From: Clostridia bacterium | GTDB lineage: Bacteria > Bacillota > Clostridia > Christensenellales > Aristaeellaceae | Reading direction: 5' to 3' | Assembly (NCBI GenBank): GCA_017410455.1 | Contig: JAFQQT010000064.1 | Location: 1 to 55,620 of the forward strand | Length of the DNA: 55,620 nt | In this document: positions 1 through 55,620 of the stretch, piece after piece | How the letters are laid out: each line of letters starts with the position of its first letter | Numbering within the stretch: position 1 is the stretch's first letter | Translations under genes and position numbers: made by a program | Notes under the pieces: model-generated | Told to the model about the DNA's origin: nothing | Database searches by the model: none | What the model saw: the letters and a program-made list of their open reading frames with translations, nothing else

Positions 1-170
1 AGGTGCAGTTTCGAGCAGATTTTCTTGCAATTCAAGGATGAAAACCGAAGGTTTACTGGAGGTAAATCGAGGTTTGAAGACGCTGAAGTGCATGAAAAGA
101 TGCCGAAAATGCATCCTGGTGAATTTAGAAACACACTCTAAGAATGAAGAATTACGCTGCGCCTGCGTTA
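1..170. other. Gene-free left edge
   Basis: No supportable gene lies here. The short open frames have no convincing ribosome binding site and match no family I recognise. A small inverted pair (TTTAC at about 52 and GTAAA at about 61) can form a weak hairpin. This stretch is downstream of the minus-strand GH120 gene, but I see no clear terminator in it. Confidence 0.5.
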
Positions 171-2144
171 TCACCAGAGCGGCCTTTCGGCTTCCTCCCT
201 GGTGGCGAAGGGGCCGGGAAGGACGGTGAGGGTGCGGTGGCTGCCGGAGTAGTCGCGGTCAAAGGTGATGGCGGAGCCGTCGGGGGACTCGAAGCGCTGC
301 TCGGGCTCAAAGGCGCAGCCCAGAATGTCGGAGTCGATCATCCCGCAGACGGCGCCGGTCAGGTATTCGAACATGTTGGTGCGCAGGACGGGCTGCTCCT
401 GCGTGCCGGTCAGCTCCAGGACAAGGCCCTCCGCCTCCGCGACGAGGGCGTTCTTCTCGTGCTTCCAGGGCTTTGCGCCCTTCAGGTACGCGTTTCCGGC
501 GGCCCAGACGGGCAGGTGGCTCTCGTGGTACCTTGCCAGCTTACCCATGTCGGGGCGGGCCACATCCATGTCGAACCAGGAGATCCACTCGTCATAGGTG
601 GGGTACTCATCGAACTGCCAGGTGCCGCAGACGCGCTCGTTCTCGTTGGGCTCGCCCCGGCGGGGATCGGGATTCCGGTCGATGCCCTGGATGAAGATAT
701 TGTTGTAGAAGCGGTTGTCGCCGTGGAGGAAGTGCATGAAGCCCGCGACCTCCGTGCGGTGACGGATGTGATAGGGGGTGTAGCGGGTGCCGGTGCCGCG
801 GCCGACGAAGGTGAAGGTGCCGGCGCAGAGGTTGTGTACCATAGCCACGCCCTGGGTGGCAAAGCGCAGGCTGACGCGGGAGAGCAGGATGTTGTTGTCG
901 ATGAGGGTGGGGCCGTGGCTGACCTCCACGAAGATGTCCTGGCTTTCCATGCCGCCCTCGGCCCAGGTGCAGAAGTCCGGGCGCTGGTTATCGTGCAGCA
1001 GATTCTGACTGATGCGGGTGCCCTGGGCCTGCCAGTCGCACCAGATGCCCATGGTGCAGTGGTGGATGTGGTTGCGGCGCATGGTGACGTCGATGGCCGC
1101 ATGCAGCTTGATGCCGCTGATCTCCGCGCCGCCCAGCTCCTGCATGTTGTTGATGTGGTGGATGTGGTTATCCTCGATCACGGAAAAGACTGCGCCCATG
1201 CGGCCCACGATGCCGGTCTGTTCGCAGTGGTGGATGTGGCAGCGGCGGACAATGTGGCTGCCCACCTTCTCCTTGAGCCACCCGTGGTACTGGCCGCGGC
1301 AGAGGGCGTCGCGCTCCATCTGCGTGGCGGACTTGACGTGCCTGACCGTCCAGTAGTGATCGTTTTCCGGATCCAGGTACTTGCCCAGGGAAATGCCGCA
1401 GCACTTGCTGTGGGAGATCTCGCAGTCCTCGATGATCCAGCCCTTGGACCAGTGGGGGCCGACCATGCCGTCCTGGAAGGCAGCGGGGGGCGCCCAGGTG
1501 GTGGCGGCCTTCTCCACCCGGAAGCCGGAGAAGGTGATGTATCCGCGCCCGGTTTCGTCGGGGAAGAAGCAGCGGCGGCGCACGTTAATTTCGATCTTCT
1601 GCGTGTTGGGGTCAACGTCGTGGAAGTTGCAGTACAGAACGGTGGCGCCGTCCTCCTGCACGGGGAACCACTTGTAGATGGAGTTGGCCGGGTCCCAGGA
1701 GGGGGTGTACACCTCGCCTGCGATGCATTCCTCCATGGTCAGTGCCTCGTACAGGGCGATGTCGTTCATGTACACGCAGCCGGTGTGGCGCACTGTGGGC
1801 GCGAAGTACCAGTCGCCGAAGGCCTCTACGACATAGGGGTTGTAGGTGCCGAAGAAGCTGTTGTCGATGCGCACCCTCCACAGGCCGTTGTCCAGCTTCG
1901 TCCAGCCGGTCACTTCCTCCGCGCCGGTGATGATCGCGCCCAGGGGCTCCACGGAGCGGTAGGTGATGCGGTTTTCCTCGGTGCCGCCGTTATGGGGGCT
2001 GACCTGCTCGCGGTAGACGCCGGGGTAGACCAGCACCTCATCGCCGGGGAGGGCAATGCGGGCGGCGTCGCTGATATGCCGGAAGGGACGGGCGGCGGAG
2101 CCGTCGCCCTCGCGGGGAGCGGCCTGGTTGACGTGATAAATCAT
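171..2144 (-). CDS. GH120-type beta-xylosidase (parallel beta-helix)
   Basis: A 657-residue protein without a signal peptide, so it probably acts in the cytoplasm on imported xylo-oligosaccharides, releasing xylose from the non-reducing end. It resembles Thermoanaerobacterium XylC, the GH120 founder, as I remember that sequence: shared blocks include NSFFG..NPY near residue 95, EINVRR near 185, PHWSKGWIIED near 230 and EISGIKLHAAID near 341. The XylC nucleophile (LDWEAQGTR) and acid/base (FVEVSHGP) correspond to Asp370 in CDWQAQGTR and Glu407 in FVEVSHGP. Here they are 37 residues apart against 23 in XylC, because of a local insertion of about 14 residues. The start has AAGGAGG eight bases upstream and a good promoter. 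It lies downstream of an oligosaccharide-type ABC transporter but behind a terminator. Substrate is inferred from the family. Confidence 0.86.
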   Translation of the reverse strand: MIYHVNQAAPREGDGSAARPFRHISDAARIALPGDEVLVYPGVYREQVSPHNGGTEENRITYRSVEPLGAIITGAEEVTGWTKLDNGLWRVRIDNSFFGTYNPYVVEAFGDWYFAPTVRHTGCVYMNDIALYEALTMEECIAGEVYTPSWDPANSIYKWFPVQEDGATVLYCNFHDVDPNTQKIEINVRRRCFFPDETGRGYITFSGFRVEKAATTWAPPAAFQDGMVGPHWSKGWIIEDCEISHSKCCGISLGKYLDPENDHYWTVRHVKSATQMERDALCRGQYHGWLKEKVGSHIVRRCHIHHCEQTGIVGRMGAVFSVIEDNHIHHINNMQELGGAEISGIKLHAAIDVTMRRNHIHHCTMGIWCDWQAQGTRISQNLLHDNQRPDFCTWAEGGMESQDIFVEVSHGPTLIDNNILLSRVSLRFATQGVAMVHNLCAGTFTFVGRGTGTRYTPYHIRHRTEVAGFMHFLHGDNRFYNNIFIQGIDRNPDPRRGEPNENERVCGTWQFDEYPTYDEWISWFDMDVARPDMGKLARYHESHLPVWAAGNAYLKGAKPWKHEKNALVAEAEGLVLELTGTQEQPVLRTNMFEYLTGAVCGMIDSDILGCAFEPEQRFESPDGSAITFDRDYSGSHRTLTVLPGPFATREEAERPLW

Positions 2145-2196
2145 GGGGAAGCCTCCTTGCGTATTCGATTGGGAACGAGCGGAACTTCATGGCTCC

Positions 2197-2225
2197 ATTA
2201 TAGCCGCTTCCGCATGGTTTGTCCA
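2197..2225 (-). promoter_or_regulatory. Promoter of the GH120 gene
   Basis: On the minus strand, TGGACA (2225-2220), a 17-base spacer and a perfect TATAAT (2202-2197) lie about 55 bases before the GH120 start. It sits just past the transporter operon's terminator, so the glycosidase can be transcribed on its own. Confidence 0.65.
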
Positions 2226-2228
2226 TAG

Positions 2229-2262
2229 AGAAAAGCGCCCGCAGACCGAAGCCATACGGGCG
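2229..2262 (-). terminator. Rho-independent terminator of the transporter operon
   Basis: Read on the minus strand, CGCCCG (2262-2257) pairs with CGGGCG (2241-2236) and is followed by GCTTTTCTC. It lies 14 bases past the stop of the last ATPase gene. Confidence 0.6.
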
Positions 2263-2275
2263 AAGGGATGACGAT

Positions 2276-3439
2276 TTACTCGTCCTGCGAGTAGTCAAAC
2301 CCGCGCAGATGTAGCTCCTCGGCGCGGTGGCAAGCCACCATGCGGCCGTCCACCTCGCGCAGCTCGGGGGCTTCCTCGCAGCAGCGCTCGGTGCAGTACT
2401 TGCAGCGGGTGTGGAAGTAGCAGCCGCTGGGCGGGTTGGCGGGGTTGGGGATCTCGCCGGTCAGCGGGATGCGGTCCATCTCGATATCCGGGTCGGCTAT
2501 GGGCACGGCGGACATCAGCGCCTCGGTGTAGGGGTGCTTCGGGCTGGCGAAGAGCTTCTCCGTTTCGCCGAACTCCACCATCCGGCCCAGGTACATCACG
2601 CCCACCTTGTCCGAGATGTGCTCCACCACGGACAGGTCGTGGCTGATGAAGATGTAGGTCAGGTTCAGCTCCTTCTGCAGGTCGCGCAGGAGGTTGATGA
2701 TCTGCGCCTGAATGGACACGTCCAGGGCGGACACGGCCTCGTCGCAGACGATCAGCAGGGGGTTGAGGATCAGCGCGCGGGCGATGCCGATGCGCTGGCG
2801 CTGGCCGCCGGAGAAGGCGTGGGGGTAGCGCATGAGGTAGGTGGTGTTCAGGCCCACCTTGGCGGCAATGTCCTTGACCAGCTTTTCGCGCTCGGCCTTG
2901 GGCATATTGGGGTAATTCGCCTTGATGGGCTCGCCGATGATGTCCAGCACCGTCATGCGGGGATCCAGCGAGGAGTAGGGATCCTGGAAGATCATCTGGA
3001 TTTCCTTGCGGATCATGCGCATGACGCGCCTGTCGTCCGCGTATTTACTGTGGAGCTCCTGCCAGCGCCGCCAGCCCACGACGTGCAGCTTCTCCTGGGG
3101 CTTGCGGGCCAGGGTGGCAAAGTTGACCACTGAGCCAGAAGAGGTGCGGTAGAGCACATCGCCCTCCGAGGCGTCGATGGCCCGGACGATGCAGCGGCCC
3201 AGGGTGGTTTTGCCGCAGCCGCTTTCGCCCACGATGCCCACCGTTTCGCCCTTGCAGACGTCAAAGCTCACGTCGGACACGGCGCGCACGCACACGCCCT
3301 TGGAGGTGAAGCGCTTGGAGATGTGGTTCACGCGCAGGAGGACGTCATCGGGCAGGTTGAGGTCCGCCGCAGCCATGAGGGGGGAAGGCCCGACCGGCTT
3401 GCAGGCCGGATCGATGGCAACGCGCTCGGTGTTGGACAT
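2276..3439 (-). CDS. ABC transporter ATPase, OppF/DppF type
   Basis: A 387-residue ATPase subunit of a family-5 (peptide/nickel/oligosaccharide) importer, acting at the inner face of the membrane. Visible motifs: Walker A GESGCGKTT (71-79), Q-loop FQD (151-153), signature FSGGQRQR (209-216), Walker B LLIVCDEAVSALD (228-240), and the C-terminal oligopeptide-transporter extension with a cysteine cluster (Cys340, 346, 349, 353). The 71 residues between Walker A and the Q-loop exceed my recollection of E. coli OppF by roughly 25. The start is the ATG at 3439, whose A is shared with the TAA stop of the upstream ATPase gene (TAATG), indicating translational coupling. A longer frame runs upstream but only overlaps that gene. 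Confidence 0.92.
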   Translation of the reverse strand: MSNTERVAIDPACKPVGPSPLMAAADLNLPDDVLLRVNHISKRFTSKGVCVRAVSDVSFDVCKGETVGIVGESGCGKTTLGRCIVRAIDASEGDVLYRTSSGSVVNFATLARKPQEKLHVVGWRRWQELHSKYADDRRVMRMIRKEIQMIFQDPYSSLDPRMTVLDIIGEPIKANYPNMPKAEREKLVKDIAAKVGLNTTYLMRYPHAFSGGQRQRIGIARALILNPLLIVCDEAVSALDVSIQAQIINLLRDLQKELNLTYIFISHDLSVVEHISDKVGVMYLGRMVEFGETEKLFASPKHPYTEALMSAVPIADPDIEMDRIPLTGEIPNPANPPSGCYFHTRCKYCTERCCEEAPELREVDGRMVACHRAEELHLRGFDYSQDE

Positions 3440-4590
3440 TACGCCTCCTCCTTTCTCTGGCAGCGGTGGCAGGCGACGCAGTGCTGGCCATCGCAGGGGG
3501 TGAGGGTCGGGGTGACCTTGTCGCACAGGCCCTCGATGCGGGCGTCGCAGCGATCGTAGAAGCCGCAGCCGGGCTGCAGGTTCAGCGCCAGGGGCACCGT
3601 GCCCTCGATGGAGAAGAGTCGGTCCTGCTTGAGGGTGCCGATCTTGTGGACGCTGCCCATCAGGCCGCGGGTGTAGGGGTGCTGCGGATTCTTGTAGATG
3701 TCGCGGGCCGGGCCGGTTTCCACGATCTTGCCCAGGTACATCACCGCCACGCGGTCGCACATCTTGGCCACCGTGCCCAGGTCGTGGGTGATGAAGAGGA
3801 TGGCCATGCCCAGTTCCTTCTGAAGGGACTGCATCAGCTCCAGGATCTGCGCCTGGATGGTCACGTCCAGAGCCGTGGTGGGCTCGTCGGCGATCAGCAG
3901 GCGGGGCTTGCACACCAGCGCCATGGCGATCAGCGCGCGCTGGAGCATGCCGCCGGAGAACTCGTGGGGGTACTGGTCGTAGCGCTTCTCCGCGTTGGCG
4001 ATGCCCACCATCTTCATCATCTCGAGGGTGATGCGTTTGCTCTCGTGCCTGTCGCGGGTGATGTGCAGCCGGGTGCACTCGTTGATCTGGTTGCCGATGG
4101 TGTACATGGGGCTGAAGGCCACCATGGGCTCCTGGAAGATCATGGAGATCTGCTTGCCGCGGATGGCACGCAGCTGGCGGATGGCTTCCTTCTTTTTGCC
4201 GGGGATGGGGCGGATGGGGTCGCCCACGCGGCGGGCGGCCTCGAAGCGGGCGATGTCGTGCACGCGCTCCTCCAGCCGCTGGGTGATGGTCCAGGGCATC
4301 AGGGGCTTCCACTTGCTCACGCGCTCCAGCGAGAGGATATCCACGGCGGGCTGCTTCACGTCGGGGCGGAAGAGGATTTCGCCGATGGAAAAGCACTTGT
4401 TGTCGTTGATGCCCAGGATGGCCTTGCTGGTGAGGGACTTGCCGCAGCCGGATTCGCCCACAAGGCCCAGGGTTTCGCCGGGGTAGATCTCAAAATCCAC
4501 GCCGCGCACGGGGGTCAGGAGACCCTCGTCCATGGGAATGCCCACGTGGAGATCGCGTACCCGGATGATGGGCTGTGTGTTCTCGCTCAT
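3439..4590 (-). CDS. ABC transporter ATPase, OppD/DppD type
   Basis: A 383-residue partner ATPase of the same importer. Motifs: Walker A GESGCGKS (45-52), Q-loop Gln153, signature FSGGMLQR (211-218), Walker B LLIADEP (231-237), and a C-terminal Cys-rich tail. About 100 residues separate Walker A from the Q-loop, far more than in classical OppD. The additional stretch is charged and includes an [16 protein letters not shown]-like helix. AAGGAGG lies about 9 bases before the ATG, and the gene begins 17 bases after the permease stop. Both ATPases carrying such insertions suggests a specific transporter subfamily rather than a sequencing error. Confidence 0.92.
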
Positions 4591-4607
4591 GACAGGAGCC
4601 TCCTTTC

Positions 4608-5756
4608 TTACTTGTAGGGGTCAGCGGCGTCACGCAGGCCGTCGCCCAGGAAGTTGAACGCCAGCACGGTAATGACCACGAAGATCAGCGGGATCATGCG
4701 CCAGGGGTACTGCGCCACAGATACGAGGTCCTCGGTTTCCTTCAGCAGCACGCCCCAGGAGGTGGCGGGGGCCTTCATGCCCAGGCCCAGGTAGCTCATG
4801 GACGTTTCGCCCAGGATGGAGCCGGGGATGCCCAGCGTCAGGTTGACGATCAGGTAGCTCAGGAAGCCGGGCACCAGATGGCGCACGATGATCGAGAAGT
4901 CGCTCACGCCGGCCAGGCGCGCGGCGGTGACGTAATCCTCCTGGCGGAGGGAAATGAACTTGCCGCGCACCACGCGAGCCAGACCCGTCCAGCCGATGAA
5001 GGAGAGGATGATGGTGATGTACAGGTACATCGCCGACACGGAGATGCCCGGGGGGATCGCCGCGGAGAGCGCCATCCACAGCGGGATGGAGGGGATGGCC
5101 GAGAGCACCTCGATGATGCGCTGGATGACATTGTCAACCCAGCCGCCGAAGTAGCCCGATATGCCGCCCAGGAGGATACCCAGCACGAAGCTCAGCGCCG
5201 CTGACACGAAGGGCACCGTCAGCGACACGCGGGAGCCGAAGAGGATGCGCGAGAAGATGCATCCGCCGTTGGTGTCCGCGCCGAAGATGTTGATGCGGCC
5301 GGCGGAGCTGCCGGTGCGGGGCGCGGGGTTGCCTTCCTCATCCACCAGGCCGTAGAGGTGGACATTGGTGGGGATGAAGCCGAAGAGCTTGTACTCGATG
5401 CCCTCGACGAAGAAGTCCAGGTAGTACTTCGTGGACGTATCCTCGGCGATGACGACCTTGAAGGTCTTGCGGTCGTTGGTCTTCTTCAGGGGATGGACGT
5501 AGGGGCGGCAGAGGTTGCCATCCTCGTCCGTCCAGTAGACCTTGGTGGGGGCGGTGTTCTTGTACAGGGCGGAGAACTCCTCCAGGCCGTAGGGGGCGAT
5601 GAAATCGGCGAACAGCGCGCCCAGGTAGAGGATCAGCAGGAGGACCAGGGAGAACTTGGCCAGCTTGTGCTTCTGCAGCTTGCGCCACATCAGCGTCCAC
5701 TGTGACGCCATGTAGTAGGATTCGTCGCGGGACGTCTTTTTCTTGAACAGTGCCAT
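4608..5756 (-). CDS. ABC transporter permease, OppC/DppC type
   Basis: A 382-residue integral membrane subunit with an N-terminal membrane segment (LVLLLILYLGALFADFIAP, near residues 37-55) followed by a soluble loop of roughly 110 residues containing YWTDEDGNL. The second half has the usual permease helices and the EAA-type coupling loop near 'AARLAGVSDFSIIVRHLVPG'. The large loop before the core is a feature I associate with the oligosaccharide-type relatives of Opp systems. I chose the ATG at 5756 because AAAGGAG lies just upstream and because it begins 5 bases after the preceding stop. An in-frame ATG at 5801 would overlap the upstream permease by 40 bases. Confidence 0.9.
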   Translation of the reverse strand: MALFKKKTSRDESYYMASQWTLMWRKLQKHKLAKFSLVLLLILYLGALFADFIAPYGLEEFSALYKNTAPTKVYWTDEDGNLCRPYVHPLKKTNDRKTFKVVIAEDTSTKYYLDFFVEGIEYKLFGFIPTNVHLYGLVDEEGNPAPRTGSSAGRINIFGADTNGGCIFSRILFGSRVSLTVPFVSAALSFVLGILLGGISGYFGGWVDNVIQRIIEVLSAIPSIPLWMALSAAIPPGISVSAMYLYITIILSFIGWTGLARVVRGKFISLRQEDYVTAARLAGVSDFSIIVRHLVPGFLSYLIVNLTLGIPGSILGETSMSYLGLGMKAPATSWGVLLKETEDLVSVAQYPWRMIPLIFVVITVLAFNFLGDGLRDAADPYK

Positions 5757-5761
5757 CTTCC

Positions 5762-6757
5762 TCAGCTCCTTTCCGAGAATCTGATCCGGGGATCGAGCCA
5801 TGCCAGCGCGATATCACTCAGCAGCGTACCCACCAGCACCAGCACAGCCTGGATCAGCACGATGGTGCCGGCCAGGTACATGTCCTGGGACTTGAGGGCG
5901 GTGAGCAGCACCGGGCCCTGAATGGCCAGGTTCATTACGATCGCGGAAACGGTGGAGCCGGAGAAGATCGTGCGTAGCGAGCCAGCCAGGCCGGAAACGA
6001 CCGGGTTCAGCGCCGCGCGCAGGCAGTACTTGTAGGTGATGGTCCACTCGCTGCAGCCCTTGGCGCGGGCGGTCAGGGTGTACTGGCGGGCCTGCTCATC
6101 CAGCATCTGCGCGCGCACGGTGCGGATGATGCCGCAGGTGCCGCTGGTGCCGATAACGATCAGCGGGATGGCGCAGCGGCCCAGGAACTCGGGCACATAC
6201 TCCCAGCGCATGCCGTTTTGCAGCATCTCGGTGGAGAACAGGCCCAGGTATACGTTGCCCGTCGTCACATAGATGTAATACATGATGATGATGGCGAGCA
6301 GAAAGTTAGGCGTGGCGGTGCCGATGAAGCCGAAGAAGGACCAGATATAGTCTCCGGCGGAGTACTGGTGGTTGGCACAGTAGATGCCAACGGGCAGGGA
6401 CACGCCATACTGGAAGATCAGAATGATGAAGGACACGGCCAGGGTGAGGTAGAGGCGGTCCATGATGACGGACCACACGTCGCGGCCATACTCAAAGGAG
6501 TAGCCGAAGTCACCCCGGAGGATGATGTCCTTGACCCAGTTGAAGTACTGGATGATCCAGGGGTCGTCGAGGCCGAACTGCTTGCGGAGCTCGAGGATCT
6601 CTTCTTCGGTGAAGATCTCGCCCTCAGCGGCAAGCGCGCCCACGTAGGAGTCCACGTAGTCGCCCGGGGGCAGCTGGATGATGAAGAAGATGACAAATGA
6701 GATGAGGATGATGGTGGGGATGAACATGAGGAGGCGTTTTCCGATGTATTTGCGCAT
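5762..6757 (-). CDS. ABC transporter permease, OppB/DppB type
   Basis: A 331-residue permease starting MRKYIGKRLL with an immediate membrane helix (IPTIILISFVIFFIIQLPPGD), the canonical OppB/DppB N-terminus. The conserved periplasmic loop and the EAA region (ARQYTLTARAKGCSEWTITYKYCLRAAL) are present. It pairs with the OppC-type permease to form the channel. The ATG at 6757 has AAAGGATGGGG upstream. An open frame extends 52 codons further but its translation is low-complexity and unlike permeases. The gene is separated from the binding-protein gene by about 200 bases containing a strong hairpin. Confidence 0.92.
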   Translation of the reverse strand: MRKYIGKRLLMFIPTIILISFVIFFIIQLPPGDYVDSYVGALAAEGEIFTEEEILELRKQFGLDDPWIIQYFNWVKDIILRGDFGYSFEYGRDVWSVIMDRLYLTLAVSFIILIFQYGVSLPVGIYCANHQYSAGDYIWSFFGFIGTATPNFLLAIIIMYYIYVTTGNVYLGLFSTEMLQNGMRWEYVPEFLGRCAIPLIVIGTSGTCGIIRTVRAQMLDEQARQYTLTARAKGCSEWTITYKYCLRAALNPVVSGLAGSLRTIFSGSTVSAIVMNLAIQGPVLLTALKSQDMYLAGTIVLIQAVLVLVGTLLSDIALAWLDPRIRFSERS

Positions 6758-6872
6758 GGGGCCCCCATCCTTTCCGGTGTGATTCAGTGTGGTTGCTGGC
6801 TCGGTCGTCCGGCGCCCGCCCTGCGGCGCTTCGGGTAAACCAGGTGCCGCAAGGCAGGCGTCGGGCAAAGAA

Positions 6873-6913
6873 GTGCGGGAGGCACTCCCTGTGAAGGGAA
6901 GAACCTCCCGCAC
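6873..6913 (-). terminator. Intercistronic hairpin between binding-protein and permease genes
   Basis: GTGCGGGAGG (6873-6882) pairs perfectly with CCTCCCGCAC (6904-6913), with a smaller CCCT/AGGG stem in the loop. On the minus strand it is followed by CTTCTTTG. The placement, between the binding-protein stop and the first permease, is that expected of a partial terminator or mRNA-stabilising stem that raises binding-protein output. Confidence 0.55.
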
Positions 6914-6956
6914 CCTTACATCAGGTATGTGCTGTCAATGCGCGGGGAACCGCTGA

Positions 6957-8825
6957 TTACTCGGCGATGTACCAGCACTGGCAGTGGGCGATGCCCATGT
7001 CGCGGTAGATGTCGGACCAGACGCCTTCGGCCAGGAAGTTCTGGATGCGGGCGTTCACAGCGTGGTAGGCGGGAGCGGCCTGCACGTAAGCGATGGTCCA
7101 CTGGTTGGCCTGGTGCAGCTGCAGCATCTGCAGCGCGATGGCGGTGCGGGCCTCGGTGTCGGCAGTCACGTCCAGCTGCTTCTTCAGGTCGATCAGGGTC
7201 TTCAGGTCGCCGGTGGCAGTGGTCTCGTCCATCTTGCCGTACCAGGCAACGTTGGTGGCGTAGCCGGGAACCATGGAGTTGGGCTTGAGGATGATGGAGA
7301 TGTCGCCGATGCCGGTGACGGGGAACAGCATGCACTCGATGGTGCCGGCCAGCAGATCGTTATCGATGTTGGAGCGGTCGGAATCCTTGAAGGTGCACTT
7401 GATGCCCGCAGCGCGGAAGTAGGGCTCCAGGATCTTGTAGGTCTCGGCAGCGCCGTTGTCGGCCACGGAGACGATGTTCAGCACGAAGTCGGTGCCATCG
7501 GCGAAGTCGTAGAAGCCGTCAGCGCCCATGACCAGGCCGGCAGCCTCGAAGAGTTCCTTGGCCTTGGCAACGTCGTACTCGGTCCACTGGGTGGCCCACT
7601 CCTCGGAGTAGCCCAGCTGACCCACCTGGGGAGCCGCCTGGCCACCGGCCAGCCAGCCGTCGGAGTACAGGCCCGCGAACTCTTCGCGATCCACGCAGAT
7701 GGACATGGCCTGGCGGAAGTTCTTGTCGTTGAACAGGGCGTTCAGGTGCTCGGCGGCGATGCCCAGGTTGAAGTGCAGCTGGGTGCCCACGTCGCCCCAG
7801 TCAGAGCCGGACCACTCATAGATGTTGATGGCGGTTTCGGACTCCAGGATGGTGGGGATGGATTCCATGGCGACGGTCTGGTAGTCCACGGTGCCGTCCA
7901 GCAGGAGCATCAGCTGCTGATCCACGTTGGAAACGGTGACGTAGACGATCTTGTCGATGTAGGGCAGCTGCTGGCCGGCCGCGTCGACCTTCCAGTAGTA
8001 GGGGTTACGGACGAACTCGTAGTACTCGCCCTTGACGCTGTTCTTGCCAGCCTCGGTGGACAGCACGTAGGGGTTCAGGGTGGGGATGCCCGGGTAGTTC
8101 CAGAAGTAGTACAGCATCTCCTTGCCGGCCTTGCCCACGTCGGAGAACTCAACGCCGCAGATCGCCTTGGCCTCGGCCAGCGCGGTCTCGGTGTCGCCAT
8201 CGATGACGGCCTGCACCATCTTCTCGAAGATGTGCTTGGGAGCATAGTGCCACTTCAGATCGACGGCCAGGGCCTCGATGAAGTCGTACTTGGGGGTGCC
8301 GAAGGTGACGGTGAAGGTGTAGTCATCAACCTTCTCGACCACGGCGGGATTGCCGTTGGCGTCCTTGTGGCAGTTACGAACGCCCTTGGAGTCGACCTTG
8401 TTCAGGCACACGGCGTTGTAGAACCACACGCAGTCTTCAGCGGTGAAGGGGGCGCCGTCGGACCACTTCATACCCTCGCGCAGGTAAATGGTGTAGACGG
8501 TGGCGTCCTCGTTGACGGTGAAGCCCTTGGCAACGTTGGCTTCGATGGTGCCCTGGGTGGTGAAGCGGAACAGGCCCTCTTCGATGGGCTTGCCAGCGTC
8601 CCAGTTGCCGCCGCCGGCAGAGCGGCGCAGTTCACCGCCGTAGGTGCCGATGGTCAGGTAGGCAGCGTCTTCCACCATGGGTTCGACGGGCAGGCGCTCC
8701 TCAACGGGCGGCAGACCCTTGTCGGCCCAGTAGGGGGCTTCGGTGTAGGTCGCTTCAGCAGAGGCGAAGGGGATCATGCCCACGAGCATGATCAGCGCCA
8801 GAGCCAGGGATACGAGCTTCTTCAT
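6957..8825 (-). CDS. Extracellular solute-binding protein, family 5
   Basis: A 622-residue secreted binding protein for the downstream importer. Residues 1-24 form a signal peptide ending ASA before EATYTE. There is no lipobox cysteine, unlike most Gram-positive binding proteins. The body carries the family-5 features: EGLFRFT.QGTIEANVAKGF near the N-terminus, the YTIYLREGMKWSDGAPFTAEDCVW block near 130, and FNDKNFRQAMSICVDREEF near 360. At 622 residues it is longer than E. coli DppA/OppA (about 510-520 mature), as in oligosaccharide-binding relatives. AAGGAGG lies about 9 bases before the ATG. The ligand is not determinable. Neighbouring GH120 and uronyl hydrolase genes suggest a plant-cell-wall oligosaccharide. 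Confidence 0.9.
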   Translation of the reverse strand: MKKLVSLALALIMLVGMIPFASAEATYTEAPYWADKGLPPVEERLPVEPMVEDAAYLTIGTYGGELRRSAGGGNWDAGKPIEEGLFRFTTQGTIEANVAKGFTVNEDATVYTIYLREGMKWSDGAPFTAEDCVWFYNAVCLNKVDSKGVRNCHKDANGNPAVVEKVDDYTFTVTFGTPKYDFIEALAVDLKWHYAPKHIFEKMVQAVIDGDTETALAEAKAICGVEFSDVGKAGKEMLYYFWNYPGIPTLNPYVLSTEAGKNSVKGEYYEFVRNPYYWKVDAAGQQLPYIDKIVYVTVSNVDQQLMLLLDGTVDYQTVAMESIPTILESETAINIYEWSGSDWGDVGTQLHFNLGIAAEHLNALFNDKNFRQAMSICVDREEFAGLYSDGWLAGGQAAPQVGQLGYSEEWATQWTEYDVAKAKELFEAAGLVMGADGFYDFADGTDFVLNIVSVADNGAAETYKILEPYFRAAGIKCTFKDSDRSNIDNDLLAGTIECMLFPVTGIGDISIILKPNSMVPGYATNVAWYGKMDETTATGDLKTLIDLKKQLDVTADTEARTAIALQMLQLHQANQWTIAYVQAAPAYHAVNARIQNFLAEGVWSDIYRDMGIAHCQCWYIAE

Positions 8826-8880
8826 GACAGGTTCCTCCTTGTTCTATATCATCCATGCTTGCCTGCACGGATTGATTTGG

Positions 8881-8978
8881 ATTAATTATGAATTATGAAT
8901 GATGAATTTGGTTGCCGAACCATGACGGCGGGGTGGTGCACCGCCATCTCAATTCCTGATTCATAATTCCTAATTCCC
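8881..8978. repeat. AT-rich palindromic element A
   Basis: The left arm (8881-8908, ATGAATTATGAATGATGAAT) and the right arm (8950-8978, complementary-type GATTCATAATTCCTAATTC) enclose a GGCGG...CCGCC hairpin (8927-8945). The right arm ends exactly at the stop codon (8979-8981) of the minus-strand gene upstream. It belongs to a family of similar elements in this window. Confidence 0.6.
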
Positions 8979-10631
8979 TTAAAGGTGCCGGTCCTTGCGC
9001 CCCGCGCGGATGCGGATGACCCGCTCCACGGGGGTGTAGGCGGTGAAGTAGAGGGTGTAGTGCTTGTCCGAGAGGGGATAGGCGCCGCCCATGCGGTCGG
9101 TGAAGTCGTGCGCGCCGAAGGCCGGGCCGAGGGTGATGGTCTCGCCGGAGGGGCCGCAGGCTTCCACGGCGCCATCGATGACGTTGATGCATCCGCCGGG
9201 GGTGGCGCGCTGCAGGAAGTGCTCCGTGCGGACGTAGCCGCCGGGCAGGAAGGAGAACTCCATCCGGAGGGGAAGCTGGTCGATGCCCTCGGTTCTGATG
9301 TGCAGGTCAATGCCGTCGGGGCGCTTGACGATGCGCAGGGTCGTATCCAGCGGGAGCCCTTCGGTCTTCGGGCGGGTGTTGGGGTTGTCCATCTGCCACC
9401 AGTCGGAGGTGGCGGGCTTCTCGGGGAAGGGGAGGTAGTACCAGCCTGCGGCGTGGGCCTTCATTTCATAGCCGCTCTCGGTGGGAACGAGGCTGTCGGC
9501 CAGGAAGTTGCGCCGGTCGCACAGGTTGGAGTAGATGGTCATGTACATCGAGAAGCTGCCGTGCTGGAAGTAGAGGCAGTTCGCCTTGCCGCGCAGCAGG
9601 CTGCAGCTCCAGCGGTCGGCGCGGATGCGGGCGATATCGCTGGCGGGGAAGAGGCGGTCGTAGCGCTCGAAGGGCTTCGTGAAGGGGGCGTCGGCGCCGT
9701 AGCCCTCCATCTCCGGGAAGAGCAGCAGCCATTCCACGCCCGGCGGGTACGTCCCGCGCCTGCGGCAGTCCTGCCAGATCCACTCGGCCATCGCGCCCAG
9801 ATCGGGGCGGTGCAGCAGATATCCCACCAGCAGGTAGAGGATGTAGTAGGTATCCCCGTAGACCTTCTTGCCCAGATCCTGCCGGGTGGAGTTGCCGGTG
9901 AACACGCTCCCGTCGGGGTCGAAGTAGCAGTACATCATCTGCAGGTTCTGCGCGGCGGCCTCCAGGTACACTGTGTCCCCGGTGGCCAGGTACAGGCGGA
10001 TCATCTGGTCGTCGTTGACCTGGTTGTAGTTGCCGGCGCTGCGCTCGGCGAACTCGCCGTCGGCGTTGATGTCCAGCCCCTCGCGCAGGTATTCGTTCGC
10101 ACGGGTGATGAGGGCCTGATTGCCGGTGATCTTCGCGCAGCTCAGCAGGCAGGCGGCGATGGCCCAGCGGTGGTTGGGCGTGTGGAAGCCGCCGGCGGCG
10201 ATGCCGCGGGAGGTGGAGTCGATCAGGCGGTAGATGCGCTGGCGCATGAAGTCCGCCTCGGGGGCGCGGCACTTCTCCAGCAGCCACCAGCCGCTGAGCA
10301 CCGCGTTCATCATGAAGGCTGTGTCCGGCGGGGAGGCGTAGTTGCAGGGGGTCAGGTCGAAGCAGCCGTCGGGGCGCTGGTGATTCTCCATGTACGTCAG
10401 GTCGGCGCGGATGGCGTCGGCCAGGCGGCGGGAGAGGTACCAGCGGCTGTCTTCGGTGCAGTAGGCGGCCATCATGTCGCCCAGGAAGAAGCCGCTCTGA
10501 CGGGGTTCGACGTGGAATGCGTCCGTCCAGAAGCCGCCGTAGCGCGGGTCGCCCGGCGTGGTGATCTGCCTCTGCAGCAGGGATTCGATATATGCGTCGT
10601 GCTGCCGCAGCAGCTCTGCACGATGATTCAT
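8979..10631 (-). CDS. Predicted carbohydrate-active enzyme, alpha-toroid fold, unassigned family
   Basis: A 550-residue protein without a signal peptide. Roughly the first 400 residues are predominantly helical with repeated aromatic/Asp-rich loops (GFWTDAFHVEP near 33, GCFDLTP near 95, GGFHTPNHRW near 167, NYNQVNDDQMIRLYLATGD near 211). The last 130 look like a beta-sandwich (LDTTLRIVKRPDGIDLHIR onward). This layout is shared by polysaccharide lyases and several GH families that act on uronic-acid polymers. I cannot place it in one. His and Asn in TPNHRW and NYNQVNDD are plausible active-site residues, by inference only. It has its own promoter and a GAGAGGTGA ribosome binding site, and sits next to a GH105/88-type hydrolase, which supports a uronic-acid substrate. 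Confidence 0.6.
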   Translation of the reverse strand: MNHRAELLRQHDAYIESLLQRQITTPGDPRYGGFWTDAFHVEPRQSGFFLGDMMAAYCTEDSRWYLSRRLADAIRADLTYMENHQRPDGCFDLTPCNYASPPDTAFMMNAVLSGWWLLEKCRAPEADFMRQRIYRLIDSTSRGIAAGGFHTPNHRWAIAACLLSCAKITGNQALITRANEYLREGLDINADGEFAERSAGNYNQVNDDQMIRLYLATGDTVYLEAAAQNLQMMYCYFDPDGSVFTGNSTRQDLGKKVYGDTYYILYLLVGYLLHRPDLGAMAEWIWQDCRRRGTYPPGVEWLLLFPEMEGYGADAPFTKPFERYDRLFPASDIARIRADRWSCSLLRGKANCLYFQHGSFSMYMTIYSNLCDRRNFLADSLVPTESGYEMKAHAAGWYYLPFPEKPATSDWWQMDNPNTRPKTEGLPLDTTLRIVKRPDGIDLHIRTEGIDQLPLRMEFSFLPGGYVRTEHFLQRATPGGCINVIDGAVEACGPSGETITLGPAFGAHDFTDRMGGAYPLSDKHYTLYFTAYTPVERVIRIRAGRKDRHL

Positions 10632-10710
10632 GGGCGTTCACCTCTCATGAGAGTGAGCAAGTTCGTGCATAACGTGGGTAAGTTTGCTGTTTTCAGTACC
10701 TTCTGCCTGT

Positions 10711-10739
10711 ATTATAGCAAATCGGACCCGGTTATGCAA
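10711..10739 (-). promoter_or_regulatory. Promoter of the toroid-enzyme gene
   Basis: On the minus strand, TTGCAT (10739-10734), 17 bases and a perfect TATAAT (10716-10711). It lies about 80 bases before the start codon, leaving a leader with ATGAGAGTGAGC/CTCATGAGAG-like short inverted sequence. Confidence 0.65.
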
Positions 10740-10787
10740 GATGCAATTTGAAAATATTATGGTGAAATTACTCAAAACATACCAAAC

Positions 10788-11825
10788 TCAGAGCCGGAGG
10801 GCTTCGGTGAGCATGAGGAAGGTGAGCCCCTGCCCGTAGGCGGTGGGCTGGATGGGGATGGTGCGGTAGAAGTCCTCCGTGTCGCCCACGGGGGTGCCGT
10901 AACTGACGCCGCCGACGGTGCCGTCCGGTTCCACTGTGGCCAGCACGCCGGTCAGGGCCTTTTGCGCCACCGGTGCGCACGCTGCAGGCAGCAGACCCAG
11001 GCGCACGCCCTTGAGCAGGCCATAGGCGATGGCGGCGGAGGCGGAGGTTTCCAGGTAGCTGTCGGCGTGGTTGAGGAGGGTGTGCCACAGGCCGGTGGCA
11101 GCGTCCTGCAGCTCGATGAGAGCCAGGCACTGCTCCTGCCAGGTGGCCAGCACGGCGCGGCGAACGGCGCCCTCGGGCAGCCACTCAATGAAGTCGATGG
11201 CGCCGCAGGTGATCCAGCTGTTGCCGCGGGCCCAGTAGGCGCGGCCGAAGTGGTGGCGGCCCTCGAAGGTCCAGCCGTGGTACCACAGGCCCGTCTCCTG
11301 CGCGTGCAGGTACTTGATGTGCAGCAGGAACTGGTACTCCGCCTCCTCGCGCCAGTCGGGGCGGCTGAGGGCGACGCCGGCGCGGTAGAGGAACAGCACG
11401 GTCATGAAGAGCGTGTCATCCCAGAGTTGGCCAGGGTTCAGTTCGTGGGTGGTGATGTGCTGGAAGCCGCCCTCCCGGGTGCGGGGCAGGCCGGTCATGA
11501 CCCATTCCGCCCAGTCAGCGATGAGCGGGAGGTAGCTCTCCTCGCGGGTTTCTTCATATAGAAGGGTCATGGTCAGCATGGGGCAGGTGGTGTTGATGTT
11601 GCGCTGGGGCAGGCCGGCGGCAAGGTGCCGGGCGTACCAGGCCTGCAGGTCGGACAGGATCTTCGTATCGCCCGTGGCCTGCCACACCTTGAACATGGCG
11701 TATACCGCTACGCCCTGGGGCCATTCCCACGTGTCCAGGGACATGTGGTCGCCAAAGTGCCCTTCGCCGCCGTGGGAGGCCTGCAGGCGGCCCATCACCA
11801 GATCGGCATAGTCCTGATAGTTCAT
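10788..11825 (-). CDS. Unsaturated glucuronyl/rhamnogalacturonyl hydrolase (GH105/GH88 type)
   Basis: A 345-residue (alpha/alpha)6-barrel hydrolase. The family removes the 4,5-unsaturated uronic acid left at the non-reducing end by polysaccharide lyases. Visible hallmarks: WEWPQGVAVYAMFKVW near residue 34, the GGFQHIT...LWDDTLFM segment holding Asp136/Asp137 (position of the general acid/base in YteR), WYHGW near 180, YWARGNSW near 200, and a C-terminal YLETSASAAIAYGLLKG. Length matches YteR-like proteins (about 370). I chose the ATG at 11825 because GGAGGAG lies 7 bases upstream. An in-frame ATG 15 codons earlier has no such site. No signal peptide. It is divergent from the inositol regulator. 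Whether the substrate is rhamnogalacturonan or a glucuronylated polymer is not resolved. Confidence 0.85.
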   Translation of the reverse strand: MNYQDYADLVMGRLQASHGGEGHFGDHMSLDTWEWPQGVAVYAMFKVWQATGDTKILSDLQAWYARHLAAGLPQRNINTTCPMLTMTLLYEETREESYLPLIADWAEWVMTGLPRTREGGFQHITTHELNPGQLWDDTLFMTVLFLYRAGVALSRPDWREEAEYQFLLHIKYLHAQETGLWYHGWTFEGRHHFGRAYWARGNSWITCGAIDFIEWLPEGAVRRAVLATWQEQCLALIELQDAATGLWHTLLNHADSYLETSASAAIAYGLLKGVRLGLLPAACAPVAQKALTGVLATVEPDGTVGGVSYGTPVGDTEDFYRTIPIQPTAYGQGLTFLMLTEALRL

Positions 11826-11872
11826 CGGAATCTCCTCCGTGTATACCATTGTCAGATTCATCAGCTGCATTC

Positions 11873-11901
11873 AGTATAGCAAATCCGGCGGCATATTTCA
11901 A
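11873..11901 (-). promoter_or_regulatory. Promoter of the GH105/88 gene
   Basis: On the minus strand TTGAAA (11901-11896), 17 bases, TATACT (11878-11873), about 50 bases before the start. It is arranged back-to-back with the regulator promoter. Confidence 0.55.
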
Positions 11902-11951
11902 CCATTGCAAAAAGAAATTTCGATTTTACTCAGAATATACTCAAAATGTGC

Positions 11952-11979
11952 TTTACAAATGAGAATAATTCGGTAAAAT
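11952..11979 (+). promoter_or_regulatory. Promoter of the DeoR-type regulator / iol genes
   Basis: TTTACA (11952-11957), 16 bases, TAAAAT (11974-11979), about 55 bases before the regulator start. Two TACTCA repeats lie just upstream (about 11927-11943) and are candidates for a regulator site. That is inference. Confidence 0.5.
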
Positions 11980-12033
11980 AGAGTGTAGATGAGAAGGTGC
12001 GCTGGGAGACCAGCCACCCGGGAGGAATTGCAT

Positions 12034-12795
12034 ATGAAATCAGACCGCATTCAGGATATGGAGCGGTACATCATCCAGCATGGCGCGGCGACGATGGAGG
12101 AGCTGCGCGGGCATTTCAATATCTCCATGAACACCGTGCGCCGCGACGTGGCGGAGCTGCTGGAGCGCGGCACGGTGACGAAGGTGTACGGCGGCGTGCG
12201 CGCCCGGCCCACCGAGCAGGCGCTGACGCCCTACGAGGTGCGCCGCCGGGGCAGCGAGGGCGCCAAGAGCGCCATCGGCAGGCGGGCGGCGGAGCTGGTG
12301 CGCGACGGGGACGTGATCTTCATCGACTCGGGCACCACGACCCTGCAGATGATCGACCACCTGGCGGACAGGCGCGAGCTGACCATCATCACCAACAACA
12401 TCGAGGCCATCGTCCGCGCGCTGCCCCATGAGAACATCACCATCATCGTCCTGCCCGGGCAGGTGCGGCGCAAGACCCACTCGCTCACGGGGGACGACGC
12501 GGTGCGCTACCTCAAGCGCTTCAACGTGCGTACGGCCTTCATCGCCGCCACGGGCGTGTCCAGCCACGGGGTCACGAACTCCAGCCCCCTCGAGTACGAG
12601 ATCAAGAAATGCGCCGTGGAAAGCGCGGAGAAGACGGTGCTGCTCATCGCCGAGGCGAAGTTCGGCGTGACGGGCCTGATGACCTTCGCGCAGCTGGCGG
12701 ACTTCGACGCCCTGGTGACGGACGAAACGCCTGCGCCGGAGGTGCGCCGGGAGCTGGCGGACAACGGCGTGGAGCTGATCGTCGCCGATATGTGA
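12034..12795 (+). CDS. iolR: DeoR-family regulator, probable inositol regulator
   Basis: A 253-residue DeoR-family protein. The N-terminal winged helix-turn-helix covers residues 19-45 (TMEELRGHFNISMNTVRRDV), followed by the DeoR phosphosugar-binding domain with the IDSGTTTLQM motif near 90 and GVSSHGVTNSSPLE near 170. DeoR-type IolR of Bacillus subtilis represses the iol operon and is released by an inositol-pathway phosphate. The same role is inferred from position: this gene heads the iol cluster, with only 34 bases to iolJ. The ATG at 12034 has GGAGG 8 bases upstream. An upstream in-frame ATG lacks a site. It may also control the divergent uronyl hydrolase. Confidence 0.8.
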   Translation: MKSDRIQDMERYIIQHGAATMEELRGHFNISMNTVRRDVAELLERGTVTKVYGGVRARPTEQALTPYEVRRRGSEGAKSAIGRRAAELVRDGDVIFIDSGTTTLQMIDHLADRRELTIITNNIEAIVRALPHENITIIVLPGQVRRKTHSLTGDDAVRYLKRFNVRTAFIAATGVSSHGVTNSSPLEYEIKKCAVESAEKTVLLIAEAKFGVTGLMTFAQLADFDALVTDETPAPEVRRELADNGVELIVADM

Positions 12796-12829
12796 ACCCA
12801 ATACCCCCTGTGACAGAGGAGGTTCCGAT

Positions 12830-13663
12830 ATGTCCCTTATAAATATGAAGGAATTGCTGGCGGAGGCCCGCGCGCAGAACCGCGCCGTGGGCGCCTTCAG
12901 CGTGTCCTCCATGGAGATGATCTGCGGCGTCGTCCGCGCGGCGGAGGCGCTGGATACGCCGGTCATCCTGCAGGTGGCTCAGGTGCGCCTGCCCCATTCC
13001 CCCCTGCATGTGATCGGCCCGGCGATGCTGGCGGCGGCGCGGAACGCCCAGGTGCCTGTCGCCGTCCACCTCGACCACGGCATGACGGAGGACTGCATCC
13101 GCAAGGCGCTTGACATCGGCTTTACGTCCGTCATGTTTGACGGCAGCCGCCTGCCGATGGAAGAGAACATCGCCCGCACGCGGGAGATCGCCCGACTGGC
13201 GGCGCGATACGGCGCATCGGTGGAGGCGGAGATCGGCGTGGTGGGCAAGACCGAGACCGGTGCGGCCCTTACGGCCCAGTGCGCCGACCCGGAGGAAGCC
13301 GTCCGCTTTGTGGCCGAGACCGGCGTGGATGCGCTGGCGGTGGCCATCGGCAATGCCCACGGGGTCTACGAGGGCACGCCGGAGCTGCGCTTTGACGTGC
13401 TGGAACGCATGCAGGGCCGCTGCGGCGACACGGCCTTTGTCCTCCACGGCGGCACGGGGATCTCCGATGAGGACTTCCGCCGCGCCATCAGCCTGGGCAT
13501 GCACAAGATCAACATCGCCACCGCGTCCTTCATGGCCGTGCATCAGGCGGCGCAGGGCGCGAAGGACTATTTCGACATGTCAGCGCGCATGGCCGGGGCG
13601 GCGGAGGCTGTCGCCCGGCAGCACATCGGCATATTCGGCATTCGTAAGGAGGCAGCAACATGA
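12830..13663 (+). CDS. iolJ: Class II aldolase, IolJ-like
   Basis: A 277-residue class II (zinc) aldolase. In the inositol pathway IolJ cleaves 2-deoxy-5-keto-D-gluconate 6-phosphate into dihydroxyacetone phosphate and malonic semialdehyde. Family residues visible: Asp82 and His83 in VHLDHGMTED, Glu132/Glu134 in VEAEIG, His177 in GNAHGVY, His206 in LHGGTGIS, and the phosphate-binding HKINIAT near 225. GAGGAGG precedes the ATG. The stop overlaps the start of the kinase gene by 4 bases (ATGA). By sequence alone it could be a fructose- or tagatose-bisphosphate aldolase. The iol context favours IolJ. Confidence 0.82.
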   Translation: MSLINMKELLAEARAQNRAVGAFSVSSMEMICGVVRAAEALDTPVILQVAQVRLPHSPLHVIGPAMLAAARNAQVPVAVHLDHGMTEDCIRKALDIGFTSVMFDGSRLPMEENIARTREIARLAARYGASVEAEIGVVGKTETGAALTAQCADPEEAVRFVAETGVDALAVAIGNAHGVYEGTPELRFDVLERMQGRCGDTAFVLHGGTGISDEDFRRAISLGMHKINIATASFMAVHQAAQGAKDYFDMSARMAGAAEAVARQHIGIFGIRKEAAT

Positions 13664-14673
13664 GCATCTTCCCGCAGGAGAACCGCCCGCTGGACGTGAT
13701 CCCGGTGGGCCGCGTGGCCATCGACTTCAACCCCACGGACTATAACCGCCCGCTATCGGAGAGCCAGCACTTCAACAAGTACCTGGGCGGCTCGCCGGCC
13801 AACATCGCCGTGGGTCTTGCGCGGCTGGGGCGCAGGGCCGGCTTCCTCGGCAAGGTCAGCGACGACCAGTTCGGGGATTTTGTTACGAACTACTTTATTG
13901 ATGAGGGCATCGACGTCAGCCACATCACCCGCTGCACGAACGGCGAGAAGCTGGGCCTGACCTTCACCGAGATCCTTTCGCCCACCCAGTCCTCGATCCT
14001 TATGTACCGCGAGGGAGTGGCCGATCTGATGCTCCACCCGGAGGACGTCGATCGGGAGTACATCGCCTCCGCCAAGGCGCTGCTGATTTCCGGCACGTCC
14101 CTGTGCACCAGCCCCACCCGCGAGGCGGCCCTGAAGGCCCTGGCCTTTGCAAAGCAGACGGGCACGACGGTCATCTTCGACGCGGACTACCGCGCCTACA
14201 CCTGGAAGAACAAGGACGAGATCGCCGTGTACACCTCCCTTGTGGCGGAGCGGGCGGACATGATCCTGGGCTCCCGGGAGGAATTCGACCTGATGGAGCG
14301 CCTTCTGTCGCTGCCCGGCACGGACGAGGCCAGCGCGGAGTACTGGCTTGGAAAGGGCGCGAAGGTCATCGTCATCAAGCACGGCAAGGAGGGCTCCTGC
14401 GCCTACTCCGCGGCGGAGGGCAGCTGGAGGGTGCGGCCCTTCCCGGTGGACGCGCTCAAGGGCTTCGGTGGCGGCGACGGCTATGCCAGCGCCTTCCTGC
14501 ACGGCCTGCTGATGGGCAAGCCCCTGAACGAGGCCCTGGAAATGGGCAGCGCCAGCGCGGCCATGCTGGTCGCCAGCCACGCCTGCAGCCGCGACATGCC
14601 CACCGAGGATGCGCTGTTTGCCTTCATCGCGGAAAAGAAGAAAACCTGCGGTGAGGTCGTGACGGCGCTGTGA
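13660..14673 (+). CDS. iolC: 5-dehydro-2-deoxygluconokinase, IolC-like
   Basis: A 337-residue PfkB/ribokinase-family kinase that phosphorylates 2-deoxy-5-keto-D-gluconate with ATP. The N-terminal PfkB signature is YLGGSPANIAVGLARLG (41-57). The C-terminal signature region is FGGGDGYASAFLHG, with Asp273 as the expected catalytic base. The usual GAGD is GGGD here, which is tolerated in IolC-type kinases. It overlaps iolJ by 4 bases, indicating coupled translation. It is separated from iolA by 287 bases carrying a palindromic repeat, so read-through to the rest of the cluster may be affected. Confidence 0.88.
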   Translation: MSIFPQENRPLDVIPVGRVAIDFNPTDYNRPLSESQHFNKYLGGSPANIAVGLARLGRRAGFLGKVSDDQFGDFVTNYFIDEGIDVSHITRCTNGEKLGLTFTEILSPTQSSILMYREGVADLMLHPEDVDREYIASAKALLISGTSLCTSPTREAALKALAFAKQTGTTVIFDADYRAYTWKNKDEIAVYTSLVAERADMILGSREEFDLMERLLSLPGTDEASAEYWLGKGAKVIVIKHGKEGSCAYSAAEGSWRVRPFPVDALKGFGGGDGYASAFLHGLLMGKPLNEALEMGSASAAMLVASHACSRDMPTEDALFAFIAEKKKTCGEVVTAL

Positions 14674-14706
14674 CTTACGAGTTGGCAGAACAGCGAATAC
14701 TGCGTT

Positions 14707-14892
14707 CTCCCTCAGTCATCGGACTTCGTCCGCTGACAGCTCCCTCCCGGAGAGAGCCAGGGGCGGACCGCTGCTTGACTTTTCGCTTGCTGCATACCGA
14801 TGGTGCAGTAAAGAACGTGACCCAGAGGCTCCCTCCGGGAGGGAGCTGGATTCGTCCGGGGCTTGGAAAGCACCGGGCGAAGACTGAGGGAG
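14707..14892. repeat. MITE-like palindromic element between iolC and iolA
   Basis: A roughly 186-bp sequence bounded by perfect 11-bp terminal inverted repeats, CTCCCTCAGTC (14707-14717) and GACTGAGGGAG (14882-14892). Inside are two further GC palindromes, CTCCCTCCCGGAGAGAG (near 14740) and CTCCCTCCGGGAGGGAG (near 14830). There is no coding capacity. The shape is that of a non-autonomous miniature element. I found no clear target-site duplication. The remainder of the 287-base gap holds only the iolA ribosome binding site (AGAAAGAGG). Confidence 0.7.
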
Positions 14893-14960
14893 TCCGCGTG
14901 AGCCGCAGATCTGATCAACAAACATAGAACAACGAACCACACAGAAAGAGGTACACAAAC

Positions 14961-16466
14961 ATGCTTCCCACCATGAAGCCCTTCATCAACGGCGAATACA
15001 TCGACAGCCAGGCGACCGGGTTTTTCACCATTCACGATCCGTCCACCGGCAAGCCCATCGCCCAGGTGCCCAAGTGTACCCAGGCGGAAATGGACGCGGC
15101 CATCGCGGCGGCGAAGGCGGCCTTCCCTGCCTGGAAGAACACCCCTGTGAAGAAGCGCGCCGCCATCATGCGCAAACTGTACAGCCTCATCGAGCGCGAC
15201 CTGGAGGAGCTGACCGCGCTGGTGGCCACGGAGAATGGCAAGTGCTGGTCCGAGGCGGCGGGCGACGTGGGCAAGGCCCTGGAAATGACGGAGCTGGCCT
15301 GCTCCGCGCCCTCGCTCCTGATGGGCGAAAGCCTGATGGACACCTCTTCCGGCTACGACACCACCCTCTACCGCGAGCCCATCGGCGTGTTTGCGGGCAT
15401 TGCCCCGTGGAACTTCCCGGCGATGATCCCCGTGGGCTGGATGGCTCCGCTGGCCATTGTCTGCGGCAACACCTTCGTGCTCAAGCCCGCCCCCACCACG
15501 CCCCTGACCTGCCTTAAAATTGCTGCGCTGTACAAGGAGGCCGGTATCCCGGACGGCGTGTTCAACATCGTCCCCTGTGAGAGTGACGTGGCCTCCACGC
15601 TCCTGTCTCACCCGGATGTGAAGGGCGTGACCTTCGTCGGCTCCACCGCCACGGGCCGCCATGTGTACGCCACGGCGGCGGCCAACGGCAAGCGCGTGCA
15701 GTGCCTGTGCGAGGCCAAGAACCACGCCCTGGTGCTGGCGGACGCGCCCATCGGCCGCACGGCGGCGGGCATCATGAATTCCGCCTTCGGCTGCGCGGGC
15801 GAGCGCTGCATGGCCCTGCCGGTGGTGGTGGCGGAGGAGTCCATCGCCGATGCGCTGGTGGCCGAGCTGGTGCGCCTGTGCAAACAGCAGAAGGTCGGCC
15901 CGGCCTATGACAAGACCTCCAACCTCGGCCCCGTGGGCAACAAGGCCCACATGGAGCGCATCCTGGCCCGCATCCAGGGCGGCATTGACGAGGGAGCGCA
16001 GCTGGTGCTGGACGGCCGCAATGTGAAGGTGGAGGGCTATGAGGATGGCTACTACATCGGCCACACCATCTTCGACCATGTGACGGAGGAGATGGACGTG
16101 GGCGCCCGCGAGATCTTCGGCCCGGTGCTGTGCATCAAGCGCGTGAAGAATTTCGAGGAGGGCCTGGCGCTGATGAACCGCAACCCCTTTGCCAACGGCA
16201 GCGTCATCTTCACCCAGTCCGGCTATTACGCCCGCGAGTTTGCCAGGCACACTGACGGCGGCATGGTGGGCGTGAACGTGGGCATTCCGGTGCCTGTCGG
16301 CGTGTTCCCCTTCTGCGGCCACAAGAACAGCTTCTTCGGCGACCTGCACTGCCACGGCAAGGACGCCTTCCGCTTCTACACCGAGTCCAAGTGCGTCACC
16401 ACCCGCTGGTTTGACGAGGAGGAAATGAAGAAGGAGAAGGTCGATACCTGGGACGGCAGCCTGTGA
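14961..16466 (+). CDS. iolA: CoA-acylating (methyl)malonate-semialdehyde dehydrogenase
   Basis: A 501-residue ALDH-superfamily enzyme that oxidises malonic semialdehyde to acetyl-CoA with NAD and CoA and release of CO2, the last inositol-pathway step (also mmsA). Motifs: APWNFPAMIPVGW (148-160), cofactor-binding KPAPTTPLT (175-183), GVTFVGSTATGRHVY (222-236), and nucleophile Cys283 in GCAGERCMALPVV. The Glu of ordinary ALDHs is replaced by the CEAKNH segment typical of this CoA-dependent group. It is followed, directly at its stop codon, by a short AT-rich palindrome and then the MBL gene. Confidence 0.9.
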   Translation: MLPTMKPFINGEYIDSQATGFFTIHDPSTGKPIAQVPKCTQAEMDAAIAAAKAAFPAWKNTPVKKRAAIMRKLYSLIERDLEELTALVATENGKCWSEAAGDVGKALEMTELACSAPSLLMGESLMDTSSGYDTTLYREPIGVFAGIAPWNFPAMIPVGWMAPLAIVCGNTFVLKPAPTTPLTCLKIAALYKEAGIPDGVFNIVPCESDVASTLLSHPDVKGVTFVGSTATGRHVYATAAANGKRVQCLCEAKNHALVLADAPIGRTAAGIMNSAFGCAGERCMALPVVVAEESIADALVAELVRLCKQQKVGPAYDKTSNLGPVGNKAHMERILARIQGGIDEGAQLVLDGRNVKVEGYEDGYYIGHTIFDHVTEEMDVGAREIFGPVLCIKRVKNFEEGLALMNRNPFANGSVIFTQSGYYAREFARHTDGGMVGVNVGIPVPVGVFPFCGHKNSFFGDLHCHGKDAFRFYTESKCVTTRWFDEEEMKKEKVDTWDGSL

Positions 16467-16503
16467 AATTCGGAATGATGAATTCGGAATCCGGAATTTG
16501 ATC
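16464..16503. repeat. Short AT-rich palindrome at the iolA stop codon
   Basis: Beginning at the TGA stop, the sequence alternates AATTCGGAATGATGAATTCGG-type units and is self-complementary (AATTC.../GAATT). It is the compact relative of the palindromes at 8881, 35468 and 37674. Confidence 0.45.
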
Positions 16504-16527
16504 TGATGTGCTGGAGGCGTGTTGAAA

Positions 16528-17289
16528 ATGGCTTTTGAACGTGCGAATATCATTCAGCTGCGGCCGAATGTCTGGCTGATCGACGATGCGGGGGAGAGCA
16601 CCTGCTACGTCATCACCGGCAGCGAGAAGGCGCTGCTGGTGGACACGGCCAACGGCTATGAGAACCTGGCGGAGATCGTCCGCAGCATCACCGGCCTGCC
16701 GGTCATCGTGGTCAACACCCACGGGCATGGCGACCACATCCTGGGCAACGTGTACTTTGACGAGGCGTGGATGCACCCGGCGGATTTCGCGCTGCATGAC
16801 ATGTTCGCCGGGTATGCGCAGGAGCAGCTGGCGCAGAACGGCCTGAGCCTCTGCCCGCTGAAGCCCCTGAAAATCGGCCAGACATTCGACCTGGGCGGCG
16901 TGCAGCTGGAGGTGGTTGACCTCAAGGGCCACACCGCGGGCTCCGTCGGCCTGCTGGACAGGGCCGGGCGCATCCTCTACACCGGCGACGGGCTCAACAC
17001 CCACCTGTGGATGCAGCTGGATCACAGTCTGCCCATTGCCACGGCGCTGGAAACCTTCCGCGCACTGAAGGATAAGTACGGCGCGGATTTCGACCATGTT
17101 GCCCATGGCCATGCCAAGATGCTGCGCGACAAGGAGATTCTTGACTGGATGATCGCAGGCTGCGAGCGCATTCTCGCCGGTGAGACGCAGAACGATCTGC
17201 CCTACGAATACTTCGGCGGCGTGTGCCGCCAGCACCCCATCAGCGATTTGCCGGGGGAAGTCATTGTTTACAACGGGGGCGGGAAGTGA
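16528..17289 (+). CDS. MBL-fold metallo-hydrolase in the iol cluster
   Basis: A 253-residue single-domain metallo-beta-lactamase-fold hydrolase. The metal motif is THGHGDH (His65, His67, Asp69, His70). Further ligands are likely in GHTAGS (near 140), YTGDGLN (near 155) and VAHGHAK (near 195). Length and motif fit lactonase/glyoxalase-II-like members, but the substrate cannot be read from the sequence. The ATG at 16528 has GGAGG 10 bases upstream. GTG and TTG codons slightly earlier sit too close to that site. It lies between iolA and iolG, transcribed with them, so a role in inositol catabolism (lactone or thioester hydrolysis) is a reasonable inference. It is not one of the classical iol genes of Bacillus. 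Confidence 0.8.
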   Translation: MAFERANIIQLRPNVWLIDDAGESTCYVITGSEKALLVDTANGYENLAEIVRSITGLPVIVVNTHGHGDHILGNVYFDEAWMHPADFALHDMFAGYAQEQLAQNGLSLCPLKPLKIGQTFDLGGVQLEVVDLKGHTAGSVGLLDRAGRILYTGDGLNTHLWMQLDHSLPIATALETFRALKDKYGADFDHVAHGHAKMLRDKEILDWMIAGCERILAGETQNDLPYEYFGGVCRQHPISDLPGEVIVYNGGGK

Positions 17290-17332
17290 AGCCCCCGTAC
17301 AGATAACGTCAATCAATAAGGAGAGAAAAAAC

Positions 17333-18352
17333 ATGAAGAAGCTCAACATCGGTATCGTCGGCGCGGGCCGCATCGGCAAGGTGCACGCGGCCTCCATCAC
17401 CTACTACATCCCCCAGGCCCAGGTCGTGCGAGTGACGGACGTGATCGGCGACGCAGCCAAGGCGCTGGCGGAGACCTACGGCGTGCCTGCCTGGGGCACC
17501 GACTACATGGACATCATCAACGACCCGGAGATCGACGCGGTGCTGGTCTGCTCCCCCACGCCCACCCATGCCGACATCTCCATCGCCGCCATGAAGGCCG
17601 GGAAGCATGTCTTCTGCGAGAAGCCCGTTGACCTGACCATCGAGAAGATCAAAAAGACCGCCGAGGTTGCCGCCGAGACCGGCAAAAAGCTTCAGATTGG
17701 CTTCAACCGCCGCTTCGACCACAACCACGGCAAGGTGCAGAAGCTGGCCGCCAACGGCACCCTGGGCAACATTGAGCTGATCAAGATCACCTCCCGCGAC
17801 CCCGAGCCGCCGAGCCCTGAGTACGCTGCCTCCTCCGGCGGCCTGTACATCGACATGATGATCCACGACTTCGACATGGCCATGTTCCTGGCGGGCTGCG
17901 ACGTGAAGGAGGTCTACGCCATGGGTACCTCCCTGGTGGATCCCCGCATCGGCGAGGCCGGCGACGTGGACACCGCCATCGTCACCCTGACGTTTGAAAA
18001 TGGCGCCCTGGGCGTCATCGACAACAGCCGCCGCGCCGCTTACGGCTACGACCAGCGCGTGGAGGTATTTGGCTCCCTGGGCATGGCCGCGGGCGAGAAC
18101 GATGGCGACTCCACCGTGCGCGTGTCCACCGCCGCGGGCGTCGTGAGCGACAAGCCCCAGTACTTCTTCCTGGAGCGCTACATGGCCTCCTTCGTCGAGG
18201 AGATGAAGCAGTTCATCGCCGCCATCAACGAGGACAAGGAAGTGCCTGTGGGCATCCACGCCGGCCTGATGAGCGTCGTGCTGGCCAAGGCCGCGAAGAA
18301 GTCCCTGGACGAGCATCGCCCGGTCAAGATTTCCGAGATTCTGGAGGCGTAA
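17333..18352 (+). CDS. iolG: Inositol 2-dehydrogenase, IolG-like
   Basis: A 339-residue Gfo/Idh/MocA oxidoreductase that oxidises myo-inositol to scyllo-inosose with NAD. The Rossmann motif is GIVGAGRIGKVHA (7-19). Catalytic residues correspond to Lys97 in CEKPVD, Asp174 and His178 in YIDMMIHDFDM, nearly the spacing I recall for B. subtilis IolG (Lys97, Asp172, His176). The ATG at 17333 has AAGGAGAG upstream. A longer frame that begins inside the MBL gene is not a credible start. It heads a tight run with iolB (3-base gap) and iolD (1-base gap). Confidence 0.88.
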   Translation: MKKLNIGIVGAGRIGKVHAASITYYIPQAQVVRVTDVIGDAAKALAETYGVPAWGTDYMDIINDPEIDAVLVCSPTPTHADISIAAMKAGKHVFCEKPVDLTIEKIKKTAEVAAETGKKLQIGFNRRFDHNHGKVQKLAANGTLGNIELIKITSRDPEPPSPEYAASSGGLYIDMMIHDFDMAMFLAGCDVKEVYAMGTSLVDPRIGEAGDVDTAIVTLTFENGALGVIDNSRRAAYGYDQRVEVFGSLGMAAGENDGDSTVRVSTAAGVVSDKPQYFFLERYMASFVEEMKQFIAAINEDKEVPVGIHAGLMSVVLAKAAKKSLDEHRPVKISEILEA

Positions 18353-18355
18353 GCC

Positions 18356-19168
18356 ATGTCCGATATCATCCGTGCCAACGGCCCCCATGCCTTTGGCTGT
18401 ACCGAAATCACCCATCACACAGGGCCCATGCTGATGGACTTCGGCGTGCTGCGGCTCCAATACGGCCAGGCCTTCCACGATGAATACCCCCTGGAGCGCG
18501 CCTTCCTGCTGGTGTATGGCAAGGTCTGCTTCAAATGGGATGACGGCGAGCACACCGAGTACCGCGAGAACTGCTTCGACGTGCCGCCCACGGCCCTGCA
18601 TGTGTCCAAGGGCACGAAGGGCGTGACCGTCATCTGCCTGAGTGAGGAATGCGAGGTCAATGTCCTGCGCACGGTGAACGAGCGCGAGTTCCCGGCAAAG
18701 CTCTACCTGCCCAAGGATACCCCCGACGAGTTCCGCGGCGCGGGCACGATGCACGAGACCAGCACCCGCATCGTCCGCACGATTTTCGATTATTCCAACG
18801 CGCCCTGGGCGAACCTTGTTCTGGGCGAGGTCATCGGCTTCCCGGGCAAGTGGTCGAGCTATCCGCCCCACCACCACCCCCAGCCGGAGATCTACTACTA
18901 CAAGAACAACCCGGAAAACGGCTTCGGCTATGCCGAGGTGGGCGAGACGGTCTACAAGGTGCATAACGGCGATACCGTGTGCATCCCCGCCGGGATGACC
19001 CATCCCCAGTGTACGCCGCCCGGCTATGCGCTGTGGTACCTGTGGGCTATCCGCCACCTGGACGGCTGCCCCTACAAGCAGCCGGAGTACCCCGTTTTCC
19101 TGCCGGAGCACCTGTGGGTGCAGAAAAAGGACGAGCCCTACTGGGGCGACAGCTACGGAGGGCAGTGA
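18356..19168 (+). CDS. iolB: 5-deoxy-glucuronate isomerase, IolB-like
   Basis: A 270-residue bicupin protein that isomerises 5-deoxy-D-glucuronate to 2-deoxy-5-keto-D-gluconate. The second cupin carries PPHHHPQPEIYYYK near residue 177, the IolB metal-binding block, followed by HNGDTVCIPAGMTHPQ near 205. Length matches B. subtilis IolB (about 271). It starts 3 bases after iolG and ends 1 base before iolD. Confidence 0.92.
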   Translation: MSDIIRANGPHAFGCTEITHHTGPMLMDFGVLRLQYGQAFHDEYPLERAFLLVYGKVCFKWDDGEHTEYRENCFDVPPTALHVSKGTKGVTVICLSEECEVNVLRTVNEREFPAKLYLPKDTPDEFRGAGTMHETSTRIVRTIFDYSNAPWANLVLGEVIGFPGKWSSYPPHHHPQPEIYYYKNNPENGFGYAEVGETVYKVHNGDTVCIPAGMTHPQCTPPGYALWYLWAIRHLDGCPYKQPEYPVFLPEHLWVQKKDEPYWGDSYGGQ

Positions 19169-19169
19169 C

Positions 19170-21023
19170 ATGGAGAGAATCCGACTGACAATGGCCCAGG
19201 CGCTGGTGCGCTTCCTGGATAACCAGTATGTGGAGCTGGACGGCGTCGAAACCAAGTTCGTGAACAGCATCTTCGGCGTGTTCGGCCACGGCTGCGTGGT
19301 GGGCGTGGGACAGGCCCTCTCCCAGGGCGACCACAGCATCCGCTTCCTCCAGGGCAAGAACGAGCAGAATATGGCCCTGGCCGCCATGGCCTTCGCCAAA
19401 CAGAAGAACAGGCGCGAGATCATCCCCTGCGTGTCCTCCATCGGCCCGGGCGCGATGAACATGGTCACCGCTGCCGGGTGCGCTACGGCCAACCGCATCC
19501 CGCTGCTGCTGCTGCCCGGGGATACCTTTGCCTGCCGCCAGCCCGATCCGGTGCTGCAGCAGGCGGAGTTCTTCGACTCCTTCGGCCGCACGGTGACGGA
19601 CGCCTTCCGCGGCGTGTGCCACTACTTCGACCGCATCGAGCGCCCGGAGCAGCTGATGACCGCCGCGCTCCACGCCATGCGCGTGCTGACTGACCCCGCC
19701 GACACCGGCGCGGTCTGCCTGGCCATGCCCCAGGACGTGGAGGGCGAGGCCTACGATTACCCCATCGACTTCTTCCGCAGGCGCGTGTGGCACATGGATC
19801 GCCGTCCCATGACGGAGGGACAGCTGCAGCGCGTGATGGACATCCTGCGCAGGGCCGAGAAGCCCCTGGTCATCATGGGCGGCGGCGTGCGCTACTCCGA
19901 GGCGGGGGACGCTTTGATGGCCTTCTGCGAGGCGGCGGACATCCCCTTCGCCGAGACTCAGGCCGGTAAGGGAACTCTGCCCTGGATGCATCCGCTGAAT
20001 GTCGGCGGTATCGGCGTCACCGGCGGCAAGGCGGCCAATGTCCTGGCGCCCCAGGCGGATGTGGTCATCGCCGTGGGCAGCCGCCTGACGGACTTCACCA
20101 CCTCATCGAAGTGGCTGTTCCGGCATGATGCGAAGTTCATCGGCCTGAACATCTGCCCCTTTGACGCCATCAAGCTGGACGCGGAGGCCGTCATCTGCGA
20201 CGCAAAGGCGGGCCTGGAAAGGATGACCGCCGCGCTGGATGGCTACAAGGCAAAGTGGGGTGACGCCATCCGCACGGCAGTGGACGAGTGGAACGCCATC
20301 GTGGACGCCCACTATGCCGCCGATCCCGCCGAAGGGCTTTCCCAGACCCGCGCCCTGGGCGAGATCAACCGCTTCATGCAGCCCGGCGACATCGCCGTGG
20401 GCTCTGCCGGTTCCCTGCCCGGCGACATGCAGCGCCTTTTCCGCCCCGGTGAGCGCGACACCTACCACATGGAATACGGCTTCTCCAATATGGGCTATGA
20501 GACCAACGGCGCCTTGGGCGTGAAGCTGGCCGCCCCGGACAGGGAGGTGTACACCTTCTTTGGCGACGGCACCTACATGATGGCCCACTCCGAGCTCCTG
20601 ACCTGCGTGCAGGAGAAGCTGCGCGTCCACTTCTGCCTGTTCGACAACAGCGGCTGGGGCTGCATCGAGAACCTGCAGAACAATCAGGGCAACGACACCT
20701 TCGGCACGGTCTTCCGCTACCGTGACGAAAAGACCGGCCAGCTGGACGGCCCCATCCTGCCCATTGACTTCGCAGCCAACGCCGCCGCCTACGGCCTGAA
20801 GACCTACACCGTCCGCACGGCGGCCGAGCTGCGCGCTGCTCTGGCTGACGCGCTGACCCAGCCCCTGCCCGTGCTGTACGACATCAAGGTGCTGCCCGGC
20901 TCCATGACCCCCGGCTACGAAAACTGGTGGCGCGTGGGCGTGGCGGAGGTCTCCACCCAGCCCCGGGTGCAGGCTGCCTATGATGACCTGATGGCCCACG
21001 TCAAGGAGACGAGGGAGTTCTGA
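19170..21023 (+). CDS. iolD: Trihydroxycyclohexane-1,2-dione hydrolase, IolD-like
   Basis: A 617-residue thiamine-diphosphate enzyme of the acetolactate-synthase superfamily that opens the cyclohexane ring of 3D-(3,5/4)-trihydroxycyclohexane-1,2-dione to 5-deoxy-glucuronate. The N-terminal domain has FGVFGHGCVVGVGQAL and the SIGPGAMNMVTAA segment. The central domain starts near PLVIMGGGVRYSEA. The C-terminal ThDP domain has TFFGDGTYMMAHSEL and the NNQGND..FGT region. Length fits the family (about 620-640). The ATG at 19170 has GGAGGG upstream and sits one base after the iolB TGA. The longer frame starting inside iolB is rejected. Confidence 0.92.
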   Translation: MERIRLTMAQALVRFLDNQYVELDGVETKFVNSIFGVFGHGCVVGVGQALSQGDHSIRFLQGKNEQNMALAAMAFAKQKNRREIIPCVSSIGPGAMNMVTAAGCATANRIPLLLLPGDTFACRQPDPVLQQAEFFDSFGRTVTDAFRGVCHYFDRIERPEQLMTAALHAMRVLTDPADTGAVCLAMPQDVEGEAYDYPIDFFRRRVWHMDRRPMTEGQLQRVMDILRRAEKPLVIMGGGVRYSEAGDALMAFCEAADIPFAETQAGKGTLPWMHPLNVGGIGVTGGKAANVLAPQADVVIAVGSRLTDFTTSSKWLFRHDAKFIGLNICPFDAIKLDAEAVICDAKAGLERMTAALDGYKAKWGDAIRTAVDEWNAIVDAHYAADPAEGLSQTRALGEINRFMQPGDIAVGSAGSLPGDMQRLFRPGERDTYHMEYGFSNMGYETNGALGVKLAAPDREVYTFFGDGTYMMAHSELLTCVQEKLRVHFCLFDNSGWGCIENLQNNQGNDTFGTVFRYRDEKTGQLDGPILPIDFAANAAAYGLKTYTVRTAAELRAALADALTQPLPVLYDIKVLPGSMTPGYENWWRVGVAEVSTQPRVQAAYDDLMAHVKETREF

Positions 21024-21090
21024 TTCTTTTGCAAGTGATCACATCTGAAGCTGCCGCATTCTGAAGCGACAAACAAAGGAGGAACCCACC

Positions 21091-21987
21091 ATGCTGGATC
21101 CCAGGAAAGTCAAGCTTGCCATCGCCCCCATCGGCTGGACCAACGACGACATGCCCGATCTGGGCGGCGAAAACACCTTCGAGCAGTGCGTGAGCGAAAT
21201 GGCGCTCGCCGGCTTCAAGGGGAGCGAAATCGGCAACAAGTACCCCCAGGACGTGGCCGTCCTCAAGCACAAGCTGGACGTGCGCGGCCTTCAAATCTGC
21301 AACGCCTGGTTCTCCACGCTGTTCACCTCCGAGCCCTATGAGGTGACCATCCGCAACTTCATCGCCCACCGCGACCGCCTGCATGCCCTGGGCGCCAGGG
21401 TCATCGGCGCTTCCGAGCAGGGCAACTCCATCCAGGGCAAGCCCCTGAGCATCTTCGGCGCGGACAAGCCCGTCTACACCCGGGAGCAGTGGGAGCTGAT
21501 CGCCCGCGGCTACAATGAGCTGGGCGCGCTGGCGCAGGAGAAGGGCATGACGCTCACCTGCCACCACCACATGGGCACCGGCGTGCAGACGGCGGAGGAG
21601 ATCGACACCTTCATGTCCCTGATCGACCCGGAGAAGGTGTTCCTGCTCTTCGATTCCGGCCACCTGACCTTCGCGGGCATCGACCCGGTGCCGGTGCTGC
21701 GCAAGTACATCAGCCGCATCCGCCACATCCACCTCAAAGACGTGCGCCTTTCTGTGCGTGACCGTGCGCAGCAGGAGGGCTGGAGCTTCCTGCAGGCGGT
21801 GCGCGAGGGCGTTTTCACCGTGCCGGGCGATGGCGATGTGGACTTCACGCCCATCTTCGACATCATCGAGGAATCCGGCTATGAGGGCTGGGTGGTGGTG
21901 GAGGCTGAGCAGGATCCGGCCAAGGCCAACCCTTTCGAGTACGCGGTGAAGGCCCGCAAGTACATCGCGGAGAAGACCGGGCTGTAA
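21091..21987 (+). CDS. iolE: Inosose dehydratase, IolE-like
   Basis: A 298-residue TIM-barrel (xylose-isomerase-like) protein that dehydrates scyllo-inosose to the cyclohexane dione used by IolD. Typical features: [20 protein letters not shown] (11-30), [11 protein letters not shown] near 155, [15 protein letters not shown] near 187 and [11 protein letters not shown] near 210, giving metal-binding Asp/His positions. Length matches IolE (about 297). AAGGAGG precedes the ATG. It is the last gene of the cluster and is followed by the first copy of the 188-bp element. Confidence 0.92.
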
Positions 21988-21995
21988 GCCAGGCG

Positions 21996-22228
21996 TGGCG
22001 GCGGAGCAACCTCCGCCGTCAGACCATCAAAAAAGCCCACAACCGCATCTTTCCCGGCAGGGGTGCCGGAAAAGATGCTTCCTGCGTTGGCTGCAGCTGC
22101 AAATCCGGTCATTTACCGTGAAGTAAACTCCCGGGTTTACAGCTTTGCCGCCTTGGCTTGCAGACTTTTTTGAAGGTCTGCAAACCATCGACTTTATCGA
22201 TGCTTTGGCGGCGGAGCAACCTCCGCCG
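21996..22228. repeat. 188-bp structured repeat, copy 1, with 23-bp flanking direct repeats
   Basis: The core (22019-22206) is 188 bp and about 94% identical by hand count (11 mismatches) to copy 2 at 25228-25415, same orientation. It contains a 15-bp hairpin with one mismatch (22045-22078, GCATCTTTC... closing on ...AAAAGATGC around GGGG), a TTTAC/GTAAA stem, a GCAGAC/GTCTGC stem and a CATCGA/TCGATG stem. A perfect 23-bp sequence flanks it on both sides (21996-22018 and 22206-22228). That flank is itself a hairpin (CGGCGGAG CAAC CTCCGCCG), and its right copy is followed by CCCCTTTTG, so it resembles a terminator. The rest of the 315-base gap holds the GH38 ribosome binding site. Confidence 0.85.
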
Positions 22229-22302
22229 CCCCTTTTGCAGGATTCCGTTCCTGTGCGGCGAATGTTATTCCCCCAAAACCATCATGAAGGAGCGATCCCG
22301 TC

Positions 22303-25188
22303 ATGAAGCATATGCCCCGTCAACAGCGTCAGCGCCTGCAGGCCTGGCGGCAGGAACTCAAAAACCACCTGTACACGCCCGTGGGCACGGTGGACTTCAC
22401 CGGCTTCACCACCTTCGACCGCCTGAGGCCGGAGGACGCCGCGTCCATGGAGATGCGGCCTTTTCCCGTGGGGACGAAGTGGGGCGCATGCTGGGAGTAC
22501 GCCTGGTTCGCCGGGACGGTCACGCTGCCGGAGGGGTGCGAGGGCCGGCGAATCGTGCTGAAGTCCGGGCTGGGCGGCGAGCAGCTGATCTATGTGGACG
22601 GCGTTGCCCGGGGCAGCAACGACAAGGGGCACGACACGGTGCTCCTGCGCCGGGAAGCGAAGGCCGGGGAGACGGTGTCCCTGCTGATCGAGAGCTACGC
22701 CGGTCACGGTGCACGCCTGGAGGAGATGCCCCCCTGCCCGCCGGAGCGTCCGGCCATCCCGCCCGTGCCGGAGGCGCAGTGCACGGTGAAGCCCAGCGTC
22801 ATCGCCCTGTGGAATGAGGACGCCTACCAGCTGTACCTGGATGTGGAGTGCCTCTGCGGCCTGCTGGAGACGCTGCCGGAGAAGTCCCTGCGCCGTCAAC
22901 GGGTCACAAAGGCGCTGATGGACTTCACCTGCACGGCCGATTTCGAGCTTCCCATGAAGGAGCGGCACGAGAGCTTCCGCCGCGCCCGCGAGGTGCTGGC
23001 GCCTGCGCTCAGCTGCCACAACGGCTCCACGGCCCCCACCATGTGGCTGCTGGGCCAGAGCCACATCGACCTGGCCTGGATGTGGCCGGAGGAGGAGACC
23101 TGGCACAAGGTCGGCCGCACCTATTCCAACCAGCTGACGCTGATGGAGGAGTACCCGGAGTACCGCTTCCTCCTGTGCGAGCCGAGGCTCCTGGACATGC
23201 TGCGGGCGCAGCACCCGGAGATCTGGCGGCGGGTGATGGCGGCGCACGCGCGCGGGCAGATCGACCCCGAGGGCGCGTTCTACATCGAATGCGACACGAA
23301 CCTGCCCTCCGGTGAGAGTCTGATTCGGCAGCTCATCCGCGGCAAGCGCTGGTTCCGGGAGCATTTCGGCGTGGACAGCCAGGTGGCCTTCCAGCCGGAC
23401 ACCTTCGGGTATACCGGCGTGCTGCCGCAGATCCTGAAAAAGCTGAACATCCCGTATTTCGCCACGCAGAAACTCCTGCGGGCCGACCCGGAGTGCGAGC
23501 GCTTCCCGTACCAGAACTTCATCTGGGAGGGCATCGACGGCTCGACGGTGCAGGCGCTGTCCTTCTTCAAGAACAACGCGCAGGTCACGCCCGGGCAGTT
23601 CCACCAAAGGTGGAACTGCGACCGCACGCAGCAGGAGAACATCGACACGCTCCTGTTCCAGTTCGGCTTTGGCGATGGCGGCGGCGGCGCGACCCGCGAC
23701 ATGCTGGAGATGGCGCGGCGCATGGCCGATCTGGAGGGCCTGCCCCGGTCGCGCTACGGCGGCCTGAAGGAGTTCTTCGAGGAAACTGCCTGGCAGGCCG
23801 CCGGCAACCGCTGGGTGGGCGAGCTGTACCTGGCCTGGCACCGGGGCACGTACACCACCCAGCGCAGGACGAAGCAGCTGAGCCTGCAGGTCGAGCAGGG
23901 CCTGCATGACGCCGAGGCCCTGCTGTCCCTGCTGCCGGCGGCGGAGCGGGCGGAGCGCATGCCCGTTGTTCAGGCGGCGTGGGATGCGGTGATGTTCTGC
24001 CAGTTCCACGATGTGGCGGGCGGCGTGGGCATCCGCCGGGTGCATGAGGAGGCGGAGTGCGACCTGACGAAGCACCTGAAGGCGCTGTGGCGGCTGCTGC
24101 AGGCCCTCCGGGAGCGCATGCCGGAAATGCAGACGAACGGGGATGAAAAGAAGCCTGCCGGCGGCGTGTCCGTCACGGAAACGGCGGATGGTTACCTGAT
24201 GGAGAATGAACTGCTGGAGGTCTGCATCGACCGCAGCGGCGTCATCACCGCCATCACCGACAGGCGCAACGGCCTGCCGCTGATGGACCCGGGTCAGCGG
24301 ATGAACGACTGGCGGCTTTACGAGAACGTCGAAGTCGTCTACGATGGCTGGGAGATGAGCCGCGACTGGCGGGAGCGCCGCCTGGACACGGATTTCCACG
24401 CCGAATGCGCGATCGACGAAGCCGGGCCGGAGCGCGTGTGCCTGCGGGTGCAGATGCGCTTTGGCGACAGCATCGCTGAGCAGTTCATCTGCCTGTATGC
24501 CGGGGCAGACCGGATCGAGTTCTTCGCCAATGTGGACTGGCAGGAGCGCCGCAAGCTGCTGAAGGTGCACTTTGAATCGAATGTCCTGTGCGAGGACGCG
24601 CTGCATGAGATCCAGTTTGGCCATGTGAAGCGTCCCTGCCATGCGTCCCACGCCTTTGCGGCGGACCGGTACGAAACCTGCTCCAACCGCTGGACGGCGC
24701 TGTGCGAGGAGAACCGCGGCGTTGCCATCCTGACGGGCGGCATCCGCGGCGTATCCACCGACCGGGGCGAGATCGCCCTGTCCCTGCTGCGGGCGCCGCT
24801 GGTGCCTGACGACACGGCGGATCGCGGCGCCCACGGCTTCCTGTATGCCATCATGCCCTTTGCGACGGGCTTTGCCGGGGCGGGCGTGGTGAAGGCGGGC
24901 ATGGCCTTTGCAGACCCGGCCCGCGAGGATGCGGGCTTCCGGGTGGACAGCGACGCCATCATCCTGGAAACCATCAAGCCCGCTGATGACGGCTCGGAGG
25001 ACGTGGTCCTCCGCCTCTACGAGAGCCTGCGCACCCAGGCCACGGGCGTCCTGCACCTGCCCTTTGCGGCGAAGGTGTACGAGTCCGCCATGGACGAATC
25101 GGATCGCGGCGCGCTCCTGGGCGAGGGGACGGCCATCCCGCTGCGGATGAAGCCCTTTGAGATCCGCACGCTGCGGCTGGTCCGCTGA
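22303..25188 (+). CDS. Alpha-mannosidase, GH38
   Basis: A 961-residue cytoplasmic GH38 enzyme that removes alpha-linked mannose. An N-terminal beta-domain (residues about 1-235; KWGACWEYAWFAG near 59) precedes the catalytic barrel. There LGQSHIDLAWMWP supplies zinc ligands His254 and Asp256, and FQPDTFGY contains the nucleophile Asp366. A middle helical region and the C-terminal beta-sandwiches follow (SVTETADGYLMENELLEV onward). Length is within the bacterial GH38 range. AAGGAG lies about 10 bases before the ATG. The gene is alone between two copies of the 188-bp element and points the same way as the iol cluster. Its substrates could be host or yeast N-glycans, separate from the beta-mannan locus further right. 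Confidence 0.9.
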   Translation: MKHMPRQQRQRLQAWRQELKNHLYTPVGTVDFTGFTTFDRLRPEDAASMEMRPFPVGTKWGACWEYAWFAGTVTLPEGCEGRRIVLKSGLGGEQLIYVDGVARGSNDKGHDTVLLRREAKAGETVSLLIESYAGHGARLEEMPPCPPERPAIPPVPEAQCTVKPSVIALWNEDAYQLYLDVECLCGLLETLPEKSLRRQRVTKALMDFTCTADFELPMKERHESFRRAREVLAPALSCHNGSTAPTMWLLGQSHIDLAWMWPEEETWHKVGRTYSNQLTLMEEYPEYRFLLCEPRLLDMLRAQHPEIWRRVMAAHARGQIDPEGAFYIECDTNLPSGESLIRQLIRGKRWFREHFGVDSQVAFQPDTFGYTGVLPQILKKLNIPYFATQKLLRADPECERFPYQNFIWEGIDGSTVQALSFFKNNAQVTPGQFHQRWNCDRTQQENIDTLLFQFGFGDGGGGATRDMLEMARRMADLEGLPRSRYGGLKEFFEETAWQAAGNRWVGELYLAWHRGTYTTQRRTKQLSLQVEQGLHDAEALLSLLPAAERAERMPVVQAAWDAVMFCQFHDVAGGVGIRRVHEEAECDLTKHLKALWRLLQALRERMPEMQTNGDEKKPAGGVSVTETADGYLMENELLEVCIDRSGVITAITDRRNGLPLMDPGQRMNDWRLYENVEVVYDGWEMSRDWRERRLDTDFHAECAIDEAGPERVCLRVQMRFGDSIAEQFICLYAGADRIEFFANVDWQERRKLLKVHFESNVLCEDALHEIQFGHVKRPCHASHAFAADRYETCSNRWTALCEENRGVAILTGGIRGVSTDRGEIALSLLRAPLVPDDTADRGAHGFLYAIMPFATGFAGAGVVKAGMAFADPAREDAGFRVDSDAIILETIKPADDGSEDVVLRLYESLRTQATGVLHLPFAAKVYESAMDESDRGALLGEGTAIPLRMKPFEIRTLRLVR

Positions 25189-25204
25189 GAACAATAAGGC
25201 CGGG

Positions 25205-25449
25205 GTGCATGCGCTGCACTCCGGCATTCAGACCATCAAAAAAGCCCGCAACCGCATCATTTCCGGCAGGGGTGCCGGAAATGATGCTTCCTGCGTTGGC
25301 TGCAGCTGCAGATCCGGTCATTTACCGCGAAGTAAACTCCCGGATTTTCTGCTTTGCCGCCTTGGCTTGCAGACTTTTTTGAAGGTCAGCAAACCATCGA
25401 CTTTGTCGATGCTTTTAATACCGAAGTGCATGCGCTGCACTCCGGCATT
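25205..25449. repeat. 188-bp structured repeat, copy 2, with 24-bp flanking direct repeats
   Basis: The core (25228-25415) matches copy 1. Its main hairpin (25254-25287) is a perfect 15-bp stem, GCATCATTTCCGGCA / TGCCGGAAATGATGC around GGGG. A perfect 24-bp sequence (25205-25228 and 25426-25449) flanks it. The flank forms a GTGCA..TGCAC stem and is unrelated to the flank of copy 1. On the minus strand the main hairpin is followed by GGTTGCGGGCTTTTTTG, so it could terminate leftward transcription, including that of the minus-strand gene at 25454. Confidence 0.85.
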
Positions 25450-25453
25450 GATT

Positions 25454-25690
25454 TTACTGGGGCTCGCGGGCAGTTGCGCCGCCGTCTGCGGGTGTGGCCC
25501 GGCGGGCCGGTTCATCGACGCTGATGCGGTAGCCCAGCGCCAGGGCGGCGACGACGCCGATGATGACCAGCCACGGCGCGCACAGCAGCGCGATGAGGCT
25601 GAAGAGCAGGCTCAGGTTCAGGATGGATTCCTCGCCCTTGCGGACGCGGATGCGCGTGTTGGTGAGGGTGCTGCGGGTGGTATTCGTCAT
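25454..25690 (-). CDS. Small membrane protein, DUF4342-like
   Basis: A 78-residue protein with an N-terminal basic stretch (TNTRIRVRKGEESILNLS), a single hydrophobic segment (residues about 27-52, LLFSLIALLCAPWLVIIGVVAALAL) and a polar Ala/Pro-rich tail. The arrangement, a strand followed by a glycine/alanine-rich helix and GYRISV, resembles the DUF4342 family, of unknown function. AGGAGG precedes the ATG by 7 bases. It stands alone on the minus strand opposite purC, with copy 2 of the 188-bp repeat immediately downstream. Confidence 0.65.
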   Translation of the reverse strand: MTNTTRSTLTNTRIRVRKGEESILNLSLLFSLIALLCAPWLVIIGVVAALALGYRISVDEPARRATPADGGATAREPQ

Positions 25691-26010
25691 GGTGATGCCT
25701 CCTGATGCGGATGATGACCGGCCCTGCGCCGGGGTACAGACAGATCATACGACAGGATGGGGGCTTTTGTCCTGTGAAGCGGCTGTGGAAGGGATGAGAA
25801 TACGATGAGAAACGGCGGAGAAAAGGGGCTGTGCCGGGCGTGCTGGACAATCTGGTCGGATACTTTCCGCTGTACGAATGTTCTTTCCCGGAGCCTGAAA
25901 ATGATTCGGAAATTCCGCAAAAACACTTGCAAACTTGGCCGGATGGCGTTATACTTATGAACGTTCCAACAGCAAACCCAGCCGACTGACAGAAACGGAG
26001 AGGTACGAAT
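25691..26010. other. Divergent intergenic region before purC
   Basis: A 320-base gap between the minus-strand DUF4342-like gene and purC. The left part holds the ribosome binding site of the minus gene and a weak minus-strand promoter candidate (TATGAT near 25750). The right part holds the purC promoter (25927-25955). No purine-type riboswitch aptamer was recognised, and no gene is supported. Confidence 0.5.
25927..25955 (+). promoter_or_regulatory. purC promoter
   Basis: TTGCAA (25927-25932), 17 bases, TATACT (25950-25955), about 55 bases before the purC ATG. Confidence 0.65.
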
Positions 26011-26700
26011 ATGGAGAACCTGCAGCTGATTTACACCGGCAAGACCAAGAACGTCTACGCGCTGCCCAATGGCAACTGTCTGCTGAAGTTCAAGGATGAC
26101 TGCACCGGCAAGGACGGCGTGTTCGATCCGGGCGAGAATTCCGTGGGCCTGACCATCGAGGGCGTGGGCGACGTCAACCTGCGCATGTCCATCTACTTCT
26201 TCGAGAAGATCAACGCCGCCGGCATCCGCACCCACTATGTGTCTGCCAACCTGCAGGACACCACCATGGAAGTGCTGCGTGCCAAGCCCTTCGGCCATGG
26301 CCTGGAGGTCATCTGCCGTCACAAGGCTGTGGGCTCCTTCATCCGCCGCTACGGTGATTACATTGAGAATGGCGCCGACCTGCCCGCCTATGTCGAGATG
26401 ACCTTCAAGAACGACGCGCTGGGCGATCCCCTGGTGACCAAGGACGCGCTGGTTGCCCTGGGCGTGATGACCGACGCGCAGTACGAGACCATCAAGACCA
26501 TGACCCAGCAGATCACCCAGATCGTCGCCGATGACCTGGCCGCCAAGGGCATGGTGCTCTACGACATCAAGTTCGAGTACGGCTATGACGCCGAGGGCAA
26601 CGTGATGCTGATCGACGAGATCGCCAGCGGCAACATGCGCGTGTACAAGAACGGTGAGTACATCGATCCCATGACCCTGTCCAAGCTGTTCTTCGCCTGA
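26011..26700 (+). CDS. purC: SAICAR synthetase
   Basis: A 229-residue phosphoribosylaminoimidazole-succinocarboxamide synthase. It joins CAIR and aspartate with ATP in purine synthesis. The start [12 protein letters not shown] is the family N-terminus. Further conserved blocks are [13 protein letters not shown] (23-35), [13 protein letters not shown] near 69, [17 protein letters not shown] near 98 and [21 protein letters not shown] near 187. Length is typical for short bacterial PurC (about 235). It is monocistronic: own promoter, strong terminator directly after, and no other pur genes in view. Confidence 0.95.
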
Positions 26701-26707
26701 TGGCAGC

Positions 26708-26744
26708 AAAAAGGAGCGGTACCTGCGAGGTATCGCTCCTTTTG
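26708..26744 (+). terminator. purC terminator
   Basis: AAAAGGAGCGGTACC (about 26709-26723) pairs with GGTATCGCTCCTTTT (26729-26743), a 15-bp stem with one G.T pair, ending in TTTT. The mirror A-run makes it usable in both directions, also serving the convergent zinc-ribbon gene. Confidence 0.85.
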
Positions 26745-26757
26745 TATTGCGGATGGC

Positions 26758-27894
26758 TCAGCGGCCGCCGCGGCCGGGCTTGCCGCCGGGTCTGCCGGGC
26801 ATTCCGCCGGGCCTGCCGGAGCCGCCTGCGCCGGGGCGGGAGCCGGGCCGGTCGCGCATGATGCCGCCGGGGGCCTTGCTGGCCGTACCGGGGCGCTGGT
26901 TGATGCGCGCCGCAGCGGGGGACGCGACCTTCCGGCCGCCCTCGGGGCGCTGGTTGATGCGCGCTGCAGCGGGGGATGCGACCTTCCGGCCGCTGTCGGT
27001 GCGCTGGTTGATGCGCGCCGCAGCGGGGGATGCGATCTTCCGGGCGGTTCCGCCCTGGGTGGCGGGCTGCGCCGGGCGGCGATGGGGCTGGGTGTGCAGC
27101 GGGCGCGGGGGCTCCACATGGTCGCGGCGGTCCTGCCGCACGGTGGGGTGGCTGGTGGGGTAGGCGGTGGCGTTGCGGCCCAGCACCCGGGTGGCGGTGG
27201 AGGTGCCGAAGAGGAGCCCCAGGCCGGAGAGCGCGGCGTCCAGCAGGGAGGGGCCATCTTCCTCCTCCGTGCCGGCGGCGGAAGCGCTGCTCTGCTGGTG
27301 GACGCACCAGTCGGACGGCGCGGTTTGCCCCGTGCAGACCTGGTAGACCTGGTTATGGAAGTCCACCAGGAAAGCGGCCAGGCGGGCGTCCTTATCCCCC
27401 TTGAGGGTGAGCTTCAGGCCCGAGCCGATCTGCAGCACGCCCTCCCGGTCGTCGGTGGACTGAACGCAGGCGATCCCGCCGTTGATGAAGGTTTCCCAGG
27501 AGAGGCTGCCCGAGCCGCTGTCGCAGCTGTAGTACAGGCCGGTGTCCGTCAGCGCCAGGCCGTCGGAGAAGCCCAGGATGATGATGTTGTGCGCCAGCAG
27601 GAACCAGACCTGCTCCCCATCGGGGATGGACAGGCCACGGCGGGCGGAATCCACGCCGGTGATGGGTTCGCCGAAGCAGTCCGCATCGATGCTGGCGAGG
27701 TTCTGCTTCGCGCCCATCTCCCGCAGGGTGGAAAGCGCGGTGGCGGTCACATCGGGCCTGGCGGCCTCGCTGGCAGCGGCAGCGTCGTAATGGGGGTTGC
27801 TGATGCTGTTGTCGCAGTATTCGCAGGTCAGAAAGGCGGTGGTGGTGGTGGGCACGAGCTTCGCGCCGCAGCAGGAACAGATCAGGTTTTCCAT
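26758..27894 (-). CDS. Zinc-ribbon protein with tandem 18-residue repeats
   Basis: A 378-residue protein I cannot assign to a named family. Residues 6-27 form a CxxC...CxxC zinc ribbon (Cys6/Cys9 and Cys24/Cys27). Residues about 70-200 form a globular domain of beta-strands (VWFLLAHNIIILGFSDGLALTD; SWETFINGGIACVQ; GLKLTLKGDKDARLAAFL), possibly PH-like. A short hydrophobic segment follows near 225 (LLDAALSGLGLLFGT). Residues 285-338 are three tandem copies of an 18-residue unit (core ASPAAARINQR), and the last 40 residues are Gly/Arg/Pro-rich. No signal peptide. ATG at 27894 is preferred because AAAGGAG lies about 8 bases upstream. A GTG three codons earlier overlaps that site. It is divergent from the macro-domain gene. 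Confidence 0.75.
   Translation of the reverse strand: MENLICSCCGAKLVPTTTTAFLTCEYCDNSISNPHYDAAAASEAARPDVTATALSTLREMGAKQNLASIDADCFGEPITGVDSARRGLSIPDGEQVWFLLAHNIIILGFSDGLALTDTGLYYSCDSGSGSLSWETFINGGIACVQSTDDREGVLQIGSGLKLTLKGDKDARLAAFLVDFHNQVYQVCTGQTAPSDWCVHQQSSASAAGTEEEDGPSLLDAALSGLGLLFGTSTATRVLGRNATAYPTSHPTVRQDRRDHVEPPRPLHTQPHRRPAQPATQGGTARKIASPAAARINQRTDSGRKVASPAAARINQRPEGGRKVASPAAARINQRPGTASKAPGGIMRDRPGSRPGAGGSGRPGGMPGRPGGKPGRGGR
26893..27054. repeat. Three tandem 54-bp repeats inside the zinc-ribbon gene
   Basis: Units start at 26893, 26947 and 27001, each beginning GCGCTGGTTGATGCGCGC. They differ by a few substitutions, mostly silent or conservative, and keep frame (54 = 18 codons), so copy number could vary without breaking the protein. 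Confidence 0.9.
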
Positions 27895-27992
27895 ATCGGC
27901 CACTCCTTTGGCGTATTGAGGCTGAAATTGTCTGTTTATAGTTTATCACAGCTTTTTGCCCACGGCAAGGGCTTTTTCTTTGCCGAAGGATG

Positions 27993-28001
27993 TGATATAA
28001 T
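27993..28001 (+). promoter_or_regulatory. Extended -10 promoter of the macro-domain gene
   Basis: TGATATAAT contains an extended -10 (TG, one base, TATAAT at 27996-28001). No good -35 is present at 17 bases. TTTTTC is the best candidate. It sits 24 bases before the ATG. Confidence 0.5.
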
Positions 28002-28024
28002 GGTTGAAAAGGGGGGATGCGAAT

Positions 28025-29125
28025 ATGCCGCTGTATGTGGTTCGGGACGATATCGCCCGCATGGCTGTGGACGCCATCGTGTCCGCCGGGAGCGGGGATC
28101 CTGCGGCCCTGCCCACGGGCGGGGTGGAGGCCAGCATCCATGCCGGGGCGGGCGAGGGGCTGCTGCAGGCGCTCAGGGCCCGGGGCGGCGTGCGCGAGGG
28201 CGGGGCCATCCTGACCCCGGGGTTCGGCCTGCCCTGCCGGTATGTCATCCACACGGCGGGGCCGGTGTGGCACGGGGGCGACTCCGGCGAGGAGGAACGC
28301 CTGCGCGGCTGCTACAGTGCGGTGCTCCGTCTGGCGGCGGCGCATGAGCTGCAGACGCTTGCCCTGCCGCTGATCTCCGCCGGCGCCCATGGCTATCCCC
28401 GGGAGGAGGCCCTGCGCGTGGCGCGGGAGACCATCGCGGAGTTCCTTTCCGGGCAGGACATGACGGTGTACCTGGTGGTGTTCGACCGCGCGTCCTACCT
28501 GCTGAGCACCGGGCTCTTCCGGGATGTGCAGGCGTATGTGGATCAGCACTATGTGGACCGGCACCCTTACGCCCGCCGGGCAACGAAGGATAACATGCCG
28601 CTGCCACCGTCGGCTGTCCGGCCTGCTGCGCCTGCAAAGGACAAGCGCATGGCTGCCCCCGCGGACGAATGCTTCAGCGTCCTGTCAGAGTGCACACCGC
28701 TGCCCTGTGCGAGCGCGCCTGAAGGGAATGGCGGCCTGCCTGAGGAGCTGGTGCAGCGGCTGCGCAGGCTGGATGAGGGCTTCTCCCGGAGCCTGCTGCG
28801 CCTGATTGACGAGCGGGGCATGACCGACCCGGAGTGTTACCGCCGGGCGAACCTGGACCGCAAGCTCTTCAGCAAGATCCGCAGCAACCCGGCCTACACG
28901 CCGAAAAAGCCCACGGCGGTGGCGCTGTGCATCGCCCTGGAGCTGGACCTTCATCAGACGAAGGAGCTGCTCTCCCGGGCGGGCTATGGCATGAGCCACG
29001 CCAGCATGTTCGACGTGATCGTGGAGTACTTCATCGTTCACGGGATGTATGATGTACATGCCATCAATCAGGCGCTGTGGCATTTCGATCAGCCGCTGCT
29101 GGGCAGCCTGGACCGCGAGGCCTGA
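28025..29125 (+). CDS. Macro domain fused to a helical (XRE-like) C-terminal domain
   Basis: A 366-residue, two-domain protein. Residues 1-170 are a macro domain (YVVRDDIARMAVDAIV; GGVEASIHAGAG; ILTPGFGLPCRYVIHTAGP; ALPLISAGAHGYPREEAL), a fold that binds or hydrolyses ADP-ribose. The canonical VNAAN segment reads VSAGSGD here (residues 19-25), so the Asn residues usually contacting or activating the distal ribose are missing. A Pro/Ala-rich linker (190-235) leads to a helical domain (240-366) with RGMTDPECYRRANLDRKLFSKIRS, which recurs in Firmicute proteins and looks like a helix-turn-helix. GGGGGG lies 8 bases before the ATG at 28025. A TTG seven codons earlier is less likely. A VWA gene follows about 100 bases downstream. 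Confidence 0.82.
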   Translation: MPLYVVRDDIARMAVDAIVSAGSGDPAALPTGGVEASIHAGAGEGLLQALRARGGVREGGAILTPGFGLPCRYVIHTAGPVWHGGDSGEEERLRGCYSAVLRLAAAHELQTLALPLISAGAHGYPREEALRVARETIAEFLSGQDMTVYLVVFDRASYLLSTGLFRDVQAYVDQHYVDRHPYARRATKDNMPLPPSAVRPAAPAKDKRMAAPADECFSVLSECTPLPCASAPEGNGGLPEELVQRLRRLDEGFSRSLLRLIDERGMTDPECYRRANLDRKLFSKIRSNPAYTPKKPTAVALCIALELDLHQTKELLSRAGYGMSHASMFDVIVEYFIVHGMYDVHAINQALWHFDQPLLGSLDREA

Positions 29126-29231
29126 GCCAGGGCGGATGTCGCCTGGAAAGCGACCTGCAGGGGCAGTGAAAGTGGTATCCTCATATCGTCGGGAATCGCC
29201 CGGCGATAAGCGAAGCAAGGAGGATATCATC

Positions 29232-29876
29232 ATGAAGAAGGGCCTGACGGAGATCGTATTCATTCTGGACCGCAGCGGTTCCATGGCGGGGCTGGAGGCC
29301 GACACCATCGGCGGGTTCAACGCGCTGATCGAAAAGCAGAGGGGCGAGCCGGGGGAAGCATATGTTTCGACGGTGCTCTTCAGCACGGGCAGCACCGTCG
29401 TGCACGACCGCGTGTCCCTTGACCGCGTGCCGCCCATGACCCGCCGCGATTACTGCGTCGGTGGCTGCACGGCCCTGCTGGATGCGGTGGGCGACGCCAT
29501 CCACCACATCGGCAACGTCCACAAGTATGCCCGCGAGGAGGACCTGCCGGAGCACACGATGTTCGTCATCACCACCGACGGGATGGAGAACGCCAGCCGC
29601 CGCCGCACGCTGCCGGAGGTGAAGGCGATGATCAGCCGCCAGCAGGAGCGCTACGGCTGGGAGTTCCTCTTCCTGGGCGCGAACATCGACGCCGTGGGCA
29701 CGGCGGAGGGGATGGGCATCCGCGCCGACCGCGCCGTGCGCTACCGCAGCGACAGCGAGGGCACCCGCGCCAACTTCGACGCCATCGACAGGGCGATGTG
29801 CTGCATGCGCGCGTCCGTGCCGATCGAGGCGGCGTGGAAGGATGGCGTTGAAGAAGACTACAATCGCCGCAAGTGA
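29232..29876 (+). CDS. VWA-domain protein, TerY-like
   Basis: A 214-residue cytoplasmic von Willebrand factor A domain. The metal-ion-dependent adhesion site is intact: DRSGSM (Asp13, Ser15, Ser17), a threonine in GGCTALLDAVGD near 87 and TTDGMENAS near 121. It ends with the conserved FLFLGANIDAVGTA strand. It resembles the TerY/VWA proteins of stress and metal-resistance islands. Family members act by metal-dependent protein binding and not catalysis. AAGGAGG precedes the ATG at 29232 by about 8 bases. An in-frame region upstream overlaps the macro-domain gene and is not credible as coding. Position implies co-transcription with the macro-domain gene. Confidence 0.82.
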   Translation: MKKGLTEIVFILDRSGSMAGLEADTIGGFNALIEKQRGEPGEAYVSTVLFSTGSTVVHDRVSLDRVPPMTRRDYCVGGCTALLDAVGDAIHHIGNVHKYAREEDLPEHTMFVITTDGMENASRRRTLPEVKAMISRQQERYGWEFLFLGANIDAVGTAEGMGIRADRAVRYRSDSEGTRANFDAIDRAMCCMRASVPIEAAWKDGVEEDYNRRK

Positions 29877-29918
29877 TCCCCATGCGGGCACGGCGGCGCA
29901 GATAAAGGAGGAAGTACC

Positions 29919-30752
29919 ATGACAAAGAGGATCCTGACCCTGCTGCTGGCCCTGTGCCTGCTGCTGCCTGCCCTGGCGCAGGCGGACGTTTCCGGTTACA
30001 TCAAGGAGGACGCGGAGATCTCCACCGGCCCCGGCCGGGGCTACTGGGAGCCGGGCGCGTACCTCTACGCCGGAACGAACGTGACCGCCATCAGCCGCAC
30101 CTGGGATGATTACAACGGCGTGTGGCAGATCCTGGTGGAGTTCCAGTGGGACTACGACCTGTGCCGCGCCTATGTGGTCGGCCGCCGCATGTACACCACC
30201 GTCAGCAGCGTGCCCATTGAACAGCCGCTGCGCAGCTGCCGCCTGATCATGGATGCGGACGCCTTCGCCGGCCCCGGCCTGAACTACATGCTCTGGAACG
30301 ACACGGTCTGGAGCGGCACCTCCGCGACCCTGCTGGCGGTGGAGGACGAGTGGGCCTTCATCGAGTGCTGGAACAGCTATCGCCAGGCCAACTGGCGCGT
30401 GTGGGTGCGCCTGTGGCAGCTGGACTGCGGCAGCGATTACCTTGCCGGCACCAGTACGCCCATCTACTACAGCTACCTGCCGGAGATCCCCTATGGGGGC
30501 ATCCGCGCCGGCTGCGGCAATGCCAGGTCCATCATGTGGGTGCAGCAGTGCCTGCGCTCCTGCGGGTATGGCGAACTGGCGGTGGATGGCAAGTGGGGCA
30601 ACCAGACCGACAGCGCGGTGCGCCGCTTCTGCCGCGAGCATGGCTTTGGCGACTGCAATGTGGTGGATTACGACATCGCCAGCGCGATGATCTACATGTT
30701 CTACGAGCGGGGCATGCCGCTGAGCTACCTGCGGCACTATCTGCCGGACTGA
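29919..30752 (+). CDS. Secreted protein with peptidoglycan-binding domain
   Basis: A 277-residue exported protein. Residues 1-22 are a signal peptide ending AQA before DVSGY. Residues about 25-85 and 95-170 look like two SH3-type modules (AEISTGPGRGYWEPGAYLYAGTNVTAIS; ADAFAGPGLNYMLWND). The C-terminal about 85 residues form a PG_binding_1 domain (SIMWVQQCLRSCGYGELAVDGKWGNQTDSAVRRF). No hydrolase motif was seen, so it is probably a wall-binding accessory. AAAGGAGG lies about 8 bases before the ATG. It may be co-transcribed with the VWA gene (42-base gap). Confidence 0.82.
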   Translation: MTKRILTLLLALCLLLPALAQADVSGYIKEDAEISTGPGRGYWEPGAYLYAGTNVTAISRTWDDYNGVWQILVEFQWDYDLCRAYVVGRRMYTTVSSVPIEQPLRSCRLIMDADAFAGPGLNYMLWNDTVWSGTSATLLAVEDEWAFIECWNSYRQANWRVWVRLWQLDCGSDYLAGTSTPIYYSYLPEIPYGGIRAGCGNARSIMWVQQCLRSCGYGELAVDGKWGNQTDSAVRRFCREHGFGDCNVVDYDIASAMIYMFYERGMPLSYLRHYLPD

Positions 30753-30763
30753 CCTTGACAATG

Positions 30764-30803
30764 AAAAAGAGGGGATGCAGCGTGGTGCTGCACCCCCTCT
30801 TTT
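30764..30803. terminator. Bidirectional terminator
   Basis: AAAAAGAGGGGATGCAGC (30764-30782) pairs with GCTGCACCCCCTCTTTT (30787-30803). With A- and T-runs on its two sides, it can stop both the plus-strand SH3/PG-binding gene and the convergent minus-strand gene at 30814. Confidence 0.85.
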
Positions 30804-30813
30804 CTGTTTGTGC

Positions 30814-31602
30814 TTACTCAGCAGCCTCGGTGGTCTCGGCAGTGTTGATGAAGCAGTAGTAGAACTCCGCCTCGTTCTCGCTGTCGTACTCGTACCAGAC
30901 CAGCTGGCCGTCGTCGAAGAGCAGGAACATCATGCCGCTGCCGTCCGGCTCGCCGGCCTCGTTCACGAAGGCAGCCCACAGGATGGTGCCCAGGTCTTCG
31001 GCTTCCTCGGTCTCCAGGATGGCGTTGTAGACTTCGGTGGCCGCGCCGACGGTTTCGTCGGTGTAGGACATGGTGATCACGGCGGTGGCGTCGACGATCA
31101 CGACGGTCATCTCAGCGCCCAGCTCCTCCACCTCGTACCAGCCGTAGGTGCACTCCACGTGGTCCATCACCCAGTTGCCGGCGAAGTCCGCAATGGTCAG
31201 GTTGGCCAGGACTTCGGCGTACTCGCCCTCGTCGGCGGTGGTCGCCTCGATGGTGCCGGGGGTCAGGATCATCTCGATGCCCTCAGCGCTCATCACCAGC
31301 GCGCCGTCGCGGTAGGCCAGCACATCGGTGGTGCCGGCGGCGTCGGTCAGGGACACGCCGCCCTCCGCGGGCTCCCAGGTGCCCTGCTCGGACACGCCCA
31401 GCATGGACAGGGTGCAGGTGCCGTCCTCATACAGGATGATGGCCATGTCCATGCCCAGGGTGGCGGGATCCATGGCGGTTTCGCCGCTGACGATGGAGGT
31501 CAGCACCCAGGTGCCGACATAGGACACGGTTTCAGCCATGGCGCCAACGCACATGGTCGCCGCCAGCAGCAGGGCCAGCAGCAGGGCAGACAGCTTCTTC
31601 AT
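30814..31602 (-). CDS. Secreted protein with two lipocalin-like modules
   Basis: A 262-residue, very acidic exported protein of unknown function. The signal peptide (1-23) ends AMA before ETVS. Two modules follow: YVGTWVLTSIVSGETAMDP..LGMDMAIILYEDGTCTL (near 28) and FAGNWVMDHVECTYGWYEVEELGAEMTVVIVD (near 140). The pattern, a GxW strand, a loop with Gly and Pro, LG, then alternating strands with an ExDG turn, is that of small lipocalin-like beta-barrels. The same module occurs five times in the 590-residue protein at 41883. No lipobox. Own promoter at 31692-31721. Confidence 0.7.
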   Translation of the reverse strand: MKKLSALLLALLLAATMCVGAMAETVSYVGTWVLTSIVSGETAMDPATLGMDMAIILYEDGTCTLSMLGVSEQGTWEPAEGGVSLTDAAGTTDVLAYRDGALVMSAEGIEMILTPGTIEATTADEGEYAEVLANLTIADFAGNWVMDHVECTYGWYEVEELGAEMTVVIVDATAVITMSYTDETVGAATEVYNAILETEEAEDLGTILWAAFVNEAGEPDGSGMMFLLFDDGQLVWYEYDSENEAEFYYCFINTAETTEAAE

Positions 31603-31691
31603 ATGGTTTTCCTCCCGAAGTGTTTTTGCCGCATTCCGCGGGGTTGCACGATTTCCCGCGGGTCAGGGTCAGCTTTCGCGGGTCTTCATCC

Positions 31692-31721
31692 ATTATAACG
31701 GAAGGAAACGGAGGATTTCAA
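31692..31721 (-). promoter_or_regulatory. Promoter of the two-module secreted protein
   Basis: On the minus strand TTGAAA (31721-31716), 18 bases, TATAAT (31697-31692), about 90 bases before the start codon. Confidence 0.6.
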
Positions 31722-31786
31722 CCCTTCCGGTGTTTTTTTTACAATTTATTTAAGAATTTCGGCCGGGAATCCCTGTGGGGGCGAGG

Positions 31787-31803
31787 TTTGTTAAGCTAAC
31801 AAA
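31787..31803. promoter_or_regulatory. Operator-like palindrome, copy 1
   Basis: TTTGTTAAGCTAACAAA is palindromic around its central G with one mismatched pair. It lies about 70 bases upstream of the mannan-locus -35. It shares TGTTAAG-TAAC-AA with copy 2 at 31915. Confidence 0.6.
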
Positions 31804-31871
31804 ACTCACGCGTTAATGGCTGCTGCGGTGGAAAATTTGCCGGAAAAGGCGGGAAAATCATTGCAGAAGGC

Positions 31872-31901
31872 TTGACAACGGTGGAATGAACGGAGTATAA
31901 T
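31872..31901 (+). promoter_or_regulatory. Mannan-locus promoter
   Basis: Perfect TTGACA (31872-31877), 18-base spacer, perfect TATAAT (31896-31901). Transcription should start near 31908, a few bases before operator copy 2, which is then placed to block initiation or early elongation. Confidence 0.8.
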
Positions 31902-31914
31902 ATCTGTGAGCCTA

Positions 31915-31931
31915 ACTGTTAAGTTAACGAA
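31915..31931. promoter_or_regulatory. Operator-like palindrome, copy 2
   Basis: ACTGTTAAGTTAACGAA matches copy 1 at 13 of 17 positions by hand alignment. It overlaps about +8 to +24 of the predicted transcript. Two sites 128 bases apart suggest cooperative binding or looping by a dimeric or tetrameric repressor. The LacI-family protein at 35564 is the obvious candidate, but this is inference. Confidence 0.6.
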
Positions 31932-31962
31932 ATAGAGAACACCTGAAGAGGAGAGGAACGCC

Positions 31963-33153
31963 ATGGAGCTGATCGGAGAGATGAGAGCGCACCTGACGCA
32001 GAAGATCCTGCCCTTCTGGCAGAACCTGACCGACTGGGAGCGCGGCGGCTGGTATGGCTATGTGGACAAGGACCTGAACGTCATGAAGGACGCCCACAAG
32101 GGCTGCATCCTCAACAGCCGCGTGCTGTGGACCTTCGCCACGGCAGCCCGCGTACTGGGCGACGAGGGCTGCCTGACCTATGCCCGGCATGCGCTGGACT
32201 TCATGGTGCGCTTTGAGGACAGGGAGCGCGGCGGCGTGTACTGGTCCGTCACGGCCGATGGCGAGCCCCTTGACAGGACCAAGCACACCTACTGCCAGGC
32301 TTTCGCCATCTACGGCCTGGCGGCCTACATGCGCGCGGCAGGGGAGAGCGATCCCCACTACGCCGTGGCGAAGGAGCGGGCCTTCCGCCTGTTCGACGTG
32401 ATCGAGGGCAGCTGCTCCGACGAGGGCGGCTATGGCGAGGCCTTCGAGCCTGACTTCATCCCCGTGGGCAACGAGAAGCTCTCCGACAACCCGAAACTCA
32501 TGGAGCGCGGCGAGGTCGCGTCAAGAACGATGAACACCCTGCTCCATGTGCTGGAGGCCTACGCGGAGTTCTACCGCGCCGTGCCGGACGAGCGGGTGCG
32601 CAGGGCGGGGGAGACCTGCCTCAAGCGCTTCCTGAACGTGATGTACAACGAGCCTGCCCGCCGCCTGGAGGTCTTCTACGACCGGGATTACCGGAGCCTC
32701 CTCGATATGCAGAGCTACGGCCACGACATTGAGGCCAGCTGGCTGATGTGGGACGCGGTCGAGGCGCTCATTCCCGAAGCGGAGCAGGCTCCCTACCGCA
32801 CCATGTGCCTGGCGCTGGCGGAGGCCACCTGCGAGCGTGCCTTCACCGACCACGGCATGGAGAATGAGATCGTCGAGGGCGAGGTCGAGCACACCCGCGT
32901 GTGGTGGGTGCAGGCGGAGACCGTGCTGGGCTTTGCCAACGCCTATGCCCTGACGGGCGACGCGGCCTGGATGGAGCGCGTGAAGCAGCAGTGGCAGTAT
33001 GTGCTGGATGTGATCGTCGATCCCCGCCTTGACAGCGAGTGGTACTGGTCCACCGGGGAGGACGGCACGCCCACGCCCAAGCCCATCGTCGAGGAGTGGA
33101 AGTGCCCCTACCACAATGGCCGCATGTGCCTGCGGATGATTGAGCAGGCATAA
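31963..33153 (+). CDS. AGE-fold 2-epimerase (cellobiose/mannobiose 2-epimerase type)
   Basis: A 396-residue (alpha/alpha)6-barrel epimerase. Cellobiose/mannobiose 2-epimerases convert the reducing-end sugar (mannobiose to mannosylglucose). Residues fit that group: SRVLWTFATAAR (52-63), RTMNTLLHVLEAY with His195, SYGHDIEASWLMWDA with His254, RVWWVQAETVLG near 312 and EWKCPYHNGRMCL with His384. The WKCPYHN..RMC ending is as I recall in Ruminococcus albus cellobiose epimerase. It is first in a run with GH36 and two GH130 phosphorylases, exactly the pathway in which this activity is needed. An N-acylglucosamine epimerase role is less likely. Its last 27 bases of sequence recur 115 bp downstream. 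Confidence 0.88.
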   Translation: MELIGEMRAHLTQKILPFWQNLTDWERGGWYGYVDKDLNVMKDAHKGCILNSRVLWTFATAARVLGDEGCLTYARHALDFMVRFEDRERGGVYWSVTADGEPLDRTKHTYCQAFAIYGLAAYMRAAGESDPHYAVAKERAFRLFDVIEGSCSDEGGYGEAFEPDFIPVGNEKLSDNPKLMERGEVASRTMNTLLHVLEAYAEFYRAVPDERVRRAGETCLKRFLNVMYNEPARRLEVFYDRDYRSLLDMQSYGHDIEASWLMWDAVEALIPEAEQAPYRTMCLALAEATCERAFTDHGMENEIVEGEVEHTRVWWVQAETVLGFANAYALTGDAAWMERVKQQWQYVLDVIVDPRLDSEWYWSTGEDGTPTPKPIVEEWKCPYHNGRMCLRMIEQA

Positions 33154-33259
33154 CCGGCGCAGGGGATTTCGCCTCTGCGGAGGCGACCAGAGGCTTTCCG
33201 ATCGCCTCTGGACTCTTCGGTTCACAATCTGGGGCCGCATGTGCCTGCGGATGATTGAG
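33118..33259. repeat. Duplicated epimerase 3' end enclosing hairpins
   Basis: A 27-base sequence covering the end of the epimerase gene (33118-33144) is repeated exactly at 33233-33259, starting GGCCGCATGTGCC. The second copy is non-coding but still reads MCLRMIEKA-stop. Between them lie two GC hairpins, including CCAGAGGC/GCCTCTGG (about 33188-33212). Confidence 0.8.
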
Positions 33260-33298
33260 AAAGCCTGATTGAATCAGAAATGTTTGGAGGATATCGCC

Positions 33299-35473
33299 AT
33301 GGTTGAGATTATCATCAACGATAAGCTCCTTCACCTGCGCAATGATCACGTTTCCTACGTGATCGGCCTGCCGGAGGGTGGCATTCCCGCTCACCTGTAC
33401 TTTGGCAAGCGGGTCGGCGGCCTGAATCCTGCCGCCATCCTGCGCCATTATGACCTGCCTGTGGACGGCAGCTTCTCCATGCAGGGCTGCTCGCTGGATC
33501 ATGTGCCCCACGAGTACCCGGCTTTCGGTCTGGGCGACCTGCGCGAGGGCGCGGTGAGCGTCCGCCGGCAGGACGGCACCCGCAGCGTCGATCTGCGCGT
33601 GGTCAACGTGGAGGTCGTCGACGGCAAGCCCGGTTTGCCCGGCCTGCCCGCCACCTTCGGCGACAATGCGAAGACGCTGCTGCTGCACATGAAGGACGAG
33701 CTGATCGGCCTGGAAGTCACCCTTTCCTACACCCTGTTCGACGATGTGGCGGGCGTGATGCGCTCCGTCAGCTTCCGCAATGCGTCGGACGCAGACCTCG
33801 TCATCGAGCGGGCCTGCAGCCTCTGCCTGGAGCTGCCGGACAGCCGCTACGACCTGATCACCCTCTCCGGCGCATGGAGCCGCGAGCGCGAGATGAACCG
33901 CCGTCCGCTGACTATGGGCGAGCAGGGCGTGAGCAGCCTCAAGGGCGCGACTTCCCTGCATAACTCGAACATGCTCTTCCTCGCCCGCCCCGAGACCACC
34001 GAGGCGCAGGGCGAGGCCATCGGCGCGGCGCTGGTGTATTCGGGCAACTTCACCGCGCAGGTGCATGTGGACTCCCACCGCTGCAGCCGCGTTTTCCTGG
34101 GCATCAACGACGTGGACTTCCAGTGGACGCTGAAGCCCGGCGAGACCTTCGTGACCCCCGAGGCCGTCACCGTTTATTCCGAAAAGGGCCTGGACGGCAT
34201 GAGCCAGCAGTTCCACCGCGTGTGCGCGGAGCATCTGGTGCGCGGCAAGTATGCCCATGCCCCCCGGCCGATCCTGCTGAACAACTGGGAGGCCACCTAC
34301 TTCGGCTTCAACGAGGAAAAGCTGCTCAAAATCGCCCGCACCGCCGCGGACGTGGGCGTGGAGCTCTTCGTGCTGGACGACGGCTGGTTCGGCCATCGCG
34401 ATTCGGACAATTCCTCCCTGGGCGACTGGTATGTGGACACGAAGAAGCTGCCCGAGGGCATGCGGCACCTGTCCGACCAGGTGCATGCGATGGGGCTGAA
34501 GTTCGGCCTGTGGTTCGAGCCGGAGATGATCTCCCCGGACAGCGACCTCTACCGCGCGCACCCCAACTGGGCCATCCACATTCCCGGCCGCGAGCCCATC
34601 CAGCAGCGACAGCAGCTGACCCTGGACATGAGCCGCGAGGACGTGCAGGATTATGTGTACGAGGCCGTGGCGCAGCACCTGCGGGAGGATGGCATCGACT
34701 ATGTGAAGTGGGACATGAACCGCAACTTCTCCAACATCGGTTCCGCGCTCCTGCCGGCGGACCGGCAGAAGGAGCTGCCCCACCGCTATATGCTGGGCCT
34801 GTACCGCGTGCTGGAGAAGCTGGTCACTGACTTCCCGGAGGTGCTCTTTGAGAGCTGCTCCTCCGGCGGCGGCCGCTTTGACATGGGCATGCTGCACTAC
34901 ATGCCCCAGACCTGGACCAGCGACAACACCGACGCCCTCTGCCGCTGCCAGATCCAGTATTCGACTTCGCTGGTGTTCCCGCCCTTTGCCATGGGCAGCC
35001 ATGTGAGCGCGGTGCCCAATCATCAGACGGGCCGCATCACGCCCATCGAGACCCGCGGCAATGTGGCCATGAGCGGCTGCTTCGGGTATGAGCTGGACCT
35101 GAACACCCTCTCCGCCGACGAGCTGCTGAAGGTGCGCGCGCAGATCACCCGCATCAAGGGCCTGCGCAGCACGCTCCTCTACGGCGACTTCCACCGCCTG
35201 CTGTCCCCCTATGAGGGCAACGACACGGCGTGGATCACCGTCAGCAGGGATCAGTCCGAGGCGGTGTTCATGTTCACCCGGGCGATGGCGAAGTCCTTCT
35301 GCTACCCGCCGCTGGTGAAGCTGCGCGGCCTGGCTGCGGACAAGACCTACACGGTTGAAGAAACCGGCGAAACCTACACCGGCTCGGAGCTGATGAACCT
35401 GGGCCTGTCCGTGCGTCTCCCCTGGGGGGATGCAGCGTCCGTCAGCCTGACGCTGAAAGCAAACGACGAATGA
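33299..35473 (+). CDS. Alpha-galactosidase, GH36
   Basis: A 724-residue cytoplasmic GH36 enzyme that removes alpha-1,6-galactose from galactomannan or raffinose-type oligosaccharides. Layout: N-terminal beta-supersandwich (1-320), (beta/alpha)8 barrel (325-650), C-terminal sheet. Motifs: NNWEATYFGF (328-337), VLDDGWFGHRD (358-368), WFEPEM (405-410), nucleophile Asp472 in YVKWDMNR, CSSGGGRFD (520-528), and acid/base Asp542 in WTSDNTDA. Length and residue spacing fit the 720-730-residue GH36 group. GGAGG lies 8 bases before the ATG at 33299. An in-frame ATG ten codons earlier is weaker. The gene lacks a signal peptide, so substrates must be imported. Confidence 0.95.
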   Translation: MVEIIINDKLLHLRNDHVSYVIGLPEGGIPAHLYFGKRVGGLNPAAILRHYDLPVDGSFSMQGCSLDHVPHEYPAFGLGDLREGAVSVRRQDGTRSVDLRVVNVEVVDGKPGLPGLPATFGDNAKTLLLHMKDELIGLEVTLSYTLFDDVAGVMRSVSFRNASDADLVIERACSLCLELPDSRYDLITLSGAWSREREMNRRPLTMGEQGVSSLKGATSLHNSNMLFLARPETTEAQGEAIGAALVYSGNFTAQVHVDSHRCSRVFLGINDVDFQWTLKPGETFVTPEAVTVYSEKGLDGMSQQFHRVCAEHLVRGKYAHAPRPILLNNWEATYFGFNEEKLLKIARTAADVGVELFVLDDGWFGHRDSDNSSLGDWYVDTKKLPEGMRHLSDQVHAMGLKFGLWFEPEMISPDSDLYRAHPNWAIHIPGREPIQQRQQLTLDMSREDVQDYVYEAVAQHLREDGIDYVKWDMNRNFSNIGSALLPADRQKELPHRYMLGLYRVLEKLVTDFPEVLFESCSSGGGRFDMGMLHYMPQTWTSDNTDALCRCQIQYSTSLVFPPFAMGSHVSAVPNHQTGRITPIETRGNVAMSGCFGYELDLNTLSADELLKVRAQITRIKGLRSTLLYGDFHRLLSPYEGNDTAWITVSRDQSEAVFMFTRAMAKSFCYPPLVKLRGLAADKTYTVEETGETYTGSELMNLGLSVRLPWGDAASVSLTLKANDE

Positions 35474-35540
35474 TGAATTGAGCGCCAGCAGCCACTGCTC
35501 TGCACACGGATCCCCACTATCAATTCATAATTCATAATTC
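35468..35540. repeat. AT-rich palindromic element C
   Basis: Left arm GAATGATGAATTGA (35468-35481) contains the GH36 stop codon TGA (35471-35473). Right arm TCAATTCATAATTCATAATTC (35520-35540) is its extended complement. It ends just before the LacI gene's ribosome binding site. Confidence 0.6.
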
Positions 35541-35563
35541 AAACGAAGGGAGGCGCAGCAGAC

Positions 35564-36559
35564 TTGAGTGTAACCATGCGAGATATTGGCAAGCGCATCG
35601 GCGTGAGCGCTGTGACCGTATCGAAGGCACTGGCCGGGAAGAGCGGCGTGAGCGAGGAGATGCGCCAGAAGATTGTGAAGCTGGCCTCGGAGCTGGGGTA
35701 TGTGAACCCCAATGCGCAGCAGCCCAGAGTGGCCAGCGGGCTGGATGTGGGCATCATCATCCCGGCGCAGTTCTTCTCCAACGATTCGTTCTACGCGATG
35801 ATGTACAAGAGCCTGGTGCAGGAGCTGGCGGAGGCGGGGCATTTCGGCCTGCTGGAGCTGGTGTCCCGGGAGAGCATGCGGGCGATGATCCTGCCCAATC
35901 TGCTGCGCAGCCGCAAGGTAGACGCGCTGATCCTGCTGGGCCAGCCGGAGGCGGCCTATGTCGACCTGCTGGTGAAGCAGTCCGTTCCGGTGGTGTGCAT
36001 GGACTTCTACAACAGCACGTCCTGCGTGGACATGGTCGTCGGAGACAGCGCGGGCGGCGCGGCGGCGCTGACACAGCACCTGATTGACATGGGTCACCGG
36101 GACATCGCCTACTACGGCTCGGTCAGGGCCACCAGCTCCATCATGGAGCGCTATCTGGGGTATTTGGCGGCGATGCTTTCCAATGACCTGCCTGTCTGCC
36201 CGGAGTACCTGATCCCCGACCGCGATGAGACCGGCGCGCTGCAGCCCGTGGTTCTGCCGGACAAGCGCCCGACGGCCATCGTCTGCAACAGCGACTGGTC
36301 CGCCCGCTGGATGATCGACCAGCTGAAGCAGCAGGGTCTGCGCGTGCCGGAGGATATCTCCATCGTCGGCTTCGACGATTTCAACTATGTCCCCGCCACC
36401 GTGCCTGCCCTGACCACCTACCGCGTGGATCAGAAGGCCATGTGCCGCATCGTGGTGCAGCTGGTGGCTGACCGCTGCGCCGGGGACAGGAAGCCCTGCG
36501 CCCGCATCACCGTGAATGGCGAGTGCGTCTACCGCGATTCGGTGAAGAAACGCAACTGA
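35564..36559 (+). CDS. LacI-family transcriptional regulator
   Basis: A 331-residue LacI/GalR repressor. The N-terminal helix-turn-helix and hinge cover residues 3-55 (VTMRDIGKRIGVSAVTVSKAL; NPNAQQPRVASG), followed by the periplasmic-binding-like effector domain (VGIIIPAQFFSND near 62, DMGHRDIAYYGS near 172, SIVGFDDFNYVPATVPALTTYR near 266). The TTG at 35564 is chosen as start because GGGAGG lies 10 bases upstream and the family needs VT(I/M)xDI at the extreme N-terminus. The ATG four codons later would truncate it. Its position inside the mannan locus suggests it controls this locus in response to a manno-oligosaccharide. Confidence 0.9.
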   Translation: MSVTMRDIGKRIGVSAVTVSKALAGKSGVSEEMRQKIVKLASELGYVNPNAQQPRVASGLDVGIIIPAQFFSNDSFYAMMYKSLVQELAEAGHFGLLELVSRESMRAMILPNLLRSRKVDALILLGQPEAAYVDLLVKQSVPVVCMDFYNSTSCVDMVVGDSAGGAAALTQHLIDMGHRDIAYYGSVRATSSIMERYLGYLAAMLSNDLPVCPEYLIPDRDETGALQPVVLPDKRPTAIVCNSDWSARWMIDQLKQQGLRVPEDISIVGFDDFNYVPATVPALTTYRVDQKAMCRIVVQLVADRCAGDRKPCARITVNGECVYRDSVKKRN

Positions 36560-36647
36560 GATGACCGCAGGCCCGCCTGCGTCATGATAAAGAGGCTTAC
36601 ACGACTGCAACCATAACAAATCGACTGAAGGAAAGAGGTAATCAACC

Positions 36648-37676
36648 ATGGCTGTGAAGATGATCAATGCCGGTTCTCTCCCGAACATCCCCTGGCAGGA
36701 CAAGCCCGCGGACCTCAAAACTGCCGCCCCCGTGTGGCGCTACACCGGCAACCCCGTCATGGGCCGCAACCCCACCCCGGAAATCGCCCGCATCTTCAAT
36801 TCCGCCGTCGTGCCGTGGAAGGATGGCTTCATCGCGGTGCTGCGCGGCGAGCAGGTCAACGGCATCCCCTATGTGTACCTGGGCCGCTCCAAGGACGGCA
36901 TCCACTGGGATGTTGACCGCCAGAAGGTTCCCTTCGTGGATGAGAAGGGCAACCCCAAGATGCCCCACTACGCCTATGACCCCCGCCTGGTGAAGGTGGA
37001 TGACACCTACTACATCATCTGGTGCACGGACTTCTTCGGCGCGTCCATCGGCATGGCCAAGACCAAGGATTTCGAGACCTTCACCCGCATCGAGAACCCC
37101 TTCATTCCCTTCAACCGCAACGCCGTGCTGTTCCCCCGCAAGGTGAACGGCATGTTCAAGATGATGTCCCGCCCCTCCGACTCCGGCCACACCCCCTTCG
37201 GCGACATCTTCATCTCCGAGTCTCCTGACATGGAATACTGGGGACATCACCGCCACGTGATGGGTCGCGGCTCCAAGTGGTGGGAGAGCGTCAAGATCGG
37301 CTCCGGCGCGGCTCCCATCGAGACCAGCGAGGGCTGGCTGCTGTTCTACCACGGCGTGGCCACCACCTGCAACGGCTTCGTGTACTCCATGGGCGGCGCC
37401 ATCCTGGACATCAACGAGCCCAGCAAGGTGCTCTACCGCTGCGAAAACCACCTGCTGACCCCCGAAGAGCCCTACGAGACCACCGGCTTCGTGCCCAACG
37501 TCGTCTTCCCCTGCGCGACCCTGCAGGATGAGGACACCGGCCGCATCGCCATCTACTACGGCGCGGCGGACACCAACGTCGGCCTGGCCTTCACCACCGT
37601 GGACGAGATCGTGACCTACATCAAGGAGCACAGCGACCTGCAGTGGGGCGATGATATTCCTGACGTGGACTACTAA
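36648..37676 (+). CDS. GH130 mannooligosaccharide phosphorylase (subfamily 2 type)
   Basis: A 342-residue five-bladed beta-propeller of GH130. Subfamily-2 members phosphorolyse beta-1,4-mannooligosaccharides from the non-reducing end to mannose 1-phosphate. Visible: RNPTPEIARIFNSAVVPW (40-57), YDPRLVKVDDTYYIIWCTD with the proton-donor Asp111, RNAVLFPRK near 157, GSGAAPIETSEGWLLFYHG near 222, and FPCATLQDEDTGRIAIYYGAAD near 284 (phosphate-site His/Arg region). Length is typical. AAAGAGGT precedes the ATG by about 9 bases. It differs clearly from the second GH130 that follows, so they are complementary and not a duplicated pair. Confidence 0.9.
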   Translation: MAVKMINAGSLPNIPWQDKPADLKTAAPVWRYTGNPVMGRNPTPEIARIFNSAVVPWKDGFIAVLRGEQVNGIPYVYLGRSKDGIHWDVDRQKVPFVDEKGNPKMPHYAYDPRLVKVDDTYYIIWCTDFFGASIGMAKTKDFETFTRIENPFIPFNRNAVLFPRKVNGMFKMMSRPSDSGHTPFGDIFISESPDMEYWGHHRHVMGRGSKWWESVKIGSGAAPIETSEGWLLFYHGVATTCNGFVYSMGGAILDINEPSKVLYRCENHLLTPEEPYETTGFVPNVVFPCATLQDEDTGRIAIYYGAADTNVGLAFTTVDEIVTYIKEHSDLQWGDDIPDVDY

Positions 37677-37803
37677 TTATGAATGATGAATTATGAATGA
37701 TGAATTGAGAGTGTCGGCCATGCTGGCACTCTCGATTCTGCGTCCTGTTGCAGGGCTGTCCTGGTAACTAAATTCATAATTCATAATTCCTAATTCAGAA
37801 TTC
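37674..37803. repeat. AT-rich palindromic element D
   Basis: The left arm starts at the TAA stop of the preceding gene (37674-37676) and runs to about 37706 as TTATGAATGATGAATT units. The right arm (37769-37803) is TTCATAATTCATAATTCC-type. Between them is a GAGAGTG/CACTCTC stem (37706-37732) able to act as a weak terminator. Confidence 0.65.
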
Positions 37804-37817
37804 AAGGAGGAACTCCC

Positions 37818-38990
37818 ATGCAGCCTCGCTCTTTTTCGTCTTTGATGGAGGCCTACGAGCGCATCATTTCCCGGCCCAATCCGGTTAATGAGCGCTTCTA
37901 CAACGGCCTGTTCACCCGGTATGAAAACCCTGTGCTGACCCGTCAGCACATTCCGCCCTTCTGGATGTACGACGCTGACCCTGAGACCAACCCCTACATG
38001 ATGCAGCGCCTGCCTGTGAACGCGACGATGAACTCCGGTGCGATCAAGCTGAACGGCAAGTACTGCCTGGTGGTGCGCGTGGAGGGCCAGGATCGCAAGT
38101 CCTTCTTTGCCGTCGCCGAATCCGACAAGCCCACCGAGGGCTTCCGCTTCCGCGATTACCCCATCATGCTGCCTGACACCTGCGCCGAGGAGACCAATGT
38201 CTACGACATGCGCCTGACGCAGCACGAGGACGGCTGGATCTACGGCGTGTTCTGCTCCGAGAGCAAGGACACGATGAACCCTGACCTGTCTGCCGCCGTG
38301 GCTGCTGCCGGCATCGTCCGCACGAAGGATCTGGAAAGCTGGGAGCGTCTGCCGAACCTGAAGACCCTGCGCAGCCCCCAGCAGCGCAATGTGGTGCTGC
38401 ATCCTGAATTTGTAGAGGGCAAGTATGCCTTCTATACCCGTCCGATGGATGATTTCATCGAGACGGGCAGCGGCGGCGGCATCGGCTTCGGCCTGTGCGA
38501 GGACATCCTGAATCCCGTCATCGACGAGGAGAAGATCATCTCCGCCCGCAAATACCATGTTATCACCGAGGCCAAGAACGGCGCGGGCGCAACGCCCATC
38601 AAGTGCGACAAGGGCTGGATCCACATTGCCCACGGCGTGCGCAACACCGCCGCCGGTCTGCGCTATGTGCTGTACGCCTTTATGACCGACCTGAACGACC
38701 CGTCGAAGGTCATCGGCGAGCCCAGCGGCATGCTGCTCGGCCCGCTGGGCAAGGAGCGTGTGGGCGACGTGTCCAATGTGGTCTTCACCAACGGCGCGAT
38801 TGCGGATGACGACGGCAAGGTGTACATCTACTACGCCTCCTCCGACACGCGCATGCACGTCGCCGAGACCGACATCGGCCGCCTGTGCGATTATCTGCTG
38901 AATACCCCCAAGGATCCCCTGCGCTCTCCCGACTGCGTGAAGCAGCGGTGCGAGCTGATCCGGAAGAATCTGGCATATCTGAGGAAGTAA
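37818..38990 (+). CDS. GH130 4-O-beta-mannosyl-glucose phosphorylase (subfamily 1 type)
   Basis: A 390-residue GH130 propeller. Subfamily-1 enzymes convert beta-1,4-mannosyl-glucose and phosphate to mannose 1-phosphate and glucose, the step after epimerisation of mannobiose. The N-terminal helical extension ([24 protein letters not shown]) and [14 protein letters not shown] are characteristic. The catalytic Asp is Asp130 in [16 protein letters not shown], one position from the Asp131 I recall in Bacteroides MGP. Further blocks: [19 protein letters not shown] near 196 and [19 protein letters not shown] near 256. CAAGGAGG precedes the ATG. With the upstream epimerase it completes the mannobiose route. 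Confidence 0.92.
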
Positions 38991-39002
38991 GGGGGCGCTG
39001 GT

Positions 39003-40511
39003 ATGTTCAAGGTATCGCCGCTCTTTGGCGACCATGCCATTCTGCCCGTCGGCAAGGAGCTGCGCATCTTCGGCACGGCGGACGATGGCGAGGTCATCCG
39101 CGCCAGTATCAAGGCGGCGGACGGCACTGTCACCGGCGAGGGCTGCTCAACTGCCCGGGACGGACGCTTCCTCATCCACCTGCCGCAGCAGAAGCTGGGT
39201 GCGGGGCCCTTCACTCTGACGCTGACCTCCGACGCTATGACGTGGACGGCCTCCGACCTGCTGACGGGCTGGGTGTTCATGGCGGGCGGCCAGAGCAACA
39301 TGGAGTGGGGCCTGTGGAATGCCCGGGGCGGCCAGGAGGTCATCAAGACACACAACGACCCCGACCTGCGTTACTACAACGTGCCCCGCGTGTCCGTGCT
39401 GGACGAGCAGGGCATTGCGGCGCATGACGCGGCCTGCTGGCGGAAGATCGTGCCCCACGTCGGCGGCGACATGAGCGCCGTGGCCTACTTCTTTGCACGG
39501 GAAATCCGGGCGAAAACCGGCTTCCCGGTGGGCATCGTCGGCTGCAACTGGGGCGGCACGTCGATCCTCTCCTGGATGGACGAAACCGCCATGAACCGCT
39601 GCGTTCCCGCGATGAAGGCGGCGGAAGAGTACGAACGCAGCATCGAGGGCATCACGCTGGAACAGTGGCAGGCGAAGCAGGACGCCTTCCAGGCGGAAAT
39701 GGACGAATGGAACGGCAAGGTCGCCAAGATCAAGGAAGCCGACCCCGGTATCGAGTGGGCGGAGATCGAAAAGCAGGCCGGTGCATGCCCCTGGCATCCG
39801 CCCATCGGCCCCGGCTCGCCCTACCGACCCGGTCAGCTGCACCGGAGCATGGTGAGCCAGATCGTCCCCATGGCGATCTCGGGCATCCTGTTCTATCAGG
39901 GTGAATCCGACGTGGAGCGCGCGGAGGATTACGGCGAAATGCTGATCACCCTCGTCACCCGCTGGCGCGAGCTCTTCGGCGACGCGGAGCTGCCCTTCTA
40001 CAACGTGCAGCTGCCCATGTTCATCGACGCGGGCGCGGAGGATGACCGTCGCTGGGCGATTCTCCGCCACCAGCAGGAGAAGGCCTGGCGCGCGCTGCGC
40101 GAAAGCTACCTCGCTGTGATGATCGACGCGGGCGAATACGGCAACATCCACCCGGTGGACAAGAACACCCCCGGCGAGCGTCTGGCGCGGCTGTTCATGG
40201 AGAACTTCACCCACCGCCAGCCTGCCCAGCCCTGGGCGATGCGCAAATCCACCTGTGGCAGTGTCCTGACGGTGGAGCTGACCGGCCCGGTGGAGGCGCG
40301 GCGCGGCGAACCCGACCTGTTCGAGGTCGCGGGCGAGGACGGCGTTTACGTCCCGGCGAAGGCGGAGCTGGACTGGCACCGCATCCACCTCGCCGCCGAG
40401 GGTGTGGCGCACCCGGTCAAGGCCCGCTACGCCTGGGTGAACTACGCCGAGGTGCATGTGTTCGCGCCTTACGGCGGATTGCCCCTGGCGCCCTTCTGCT
40501 TGGATTGCTGA
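39003..40511 (+). CDS. SGNH-type carbohydrate acetylesterase
   Basis: A 502-residue intracellular esterase of the sialate O-acetylesterase/SGNH type. An N-terminal beta-domain (1-85) precedes GWVFMAGGQSNMEW with nucleophile Ser98. The oxyanion Gly/Asn are expected in GIVGCNWGGTSILSWM (near 179), and the catalytic His in GNIHPVDKNTPGERLA (near 380). A helical insertion (EEYERSIEGITLEQWQAKQDAF, near 207) breaks the core. Its place in the mannan locus suggests removal of 2-/3-/6-O-acetyl groups from mannooligosaccharides, as reported for esterases of Roseburia mannan loci. Other acetylated sugars remain possible. It starts 12 bases after the GH130 stop. Confidence 0.82.
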   Translation: MFKVSPLFGDHAILPVGKELRIFGTADDGEVIRASIKAADGTVTGEGCSTARDGRFLIHLPQQKLGAGPFTLTLTSDAMTWTASDLLTGWVFMAGGQSNMEWGLWNARGGQEVIKTHNDPDLRYYNVPRVSVLDEQGIAAHDAACWRKIVPHVGGDMSAVAYFFAREIRAKTGFPVGIVGCNWGGTSILSWMDETAMNRCVPAMKAAEEYERSIEGITLEQWQAKQDAFQAEMDEWNGKVAKIKEADPGIEWAEIEKQAGACPWHPPIGPGSPYRPGQLHRSMVSQIVPMAISGILFYQGESDVERAEDYGEMLITLVTRWRELFGDAELPFYNVQLPMFIDAGAEDDRRWAILRHQQEKAWRALRESYLAVMIDAGEYGNIHPVDKNTPGERLARLFMENFTHRQPAQPWAMRKSTCGSVLTVELTGPVEARRGEPDLFEVAGEDGVYVPAKAELDWHRIHLAAEGVAHPVKARYAWVNYAEVHVFAPYGGLPLAPFCLDC

Positions 40512-40528
40512 AAAACAAGGCAACATGC

Positions 40529-40572
40529 AAGCTCCGGCTGCCGACCTTTGCGGGTCGCGTCCGGGGCTTTTT
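40529..40572 (+). terminator. Terminator of the mannan locus
   Basis: AAGCTCCGG (40529-40537) pairs with CCGGGGCTT (40561-40569), with an inner CGACC/GGGTCG stem, followed by TTTTTC. It ends the mannan transcript before an independent promoter. Confidence 0.75.
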
Positions 40573-40614
40573 CGTCTGCACATGTGAATATGATGTGAAC
40601 AAGCGGGAATCAAG

Positions 40615-40643
40615 TTGACAGATAACGCCCGATATGATACGAT
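40615..40643 (+). promoter_or_regulatory. Promoter of the BMP-type binding protein
   Basis: Perfect TTGACA (40615-40620), 17 bases, TACGAT (40638-40643), about 50 bases before the start codon. Confidence 0.7.
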
Positions 40644-40693
40644 TTCCATAACGACGCGGAGGTCGCGTCAGAACGGAAAAGGAGATGACACCA

Positions 40694-41815
40694 ATGAAAA
40701 AGCTTGTTTCCCTGCTGCTGGCTCTGGCCATGCTGTTCACCGGCGTGTTCGCGCTGGCTGAGGAGGATGGCACGAACGTGCTGGTGCTGGTGCCTTCCCT
40801 GGGCGACGGCAGCTACTTCGCCGCTGCAGCCCTGGGCGCTGAGGCGCTGGTGACCAGGTACCCCGGCACCACCGTGGACGCCATCGCCATGGGCGCGATC
40901 CCCATGGACATGGCCAATGCCGAGTATGAGCTGGCCACCTACCTGCCCTTCTTCACCGAGGCGTGCGAGAGCGGCAAGTATGACCTGATCATCACCTGCG
41001 GCGCTGAGTGCAACCATGCGCTGCTGGCGGCTGCCAAGGCCTACCCCAACCAGCTGTTCGTCAGCGTTGACCTGCAGGGCGTGCCTGCCGAGCTGGCCGA
41101 GGCTCCCCTGACCAATGTCTACGGCGTGACCTACAAGGTCAAGGATCTGGGCTACCTGGCTGGCTACGTTGCCTGCGCGGTGACCACCAGCAACATGGAG
41201 AAGGCCAACCCCGAGAAGAAGGTCGGCGTCATCGTCGGCATGGACTTCCCCGGCCTGAATGAGTACATCGGTGGCTTCGTGCAGGTCTGCGCGGAGAACG
41301 GCGTGGAAGTTTACATCGACTACGCCGGCGACTTCATCGTGGAGATCGCTCCCCAGGTGGCCCAGAAGGCCAGGGCCATGTACGACGCGGGCGTTGACGT
41401 GATCTGGCAGGTGGCCGGCGGCGCCGGTTCCGGCGTGTTCACCGCCGCCAAGGAAGCGGACAAGTACGCCTTCGGCGTTGACTGCGACCAGGCTGCCACC
41501 ATCGCTGATCCCGCTGAGGCTGCCACCATCGTGACCTCCTTCTACTCCGACTACGCGGCTGTGATCGACTACGCTTACAGCGCCATGCTGGCCGGCAGCT
41601 TCCCCGGCGGCACCTACCCCCAGGTGGGTCTGGCTGAGGGCTTCGTGGGCTACGCGGACAATGCGCAGTTCCGTGCCATGGCGTCCCCCGAGGTCGTGGA
41701 CGGCATCGCCGCCCTGTACGAGAAGATGGCCTCCGGCGAGGTCGAGGTCTTCTCTGTCGAGGCTGATCCCGAAGGCTGGGAGGCCCTGAAGCAGGCCACC
41801 GCTCCCGCCAACTGA
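40694..41815 (+). CDS. BMP-family ABC substrate-binding protein
   Basis: A 373-residue exported binding protein of the Bmp/PnrA/Med group. Characterised members bind nucleosides or act as lipoproteins. The signal peptide (MKKLVSLLLALAMLFTGVFALA) is followed directly by EEDG, with no lipobox cysteine. Family features: VLVLVPSLGDGSYFAAAALGAEAL (near 30), YDLIITCGAECNHALLAAAKAYPNQLFVSVD (near 97), GYLAGYVACAVT (near 157), KVGVIVGMDFPGLNEYIGGFVQ (near 178) and DVIWQVAGGAGSGVFTAAKE (near 238). AAGGAG precedes the ATG at 40694. Own promoter and terminator, and no permease or ATPase nearby, so its transporter is elsewhere. The ligand is unknown. Confidence 0.85.
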   Translation: MKKLVSLLLALAMLFTGVFALAEEDGTNVLVLVPSLGDGSYFAAAALGAEALVTRYPGTTVDAIAMGAIPMDMANAEYELATYLPFFTEACESGKYDLIITCGAECNHALLAAAKAYPNQLFVSVDLQGVPAELAEAPLTNVYGVTYKVKDLGYLAGYVACAVTTSNMEKANPEKKVGVIVGMDFPGLNEYIGGFVQVCAENGVEVYIDYAGDFIVEIAPQVAQKARAMYDAGVDVIWQVAGGAGSGVFTAAKEADKYAFGVDCDQAATIADPAEAATIVTSFYSDYAAVIDYAYSAMLAGSFPGGTYPQVGLAEGFVGYADNAQFRAMASPEVVDGIAALYEKMASGEVEVFSVEADPEGWEALKQATAPAN

Positions 41816-41835
41816 TCCGCAACGGAATACAAAAA

Positions 41836-41869
41836 GGCAGCCGTTCTCCTGCAAGGGAGGGCGGCTGCC
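41836..41869. terminator. Terminator between convergent genes
   Basis: GGCAGCCG (41836-41843) pairs with CGGCTGCC (41862-41869). The minus-strand reading is followed by TTTTTG, so it chiefly serves the minus-strand five-module gene, and secondarily the BMP gene. Confidence 0.75.
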
Positions 41870-41882
41870 GCGTTTATGTGGA

Positions 41883-43655
41883 TTATTCCGCGGGGACGAA
41901 GTGCATCATCATCGCGCCGTAGTAGTCCATGTCGAAGCCGGCGTCGGTGGGCGTGCAGTTGAAGGGGGTGCCGTAGTAATCGATGGCGTGGATCCCGTCG
42001 GCCACGCTGTAGGGCAGGGCGGTGACGGTGAAGCCCGCGAGGGTGAAATCTGCCGTGCCGTTCGCGTGGAAGATGACGGCGTATTCCGCGCCCAGGGTGG
42101 CGGCGTCCATGGTGAAGCCGGCGGTGGTGTAGGTCTTGCAGACGTACTTGGCCTCCAGGACGATCGCGCCGCTGGCGGATGCGGCGGGCGCGCCGTTGGC
42201 GGGGGCTTCAGCCGCCGGGGTGGAACCGGCCAGCGGGTACAGCCCGGGCGTCCAATTGGCGTACTCATCCTGGCTGAAGATCATGTAGCCGCCGGCCTCG
42301 GTGCCGTACTGCAGGTACACATCCCATTCATCGCCCACGATGAACATGGCCATGCCGCTCTCGCCGAAGCGGATGACGCCGTCCTCCTCGTACCAGCTGC
42401 CGTACTCGTCGGCAATGCCGGAGAGGGTGCCGCTGTAGTCGGAATACAGCGCCAGCTCGCCCGTCACGCCGAGGGCGCGCAGGTCGCCCGTCAGGCCGCC
42501 GGTGGCCACATAGCACAGGTACCATGTACCCACGAAGGGCTGATGGCCCTCGGTCATGTGGGAGAGGTCTTCCTCCTCCCAGTCGGAGGCGGCGCCCATC
42601 ATCTGCAGCAGGGCCAGCCACTGCTCCAACTCGGAGGGCTCGGTGAAGCCGAAGGGGTTCTCCTCGCCCAGGCGGGCGAAGATCATTTCGCCCTCTGCAT
42701 CGGCCATGACCAGCAGGCCGTCGTCGGTGAGGGTGAGGGCGATATCTGCGATGACGGCAGCGCCGTCCTGTACGGCCCAGCTGACGGTTTCGGTCTCGCC
42801 GTCTTCCTCCAGCAGTGCCAGGCCCTCCTCAAAGAAGGTGATGTTCATCTGGATGCCGAAGAGGGCGGGGTTCATGGTTTCGCCGTCCAGGGTGATGGCG
42901 GCCAGGTACCAGTCGCCCAGGAAAGGGGCGCTCTCCTCAGCCGTGGGGACGGGCAGGTCGGAACCGACGACGTCGGACGCGCCGGATACCTCGGGAGCGT
43001 CGGAAACGTCGGCAGGCTCCTCTTTCTCCACCACGCGGGTGAAGACCATCGAGTCGCCTTCCTGATCGAAGATGAGCTGGTCGTTCTCCTCATCGATATA
43101 GAGGACGTCAAACTCGACGATGGCAAAGCCGTTGTCCACATACCAGGTGGTGGTGTAGGGCTCCCAGCCGTCATCGGAAACGGCGGTGCCGTCCTCGTGG
43201 AAGGTGAGGGTCATGGTCACGCCGAGGAGCGCCGGGTCGATCTCCTCGCCCTCCATGATGAGGGCGGTGAGCTGCCACTGGCCGAAGTAGGGTTCGCCCT
43301 CCTCGCCAACAGGCTCTGCGCCCAGCAGCAGGGCGGGATCGGTCGTGGGCAGGAAGCCTTCGCGGGCGAAGATCATCCAGCCATCGGAGACGCTCAGGGT
43401 GTTTTCGTCCAGCAGCTCCATGGGGGAGTTGTACCACATGCCGTCGCCGAAGCGATAGCCGTCATCGGTCAGGCTCCAGGTGGTGTCCATCTCCGTGCCG
43501 TCGTAGTAGACCATGGTGGCGGTGCCGTCCAGGCGGATGGTGAGGGTGCCGTAGCCCTCGGTCTCGATCCAGGTGCCCACACAGGTACTGTTATCCTCGG
43601 CGAAGGCGGGGATGCACAGCAGCAGGCAGATGAGAATCAGCAGGAAACGCTTCAT
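41883..43655 (-). CDS. Secreted protein with five lipocalin-like modules
   Basis: A 590-residue, strongly acidic exported protein of unknown function. The signal peptide (1-20) ends AFA before EDNS. Modules start near CVGTWIETEGYGTLTIRLDGTA (25), YFGQWQLTALIMEGEEIDPALLGV (125), FLGDWYLAAITLDGETMNPALFGI (245), FVGTWYLCYVATGGL (372) and VCKTYTTAGFTMDAATLGAEY (505). The last has lost the GxW. Each has the same strand order and ends in MIFAR/MVFTR/MIFSQ-like hydrophobic strands. Pro/Ala/Ser linkers separate some of them. The ATG at 43655 has AAAGGAGGT 8 bases upstream. The gene follows the MATE exporter gene on the same strand after 61 bases, so they may be co-transcribed. Confidence 0.72.
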   Translation of the reverse strand: MKRFLLILICLLLCIPAFAEDNSTCVGTWIETEGYGTLTIRLDGTATMVYYDGTEMDTTWSLTDDGYRFGDGMWYNSPMELLDENTLSVSDGWMIFAREGFLPTTDPALLLGAEPVGEEGEPYFGQWQLTALIMEGEEIDPALLGVTMTLTFHEDGTAVSDDGWEPYTTTWYVDNGFAIVEFDVLYIDEENDQLIFDQEGDSMVFTRVVEKEEPADVSDAPEVSGASDVVGSDLPVPTAEESAPFLGDWYLAAITLDGETMNPALFGIQMNITFFEEGLALLEEDGETETVSWAVQDGAAVIADIALTLTDDGLLVMADAEGEMIFARLGEENPFGFTEPSELEQWLALLQMMGAASDWEEEDLSHMTEGHQPFVGTWYLCYVATGGLTGDLRALGVTGELALYSDYSGTLSGIADEYGSWYEEDGVIRFGESGMAMFIVGDEWDVYLQYGTEAGGYMIFSQDEYANWTPGLYPLAGSTPAAEAPANGAPAASASGAIVLEAKYVCKTYTTAGFTMDAATLGAEYAVIFHANGTADFTLAGFTVTALPYSVADGIHAIDYYGTPFNCTPTDAGFDMDYYGAMMMHFVPAE

Positions 43656-43716
43656 GGGATGACCTCCTTTGCGAATGCGGGGTTGTATGTGTTCGGGCGT
43701 CTGCCCGGGAGGGGCG

Positions 43717-45171
43717 TCAGTTGTCACCGGGGGCGGCGATGGCGGGCTCCGGCAGCGGCTTGTCCTCCATCCTGGCGAACTGTCGCAGGATGCTCTGGAC
43801 GATGATGATGGTCAGCCCCAGGGAGAGCACGTCGGCGATGGGCTGGGCGATCTGCACGCCGGTGAGGCCAAAGAGCGGCGGCAGGATCAGCAGCGCGGGG
43901 ATCAGGAACAGACCCTGGCGGCTGATGGAGATGAGCATCGACCGCACGCCGTAGCCGATGGACTGGGTGAACATGTTGCTCATGACGATGAAGCCCCACA
44001 GGGGGATGGTCGTCAGGTGGCAGCGCAGGGCGAAGGCGCCGATGTCAATGGCCATGGGGTCATCGCGGCGGAAGGCGGTGAGGATGGGCGTGGCGATGAG
44101 GAATGCGCCGAAGCCCAGCACCAGCAGGATCACCGTCGTCACCTTCACGCAGAACCAGAGGGCGCGGCGCACGCGGCTGTACTGCCCCGCGCCGTAGTTG
44201 AAGGAGCACACCGGCTGGAAGCCCTGGCCGAAGCCGATGACGGTGGAATTGACGAACATGACGATCTTGCTGACGATGGACATGGCCGCGATGGCGGCGG
44301 TCTGCATCACGGGGTCGACGTAGAACTTGACGGAGTTGTTCAGCAGGATGGTCGAGATGCTGGCGATGCCCTGACGGCCCAGGGAGGGCAGGCCGTTGTT
44401 GAGGATGCGGCCATACATGCGGCGCGTGGGGCGGAAGTGGCGGGGCAGGACGGAGATGGTGTCGCTGCGCAGGTTGCTCTGGGCCAGGAGGATAAAGAAG
44501 CTGACCGCCTGGGAGATGGCCGTGGCCACGGCGGCGCCGGCGGTCTTCATCCCGAAGCCGAAGGGCAGCGCGAAGCCCAGGCCGATGTCCGTGCCCGCCT
44601 CGAAGATGAAGATGGGGTCCAGGACCATGTTCAGGATGCCGCCGGTGGTGATGCCCACCATGCCGTAGGTGGCCAGGCCCTGGAAGCGCAGCATGTTGTT
44701 GAGCACAAAGCTGCCCATCATGAAGGGGGCGGCATAGAAGATATAGGTGGCGTAGGCCTTGGCGTAGGGGAGGATGTCCTCGGTGGCGCCGAGGATGGGC
44801 ACGATGAAGTCCAACGTCATGAGGCCCAGGATCATGATGACCACGCCCGTCATCAGCGCGGTGAAGAAGCCCACGGAGGCATAGCGGCTGGCCTCCTCCT
44901 GATCGCCGCGCCCCAGCGCCTGGCTGAGGTTGGTGCCCGTGCCCATGCCCAGGGTGAAGGACACGGCCTGAATGATGGCCATCACCGAAAACACCACGCC
45001 CACCGCGCCGGAGGCCGCCGTATCCAGCTGGGAAACGAAGAAGGTGTCCGCAGCGTTGTAGATGGTGGTGATGAGCATCGATATAATGGTGGGGACTGCC
45101 AGCTTCGGGATGATGCGCTCCACCGGGTCATGGAGCATCATGTGCTGCCGCTGGGCGGGAGTCATTTTCAT
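43717..45171 (-). CDS. MATE-family efflux transporter
   Basis: A 484-residue, 12-helix multidrug/toxin exporter that uses an ion gradient. The N-terminus carries PVERIIPKLAVPTIISMLITTIYNAADTFFVSQL, the family signature with the conserved Asn/Asp pair. Helix 2-3 shows LGMGTGTNLSQALGRGDQEEA, and the pseudo-symmetric second half restarts at ILNNGLPSLGRQGIASISTILLNNS, with GFGQGFQPVCSFNYGAGQYSRVRRAL near 330. It resembles the DinF/NorM-like clostridial group. Substrate unknown. The ribosome binding site (AGAAAGGT) is rather far from the first ATG, so the ATG two codons later is also possible. Confidence 0.93.
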   Translation of the reverse strand: MKMTPAQRQHMMLHDPVERIIPKLAVPTIISMLITTIYNAADTFFVSQLDTAASGAVGVVFSVMAIIQAVSFTLGMGTGTNLSQALGRGDQEEASRYASVGFFTALMTGVVIMILGLMTLDFIVPILGATEDILPYAKAYATYIFYAAPFMMGSFVLNNMLRFQGLATYGMVGITTGGILNMVLDPIFIFEAGTDIGLGFALPFGFGMKTAGAAVATAISQAVSFFILLAQSNLRSDTISVLPRHFRPTRRMYGRILNNGLPSLGRQGIASISTILLNNSVKFYVDPVMQTAAIAAMSIVSKIVMFVNSTVIGFGQGFQPVCSFNYGAGQYSRVRRALWFCVKVTTVILLVLGFGAFLIATPILTAFRRDDPMAIDIGAFALRCHLTTIPLWGFIVMSNMFTQSIGYGVRSMLISISRQGLFLIPALLILPPLFGLTGVQIAQPIADVLSLGLTIIIVQSILRQFARMEDKPLPEPAIAAPGDN

Positions 45172-45261
45172 GGCGGGTCAGACCTTTCTTGATAGCGTGC
45201 GATTGAATATTATATATTCGACGGTGAAGGAGCGGAATCCTGCATGGGAGGAGCGGGGGAG

Positions 45262-45346
45262 GAATTAGTGAATAGTGAAGTCGCTGCGCTGGTGAATAGT
45301 GAGAAGTAAGAGTGCGCTCCGCCATCTCACTATTCACTTATCGCCC
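45262..45346. repeat. Palindromic element E (GTGAATAGTGA type)
   Basis: Direct and inverted copies of GTGAATAGTGA (about 45268 and 45291) and TCACTATTCAC (about 45327-45341) form an imperfect palindrome with a GC-rich middle. Organisation resembles the ATTCATAATTC elements, but the unit sequence differs and it does not abut a stop codon. The other part of the 237-base gap holds the azlD terminator. Confidence 0.5.
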
Positions 45347-45366
45347 CCCTGTCCACGTGCTCTTCC

Positions 45367-45404
45367 CCAAAAGGTTGCCGCCCTCCCTTTCCGGAGGACG
45401 GCAA
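45367..45404 (-). terminator. azlCD terminator
   Basis: TTGCCGCCCTCC (45375-45386) pairs with GGAGGACGGCAA (45393-45404) with one mismatch. On the minus strand it is followed by CCTTTTGG, 5 bases after the azlD stop. Confidence 0.75.
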
Positions 45405-45408
45405 TCCC

Positions 45409-45732
45409 TCAAATCAGCAGAAGCAGCCCCTGCGCCGCGGCCACGCCGCAGCACGCGGCGATAGCGACCGTCAGCAGCCCGTGGCCGCGCCATGCCATCA
45501 CGACCGCGACCACAAGGCCCGCCGCAGCGGTGCGGATATCTCCGGTGGACTCCAGCACGCCGGGGATGGTCATCGCCGCCAGGACGGCGTAGGGAACGTA
45601 GTGCAGGAAGGACTTGATGAAGACGGACTTGATCTCCCTGCGGAAGACCGTCAGCGGCAGCATGCGGATCAGGTAGGTGACGCCCGCCATCACCGCGAGG
45701 TAGAGGAAATACGTCGGCCAGGTGAGGGTCAT
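45409..45732 (-). CDS. azlD: Branched-chain amino acid exporter small subunit, AzlD
   Basis: A 107-residue membrane protein with four hydrophobic segments (YFLYLAVMAGVTYLIRMLP; VFIKSFLHYVPYAVLAAMTIPGVL; TAAAGLVVAVVMAWRG; LTVAIAACCGVAAAQGLLLL). The AzlD hallmarks TYLIRMLP and YVPYAVLAAMTIP are present. It works with AzlC to export branched-chain amino acids or analogues. Its ATG overlaps the azlC stop by 4 bases (ATGA), so the two are translationally coupled. The longer frame through azlC in another phase is not coding. Confidence 0.9.
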   Translation of the reverse strand: MTLTWPTYFLYLAVMAGVTYLIRMLPLTVFRREIKSVFIKSFLHYVPYAVLAAMTIPGVLESTGDIRTAAAGLVVAVVMAWRGHGLLTVAIAACCGVAAAQGLLLLI

Positions 45733-46463
45733 GCGGCCACCTCCGTTCCGTCTGCGGGCGCATCCTTCATGGGGAAGAGCAGCGCACCCACCGTGGCGGC
45801 CACCACCGCGCAGATGATGACCACGAAGCCGCCGGACACCGCGTTCAGGCCGGGGATGTAGCGGAAGGCCACGCTGATGGCGATGGCGATGAGCGCCACG
45901 ATGGCGATGGCCTTTTCCTTGCGGGCCGGGGGGATCACGATGGCGATGAACATGCCGTAGATGGCGATGCCCAGGGCACCCGTGATAAAGGCCGGCAGGA
46001 TCGCGCCAGCCGCCGCGCCCAGGAGCGTGCCCAGCGACCAGCCGATGTAGGGCATCACCATCAGGCCGTAGAGGTAGTGGTGGTGCAGCTTTTCCGGCTG
46101 GGAGGCGGCGACGGCGAAGATCTCGTCCGTGTTGGCAAAGGAGAAGAGCATGCGGCGGGGCGTGTTCATCGTCGGGCCCAGCTTCTGCGTCAGGGACAGG
46201 CCCATCAGCGCGTAGCGCAGGTTGATGATGAACTGGGTCAGGGCCATCTCTATCAGCCCGGAGGCCAACGCCGCCTGAGAGACCATCACCTGCAGGCCGG
46301 CCAGCTGGCCCGCGCTGGTCAGGTTGGTCATGGAGATCAGCAGCGCCTGCAATATGGTCAGGCCGCTGTCGGTGCACTGGGTACCGAAGGCGAAGGACAC
46401 GGACAGGTAGCCCAGGCCGATGGGCAGGCCGTGCTTCAGGCCCTTCATAAAGAGCTTGTTCAT
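45729..46463 (-). CDS. azlC: Branched-chain amino acid exporter large subunit, AzlC
   Basis: A 244-residue membrane protein of the AzlC family. Signature stretches: KHGLPIGLGYLSVSFAFG (near 9), NLTSAGQLAGL (near 47), QFIINLRYALMGLSLTQKL (near 76) and the DEIFAV segment (near 113). These match the usual 'SAGQFA/INLRY' pattern. Several membrane helices follow. ATG at 46463 is chosen because MNKLFMKGL is the typical N-terminus. A weak GAGG lies about 12 bases upstream. An in-frame ATG 16 codons earlier is less likely. Confidence 0.9.
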   Translation of the reverse strand: MNKLFMKGLKHGLPIGLGYLSVSFAFGTQCTDSGLTILQALLISMTNLTSAGQLAGLQVMVSQAALASGLIEMALTQFIINLRYALMGLSLTQKLGPTMNTPRRMLFSFANTDEIFAVAASQPEKLHHHYLYGLMVMPYIGWSLGTLLGAAAGAILPAFITGALGIAIYGMFIAIVIPPARKEKAIAIVALIAIAISVAFRYIPGLNAVSGGFVVIICAVVAATVGALLFPMKDAPADGTEVAA

Positions 46464-46569
46464 GGGGAGTCGCCTCGATTCGTGGATTTTGAACAAGTAC
46501 CATCCTACCACGGTCGGGCGGAAGAGTCAACAGGTTCGGTGGATCGGAGAAGGGGATTGTATACAGCGA

Positions 46570-46598
46570 TTGACATGGGAAGGAGGACATGATAGAAT
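46570..46598 (+). promoter_or_regulatory. Promoter of the secreted peptidase gene
   Basis: Perfect TTGACA (46570-46575), 17 bases, TAGAAT (46593-46598), about 50 bases before the ATG at 46652. Confidence 0.7.
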
Positions 46599-46651
46599 TT
46601 CTGCAGAGGTATTGGAACAAAGAAGAGTGAAGCTGAAAGGATGAGTGTTTA

Positions 46652-47989
46652 ATGAAAAAACTGCTTGCGCTGCTGATCGTGCTGCTTTGTATTCCTTGTA
46701 TGGCCGGGGCGGAGGATTACTACCTCGTGTTCCACGGCGACTGGGATCGGATTGAGAGATCCTCCTATCAGGCCGAAATGGCGGCGATGTTTGAAACGAC
46801 CTACCCCCGGTTGTATGCGCGCTGGGGCCTGGGGGATGCGCCCACCACCATCCTTTTCAAAGCGGACAAGGATGATAAGGAGAGCGTGGCGTATTCCCAT
46901 GAGGATCATGTGGTCATCGCCGTGGATTATGCCAACCTCATGCCTTATGACATCGGCTGCATTTCCCATGAGCTGACGCACAGCGTGCAGCAGTATGGCG
47001 GCAAGCTGGTCTACGGCGGCGACGCCTGGTGGACGGAGAACCTGGCCAACTATGGCGGATTCCGCTATTATCACTGGGCGGACATCAGCCAGATGGAGCC
47101 TTCTTCGATGCAGGCGGAGGATTGGATGGACTGGGGTTACGCCCCCTACGGCAACTGCCAGTGGTTCTTTGCCTATATGGATTATCGCTATCCCACCACC
47201 ATGGATGAGCAGGGCCAGCTGCACTACGGCCTGATCGATTCCATCCACCGGCTGATCCGCGCCAATGAGGGGCCGGAGCTGGATGATGATCCCTATGACA
47301 CGCAAACGCCCATCAACCAGCTGGTGTATGCCATCACGGGGTATGAATGTATCGAGGCGCTGCGGCTGCGCTTTGTGCAGGAGCTGCAGGAAGGGACCTG
47401 GACCTTCACCGGCTTTGCGGATTATCCGGACAACTTCCTGACAGAAAATCTTCCTGGCGTGCCGAACCCGGAATATCCCAGCTGGGAGAATGCCGTGCAC
47501 AGAAGCAGCGCAGCCGAGGTTGTGGAAACCGTGACCAACGGAGAGAACCTGTGCCAGGGCGCGACCATTTTGGGTGCGACCGGCTTTGTCAATGAGAAGG
47601 AAGCGCCGGAATTGCTGGTGGATGGCGATTTCTATACAAAGTGGTGCGCCACGGAGTACGATGTGCTGGACATGCGCTACAGCATGGACGGAGCGAAGCA
47701 GTGGATCGCCATCGATCTGGGTGAGGAAAAGCAATTCAACACGTACACGATCGCCAATACCCGCACTGTGGAACCCTATTACGGCAACATGGTGCACTGG
47801 GAGCTGATGGTATCCAATGACGGGGAAACCTGGATGAGCGTGGACTATCAGACTTATTGCGATGCGGACCTGGTATCCTTTGACATCGGCCAGCAGAGCG
47901 CGCGCTATCTGCTGCTGAAGATCTACGATCCAGACAACGGGGAACGGGGAACCATTCGCCTGTATGAGCTGATGCTCTTCCAGCGTTGA
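46652..47989 (+). CDS. Secreted HELTH metallopeptidase with discoidin domain
   Basis: A 445-residue exported protein. The signal peptide (1-20) ends AGA before EDYY. Residues about 22-240 resemble the basic secretory protein (BSP) peptidase family: ISHELTHSVQQYGG places zinc ligands His106 and His110 with Glu107 as catalytic base, and WWTENLANYGGFRYY (126-140) matches the downstream family segment that probably supplies the third ligand. Residues about 295-445 form an F5/8-type-C (discoidin) module (LLVDGDFYTKWCATE; WIAIDLGEEKQFNTYTIANT; ARYLLLKIYDPDNGERGTIRLYEL), which usually binds carbohydrate. Together this suggests a secreted glycan-anchored protease. Substrate unknown. Monocistronic. 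AAAGGATGAGTGTTTA precedes the ATG, a modest site. Confidence 0.85.
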   Translation: MKKLLALLIVLLCIPCMAGAEDYYLVFHGDWDRIERSSYQAEMAAMFETTYPRLYARWGLGDAPTTILFKADKDDKESVAYSHEDHVVIAVDYANLMPYDIGCISHELTHSVQQYGGKLVYGGDAWWTENLANYGGFRYYHWADISQMEPSSMQAEDWMDWGYAPYGNCQWFFAYMDYRYPTTMDEQGQLHYGLIDSIHRLIRANEGPELDDDPYDTQTPINQLVYAITGYECIEALRLRFVQELQEGTWTFTGFADYPDNFLTENLPGVPNPEYPSWENAVHRSSAAEVVETVTNGENLCQGATILGATGFVNEKEAPELLVDGDFYTKWCATEYDVLDMRYSMDGAKQWIAIDLGEEKQFNTYTIANTRTVEPYYGNMVHWELMVSNDGETWMSVDYQTYCDADLVSFDIGQQSARYLLLKIYDPDNGERGTIRLYELMLFQR

Positions 47990-48012
47990 GCGGTCTGCTG
48001 AATATGTAGAAA

Positions 48013-48052
48013 ATACCCCCAAGGTGCTTCTGCGGAAGTTCCTTGGGGGTAT
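48013..48052. terminator. Terminator hairpin between convergent genes
   Basis: ATACCCCCAAGG (48013-48024) and CCTTGGGGGTAT (48041-48052) form a perfect 12-bp stem. The minus-strand side continues ATTTTC, so it fits best as the terminator of the UDG-like gene. On the plus side it has no T-run. Confidence 0.65.
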
Positions 48053-48123
48053 CTGCTGGTATAATGGGTGTATTTCAGGAAATCAGAAACGCTCCACGCC
48101 TTGCGCCGTGACCACGGCACAGC

Positions 48124-48723
48124 TCAGCGGATGATGTCTGCCATGGCGGCCAGATCCTCGGTGATCATGCGCACCTTGGACTTCTCGATCAGCAGATTCC
48201 CGCCGGTGATGATGTAGGAGGGGATGACGCGGATGCTGCCGTGATGGTATTCAGCGGCGCGCAGCTTGTACGTCGCGCCGGAGGGGATGACGTTCTTCTT
48301 CGTCGTCTTCCGGGCGATGCGGTTGTACATCTTCTTGGCCACGTCGCCGCACAGGAGGATGACCTGCACATTCGGGAAAAGCGCCAGCTCGGCCTCCAGC
48401 ACGGGGAGGCTTTCCTCGAAGGCGGCGGGGTCGATGGCATAGGCTGTCTTGGGCGTTTTGACCGCGTTGGTGATGTAAACGCCCATGGCGAGGACGTCGG
48501 CGATGCTGTGCACGTCGATTCCCGCCTGCTGAAACAGGGGAAGCACGGTGGTCGGGTATGCCTCGCTGCCGTCACCGCCGCCGTAGAAATCCTGCGCCGG
48601 GTCATCGGGTACGACCTCGTTGATGAGGACGGCGCGGACGGAGGCGGGGTCAAGGTCGACGTCGTTCAGTCGGATATGGTCGGGCAGCGAAAGCTGCGAC
48701 TGCAGGGCCTGACGGATGTTCAT
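48124..48723 (-). CDS. Uracil-DNA glycosylase-superfamily protein
   Basis: A 199-residue protein. VRAVLINEVVPDDPAQDFYG (29-48) matches the UDG-superfamily water-activating loop region, YITNAVKTPK (83-92) the second conserved strand, and VILLCGDVAKKMYNRI (120-135) the GDxAxxxL-type strand. The C-terminal part (IPSYIITGGNLLIEKSKVRMITEDLAAM) replaces the usual HPSP-type leucine loop, so uracil excision activity is uncertain. AGGAGG lies 7 bases before the ATG. It is 38 bases behind the pyrimidine-nucleoside phosphorylase gene on the same strand, a plausible operon. Confidence 0.7.
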   Translation of the reverse strand: MNIRQALQSQLSLPDHIRLNDVDLDPASVRAVLINEVVPDDPAQDFYGGGDGSEAYPTTVLPLFQQAGIDVHSIADVLAMGVYITNAVKTPKTAYAIDPAAFEESLPVLEAELALFPNVQVILLCGDVAKKMYNRIARKTTKKNVIPSGATYKLRAAEYHHGSIRVIPSYIITGGNLLIEKSKVRMITEDLAAMADIIR

Positions 48724-48740
48724 AAGCGGCCTCCTGACAC

Positions 48741-48770
48741 GGCAAATTCAATTCTTAATTCTTAATTGAG
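48741..48770. repeat. AT-rich half-palindrome F at the pdp stop codon
   Basis: AATTCAATTCTTAATTCTTAATT overlaps the minus-strand stop codon (48762-48764). It resembles one arm of the elements at 8881, 35468 and 37674. No second arm is seen before the UDG-like start. Confidence 0.4.
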
Positions 48771-50090
48771 TGTCTCTACGCCTTTGGCGGTGACGACGGC
48801 GTAGCACAGCGGGGGGCGGGCTACGGGTTCGTCGCCGATGGTGATGGCGGCGCGGATGGCGGCTTCGGCCTTGGCGGCGTCCGCCTCGCTGCGGGCGTAG
48901 AGGGTGCACAGGGTCGTGTCCGCCGTGACATGGTCGCCGATGCGCACGGGGAGGATATAGCCCACGGCGGGGTCGATCACGTCGGTCTTCTGCACGCGGC
49001 CGGCGCCCATGGCTTGGGCGGCGTAGCCCAGAGCCTCGGTGTCCATGGCGGCGATGTAGCCCTCGCGGCCCACCTTCACCTCGCGGATCAGGGCGGGCTG
49101 GGGCAGCTTCATCACATCATCCACGCAGGAGGCGTCGCCGCCCTGGGCGGTGATCATGGCGCGGAGCTTGCTGAGGCCTGCGCCGGAGTGCAGCGCGTCC
49201 ACCAGCATCGCGCGGGCGGCATCGGTGTCCTCCGCCTTGCCGCCAACTACCAGCATGTGGCTGCCCAGCAGCAGCGCCACCTCCAGCAGGTCGCCCCTGA
49301 CGCGGTTCGACAGCACGTCGATGGCCTCCTTGACCTCCAGGGCGTTGCCGATGTGGGTGCCCAGGGGCTGTCCCATGCCGGTGACGATGGCCCGCACGGG
49401 CTTCCCGGCCAGCTGGCCGATCTCTGCCATGGCTTTGGCCAGGGCGATGGCGTCCTCTACCGTCTCCATCAGCGCGCCGGAGCCGGTTTTCACGTCCAGC
49501 ACGATGGCGTCCGCGCCGGAGGCCAGCTTCTTGCTCATAATCGAGGAGGCGATCAGCGGCAGGCTGTCCACCGTGGCGGTCACGTCGCGCAGGGCGTAGA
49601 GGGTCTTGTCGGCCGGGGCGAGGGAGGCGGTCTGCCCGATCACGGCCAGGCCGATTTCGTTCACCTGATGGACGAACTGCTCCTCGGTGAGGCTCACGGT
49701 CAGGCCGGAGATGGACTCCATCTTGTCTAGCGTACCGCCGGTATGGCCCAGGCCGCGGCCGCTCATCTTGGCCACCGGCACGCCGCAGGCCGCCACCAGG
49801 GGCGCGAGGATGAGGGTCGTCGTGTCGCCCACGCCGCCGGTGGAGTGCTTGTCCACCTTGACGCCGGGGATGGCGCTCAGGTCGCACACATCGCCGGAGT
49901 CGCGCATGGCCAGGGTCAGGTCGGTGGTCTCCTGCGGGGTCATGCCGTTGAGGCGGATGGCCATCAGCAGCGCGGCCAGCTGATAATCGGGGATGGAGCC
50001 GTCCGCCGCGCCACGGGTGAAGAAGGCGATCTCCTCGCGGGAGAGGGTCTGCCCCAGCTTCTTTTTCGTGATGATTTCGATCATATTCAT
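48762..50090 (-). CDS. pdp: Pyrimidine-nucleoside phosphorylase
   Basis: A 442-residue phosphorylase that splits thymidine, uridine or deoxyuridine with phosphate into base and (deoxy)ribose 1-phosphate. The N-terminal helical domain (EIITKKKLGQTLSREEIAFF) precedes the family signature SGRGLGHTGGTLDKMESI (about 109-126) and the phosphate/nucleoside site KVDKHSTGGVGDTTTLILAPL (78-98). The C-terminal alpha/beta domain begins near VTMGEPLG-like QPLGTHIGNALEV. Length fits Pdp/DeoA (about 435-440). The ATG at 50090 has AAGGAG about 9 bases upstream. A second in-frame ATG two codons on is possible. Confidence 0.94.
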   Translation of the reverse strand: MNMIEIITKKKLGQTLSREEIAFFTRGAADGSIPDYQLAALLMAIRLNGMTPQETTDLTLAMRDSGDVCDLSAIPGVKVDKHSTGGVGDTTTLILAPLVAACGVPVAKMSGRGLGHTGGTLDKMESISGLTVSLTEEQFVHQVNEIGLAVIGQTASLAPADKTLYALRDVTATVDSLPLIASSIMSKKLASGADAIVLDVKTGSGALMETVEDAIALAKAMAEIGQLAGKPVRAIVTGMGQPLGTHIGNALEVKEAIDVLSNRVRGDLLEVALLLGSHMLVVGGKAEDTDAARAMLVDALHSGAGLSKLRAMITAQGGDASCVDDVMKLPQPALIREVKVGREGYIAAMDTEALGYAAQAMGAGRVQKTDVIDPAVGYILPVRIGDHVTADTTLCTLYARSEADAAKAEAAIRAAITIGDEPVARPPLCYAVVTAKGVETLN

Positions 50091-50126
50091 ATTTGTCCGC
50101 TCCTTTGCCGGAGAATGGTATGGTTC

Positions 50127-50155
50127 ATTATAGCACAGTCGTCGCCTGCGGGCAA
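50127..50155 (-). promoter_or_regulatory. pdp promoter
   Basis: On the minus strand TTGCCC (50155-50150), 17 bases, TATAAT (50132-50127), about 37 bases before the pdp start. Confidence 0.65.
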
Positions 50156-50205
50156 GGCAATATGAGAATCCTGCGCACGTGCGGCGTTGAAATGTGCTCA
50201 GAGGT

Positions 50206-50234
50206 TTGCCAAAGGGCGGATTTTCTGCTATACT
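50206..50234 (+). promoter_or_regulatory. Promoter of the ADP-ribosylglycohydrolase gene
   Basis: TTGCCA (50206-50211), 17 bases, TATACT (50229-50234) with an upstream TG (extended -10), about 20 bases before the start. It may drive the whole run of five genes to mnmA. Confidence 0.65.
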
Positions 50235-50254
50235 GTACCGTAAGGAAAGGATGG

Positions 50255-51289
50255 ATGTACATGAAAAAGCTGGAACGTTACCGTGGATGTCTGCTGGCTG
50301 GCGCTGTTGGCGATCAGCTGGGCAACGACGTGGAGTTCATGCGCCGCAGCGACATGCTCAGGCAATACGGCGCGGATGGCGTGCACACCATGTCCTGCCA
50401 CATCACCGACGACACCCAGATGACCCTCTTCACTGCCGAGGGCATGCTGATGGGCCTGAAGCACCGCATCCCCATGCCTGCCTGCGTGTACCAGAGCTAT
50501 CTGGACTGGTACGCCACGCAGATGCGGGGCGAGAAGGGCGGCGTGTTCCGCAAGGAGAGCAGCCTGATGCAGGTGGAAGCGCTGTATGCCTGGCGTGCCC
50601 CGGGCAACACCTGCCTGAGCGCCCTGGGCAGCGGCAACATGGGCCTGATGGACGAGCCGATCAACCGCTCCATGGGCTGCGGCGGCGTGATGCGCACCGC
50701 GCCCTGCGGGATGCTGAAGATGGTCGATATGCCCGACCCGGAGGATGCATACGCCATGCAGGGCGCCATGGCCGGCGCCATCACCCACAGCCACCCCATG
50801 GGCTGGATCCCCGCGGCGATGCTGGCGGACATGGTGCACATGATCCTCCTGGAGGATGGCCGGACGCTCAGGGAAATCACGCTGGACAGCCTGGCGCGCA
50901 TGCAGCGGCTCTTCGGCGACCACCCGCACATGGCGGGGTATGGCGAAATGATCAACCGCGCCGTCATGCTGGCGGAATCGGACATGCCCATCCACGAGGC
51001 CATTTCGGCCCTGAGCCGCGATCCGGAGCGTGGCGGCGGCTGGGTTGGCGATGAGGCGCTGGCCATCGCCGTCTGCTGCGTGCTGCGCTATCCGGAGGAC
51101 ATGGAGGCCTGCCTGAGCGCCGCCGTCACCCACAATGGCGACAGCGACTCCACCGGCGCCATCGCCGGCAACATTCTGGGTGCATGGCTGGGCGTTGACG
51201 GCATTCCCGCGCAGTGGCTGGCGGAGCTGGAGATGCGCGAGGTCATCGACGACATGGCCGTCCGCCTCCATCAGGCGGCGAACGAGTAA
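50255..51289 (+). CDS. ADP-ribosylglycohydrolase (DraG family)
   Basis: A 344-residue all-alpha hydrolase of the ADP-ribosylglycohydrolase family, which removes ADP-ribose from proteins or small molecules with two Mg/Mn ions. Metal sites: RYRGCLLAGAVGDQLG (near 8-22), HITDDTQMTLFTAEG (near 51; TDDT), SMGCGGVMRTAP (near 141) and the C-terminal HNGDSDSTGAIAGNILGAWLG (near 293; DSDS). All expected acidic residues are present, so it should be active. AAGGAAAGG lies just upstream. Either the ATG at 50255 or the one two codons later (50261) could start it. The true substrate is unknown. It is not adjacent to a recognisable ADP-ribosyltransferase. Confidence 0.9.
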   Translation: MYMKKLERYRGCLLAGAVGDQLGNDVEFMRRSDMLRQYGADGVHTMSCHITDDTQMTLFTAEGMLMGLKHRIPMPACVYQSYLDWYATQMRGEKGGVFRKESSLMQVEALYAWRAPGNTCLSALGSGNMGLMDEPINRSMGCGGVMRTAPCGMLKMVDMPDPEDAYAMQGAMAGAITHSHPMGWIPAAMLADMVHMILLEDGRTLREITLDSLARMQRLFGDHPHMAGYGEMINRAVMLAESDMPIHEAISALSRDPERGGGWVGDEALAIAVCCVLRYPEDMEACLSAAVTHNGDSDSTGAIAGNILGAWLGVDGIPAQWLAELEMREVIDDMAVRLHQAANE

Positions 51290-51307
51290 CACGAGGGAGG
51301 GCGTTGC

Positions 51308-52663
51308 ATGCGTCCCATCCATGACATGCTGACGGCGGCTTCCGGTCGCCGCAGCTTTCACATGCCGGGGCACAAGGGGCGCAACCCTTATGCCCCTGTT
51401 GATGTGTACGCGCTGGACACGACCGAAACGCCCCTGTCTGACGACCTCTACGCCCCGGAGCGCGGCATTGACGCAGCGCAGCGGCTTTACGCCCGGGCGG
51501 CGGGCGCGGTTCGGACGCTCATGCTCACCAACGGCTCCACCAGCGGTATCCATGTGATGGTGCAGCTGTACTGCCGCGAGGGCGACACGGTGCTGCTGCC
51601 CCGCAACGCCCATCTTTCTGCGGTCAACGGCTGCATCATGGGCGGGGTGAAGGCGCGGTGGATGCCCGTGTCGATGACGGTGGACGGCCTCTGTTATATG
51701 AAGGAATCCGACGTGCTCGCTGCGATGGACGCCCACCCGGAGGCGAAGGCGGTCTTTCTCGCCCGGCCGGATTACTACGGCTGCTGCCTGCCGCTGGAGC
51801 GGATCGTGGAGGCGGCCCACGCCCGGGGCATGCGGGTCATTGTCGACGAGGCTCACGGCGCGCACTTCCCCTGGGCCGGCGGGGTGAAGTCGGCGGGCGC
51901 ATGCGGCGCGGACGCCTGGGTGCAGTCGGTGCACAAGACCCTGCCCGGGCTGACCGGCTCGGCGGTGTTGCATCTGGCGGACGGGGCGGATCATGCCCGC
52001 GCCCTGCGGCTGCTGCGCCGGGAGCAGACCAGCTCGCCCTCCTTCGTTCAGCTGATGTCCATCGACGACGCACGGGCTTATATGGAGGAGCGCGGCGCGG
52101 CGCAGCTGGCGACCATCGCGGATGCGGCGGACGAGGTGCGGCGGATGCTGCCGTCCCTCGGATACGCAGATGCCCATGCCATGTGGTGCGATACCGGGCT
52201 GCAATTCGACCGGACGCGTCTGGTCATCGACGCGCCCCAGGGCGGCGCAGCTCTGGCGGAGGCATTACAGGAGCGCGGCGTGGACGCCGAAATGCACGAC
52301 CTGCGCCGGGTGGTGTTCATCCTGTCGGCGATGGATGCGCCGGAGGATGCGCTCTCGCTGCTGTCCATATTGAAGGAAATCTCGCCCCAGCGGGCGAATA
52401 TTCCCGCATTGCCGATGCTGACGGCCATTCCGGAACAGGCGATGGAGCTGCGGCAGGCAGCGATGGCGGAGTGCGTGAACGTGCCGCTGGCGGACTGTGC
52501 CGGGCGCATCGCGGCGGCTCCGGCAGGGCTGTATCCCCCGGGGGTGCCGCTGGTCTGCCCGGGCGAGGTGATCACGGCGGAAGTCGCCGACCGCCTCATG
52601 AATGCAAAAAATCAGGAGCGCTTCGGCGTGGAAGGAGATACGCTGCTATGCGTAAATGCGTGA
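51308..52663 (+). CDS. PLP-dependent Orn/Lys/Arg decarboxylase-fold protein
   Basis: A 451-residue fold-type I PLP enzyme. The family start MPGHKGRN (19-26) is present, with TNGSTSGIH (74-82), PRNAHLSAVNG (98-108), VIVDEAHGAHFP (177-188) with cofactor Asp180, and Lys210 in QSVHKTLPGLTGSA as the Schiff-base lysine. It is shorter than classical decarboxylases (about 480-490 for SpeA/YaaO), but the C-terminal domain is recognisable (YPPGVPLVCPGEVIT). Whether it decarboxylates arginine, lysine or ornithine is not determinable. In many Firmicutes such a gene lies just before tmk, as here. Its last 16 bases overlap the start of the HAD-Tmk gene. Confidence 0.88.
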   Translation: MRPIHDMLTAASGRRSFHMPGHKGRNPYAPVDVYALDTTETPLSDDLYAPERGIDAAQRLYARAAGAVRTLMLTNGSTSGIHVMVQLYCREGDTVLLPRNAHLSAVNGCIMGGVKARWMPVSMTVDGLCYMKESDVLAAMDAHPEAKAVFLARPDYYGCCLPLERIVEAAHARGMRVIVDEAHGAHFPWAGGVKSAGACGADAWVQSVHKTLPGLTGSAVLHLADGADHARALRLLRREQTSSPSFVQLMSIDDARAYMEERGAAQLATIADAADEVRRMLPSLGYADAHAMWCDTGLQFDRTRLVIDAPQGGAALAEALQERGVDAEMHDLRRVVFILSAMDAPEDALSLLSILKEISPQRANIPALPMLTAIPEQAMELRQAAMAECVNVPLADCAGRIAAAPAGLYPPGVPLVCPGEVITAEVADRLMNAKNQERFGVEGDTLLCVNA

Positions 52664-53931
52664 TTTTCGATCTGGACGGGACGCTGACCCAGTCCGAAGA
52701 GGGCATCTGGAACGGCGTGCGGTACGCCGCGCGCAAGCTGGGCTTCCCGGAGCCGGATACGGAGACGCTGCACAAGTTCATCGGCCCGCCGCTGGGCTAC
52801 TCCTTCCGGGAATTCATGGGCATGGACGAGGCTATGGCCGAAACGGCAACGACCACCTACCGCGAGTACTACAACGCCGGCGGCCTGTTCGAGAACCGCG
52901 TGTACCCGGGCGTCCGCCGCCTGCTCAGGACGCTCAGGCAGGAGGGCTGGTACATCGGCGTGGCCACCGGCAAGCCTCAAAAGACCTCCGAGCGCGTCAT
53001 CGCCCACTTCGGGCTGGACAGGTTCATCGAAAAAATCTGCGGCCCCACGGCGGACCACCGGGCGGACAAGATCGACCTGATCAGGAACGCCCTGCCCGAA
53101 GGCTGGAACGCGGAAACGGACGAAATCTGGATGGTCGGCGACCGCAAGTTCGACGTGGAGGGCGCCATCGGCGCGGGGGTGAAGTCCATCGGCGTGGGCT
53201 ATGGCTACGGCTCCGAGGAGGAGCTGCGCACGTCCGGCTGTACGCATTACTGCGCAACCGTGCAGGATGTGATCGACTTCCTCTGCCCCGGCGCGGCGGC
53301 TCCTGTGGGCGCGTTCCTGTCCATCGAGGGGCTGGACGGCAGCGGCAAGGGTACGCAGATCCGTCTGCTGACGGACGTGATCGACCGCTACGGCTTTGAG
53401 CTCCAGCTGACCCGCGAGCCCGGCGGCTGCCCCATCTCGGAGAAGCTGCGGGACATCATCCTGGACAAGAACAACGCGGAGATGGACGACGTCACCGAGG
53501 CGCTGCTCTACGCCGCCTCCCGTGCGCAGCATGTGCGCGAGGTCATCCGCCCGGCGGTCGCGGCGGGCAGGGTGCTGCTGTGCGACCGCTTTGTGGATTC
53601 GTCTGTGGCCTATCAGGGCGGCGGACGGCAGCTTGGCGTGCAGCGGGTGCTGGACATCAACGCCCCGGCGGTGGACGGCACCATGCCCATGGCGACCGTC
53701 TACCTCGACGTGGATCACGAAACGTCCATGGCGCGCCGCGCGGCGGCCACGGAGCTGGACCGGCTTGAACTGGCCGGCGACAGCTTCCACGCGCGCACCG
53801 AGGCGGGCTATCGCGAGCTGATCCAGCGCGATCCGGCGCGGTTCATCGTGGTGGACGCAACCCGCACCCCGGAGGAGATCGGCCGGGAAATCGCAGAAAA
53901 GGTCATCGCAAGGCTGATGGAGGCGGAGTAA
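52648..53931 (+). CDS. tmk: HAD phosphatase - thymidylate kinase fusion
   Basis: A 427-residue two-enzyme protein. Residues 1-213 form a phosphoglycolate-phosphatase-like HAD domain: FDLDGTLT (7-14, Asp8/Asp10), VATGKPQKTS (105-114), a lysine near 141 and MVGDRKFDVEG (162-172, Asp165). After a linker of about 8 residues, 222-427 form a complete dTMP kinase: P-loop EGLDGSGKGTQ (227-237), TREPGGCPISEKLR (255-268), LCDRFVDSSVAYQGGGR (311-327) and the LID region ARRAAATELDRLE (362-374). Both parts keep their catalytic residues, and the reading frame is uninterrupted across the junction. GGAG lies about 11 bases before the ATG, inside the preceding gene. The stop abuts the mnmA ATG. The longer upstream frame reads through the decarboxylase gene in another phase and is rejected. 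Confidence 0.9.
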   Translation: MRKCVIFDLDGTLTQSEEGIWNGVRYAARKLGFPEPDTETLHKFIGPPLGYSFREFMGMDEAMAETATTTYREYYNAGGLFENRVYPGVRRLLRTLRQEGWYIGVATGKPQKTSERVIAHFGLDRFIEKICGPTADHRADKIDLIRNALPEGWNAETDEIWMVGDRKFDVEGAIGAGVKSIGVGYGYGSEEELRTSGCTHYCATVQDVIDFLCPGAAAPVGAFLSIEGLDGSGKGTQIRLLTDVIDRYGFELQLTREPGGCPISEKLRDIILDKNNAEMDDVTEALLYAASRAQHVREVIRPAVAAGRVLLCDRFVDSSVAYQGGGRQLGVQRVLDINAPAVDGTMPMATVYLDVDHETSMARRAAATELDRLELAGDSFHARTEAGYRELIQRDPARFIVVDATRTPEEIGREIAEKVIARLMEAE

Positions 53932-55038
<1,107 letters not shown>

Positions 55039-55311
55039 ACTCGCCGGATGTCTGCGCGGGAACGATTTCTGAAGCGGCGTGTATGAATGTTCGGGAATTC
55101 AGAATTCTCTTAAAAAAAGAGAAAAAAGTTGCAAAAAAGCGTTGACAATTCTTTTGAACGGTGATAATATAAACAAGCTTGCTCACGCGGGACACTGCGG
55201 AGGCGGGCGCTGAACCTTGAAAACGATACAGAACAAGAATAACGCAAACAAGAGACAGTAATTCCGAATGAGTATGCATCTTGCCAGGGAACTGGTAGAG
55301 ATAAAAGGATT
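55039..55311 (+). promoter_or_regulatory. rRNA operon promoter and leader
   Basis: A 273-base region. Upstream is an A/T-rich tract (55096-55140, including TTCTCTTAAAAAAAGAGAA, which can form a weak stem and could also be an UP element). A strong promoter follows: TTGACA (55142-55147), 17 bases, TAATAT (55165-55170). The leader to the 16S start contains CCTTGAAAAC (near 55215), similar to the boxA-type antitermination region of Firmicute rRNA leaders. No tRNA gene was seen. Confidence 0.75.

Positions 55312-55620
<309 letters not shown>

Follow-up and report, generated by a model that had tools for sequence, protein, structure and literature searches.

Non-coding 190-bp elements between duplicated terminator-like hairpins in Clostridia, and their probable mobilisation by IS1182-type transposases

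Two elements set in duplicated hairpins

How does a short non-coding sequence come to stand twice in one stretch of a bacterial genome, each time between two copies of a different hairpin? The question is raised by a window of 55,620 nt (the whole stretch of DNA analysed, contig JAFQQT010000064.1) from a Clostridia bacterium. Copy 1 of the element (22019..22208, + strand; 190 bp, TCAGACCATCAAAAAAG...ATCGATGCTTTGG) is non-coding and folds into several hairpins, of which the first internal one (22045..22078, + strand) is variable and contains 10 of the 16 pairs that show two-sided changes. On its left is a hairpin (21999..22018, + strand; CGGCGGAGCAACCTCCGCCG) lying within a 23-bp direct repeat (21996-22018), and the right copy of this repeat (22206..22228, + strand) holds the hairpin 22209-22228, followed by CCCCTTTT, which gives it the shape of an intrinsic terminator. 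The target hairpin sits at the 3′ end of iolE (21091..21987, + strand), which encodes a myo-inosose-2 dehydratase (NCBIfam TIGR04379, 396 bits, cut-off 290). Copy 2 (25228..25417, + strand; 190 bp) is located between a left hairpin at 25199..25228 (+ strand; GCCGGGGTGCATGCGCTGCACTCCGGC plus ATT) and a right hairpin at 25420..25449 (+ strand), which has a partly changed outer stem and is followed by GATTTTA.

The first-pass annotation had described two cores of 188 nt (22019-22206 and 25228-25415), each inside its own direct repeat of GC-rich hairpins, and this description was borne out: the cores are on the same strand and 94% identical across 188 nt, both flank pairs are GC-rich hairpins, and the repeats of 23 bp (copy 1) and 24 bp (copy 2, 25205-25228 and 25426-25449) are perfect. 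The element itself is better bounded as 190 bp, with edge bases that may belong to either element or repeat (TGG in copy 1 and position 25228, a T, in copy 2). The 24-bp repeat of copy 2 is nested in a longer repeat of 34 nt (88% identity), and it looks as if the duplicated unit was the whole hairpin, its right copy having undergone later changes in the outer stem.

The gene between both copies (22303..25188, + strand), named GH38 in the first-pass annotation, matches an NCBIfam model, that of mannosylglycerate hydrolase, no more than weakly (64 bits against a cut-off of 1138). Mobilisation of this gene by the pair of elements, as previously suggested, was rejected because the order of GH38 and the next gene is kept in five relatives which have no elements there.

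Duplications that follow the hairpin

The genome containing the window (G000), that of a gut bacterium, has 26 matches to the element. The ends of the element read TCA...TGA, with the consensus ends TCAGACCATC and TCAAAGCATC in mutual agreement at 8/10 and 13/17 positions, and its terminal inverted repeats are imperfect (consensus TCAGACCATCAAAAAAG and TCAAAGCATCGACAAAG). A search of the plasmid collection with Clostridia element L180 and of the phage collection with window copy 1 gave no match.

We compared the flanks of 40 full-length copies from the genomes G000, G003 and G008, a set which leaves out the truncated copy L026 and the partial hits of G003, G008 and other genomes. Two copies of one locus-specific hairpin flanked 39 of the 40, and in the same number the local match between an element's own left and right flanks was higher than the maximum of 1,558 between-locus left/right pairings. 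The single exception (L017, G000:C56) has no matching hairpin on the left and was left out of alignment A1, while L018, with a left flank of 17 nt, was counted by score and not folded. The aligned repeats range from 20 to 39 bp and the hairpin feet are found at the element ends, within 2 nt in 37/38 foldable cases; as the foot keeps this position while the repeat varies in length, the length of the duplication follows the hairpin. This supports the earlier proposal of a mobile, non-autonomous element that inserts at terminator-like hairpins with a long, internally matched target duplication, although the duplication has no fixed length, being the hairpin itself from foot to foot. An initial literature search on hairpin duplications found no paper.

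At the position of copy 2, a single hairpin without the element was present in three of the six loci read (G005, G011 and G012), and likewise at the position of copy 1 in two of three (G012 and G017). Two checks set out in the first-pass annotation, on the flanks and on empty sites, both came out in favour of its interpretation. The empty sites in relatives also bear on a reading in which the hairpins are part of the element, so that the core and two hairpins would constitute a structured RNA module spread by copying. Core and flanks do co-fold at a strongly favourable energy (fold z = -9.3 for copy 1 and -8.5 for copy 2, each with flanks), but the hairpins differ among loci and match inside each locus, and together with the single hairpins lacking a core this makes such a module scarcely credible; on both grounds, flanks as element parts were rejected.

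Elsewhere in the family, the best hits in other genomes gave 26 usable loci, of which 15 have the same duplication and 11 do not; three loci (L187, L191 and L200) were excluded as their flank was cut. Four loci (L190, L193, L196 and L205) have a hairpin on each side, but the two do not match; such non-matching hairpins, also seen at some insertion sequences (ISs), need recombination between copies, later replacement or an assembly error. One array (G003:C37) reads hairpin-core-hairpin-core-hairpin, which is compatible with re-insertion. Incomplete copies are truncated at either end, and two hairpin copies flank even L026/L060, a copy from which the first hundred bases are missing.

A T-rich stretch is located 3′ of the right hairpin in 30/38 cases, and an A-rich stretch ahead of the left hairpin in 30/38. 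Gene direction was called from codon usage, scored after training on seven genes of the window, with calls from the longest ORF dropped, since long antisense ORFs made these useless. The upstream gene reads in the direction of the element in 33 of the 34 cases that could be called, and convergent gene pairs surround 26 of the 32 sites callable on both sides. Such a position, after stop codons and where genes converge, may also indicate that the elements persist by acting on mRNA (3′-end stability or processing), with placement mostly a reflection of selection rather than target choice, and ERIC in Yersinia is reported to have an effect on mRNA stability (PMC2229807). A role in mRNA alone leaves the exact duplication unexplained, and we regard this reading as possible but rather doubtful; it is compatible with transposition and not an alternative to it.

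Insertion sequences with the same target habit

A transposase gene would not fit into the element. Nine ISs had both ends read, excluding loci with one end or a partial gene (33 loci listed, with L127/L129 and L126/L146 as same-place pairs), and six of these (L127, L130, L133, L138, L141 and L145) sit between copies of one hairpin. The same was seen elsewhere in the class, where 13/15 IS copies are flanked by a duplicated hairpin, among them three copies of one IS in three different hairpins in genome G391. Non-matching hairpins on both sides were found for L136, L139, L142 and L232. The transposases of the hairpin-flanked ISs belong to the IS1182 family (NF033551, 415 and 427 bits, cut-off 270), and in a tree of 27 transposases a branch with 100/99 support splits 17 hairpin-duplicating rows from 4 GGACC-type rows. 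Stop codons lie inside the transposase match of L130, L138 and L142, thus not all of these ISs need be active.

The ends of these ISs resemble those of the element. The six from the family clade (L133, L136, L138, L139, L141 and L145) share 11–15 of 17 positions with the left end of the element and 11–14 of 17 with the right end of its consensus, the best being the left ends of L141 (15/17) and of L136, L138 and L145 (14/17). The only IS1182-type gene of G000 has ends of another type (5/17 and 3/17 against the element ends), and no IS1182-type gene whose ends match was found in G000, G003 or G008; as these assemblies are 77–92% complete, the absence has weak but real weight. G005, G068 and G109 each contain elements of these classes as well as a TCAG-type IS, and among 200 family genomes, compared by list, the IS was present in 25 and the element in 30.

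Two other routes of movement were weighed against these data. The first-pass annotation had called the element possibly retro-mobile, in which case reverse transcription of its RNA would place it at the hairpin, much as group IIC introns use terminator hairpins. The core is structured like an RNA, with compensatory changes in 16/50 pairs, and truncated copies exist; however, truncations affect either end, a reverse transcriptase would not fit into 190 bp, and an Rfam scan of the window gave rRNA at the window end only, with no intron match at gathering score. We know of no whole-hairpin duplications by group IIC introns, and the retro reading, which we consider very improbable, was rejected on the terminal inverted repeats, which resemble those of DDE-transposase ISs sharing the target habit. 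Alternatively, a hairpin-targeting element may owe its movement to some enzyme outside the IS1182 type, with the similarity to IS ends being secondary. The lack of a matching autonomous IS in G000, G003 and G008 and the resemblance of the core to ERIC are in line with this, but the end matches of up to 14–15 of 17, the same whole-hairpin duplication by ISs in the same family of bacteria, and the three genomes holding both element and TCAG-type IS make it unlikely.

With its boundaries, hairpin duplications and some empty sites observed, and with ISs of similar ends and the same target behaviour, the 190-bp element is very probably a non-autonomous, MITE-like DNA transposon that an IS1182-type DDE transposase moves in trans by attacking hairpin feet. 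We propose that such a transposase, supplied in trans, would bind the imperfect terminal inverted repeats and would recognise a hairpin rather than a sequence, usually one of terminator-like form where a gene ends. Each 3′ end of the element would be linked to one of the opposite feet of the hairpin once this is extruded (a presumed cruciform, with a likewise presumed order of strand joining), and gap repair would then copy the whole stem-loop, leaving a complete hairpin on each side, with the element as a passenger within the transcript 3′ end. Since the flanking A-tract and T-tract remain on the outer sides, each neighbour can keep a terminator that faces it, and insertion may thus be harmless for termination. 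The hairpin and outer tract left facing each neighbouring gene suggest a low-damage gathering at transcript ends. A transposase aimed at hairpins is also a possible future tool for insertion at transcript ends.

Comparison with IS1272/TnSha1, YPAL and ERIC

IS1272 and TnSha1 of staphylococci belong to the IS1182 family, in which NCBIfam also places the ISs described here. Both are directed to stem-loops, in many cases terminators, that have no sequence consensus (PMC4923244, PMC5678879), and they delete or replace the stem-loop with no duplication, whereas the Clostridia elements and ISs duplicate the whole stem-loop. Stem-loop duplication is the hypothetical pathway b of the model in Fig. 13 of PMC5678879. 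For another IS1182-family IS, from Paracoccus, the repeat listed is 4 bp long (PMC3281130). The Clostridia loci add many natural cases of target-site duplication set by structure rather than by a fixed stagger.

The Yersinia palindromic sequences (YPAL/RU-2, ~168 bp) are small and non-coding like the window element, in a host of another phylum. According to PMC2229807, their targets span or adjoin dyad symmetries, with target duplications that vary from 3 to 26 bp; a duplication of variable length at a dyad symmetry is common to both. The YPAL ends as printed in PMC2759123 (TCAGACTGCTGACAAAC and TGAGGTTATTGACAAAG) agree with those of hairpin-duplicating IS1182-type ISs at up to 15/17 and 14/17 positions, with the ERIC-like elements of other genera (L180, L188 and L189) at 11–15 of 17, and with the window element's own ends at 10–11 of 17; inspection by eye of the printed YPAL body showed no similarity to the window element. 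An E. coli relative of YPAL (75% identical) has flanking hairpins that are identical at 17/19 positions, although this represents one independent site (five records, of which two were read and were identical there).

ERIC/IRU (enterobacterial, 127 bp) shares with the window element the order of core motifs GTCA.TTAC..GTAA.CTCC..CGCCTT..TGCA. Window copy 2 scored above all 1,000 dinucleotide shuffles against one E. coli ERIC copy, and for seven other Clostridia copies against the same ERIC 1 to 241 of 1,000 shuffles were equally good; a comparison by covariance model gave 14 bits (E 1.2e-4 in 844 bases). We know of no evidence on the mover of ERIC. ERIC has TA ends and TA target duplications (PMC2229807, PMC2759123), in contrast to the TCA...TGA ends and hairpin duplication of the window element. 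The mover of ERIC, YPAL and similar repeats was still unidentified in the 2007 review (PMC2229807), and the transposase-bearing elements that share the habit of the window element point to how such orphan elements move. On balance we lean slightly towards a structure-guided clade of IS1182 transposases that inserts into extruded terminator hairpins, duplicates them foot to foot irrespective of sequence and length, and moves the Clostridia elements, YPAL and perhaps an ancestor of ERIC. If so, each insertion would rebuild the terminator that it hits on both sides, and this clade would be a specific and testable candidate mover for ERIC, YPAL and similar small repeats that are non-autonomous.

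Hairpins around the 190-bp element

The two elements bracketing the GH38 gene (22303-25188) were confirmed as cores of 188 nt on the same strand with 94% identity, although the element is better delimited at 190 bp (copy 1, 22019-22208; copy 2, 25228-25417). The perfect direct repeats described in the first-pass annotation were borne out (23 bp around copy 1 and 24 bp around copy 2), and both are hairpins, as claimed. Folding of core plus flanks gave z-scores of -9.3 (copy 1) and -8.5 (copy 2) against dinucleotide shuffles, and no Rfam family matched the element at the gathering score.

The host genome (G000; 3.30 Mb, 93 contigs, 92% complete) contains 26 matches, one of them truncated. Counting the host, 6 of the 18 genomes in the genus gave matches at E ≤ 0.001, and the full copies in two of these (G003 and G008) have 75–79% identity. 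For 40 full-length copies (25 from the host, 15 from G003/G008), the left flank was scored against the right flank of the same copy and against those of other loci. Own-flank scores had a median of 25, versus a median of 6 and a maximum of 12 for 1,558 cross-locus pairs, and 39/40 own scores exceeded this maximum; flanks are thus matched within and not between loci, as first proposed. Only L017 fell below it; its left flank, near a contig end, is unrelated to the right one. Aligned repeats were 20–39 bp long in the 38 foldable copies, and the hairpin foot was ≤2 nt from the element end in 37 of these, with window copy 2, where the right outer stem has changed, as exception; hence the duplication length follows the hairpin. 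One G003 locus reads hairpin-core-hairpin-core-hairpin, which is expected if a second insertion struck a duplicated hairpin, and L026 (seen in L060) misses its first hundred bases, yet is enclosed by two hairpin copies. Four loci in G008 and G003 (L056, L057, L058, L062) retain the left end and are cut short internally, in some cases at a terminator-like hairpin. Among the matches listed, metagenome-assembled genomes with the left end include Clostridia bacterium RGIG4755 (roe deer rectum) and Clostridiales bacterium SIG357.

Of the 50 pairs predicted from an alignment of 39 copies, 16 showed at least one sequence with a two-sided change and pairing retained, and the first internal hairpin accounts for 10 of the 16. 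A covariance model, limited to 13 scored candidates per genome, matched the element in 30/200 genomes of the family and 14/50 genera (own included). Usable flanks were available for 26 of the 29 best loci outside the own genome, and 15 of these displayed hairpin duplication (score ≥13; maximum 11 in 1,106 cross-pairs). Four of the other 11 (L190, L193, L196 and L205) have recognisable ends and unlike hairpins on their two sides, and the remainder include weaker matches with unsure ends.

Genomic setting and empty sites

A codon-usage score, for which seven genes of the window served as training set, was used to call gene direction and could be applied to 38/40 copies. The upstream gene points towards the element in 33 copies, away from it in one and is unclear in four; where both neighbours were callable (n=32), 26 pairs were convergent (raw share), five were co-directional with the element and one was opposite. 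At least four T residues in the nine bases after the right hairpin were found in 30/38 copies, as were at least four A residues in the nine bases before the left hairpin, with both in 25. Together, neighbour directions and A/T tracts indicate that the element splits terminator-like sites, often two-way ones, with a hairpin and its outer tract staying on each side.

Orthologous places were located via the GH38 gene. The expectation that empty sites in relatives retain a single hairpin held in part: of the six stretches read behind GH38, all lacking the element by eye, a single terminator-like hairpin is present in G005, G011 and G012, and in G002 one hairpin precedes a different gene, while the short gap in G003 and G016 contains no obvious hairpin. 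Behind iolE (21091-21987), upstream of copy 1, one hairpin followed by a T-rich stretch was present in G012 and G017 and no clear hairpin in G015, with no element in the three stretches shown. The same gene follows GH38 in G003, G005, G011, G012 and G016, so nothing points to the pair as mover of GH38, a possibility raised in the first-pass annotation.

Elsewhere in the window, iolE is last in a co-directional gene run (16519-21987), in which, from reading the ORFs, its neighbours resemble inositol catabolism genes (iolE alone was tested). A 54-bp tandem repeat (26889-27043; 2.9 copies, 93%) is located in a long minus-strand ORF (26758-27903) and gives a repeated peptide, and the 5′ part of a 16S rRNA gene (55312-55620) is at the very contig end, where the assembly breaks in an rRNA operon.

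IS1182-type insertion sequences and a second class of elements

Longer elements (about 220–510 bp) with ends like TCAG..TGTCAAAAAA / TTTTTCGACAC.CTGA came up when the left end was used as query within the genus. By eye, a hairpin is repeated on both sides in 14/27 loci (L102, L106, L108, L109, L110, L113, L114, L115, L117, L119 and L122-L125); several of the other 13 extend past a contig end, and in the remainder no second end was recognised. A transposase locus with TCAG-type ends, L127 (G005), is enclosed by 25-bp hairpin repeats; its protein has Pfam DUF772 and DDE domains and was matched in 25/200 genomes of the family. NCBIfam places the L127 and L141 proteins in the IS1182 family (415 and 427 bits, cut-off 270).

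Both ends, with TCAG-like repeats, were read for nine ISs, six of which are enclosed by copies of a single hairpin (L127, L130, L133, L138, L141, L145), unlike the other three (L136, L139, L142); the transposase match is interrupted by stops in L130, L138 and L142. A clade of six (L133, L136, L138, L139, L141, L145) matches the left end of the window element at 11–15 of 17 positions, best in L141 left (15), and its consensus right end at 11–14 of 17. No matching autonomous IS was found in G000, G003 or G008. With the L141 protein as query, 13/391 genomes of the class matched (own included), and 13/15 IS copies, those of G000 left out, have a hairpin duplicated on their two sides; in L223 half of the hairpin is shared, and L232 is flanked by two unlike hairpins. 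Their ends mostly start with TCAG (TGAG in L220, TCAA in L222). In G391 one IS occurs in four copies, three of which occupy three different hairpins, each duplicated.

ISs with GG..CTGTTGA ends (L126, L148, L158) have no repeated hairpin; L126 (G000:C81) is the host's own IS1182-family IS, with GGGTCTGTTGACAAA-type ends and no repeated flanking hairpin. In a tree of 27 proteins, a branch with 100/99 support parts 17 hairpin-duplicating from four GGACC-type rows, the latter including long branches, and six ungrouped rows group with the hairpin-duplicating ones. Orientation was scored in 81 flank pairs of elements and ISs, 73 of which passed the score cut; the best match was direct in 67, tied in two and inverted in four. 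Two of these four, L184 and L228, have the loop in opposite orientations in their left and right hairpin copies, which may reflect hairpin processing or a later flip of the loop; for the other two, the inverted match is extended by A/T tracts.

Proposed mechanism and comparison with known systems

We infer that an IS1182-type DDE transposase, acting in trans on the window element, would join the 3′ ends of the element to opposite feet of a hairpin extruded as a cruciform; in this chemistry the hairpin strands would be left as gaps, and fill-in would duplicate the hairpin exactly. In published work, whole-hairpin duplication is drawn as a hypothetical 'pathway b' and a stem-loop-replacing pathway is inferred for IS1272 (PMC5678879). 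TnSha1/IS1272 insertions are shown in hairpins, some of which are terminators, that were partly deleted and not duplicated, and a 2015 review is cited for palindromic targets of the IS1182 family (PMC4923244). One IS1182-family IS is listed with a 4-bp repeat (PMC3281130), and another paper notes that information is scarce and that target duplication may or may not accompany the action of IS1182-related transposases (PMC12056078). Whereas IS1272/TnSha1 replaces or partly deletes the stem-loop, the hairpin is duplicated by the present ISs and element, and these copies look like pathway b at work in nature.

The central part of the window element is similar to ERIC: among 1,000 shuffles of an E. 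coli ERIC (one copy compared), none scored as high as copy 2; for seven other copies, 1 to 241 of 1,000 shuffles were as good or better, and the window element lacks the TA ends of ERIC. At L066/L181 (G001:C4), two ERIC-like cores lie in tandem, without the TCAGA end or duplicated hairpins, and each contains an A-hairpin-T stretch.

For YPAL/RU-2 of Yersinia, published figures are about 168 bp, duplications of 3–26 bp and targets that span or adjoin dyad symmetry (PMC2229807). We scored the ends of the YPAL sequence printed in PMC2759123 against those of 22 IS1182-type ISs, using the best register within 3 nt and excluding L228 right. The 5′ end matched at 9–15 of 17 positions (15 in L139 left, L219 right, L225 right, L233 left and L234 left), and the 3′ end at 8–14 (14 in L219 left and L220 left; chance at one fixed place about 1e-6, with many comparisons made). 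For ends of the L127 type, and for those of the window element itself, agreement was only 9–11 of 17. A YPAL relative with 75% identity, present in 5/5,426 E. coli genomes, is flanked by CAGGGGCCATATGCCCCTG and CAGGGGCAAAATGCCCCTG, 17 of 19 alike, in two records identical over the 311 bases shown. In L245 (E. coli ABWA45 chromosome, wastewater) and L246 (plasmid), a YPAL-like element with near-identical hairpins on either side lies near a broken IS5-family gene, and it occurs on the chromosome and on plasmids. Based on this one independent site and the end comparison, YPAL probably works as the hairpin-duplicating elements do.

Among the matches listed in the open literature, most subscription journals being outside it, there was no report of whole-hairpin duplication by IS1182-type elements or of a link between YPAL and the IS1182 family. 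Small repeats that target terminators and hairpin-targeting in the IS1182 family are already known; new, as far as seen, are the foot-to-foot duplication of hairpins, the matched ISs and the Clostridia families.
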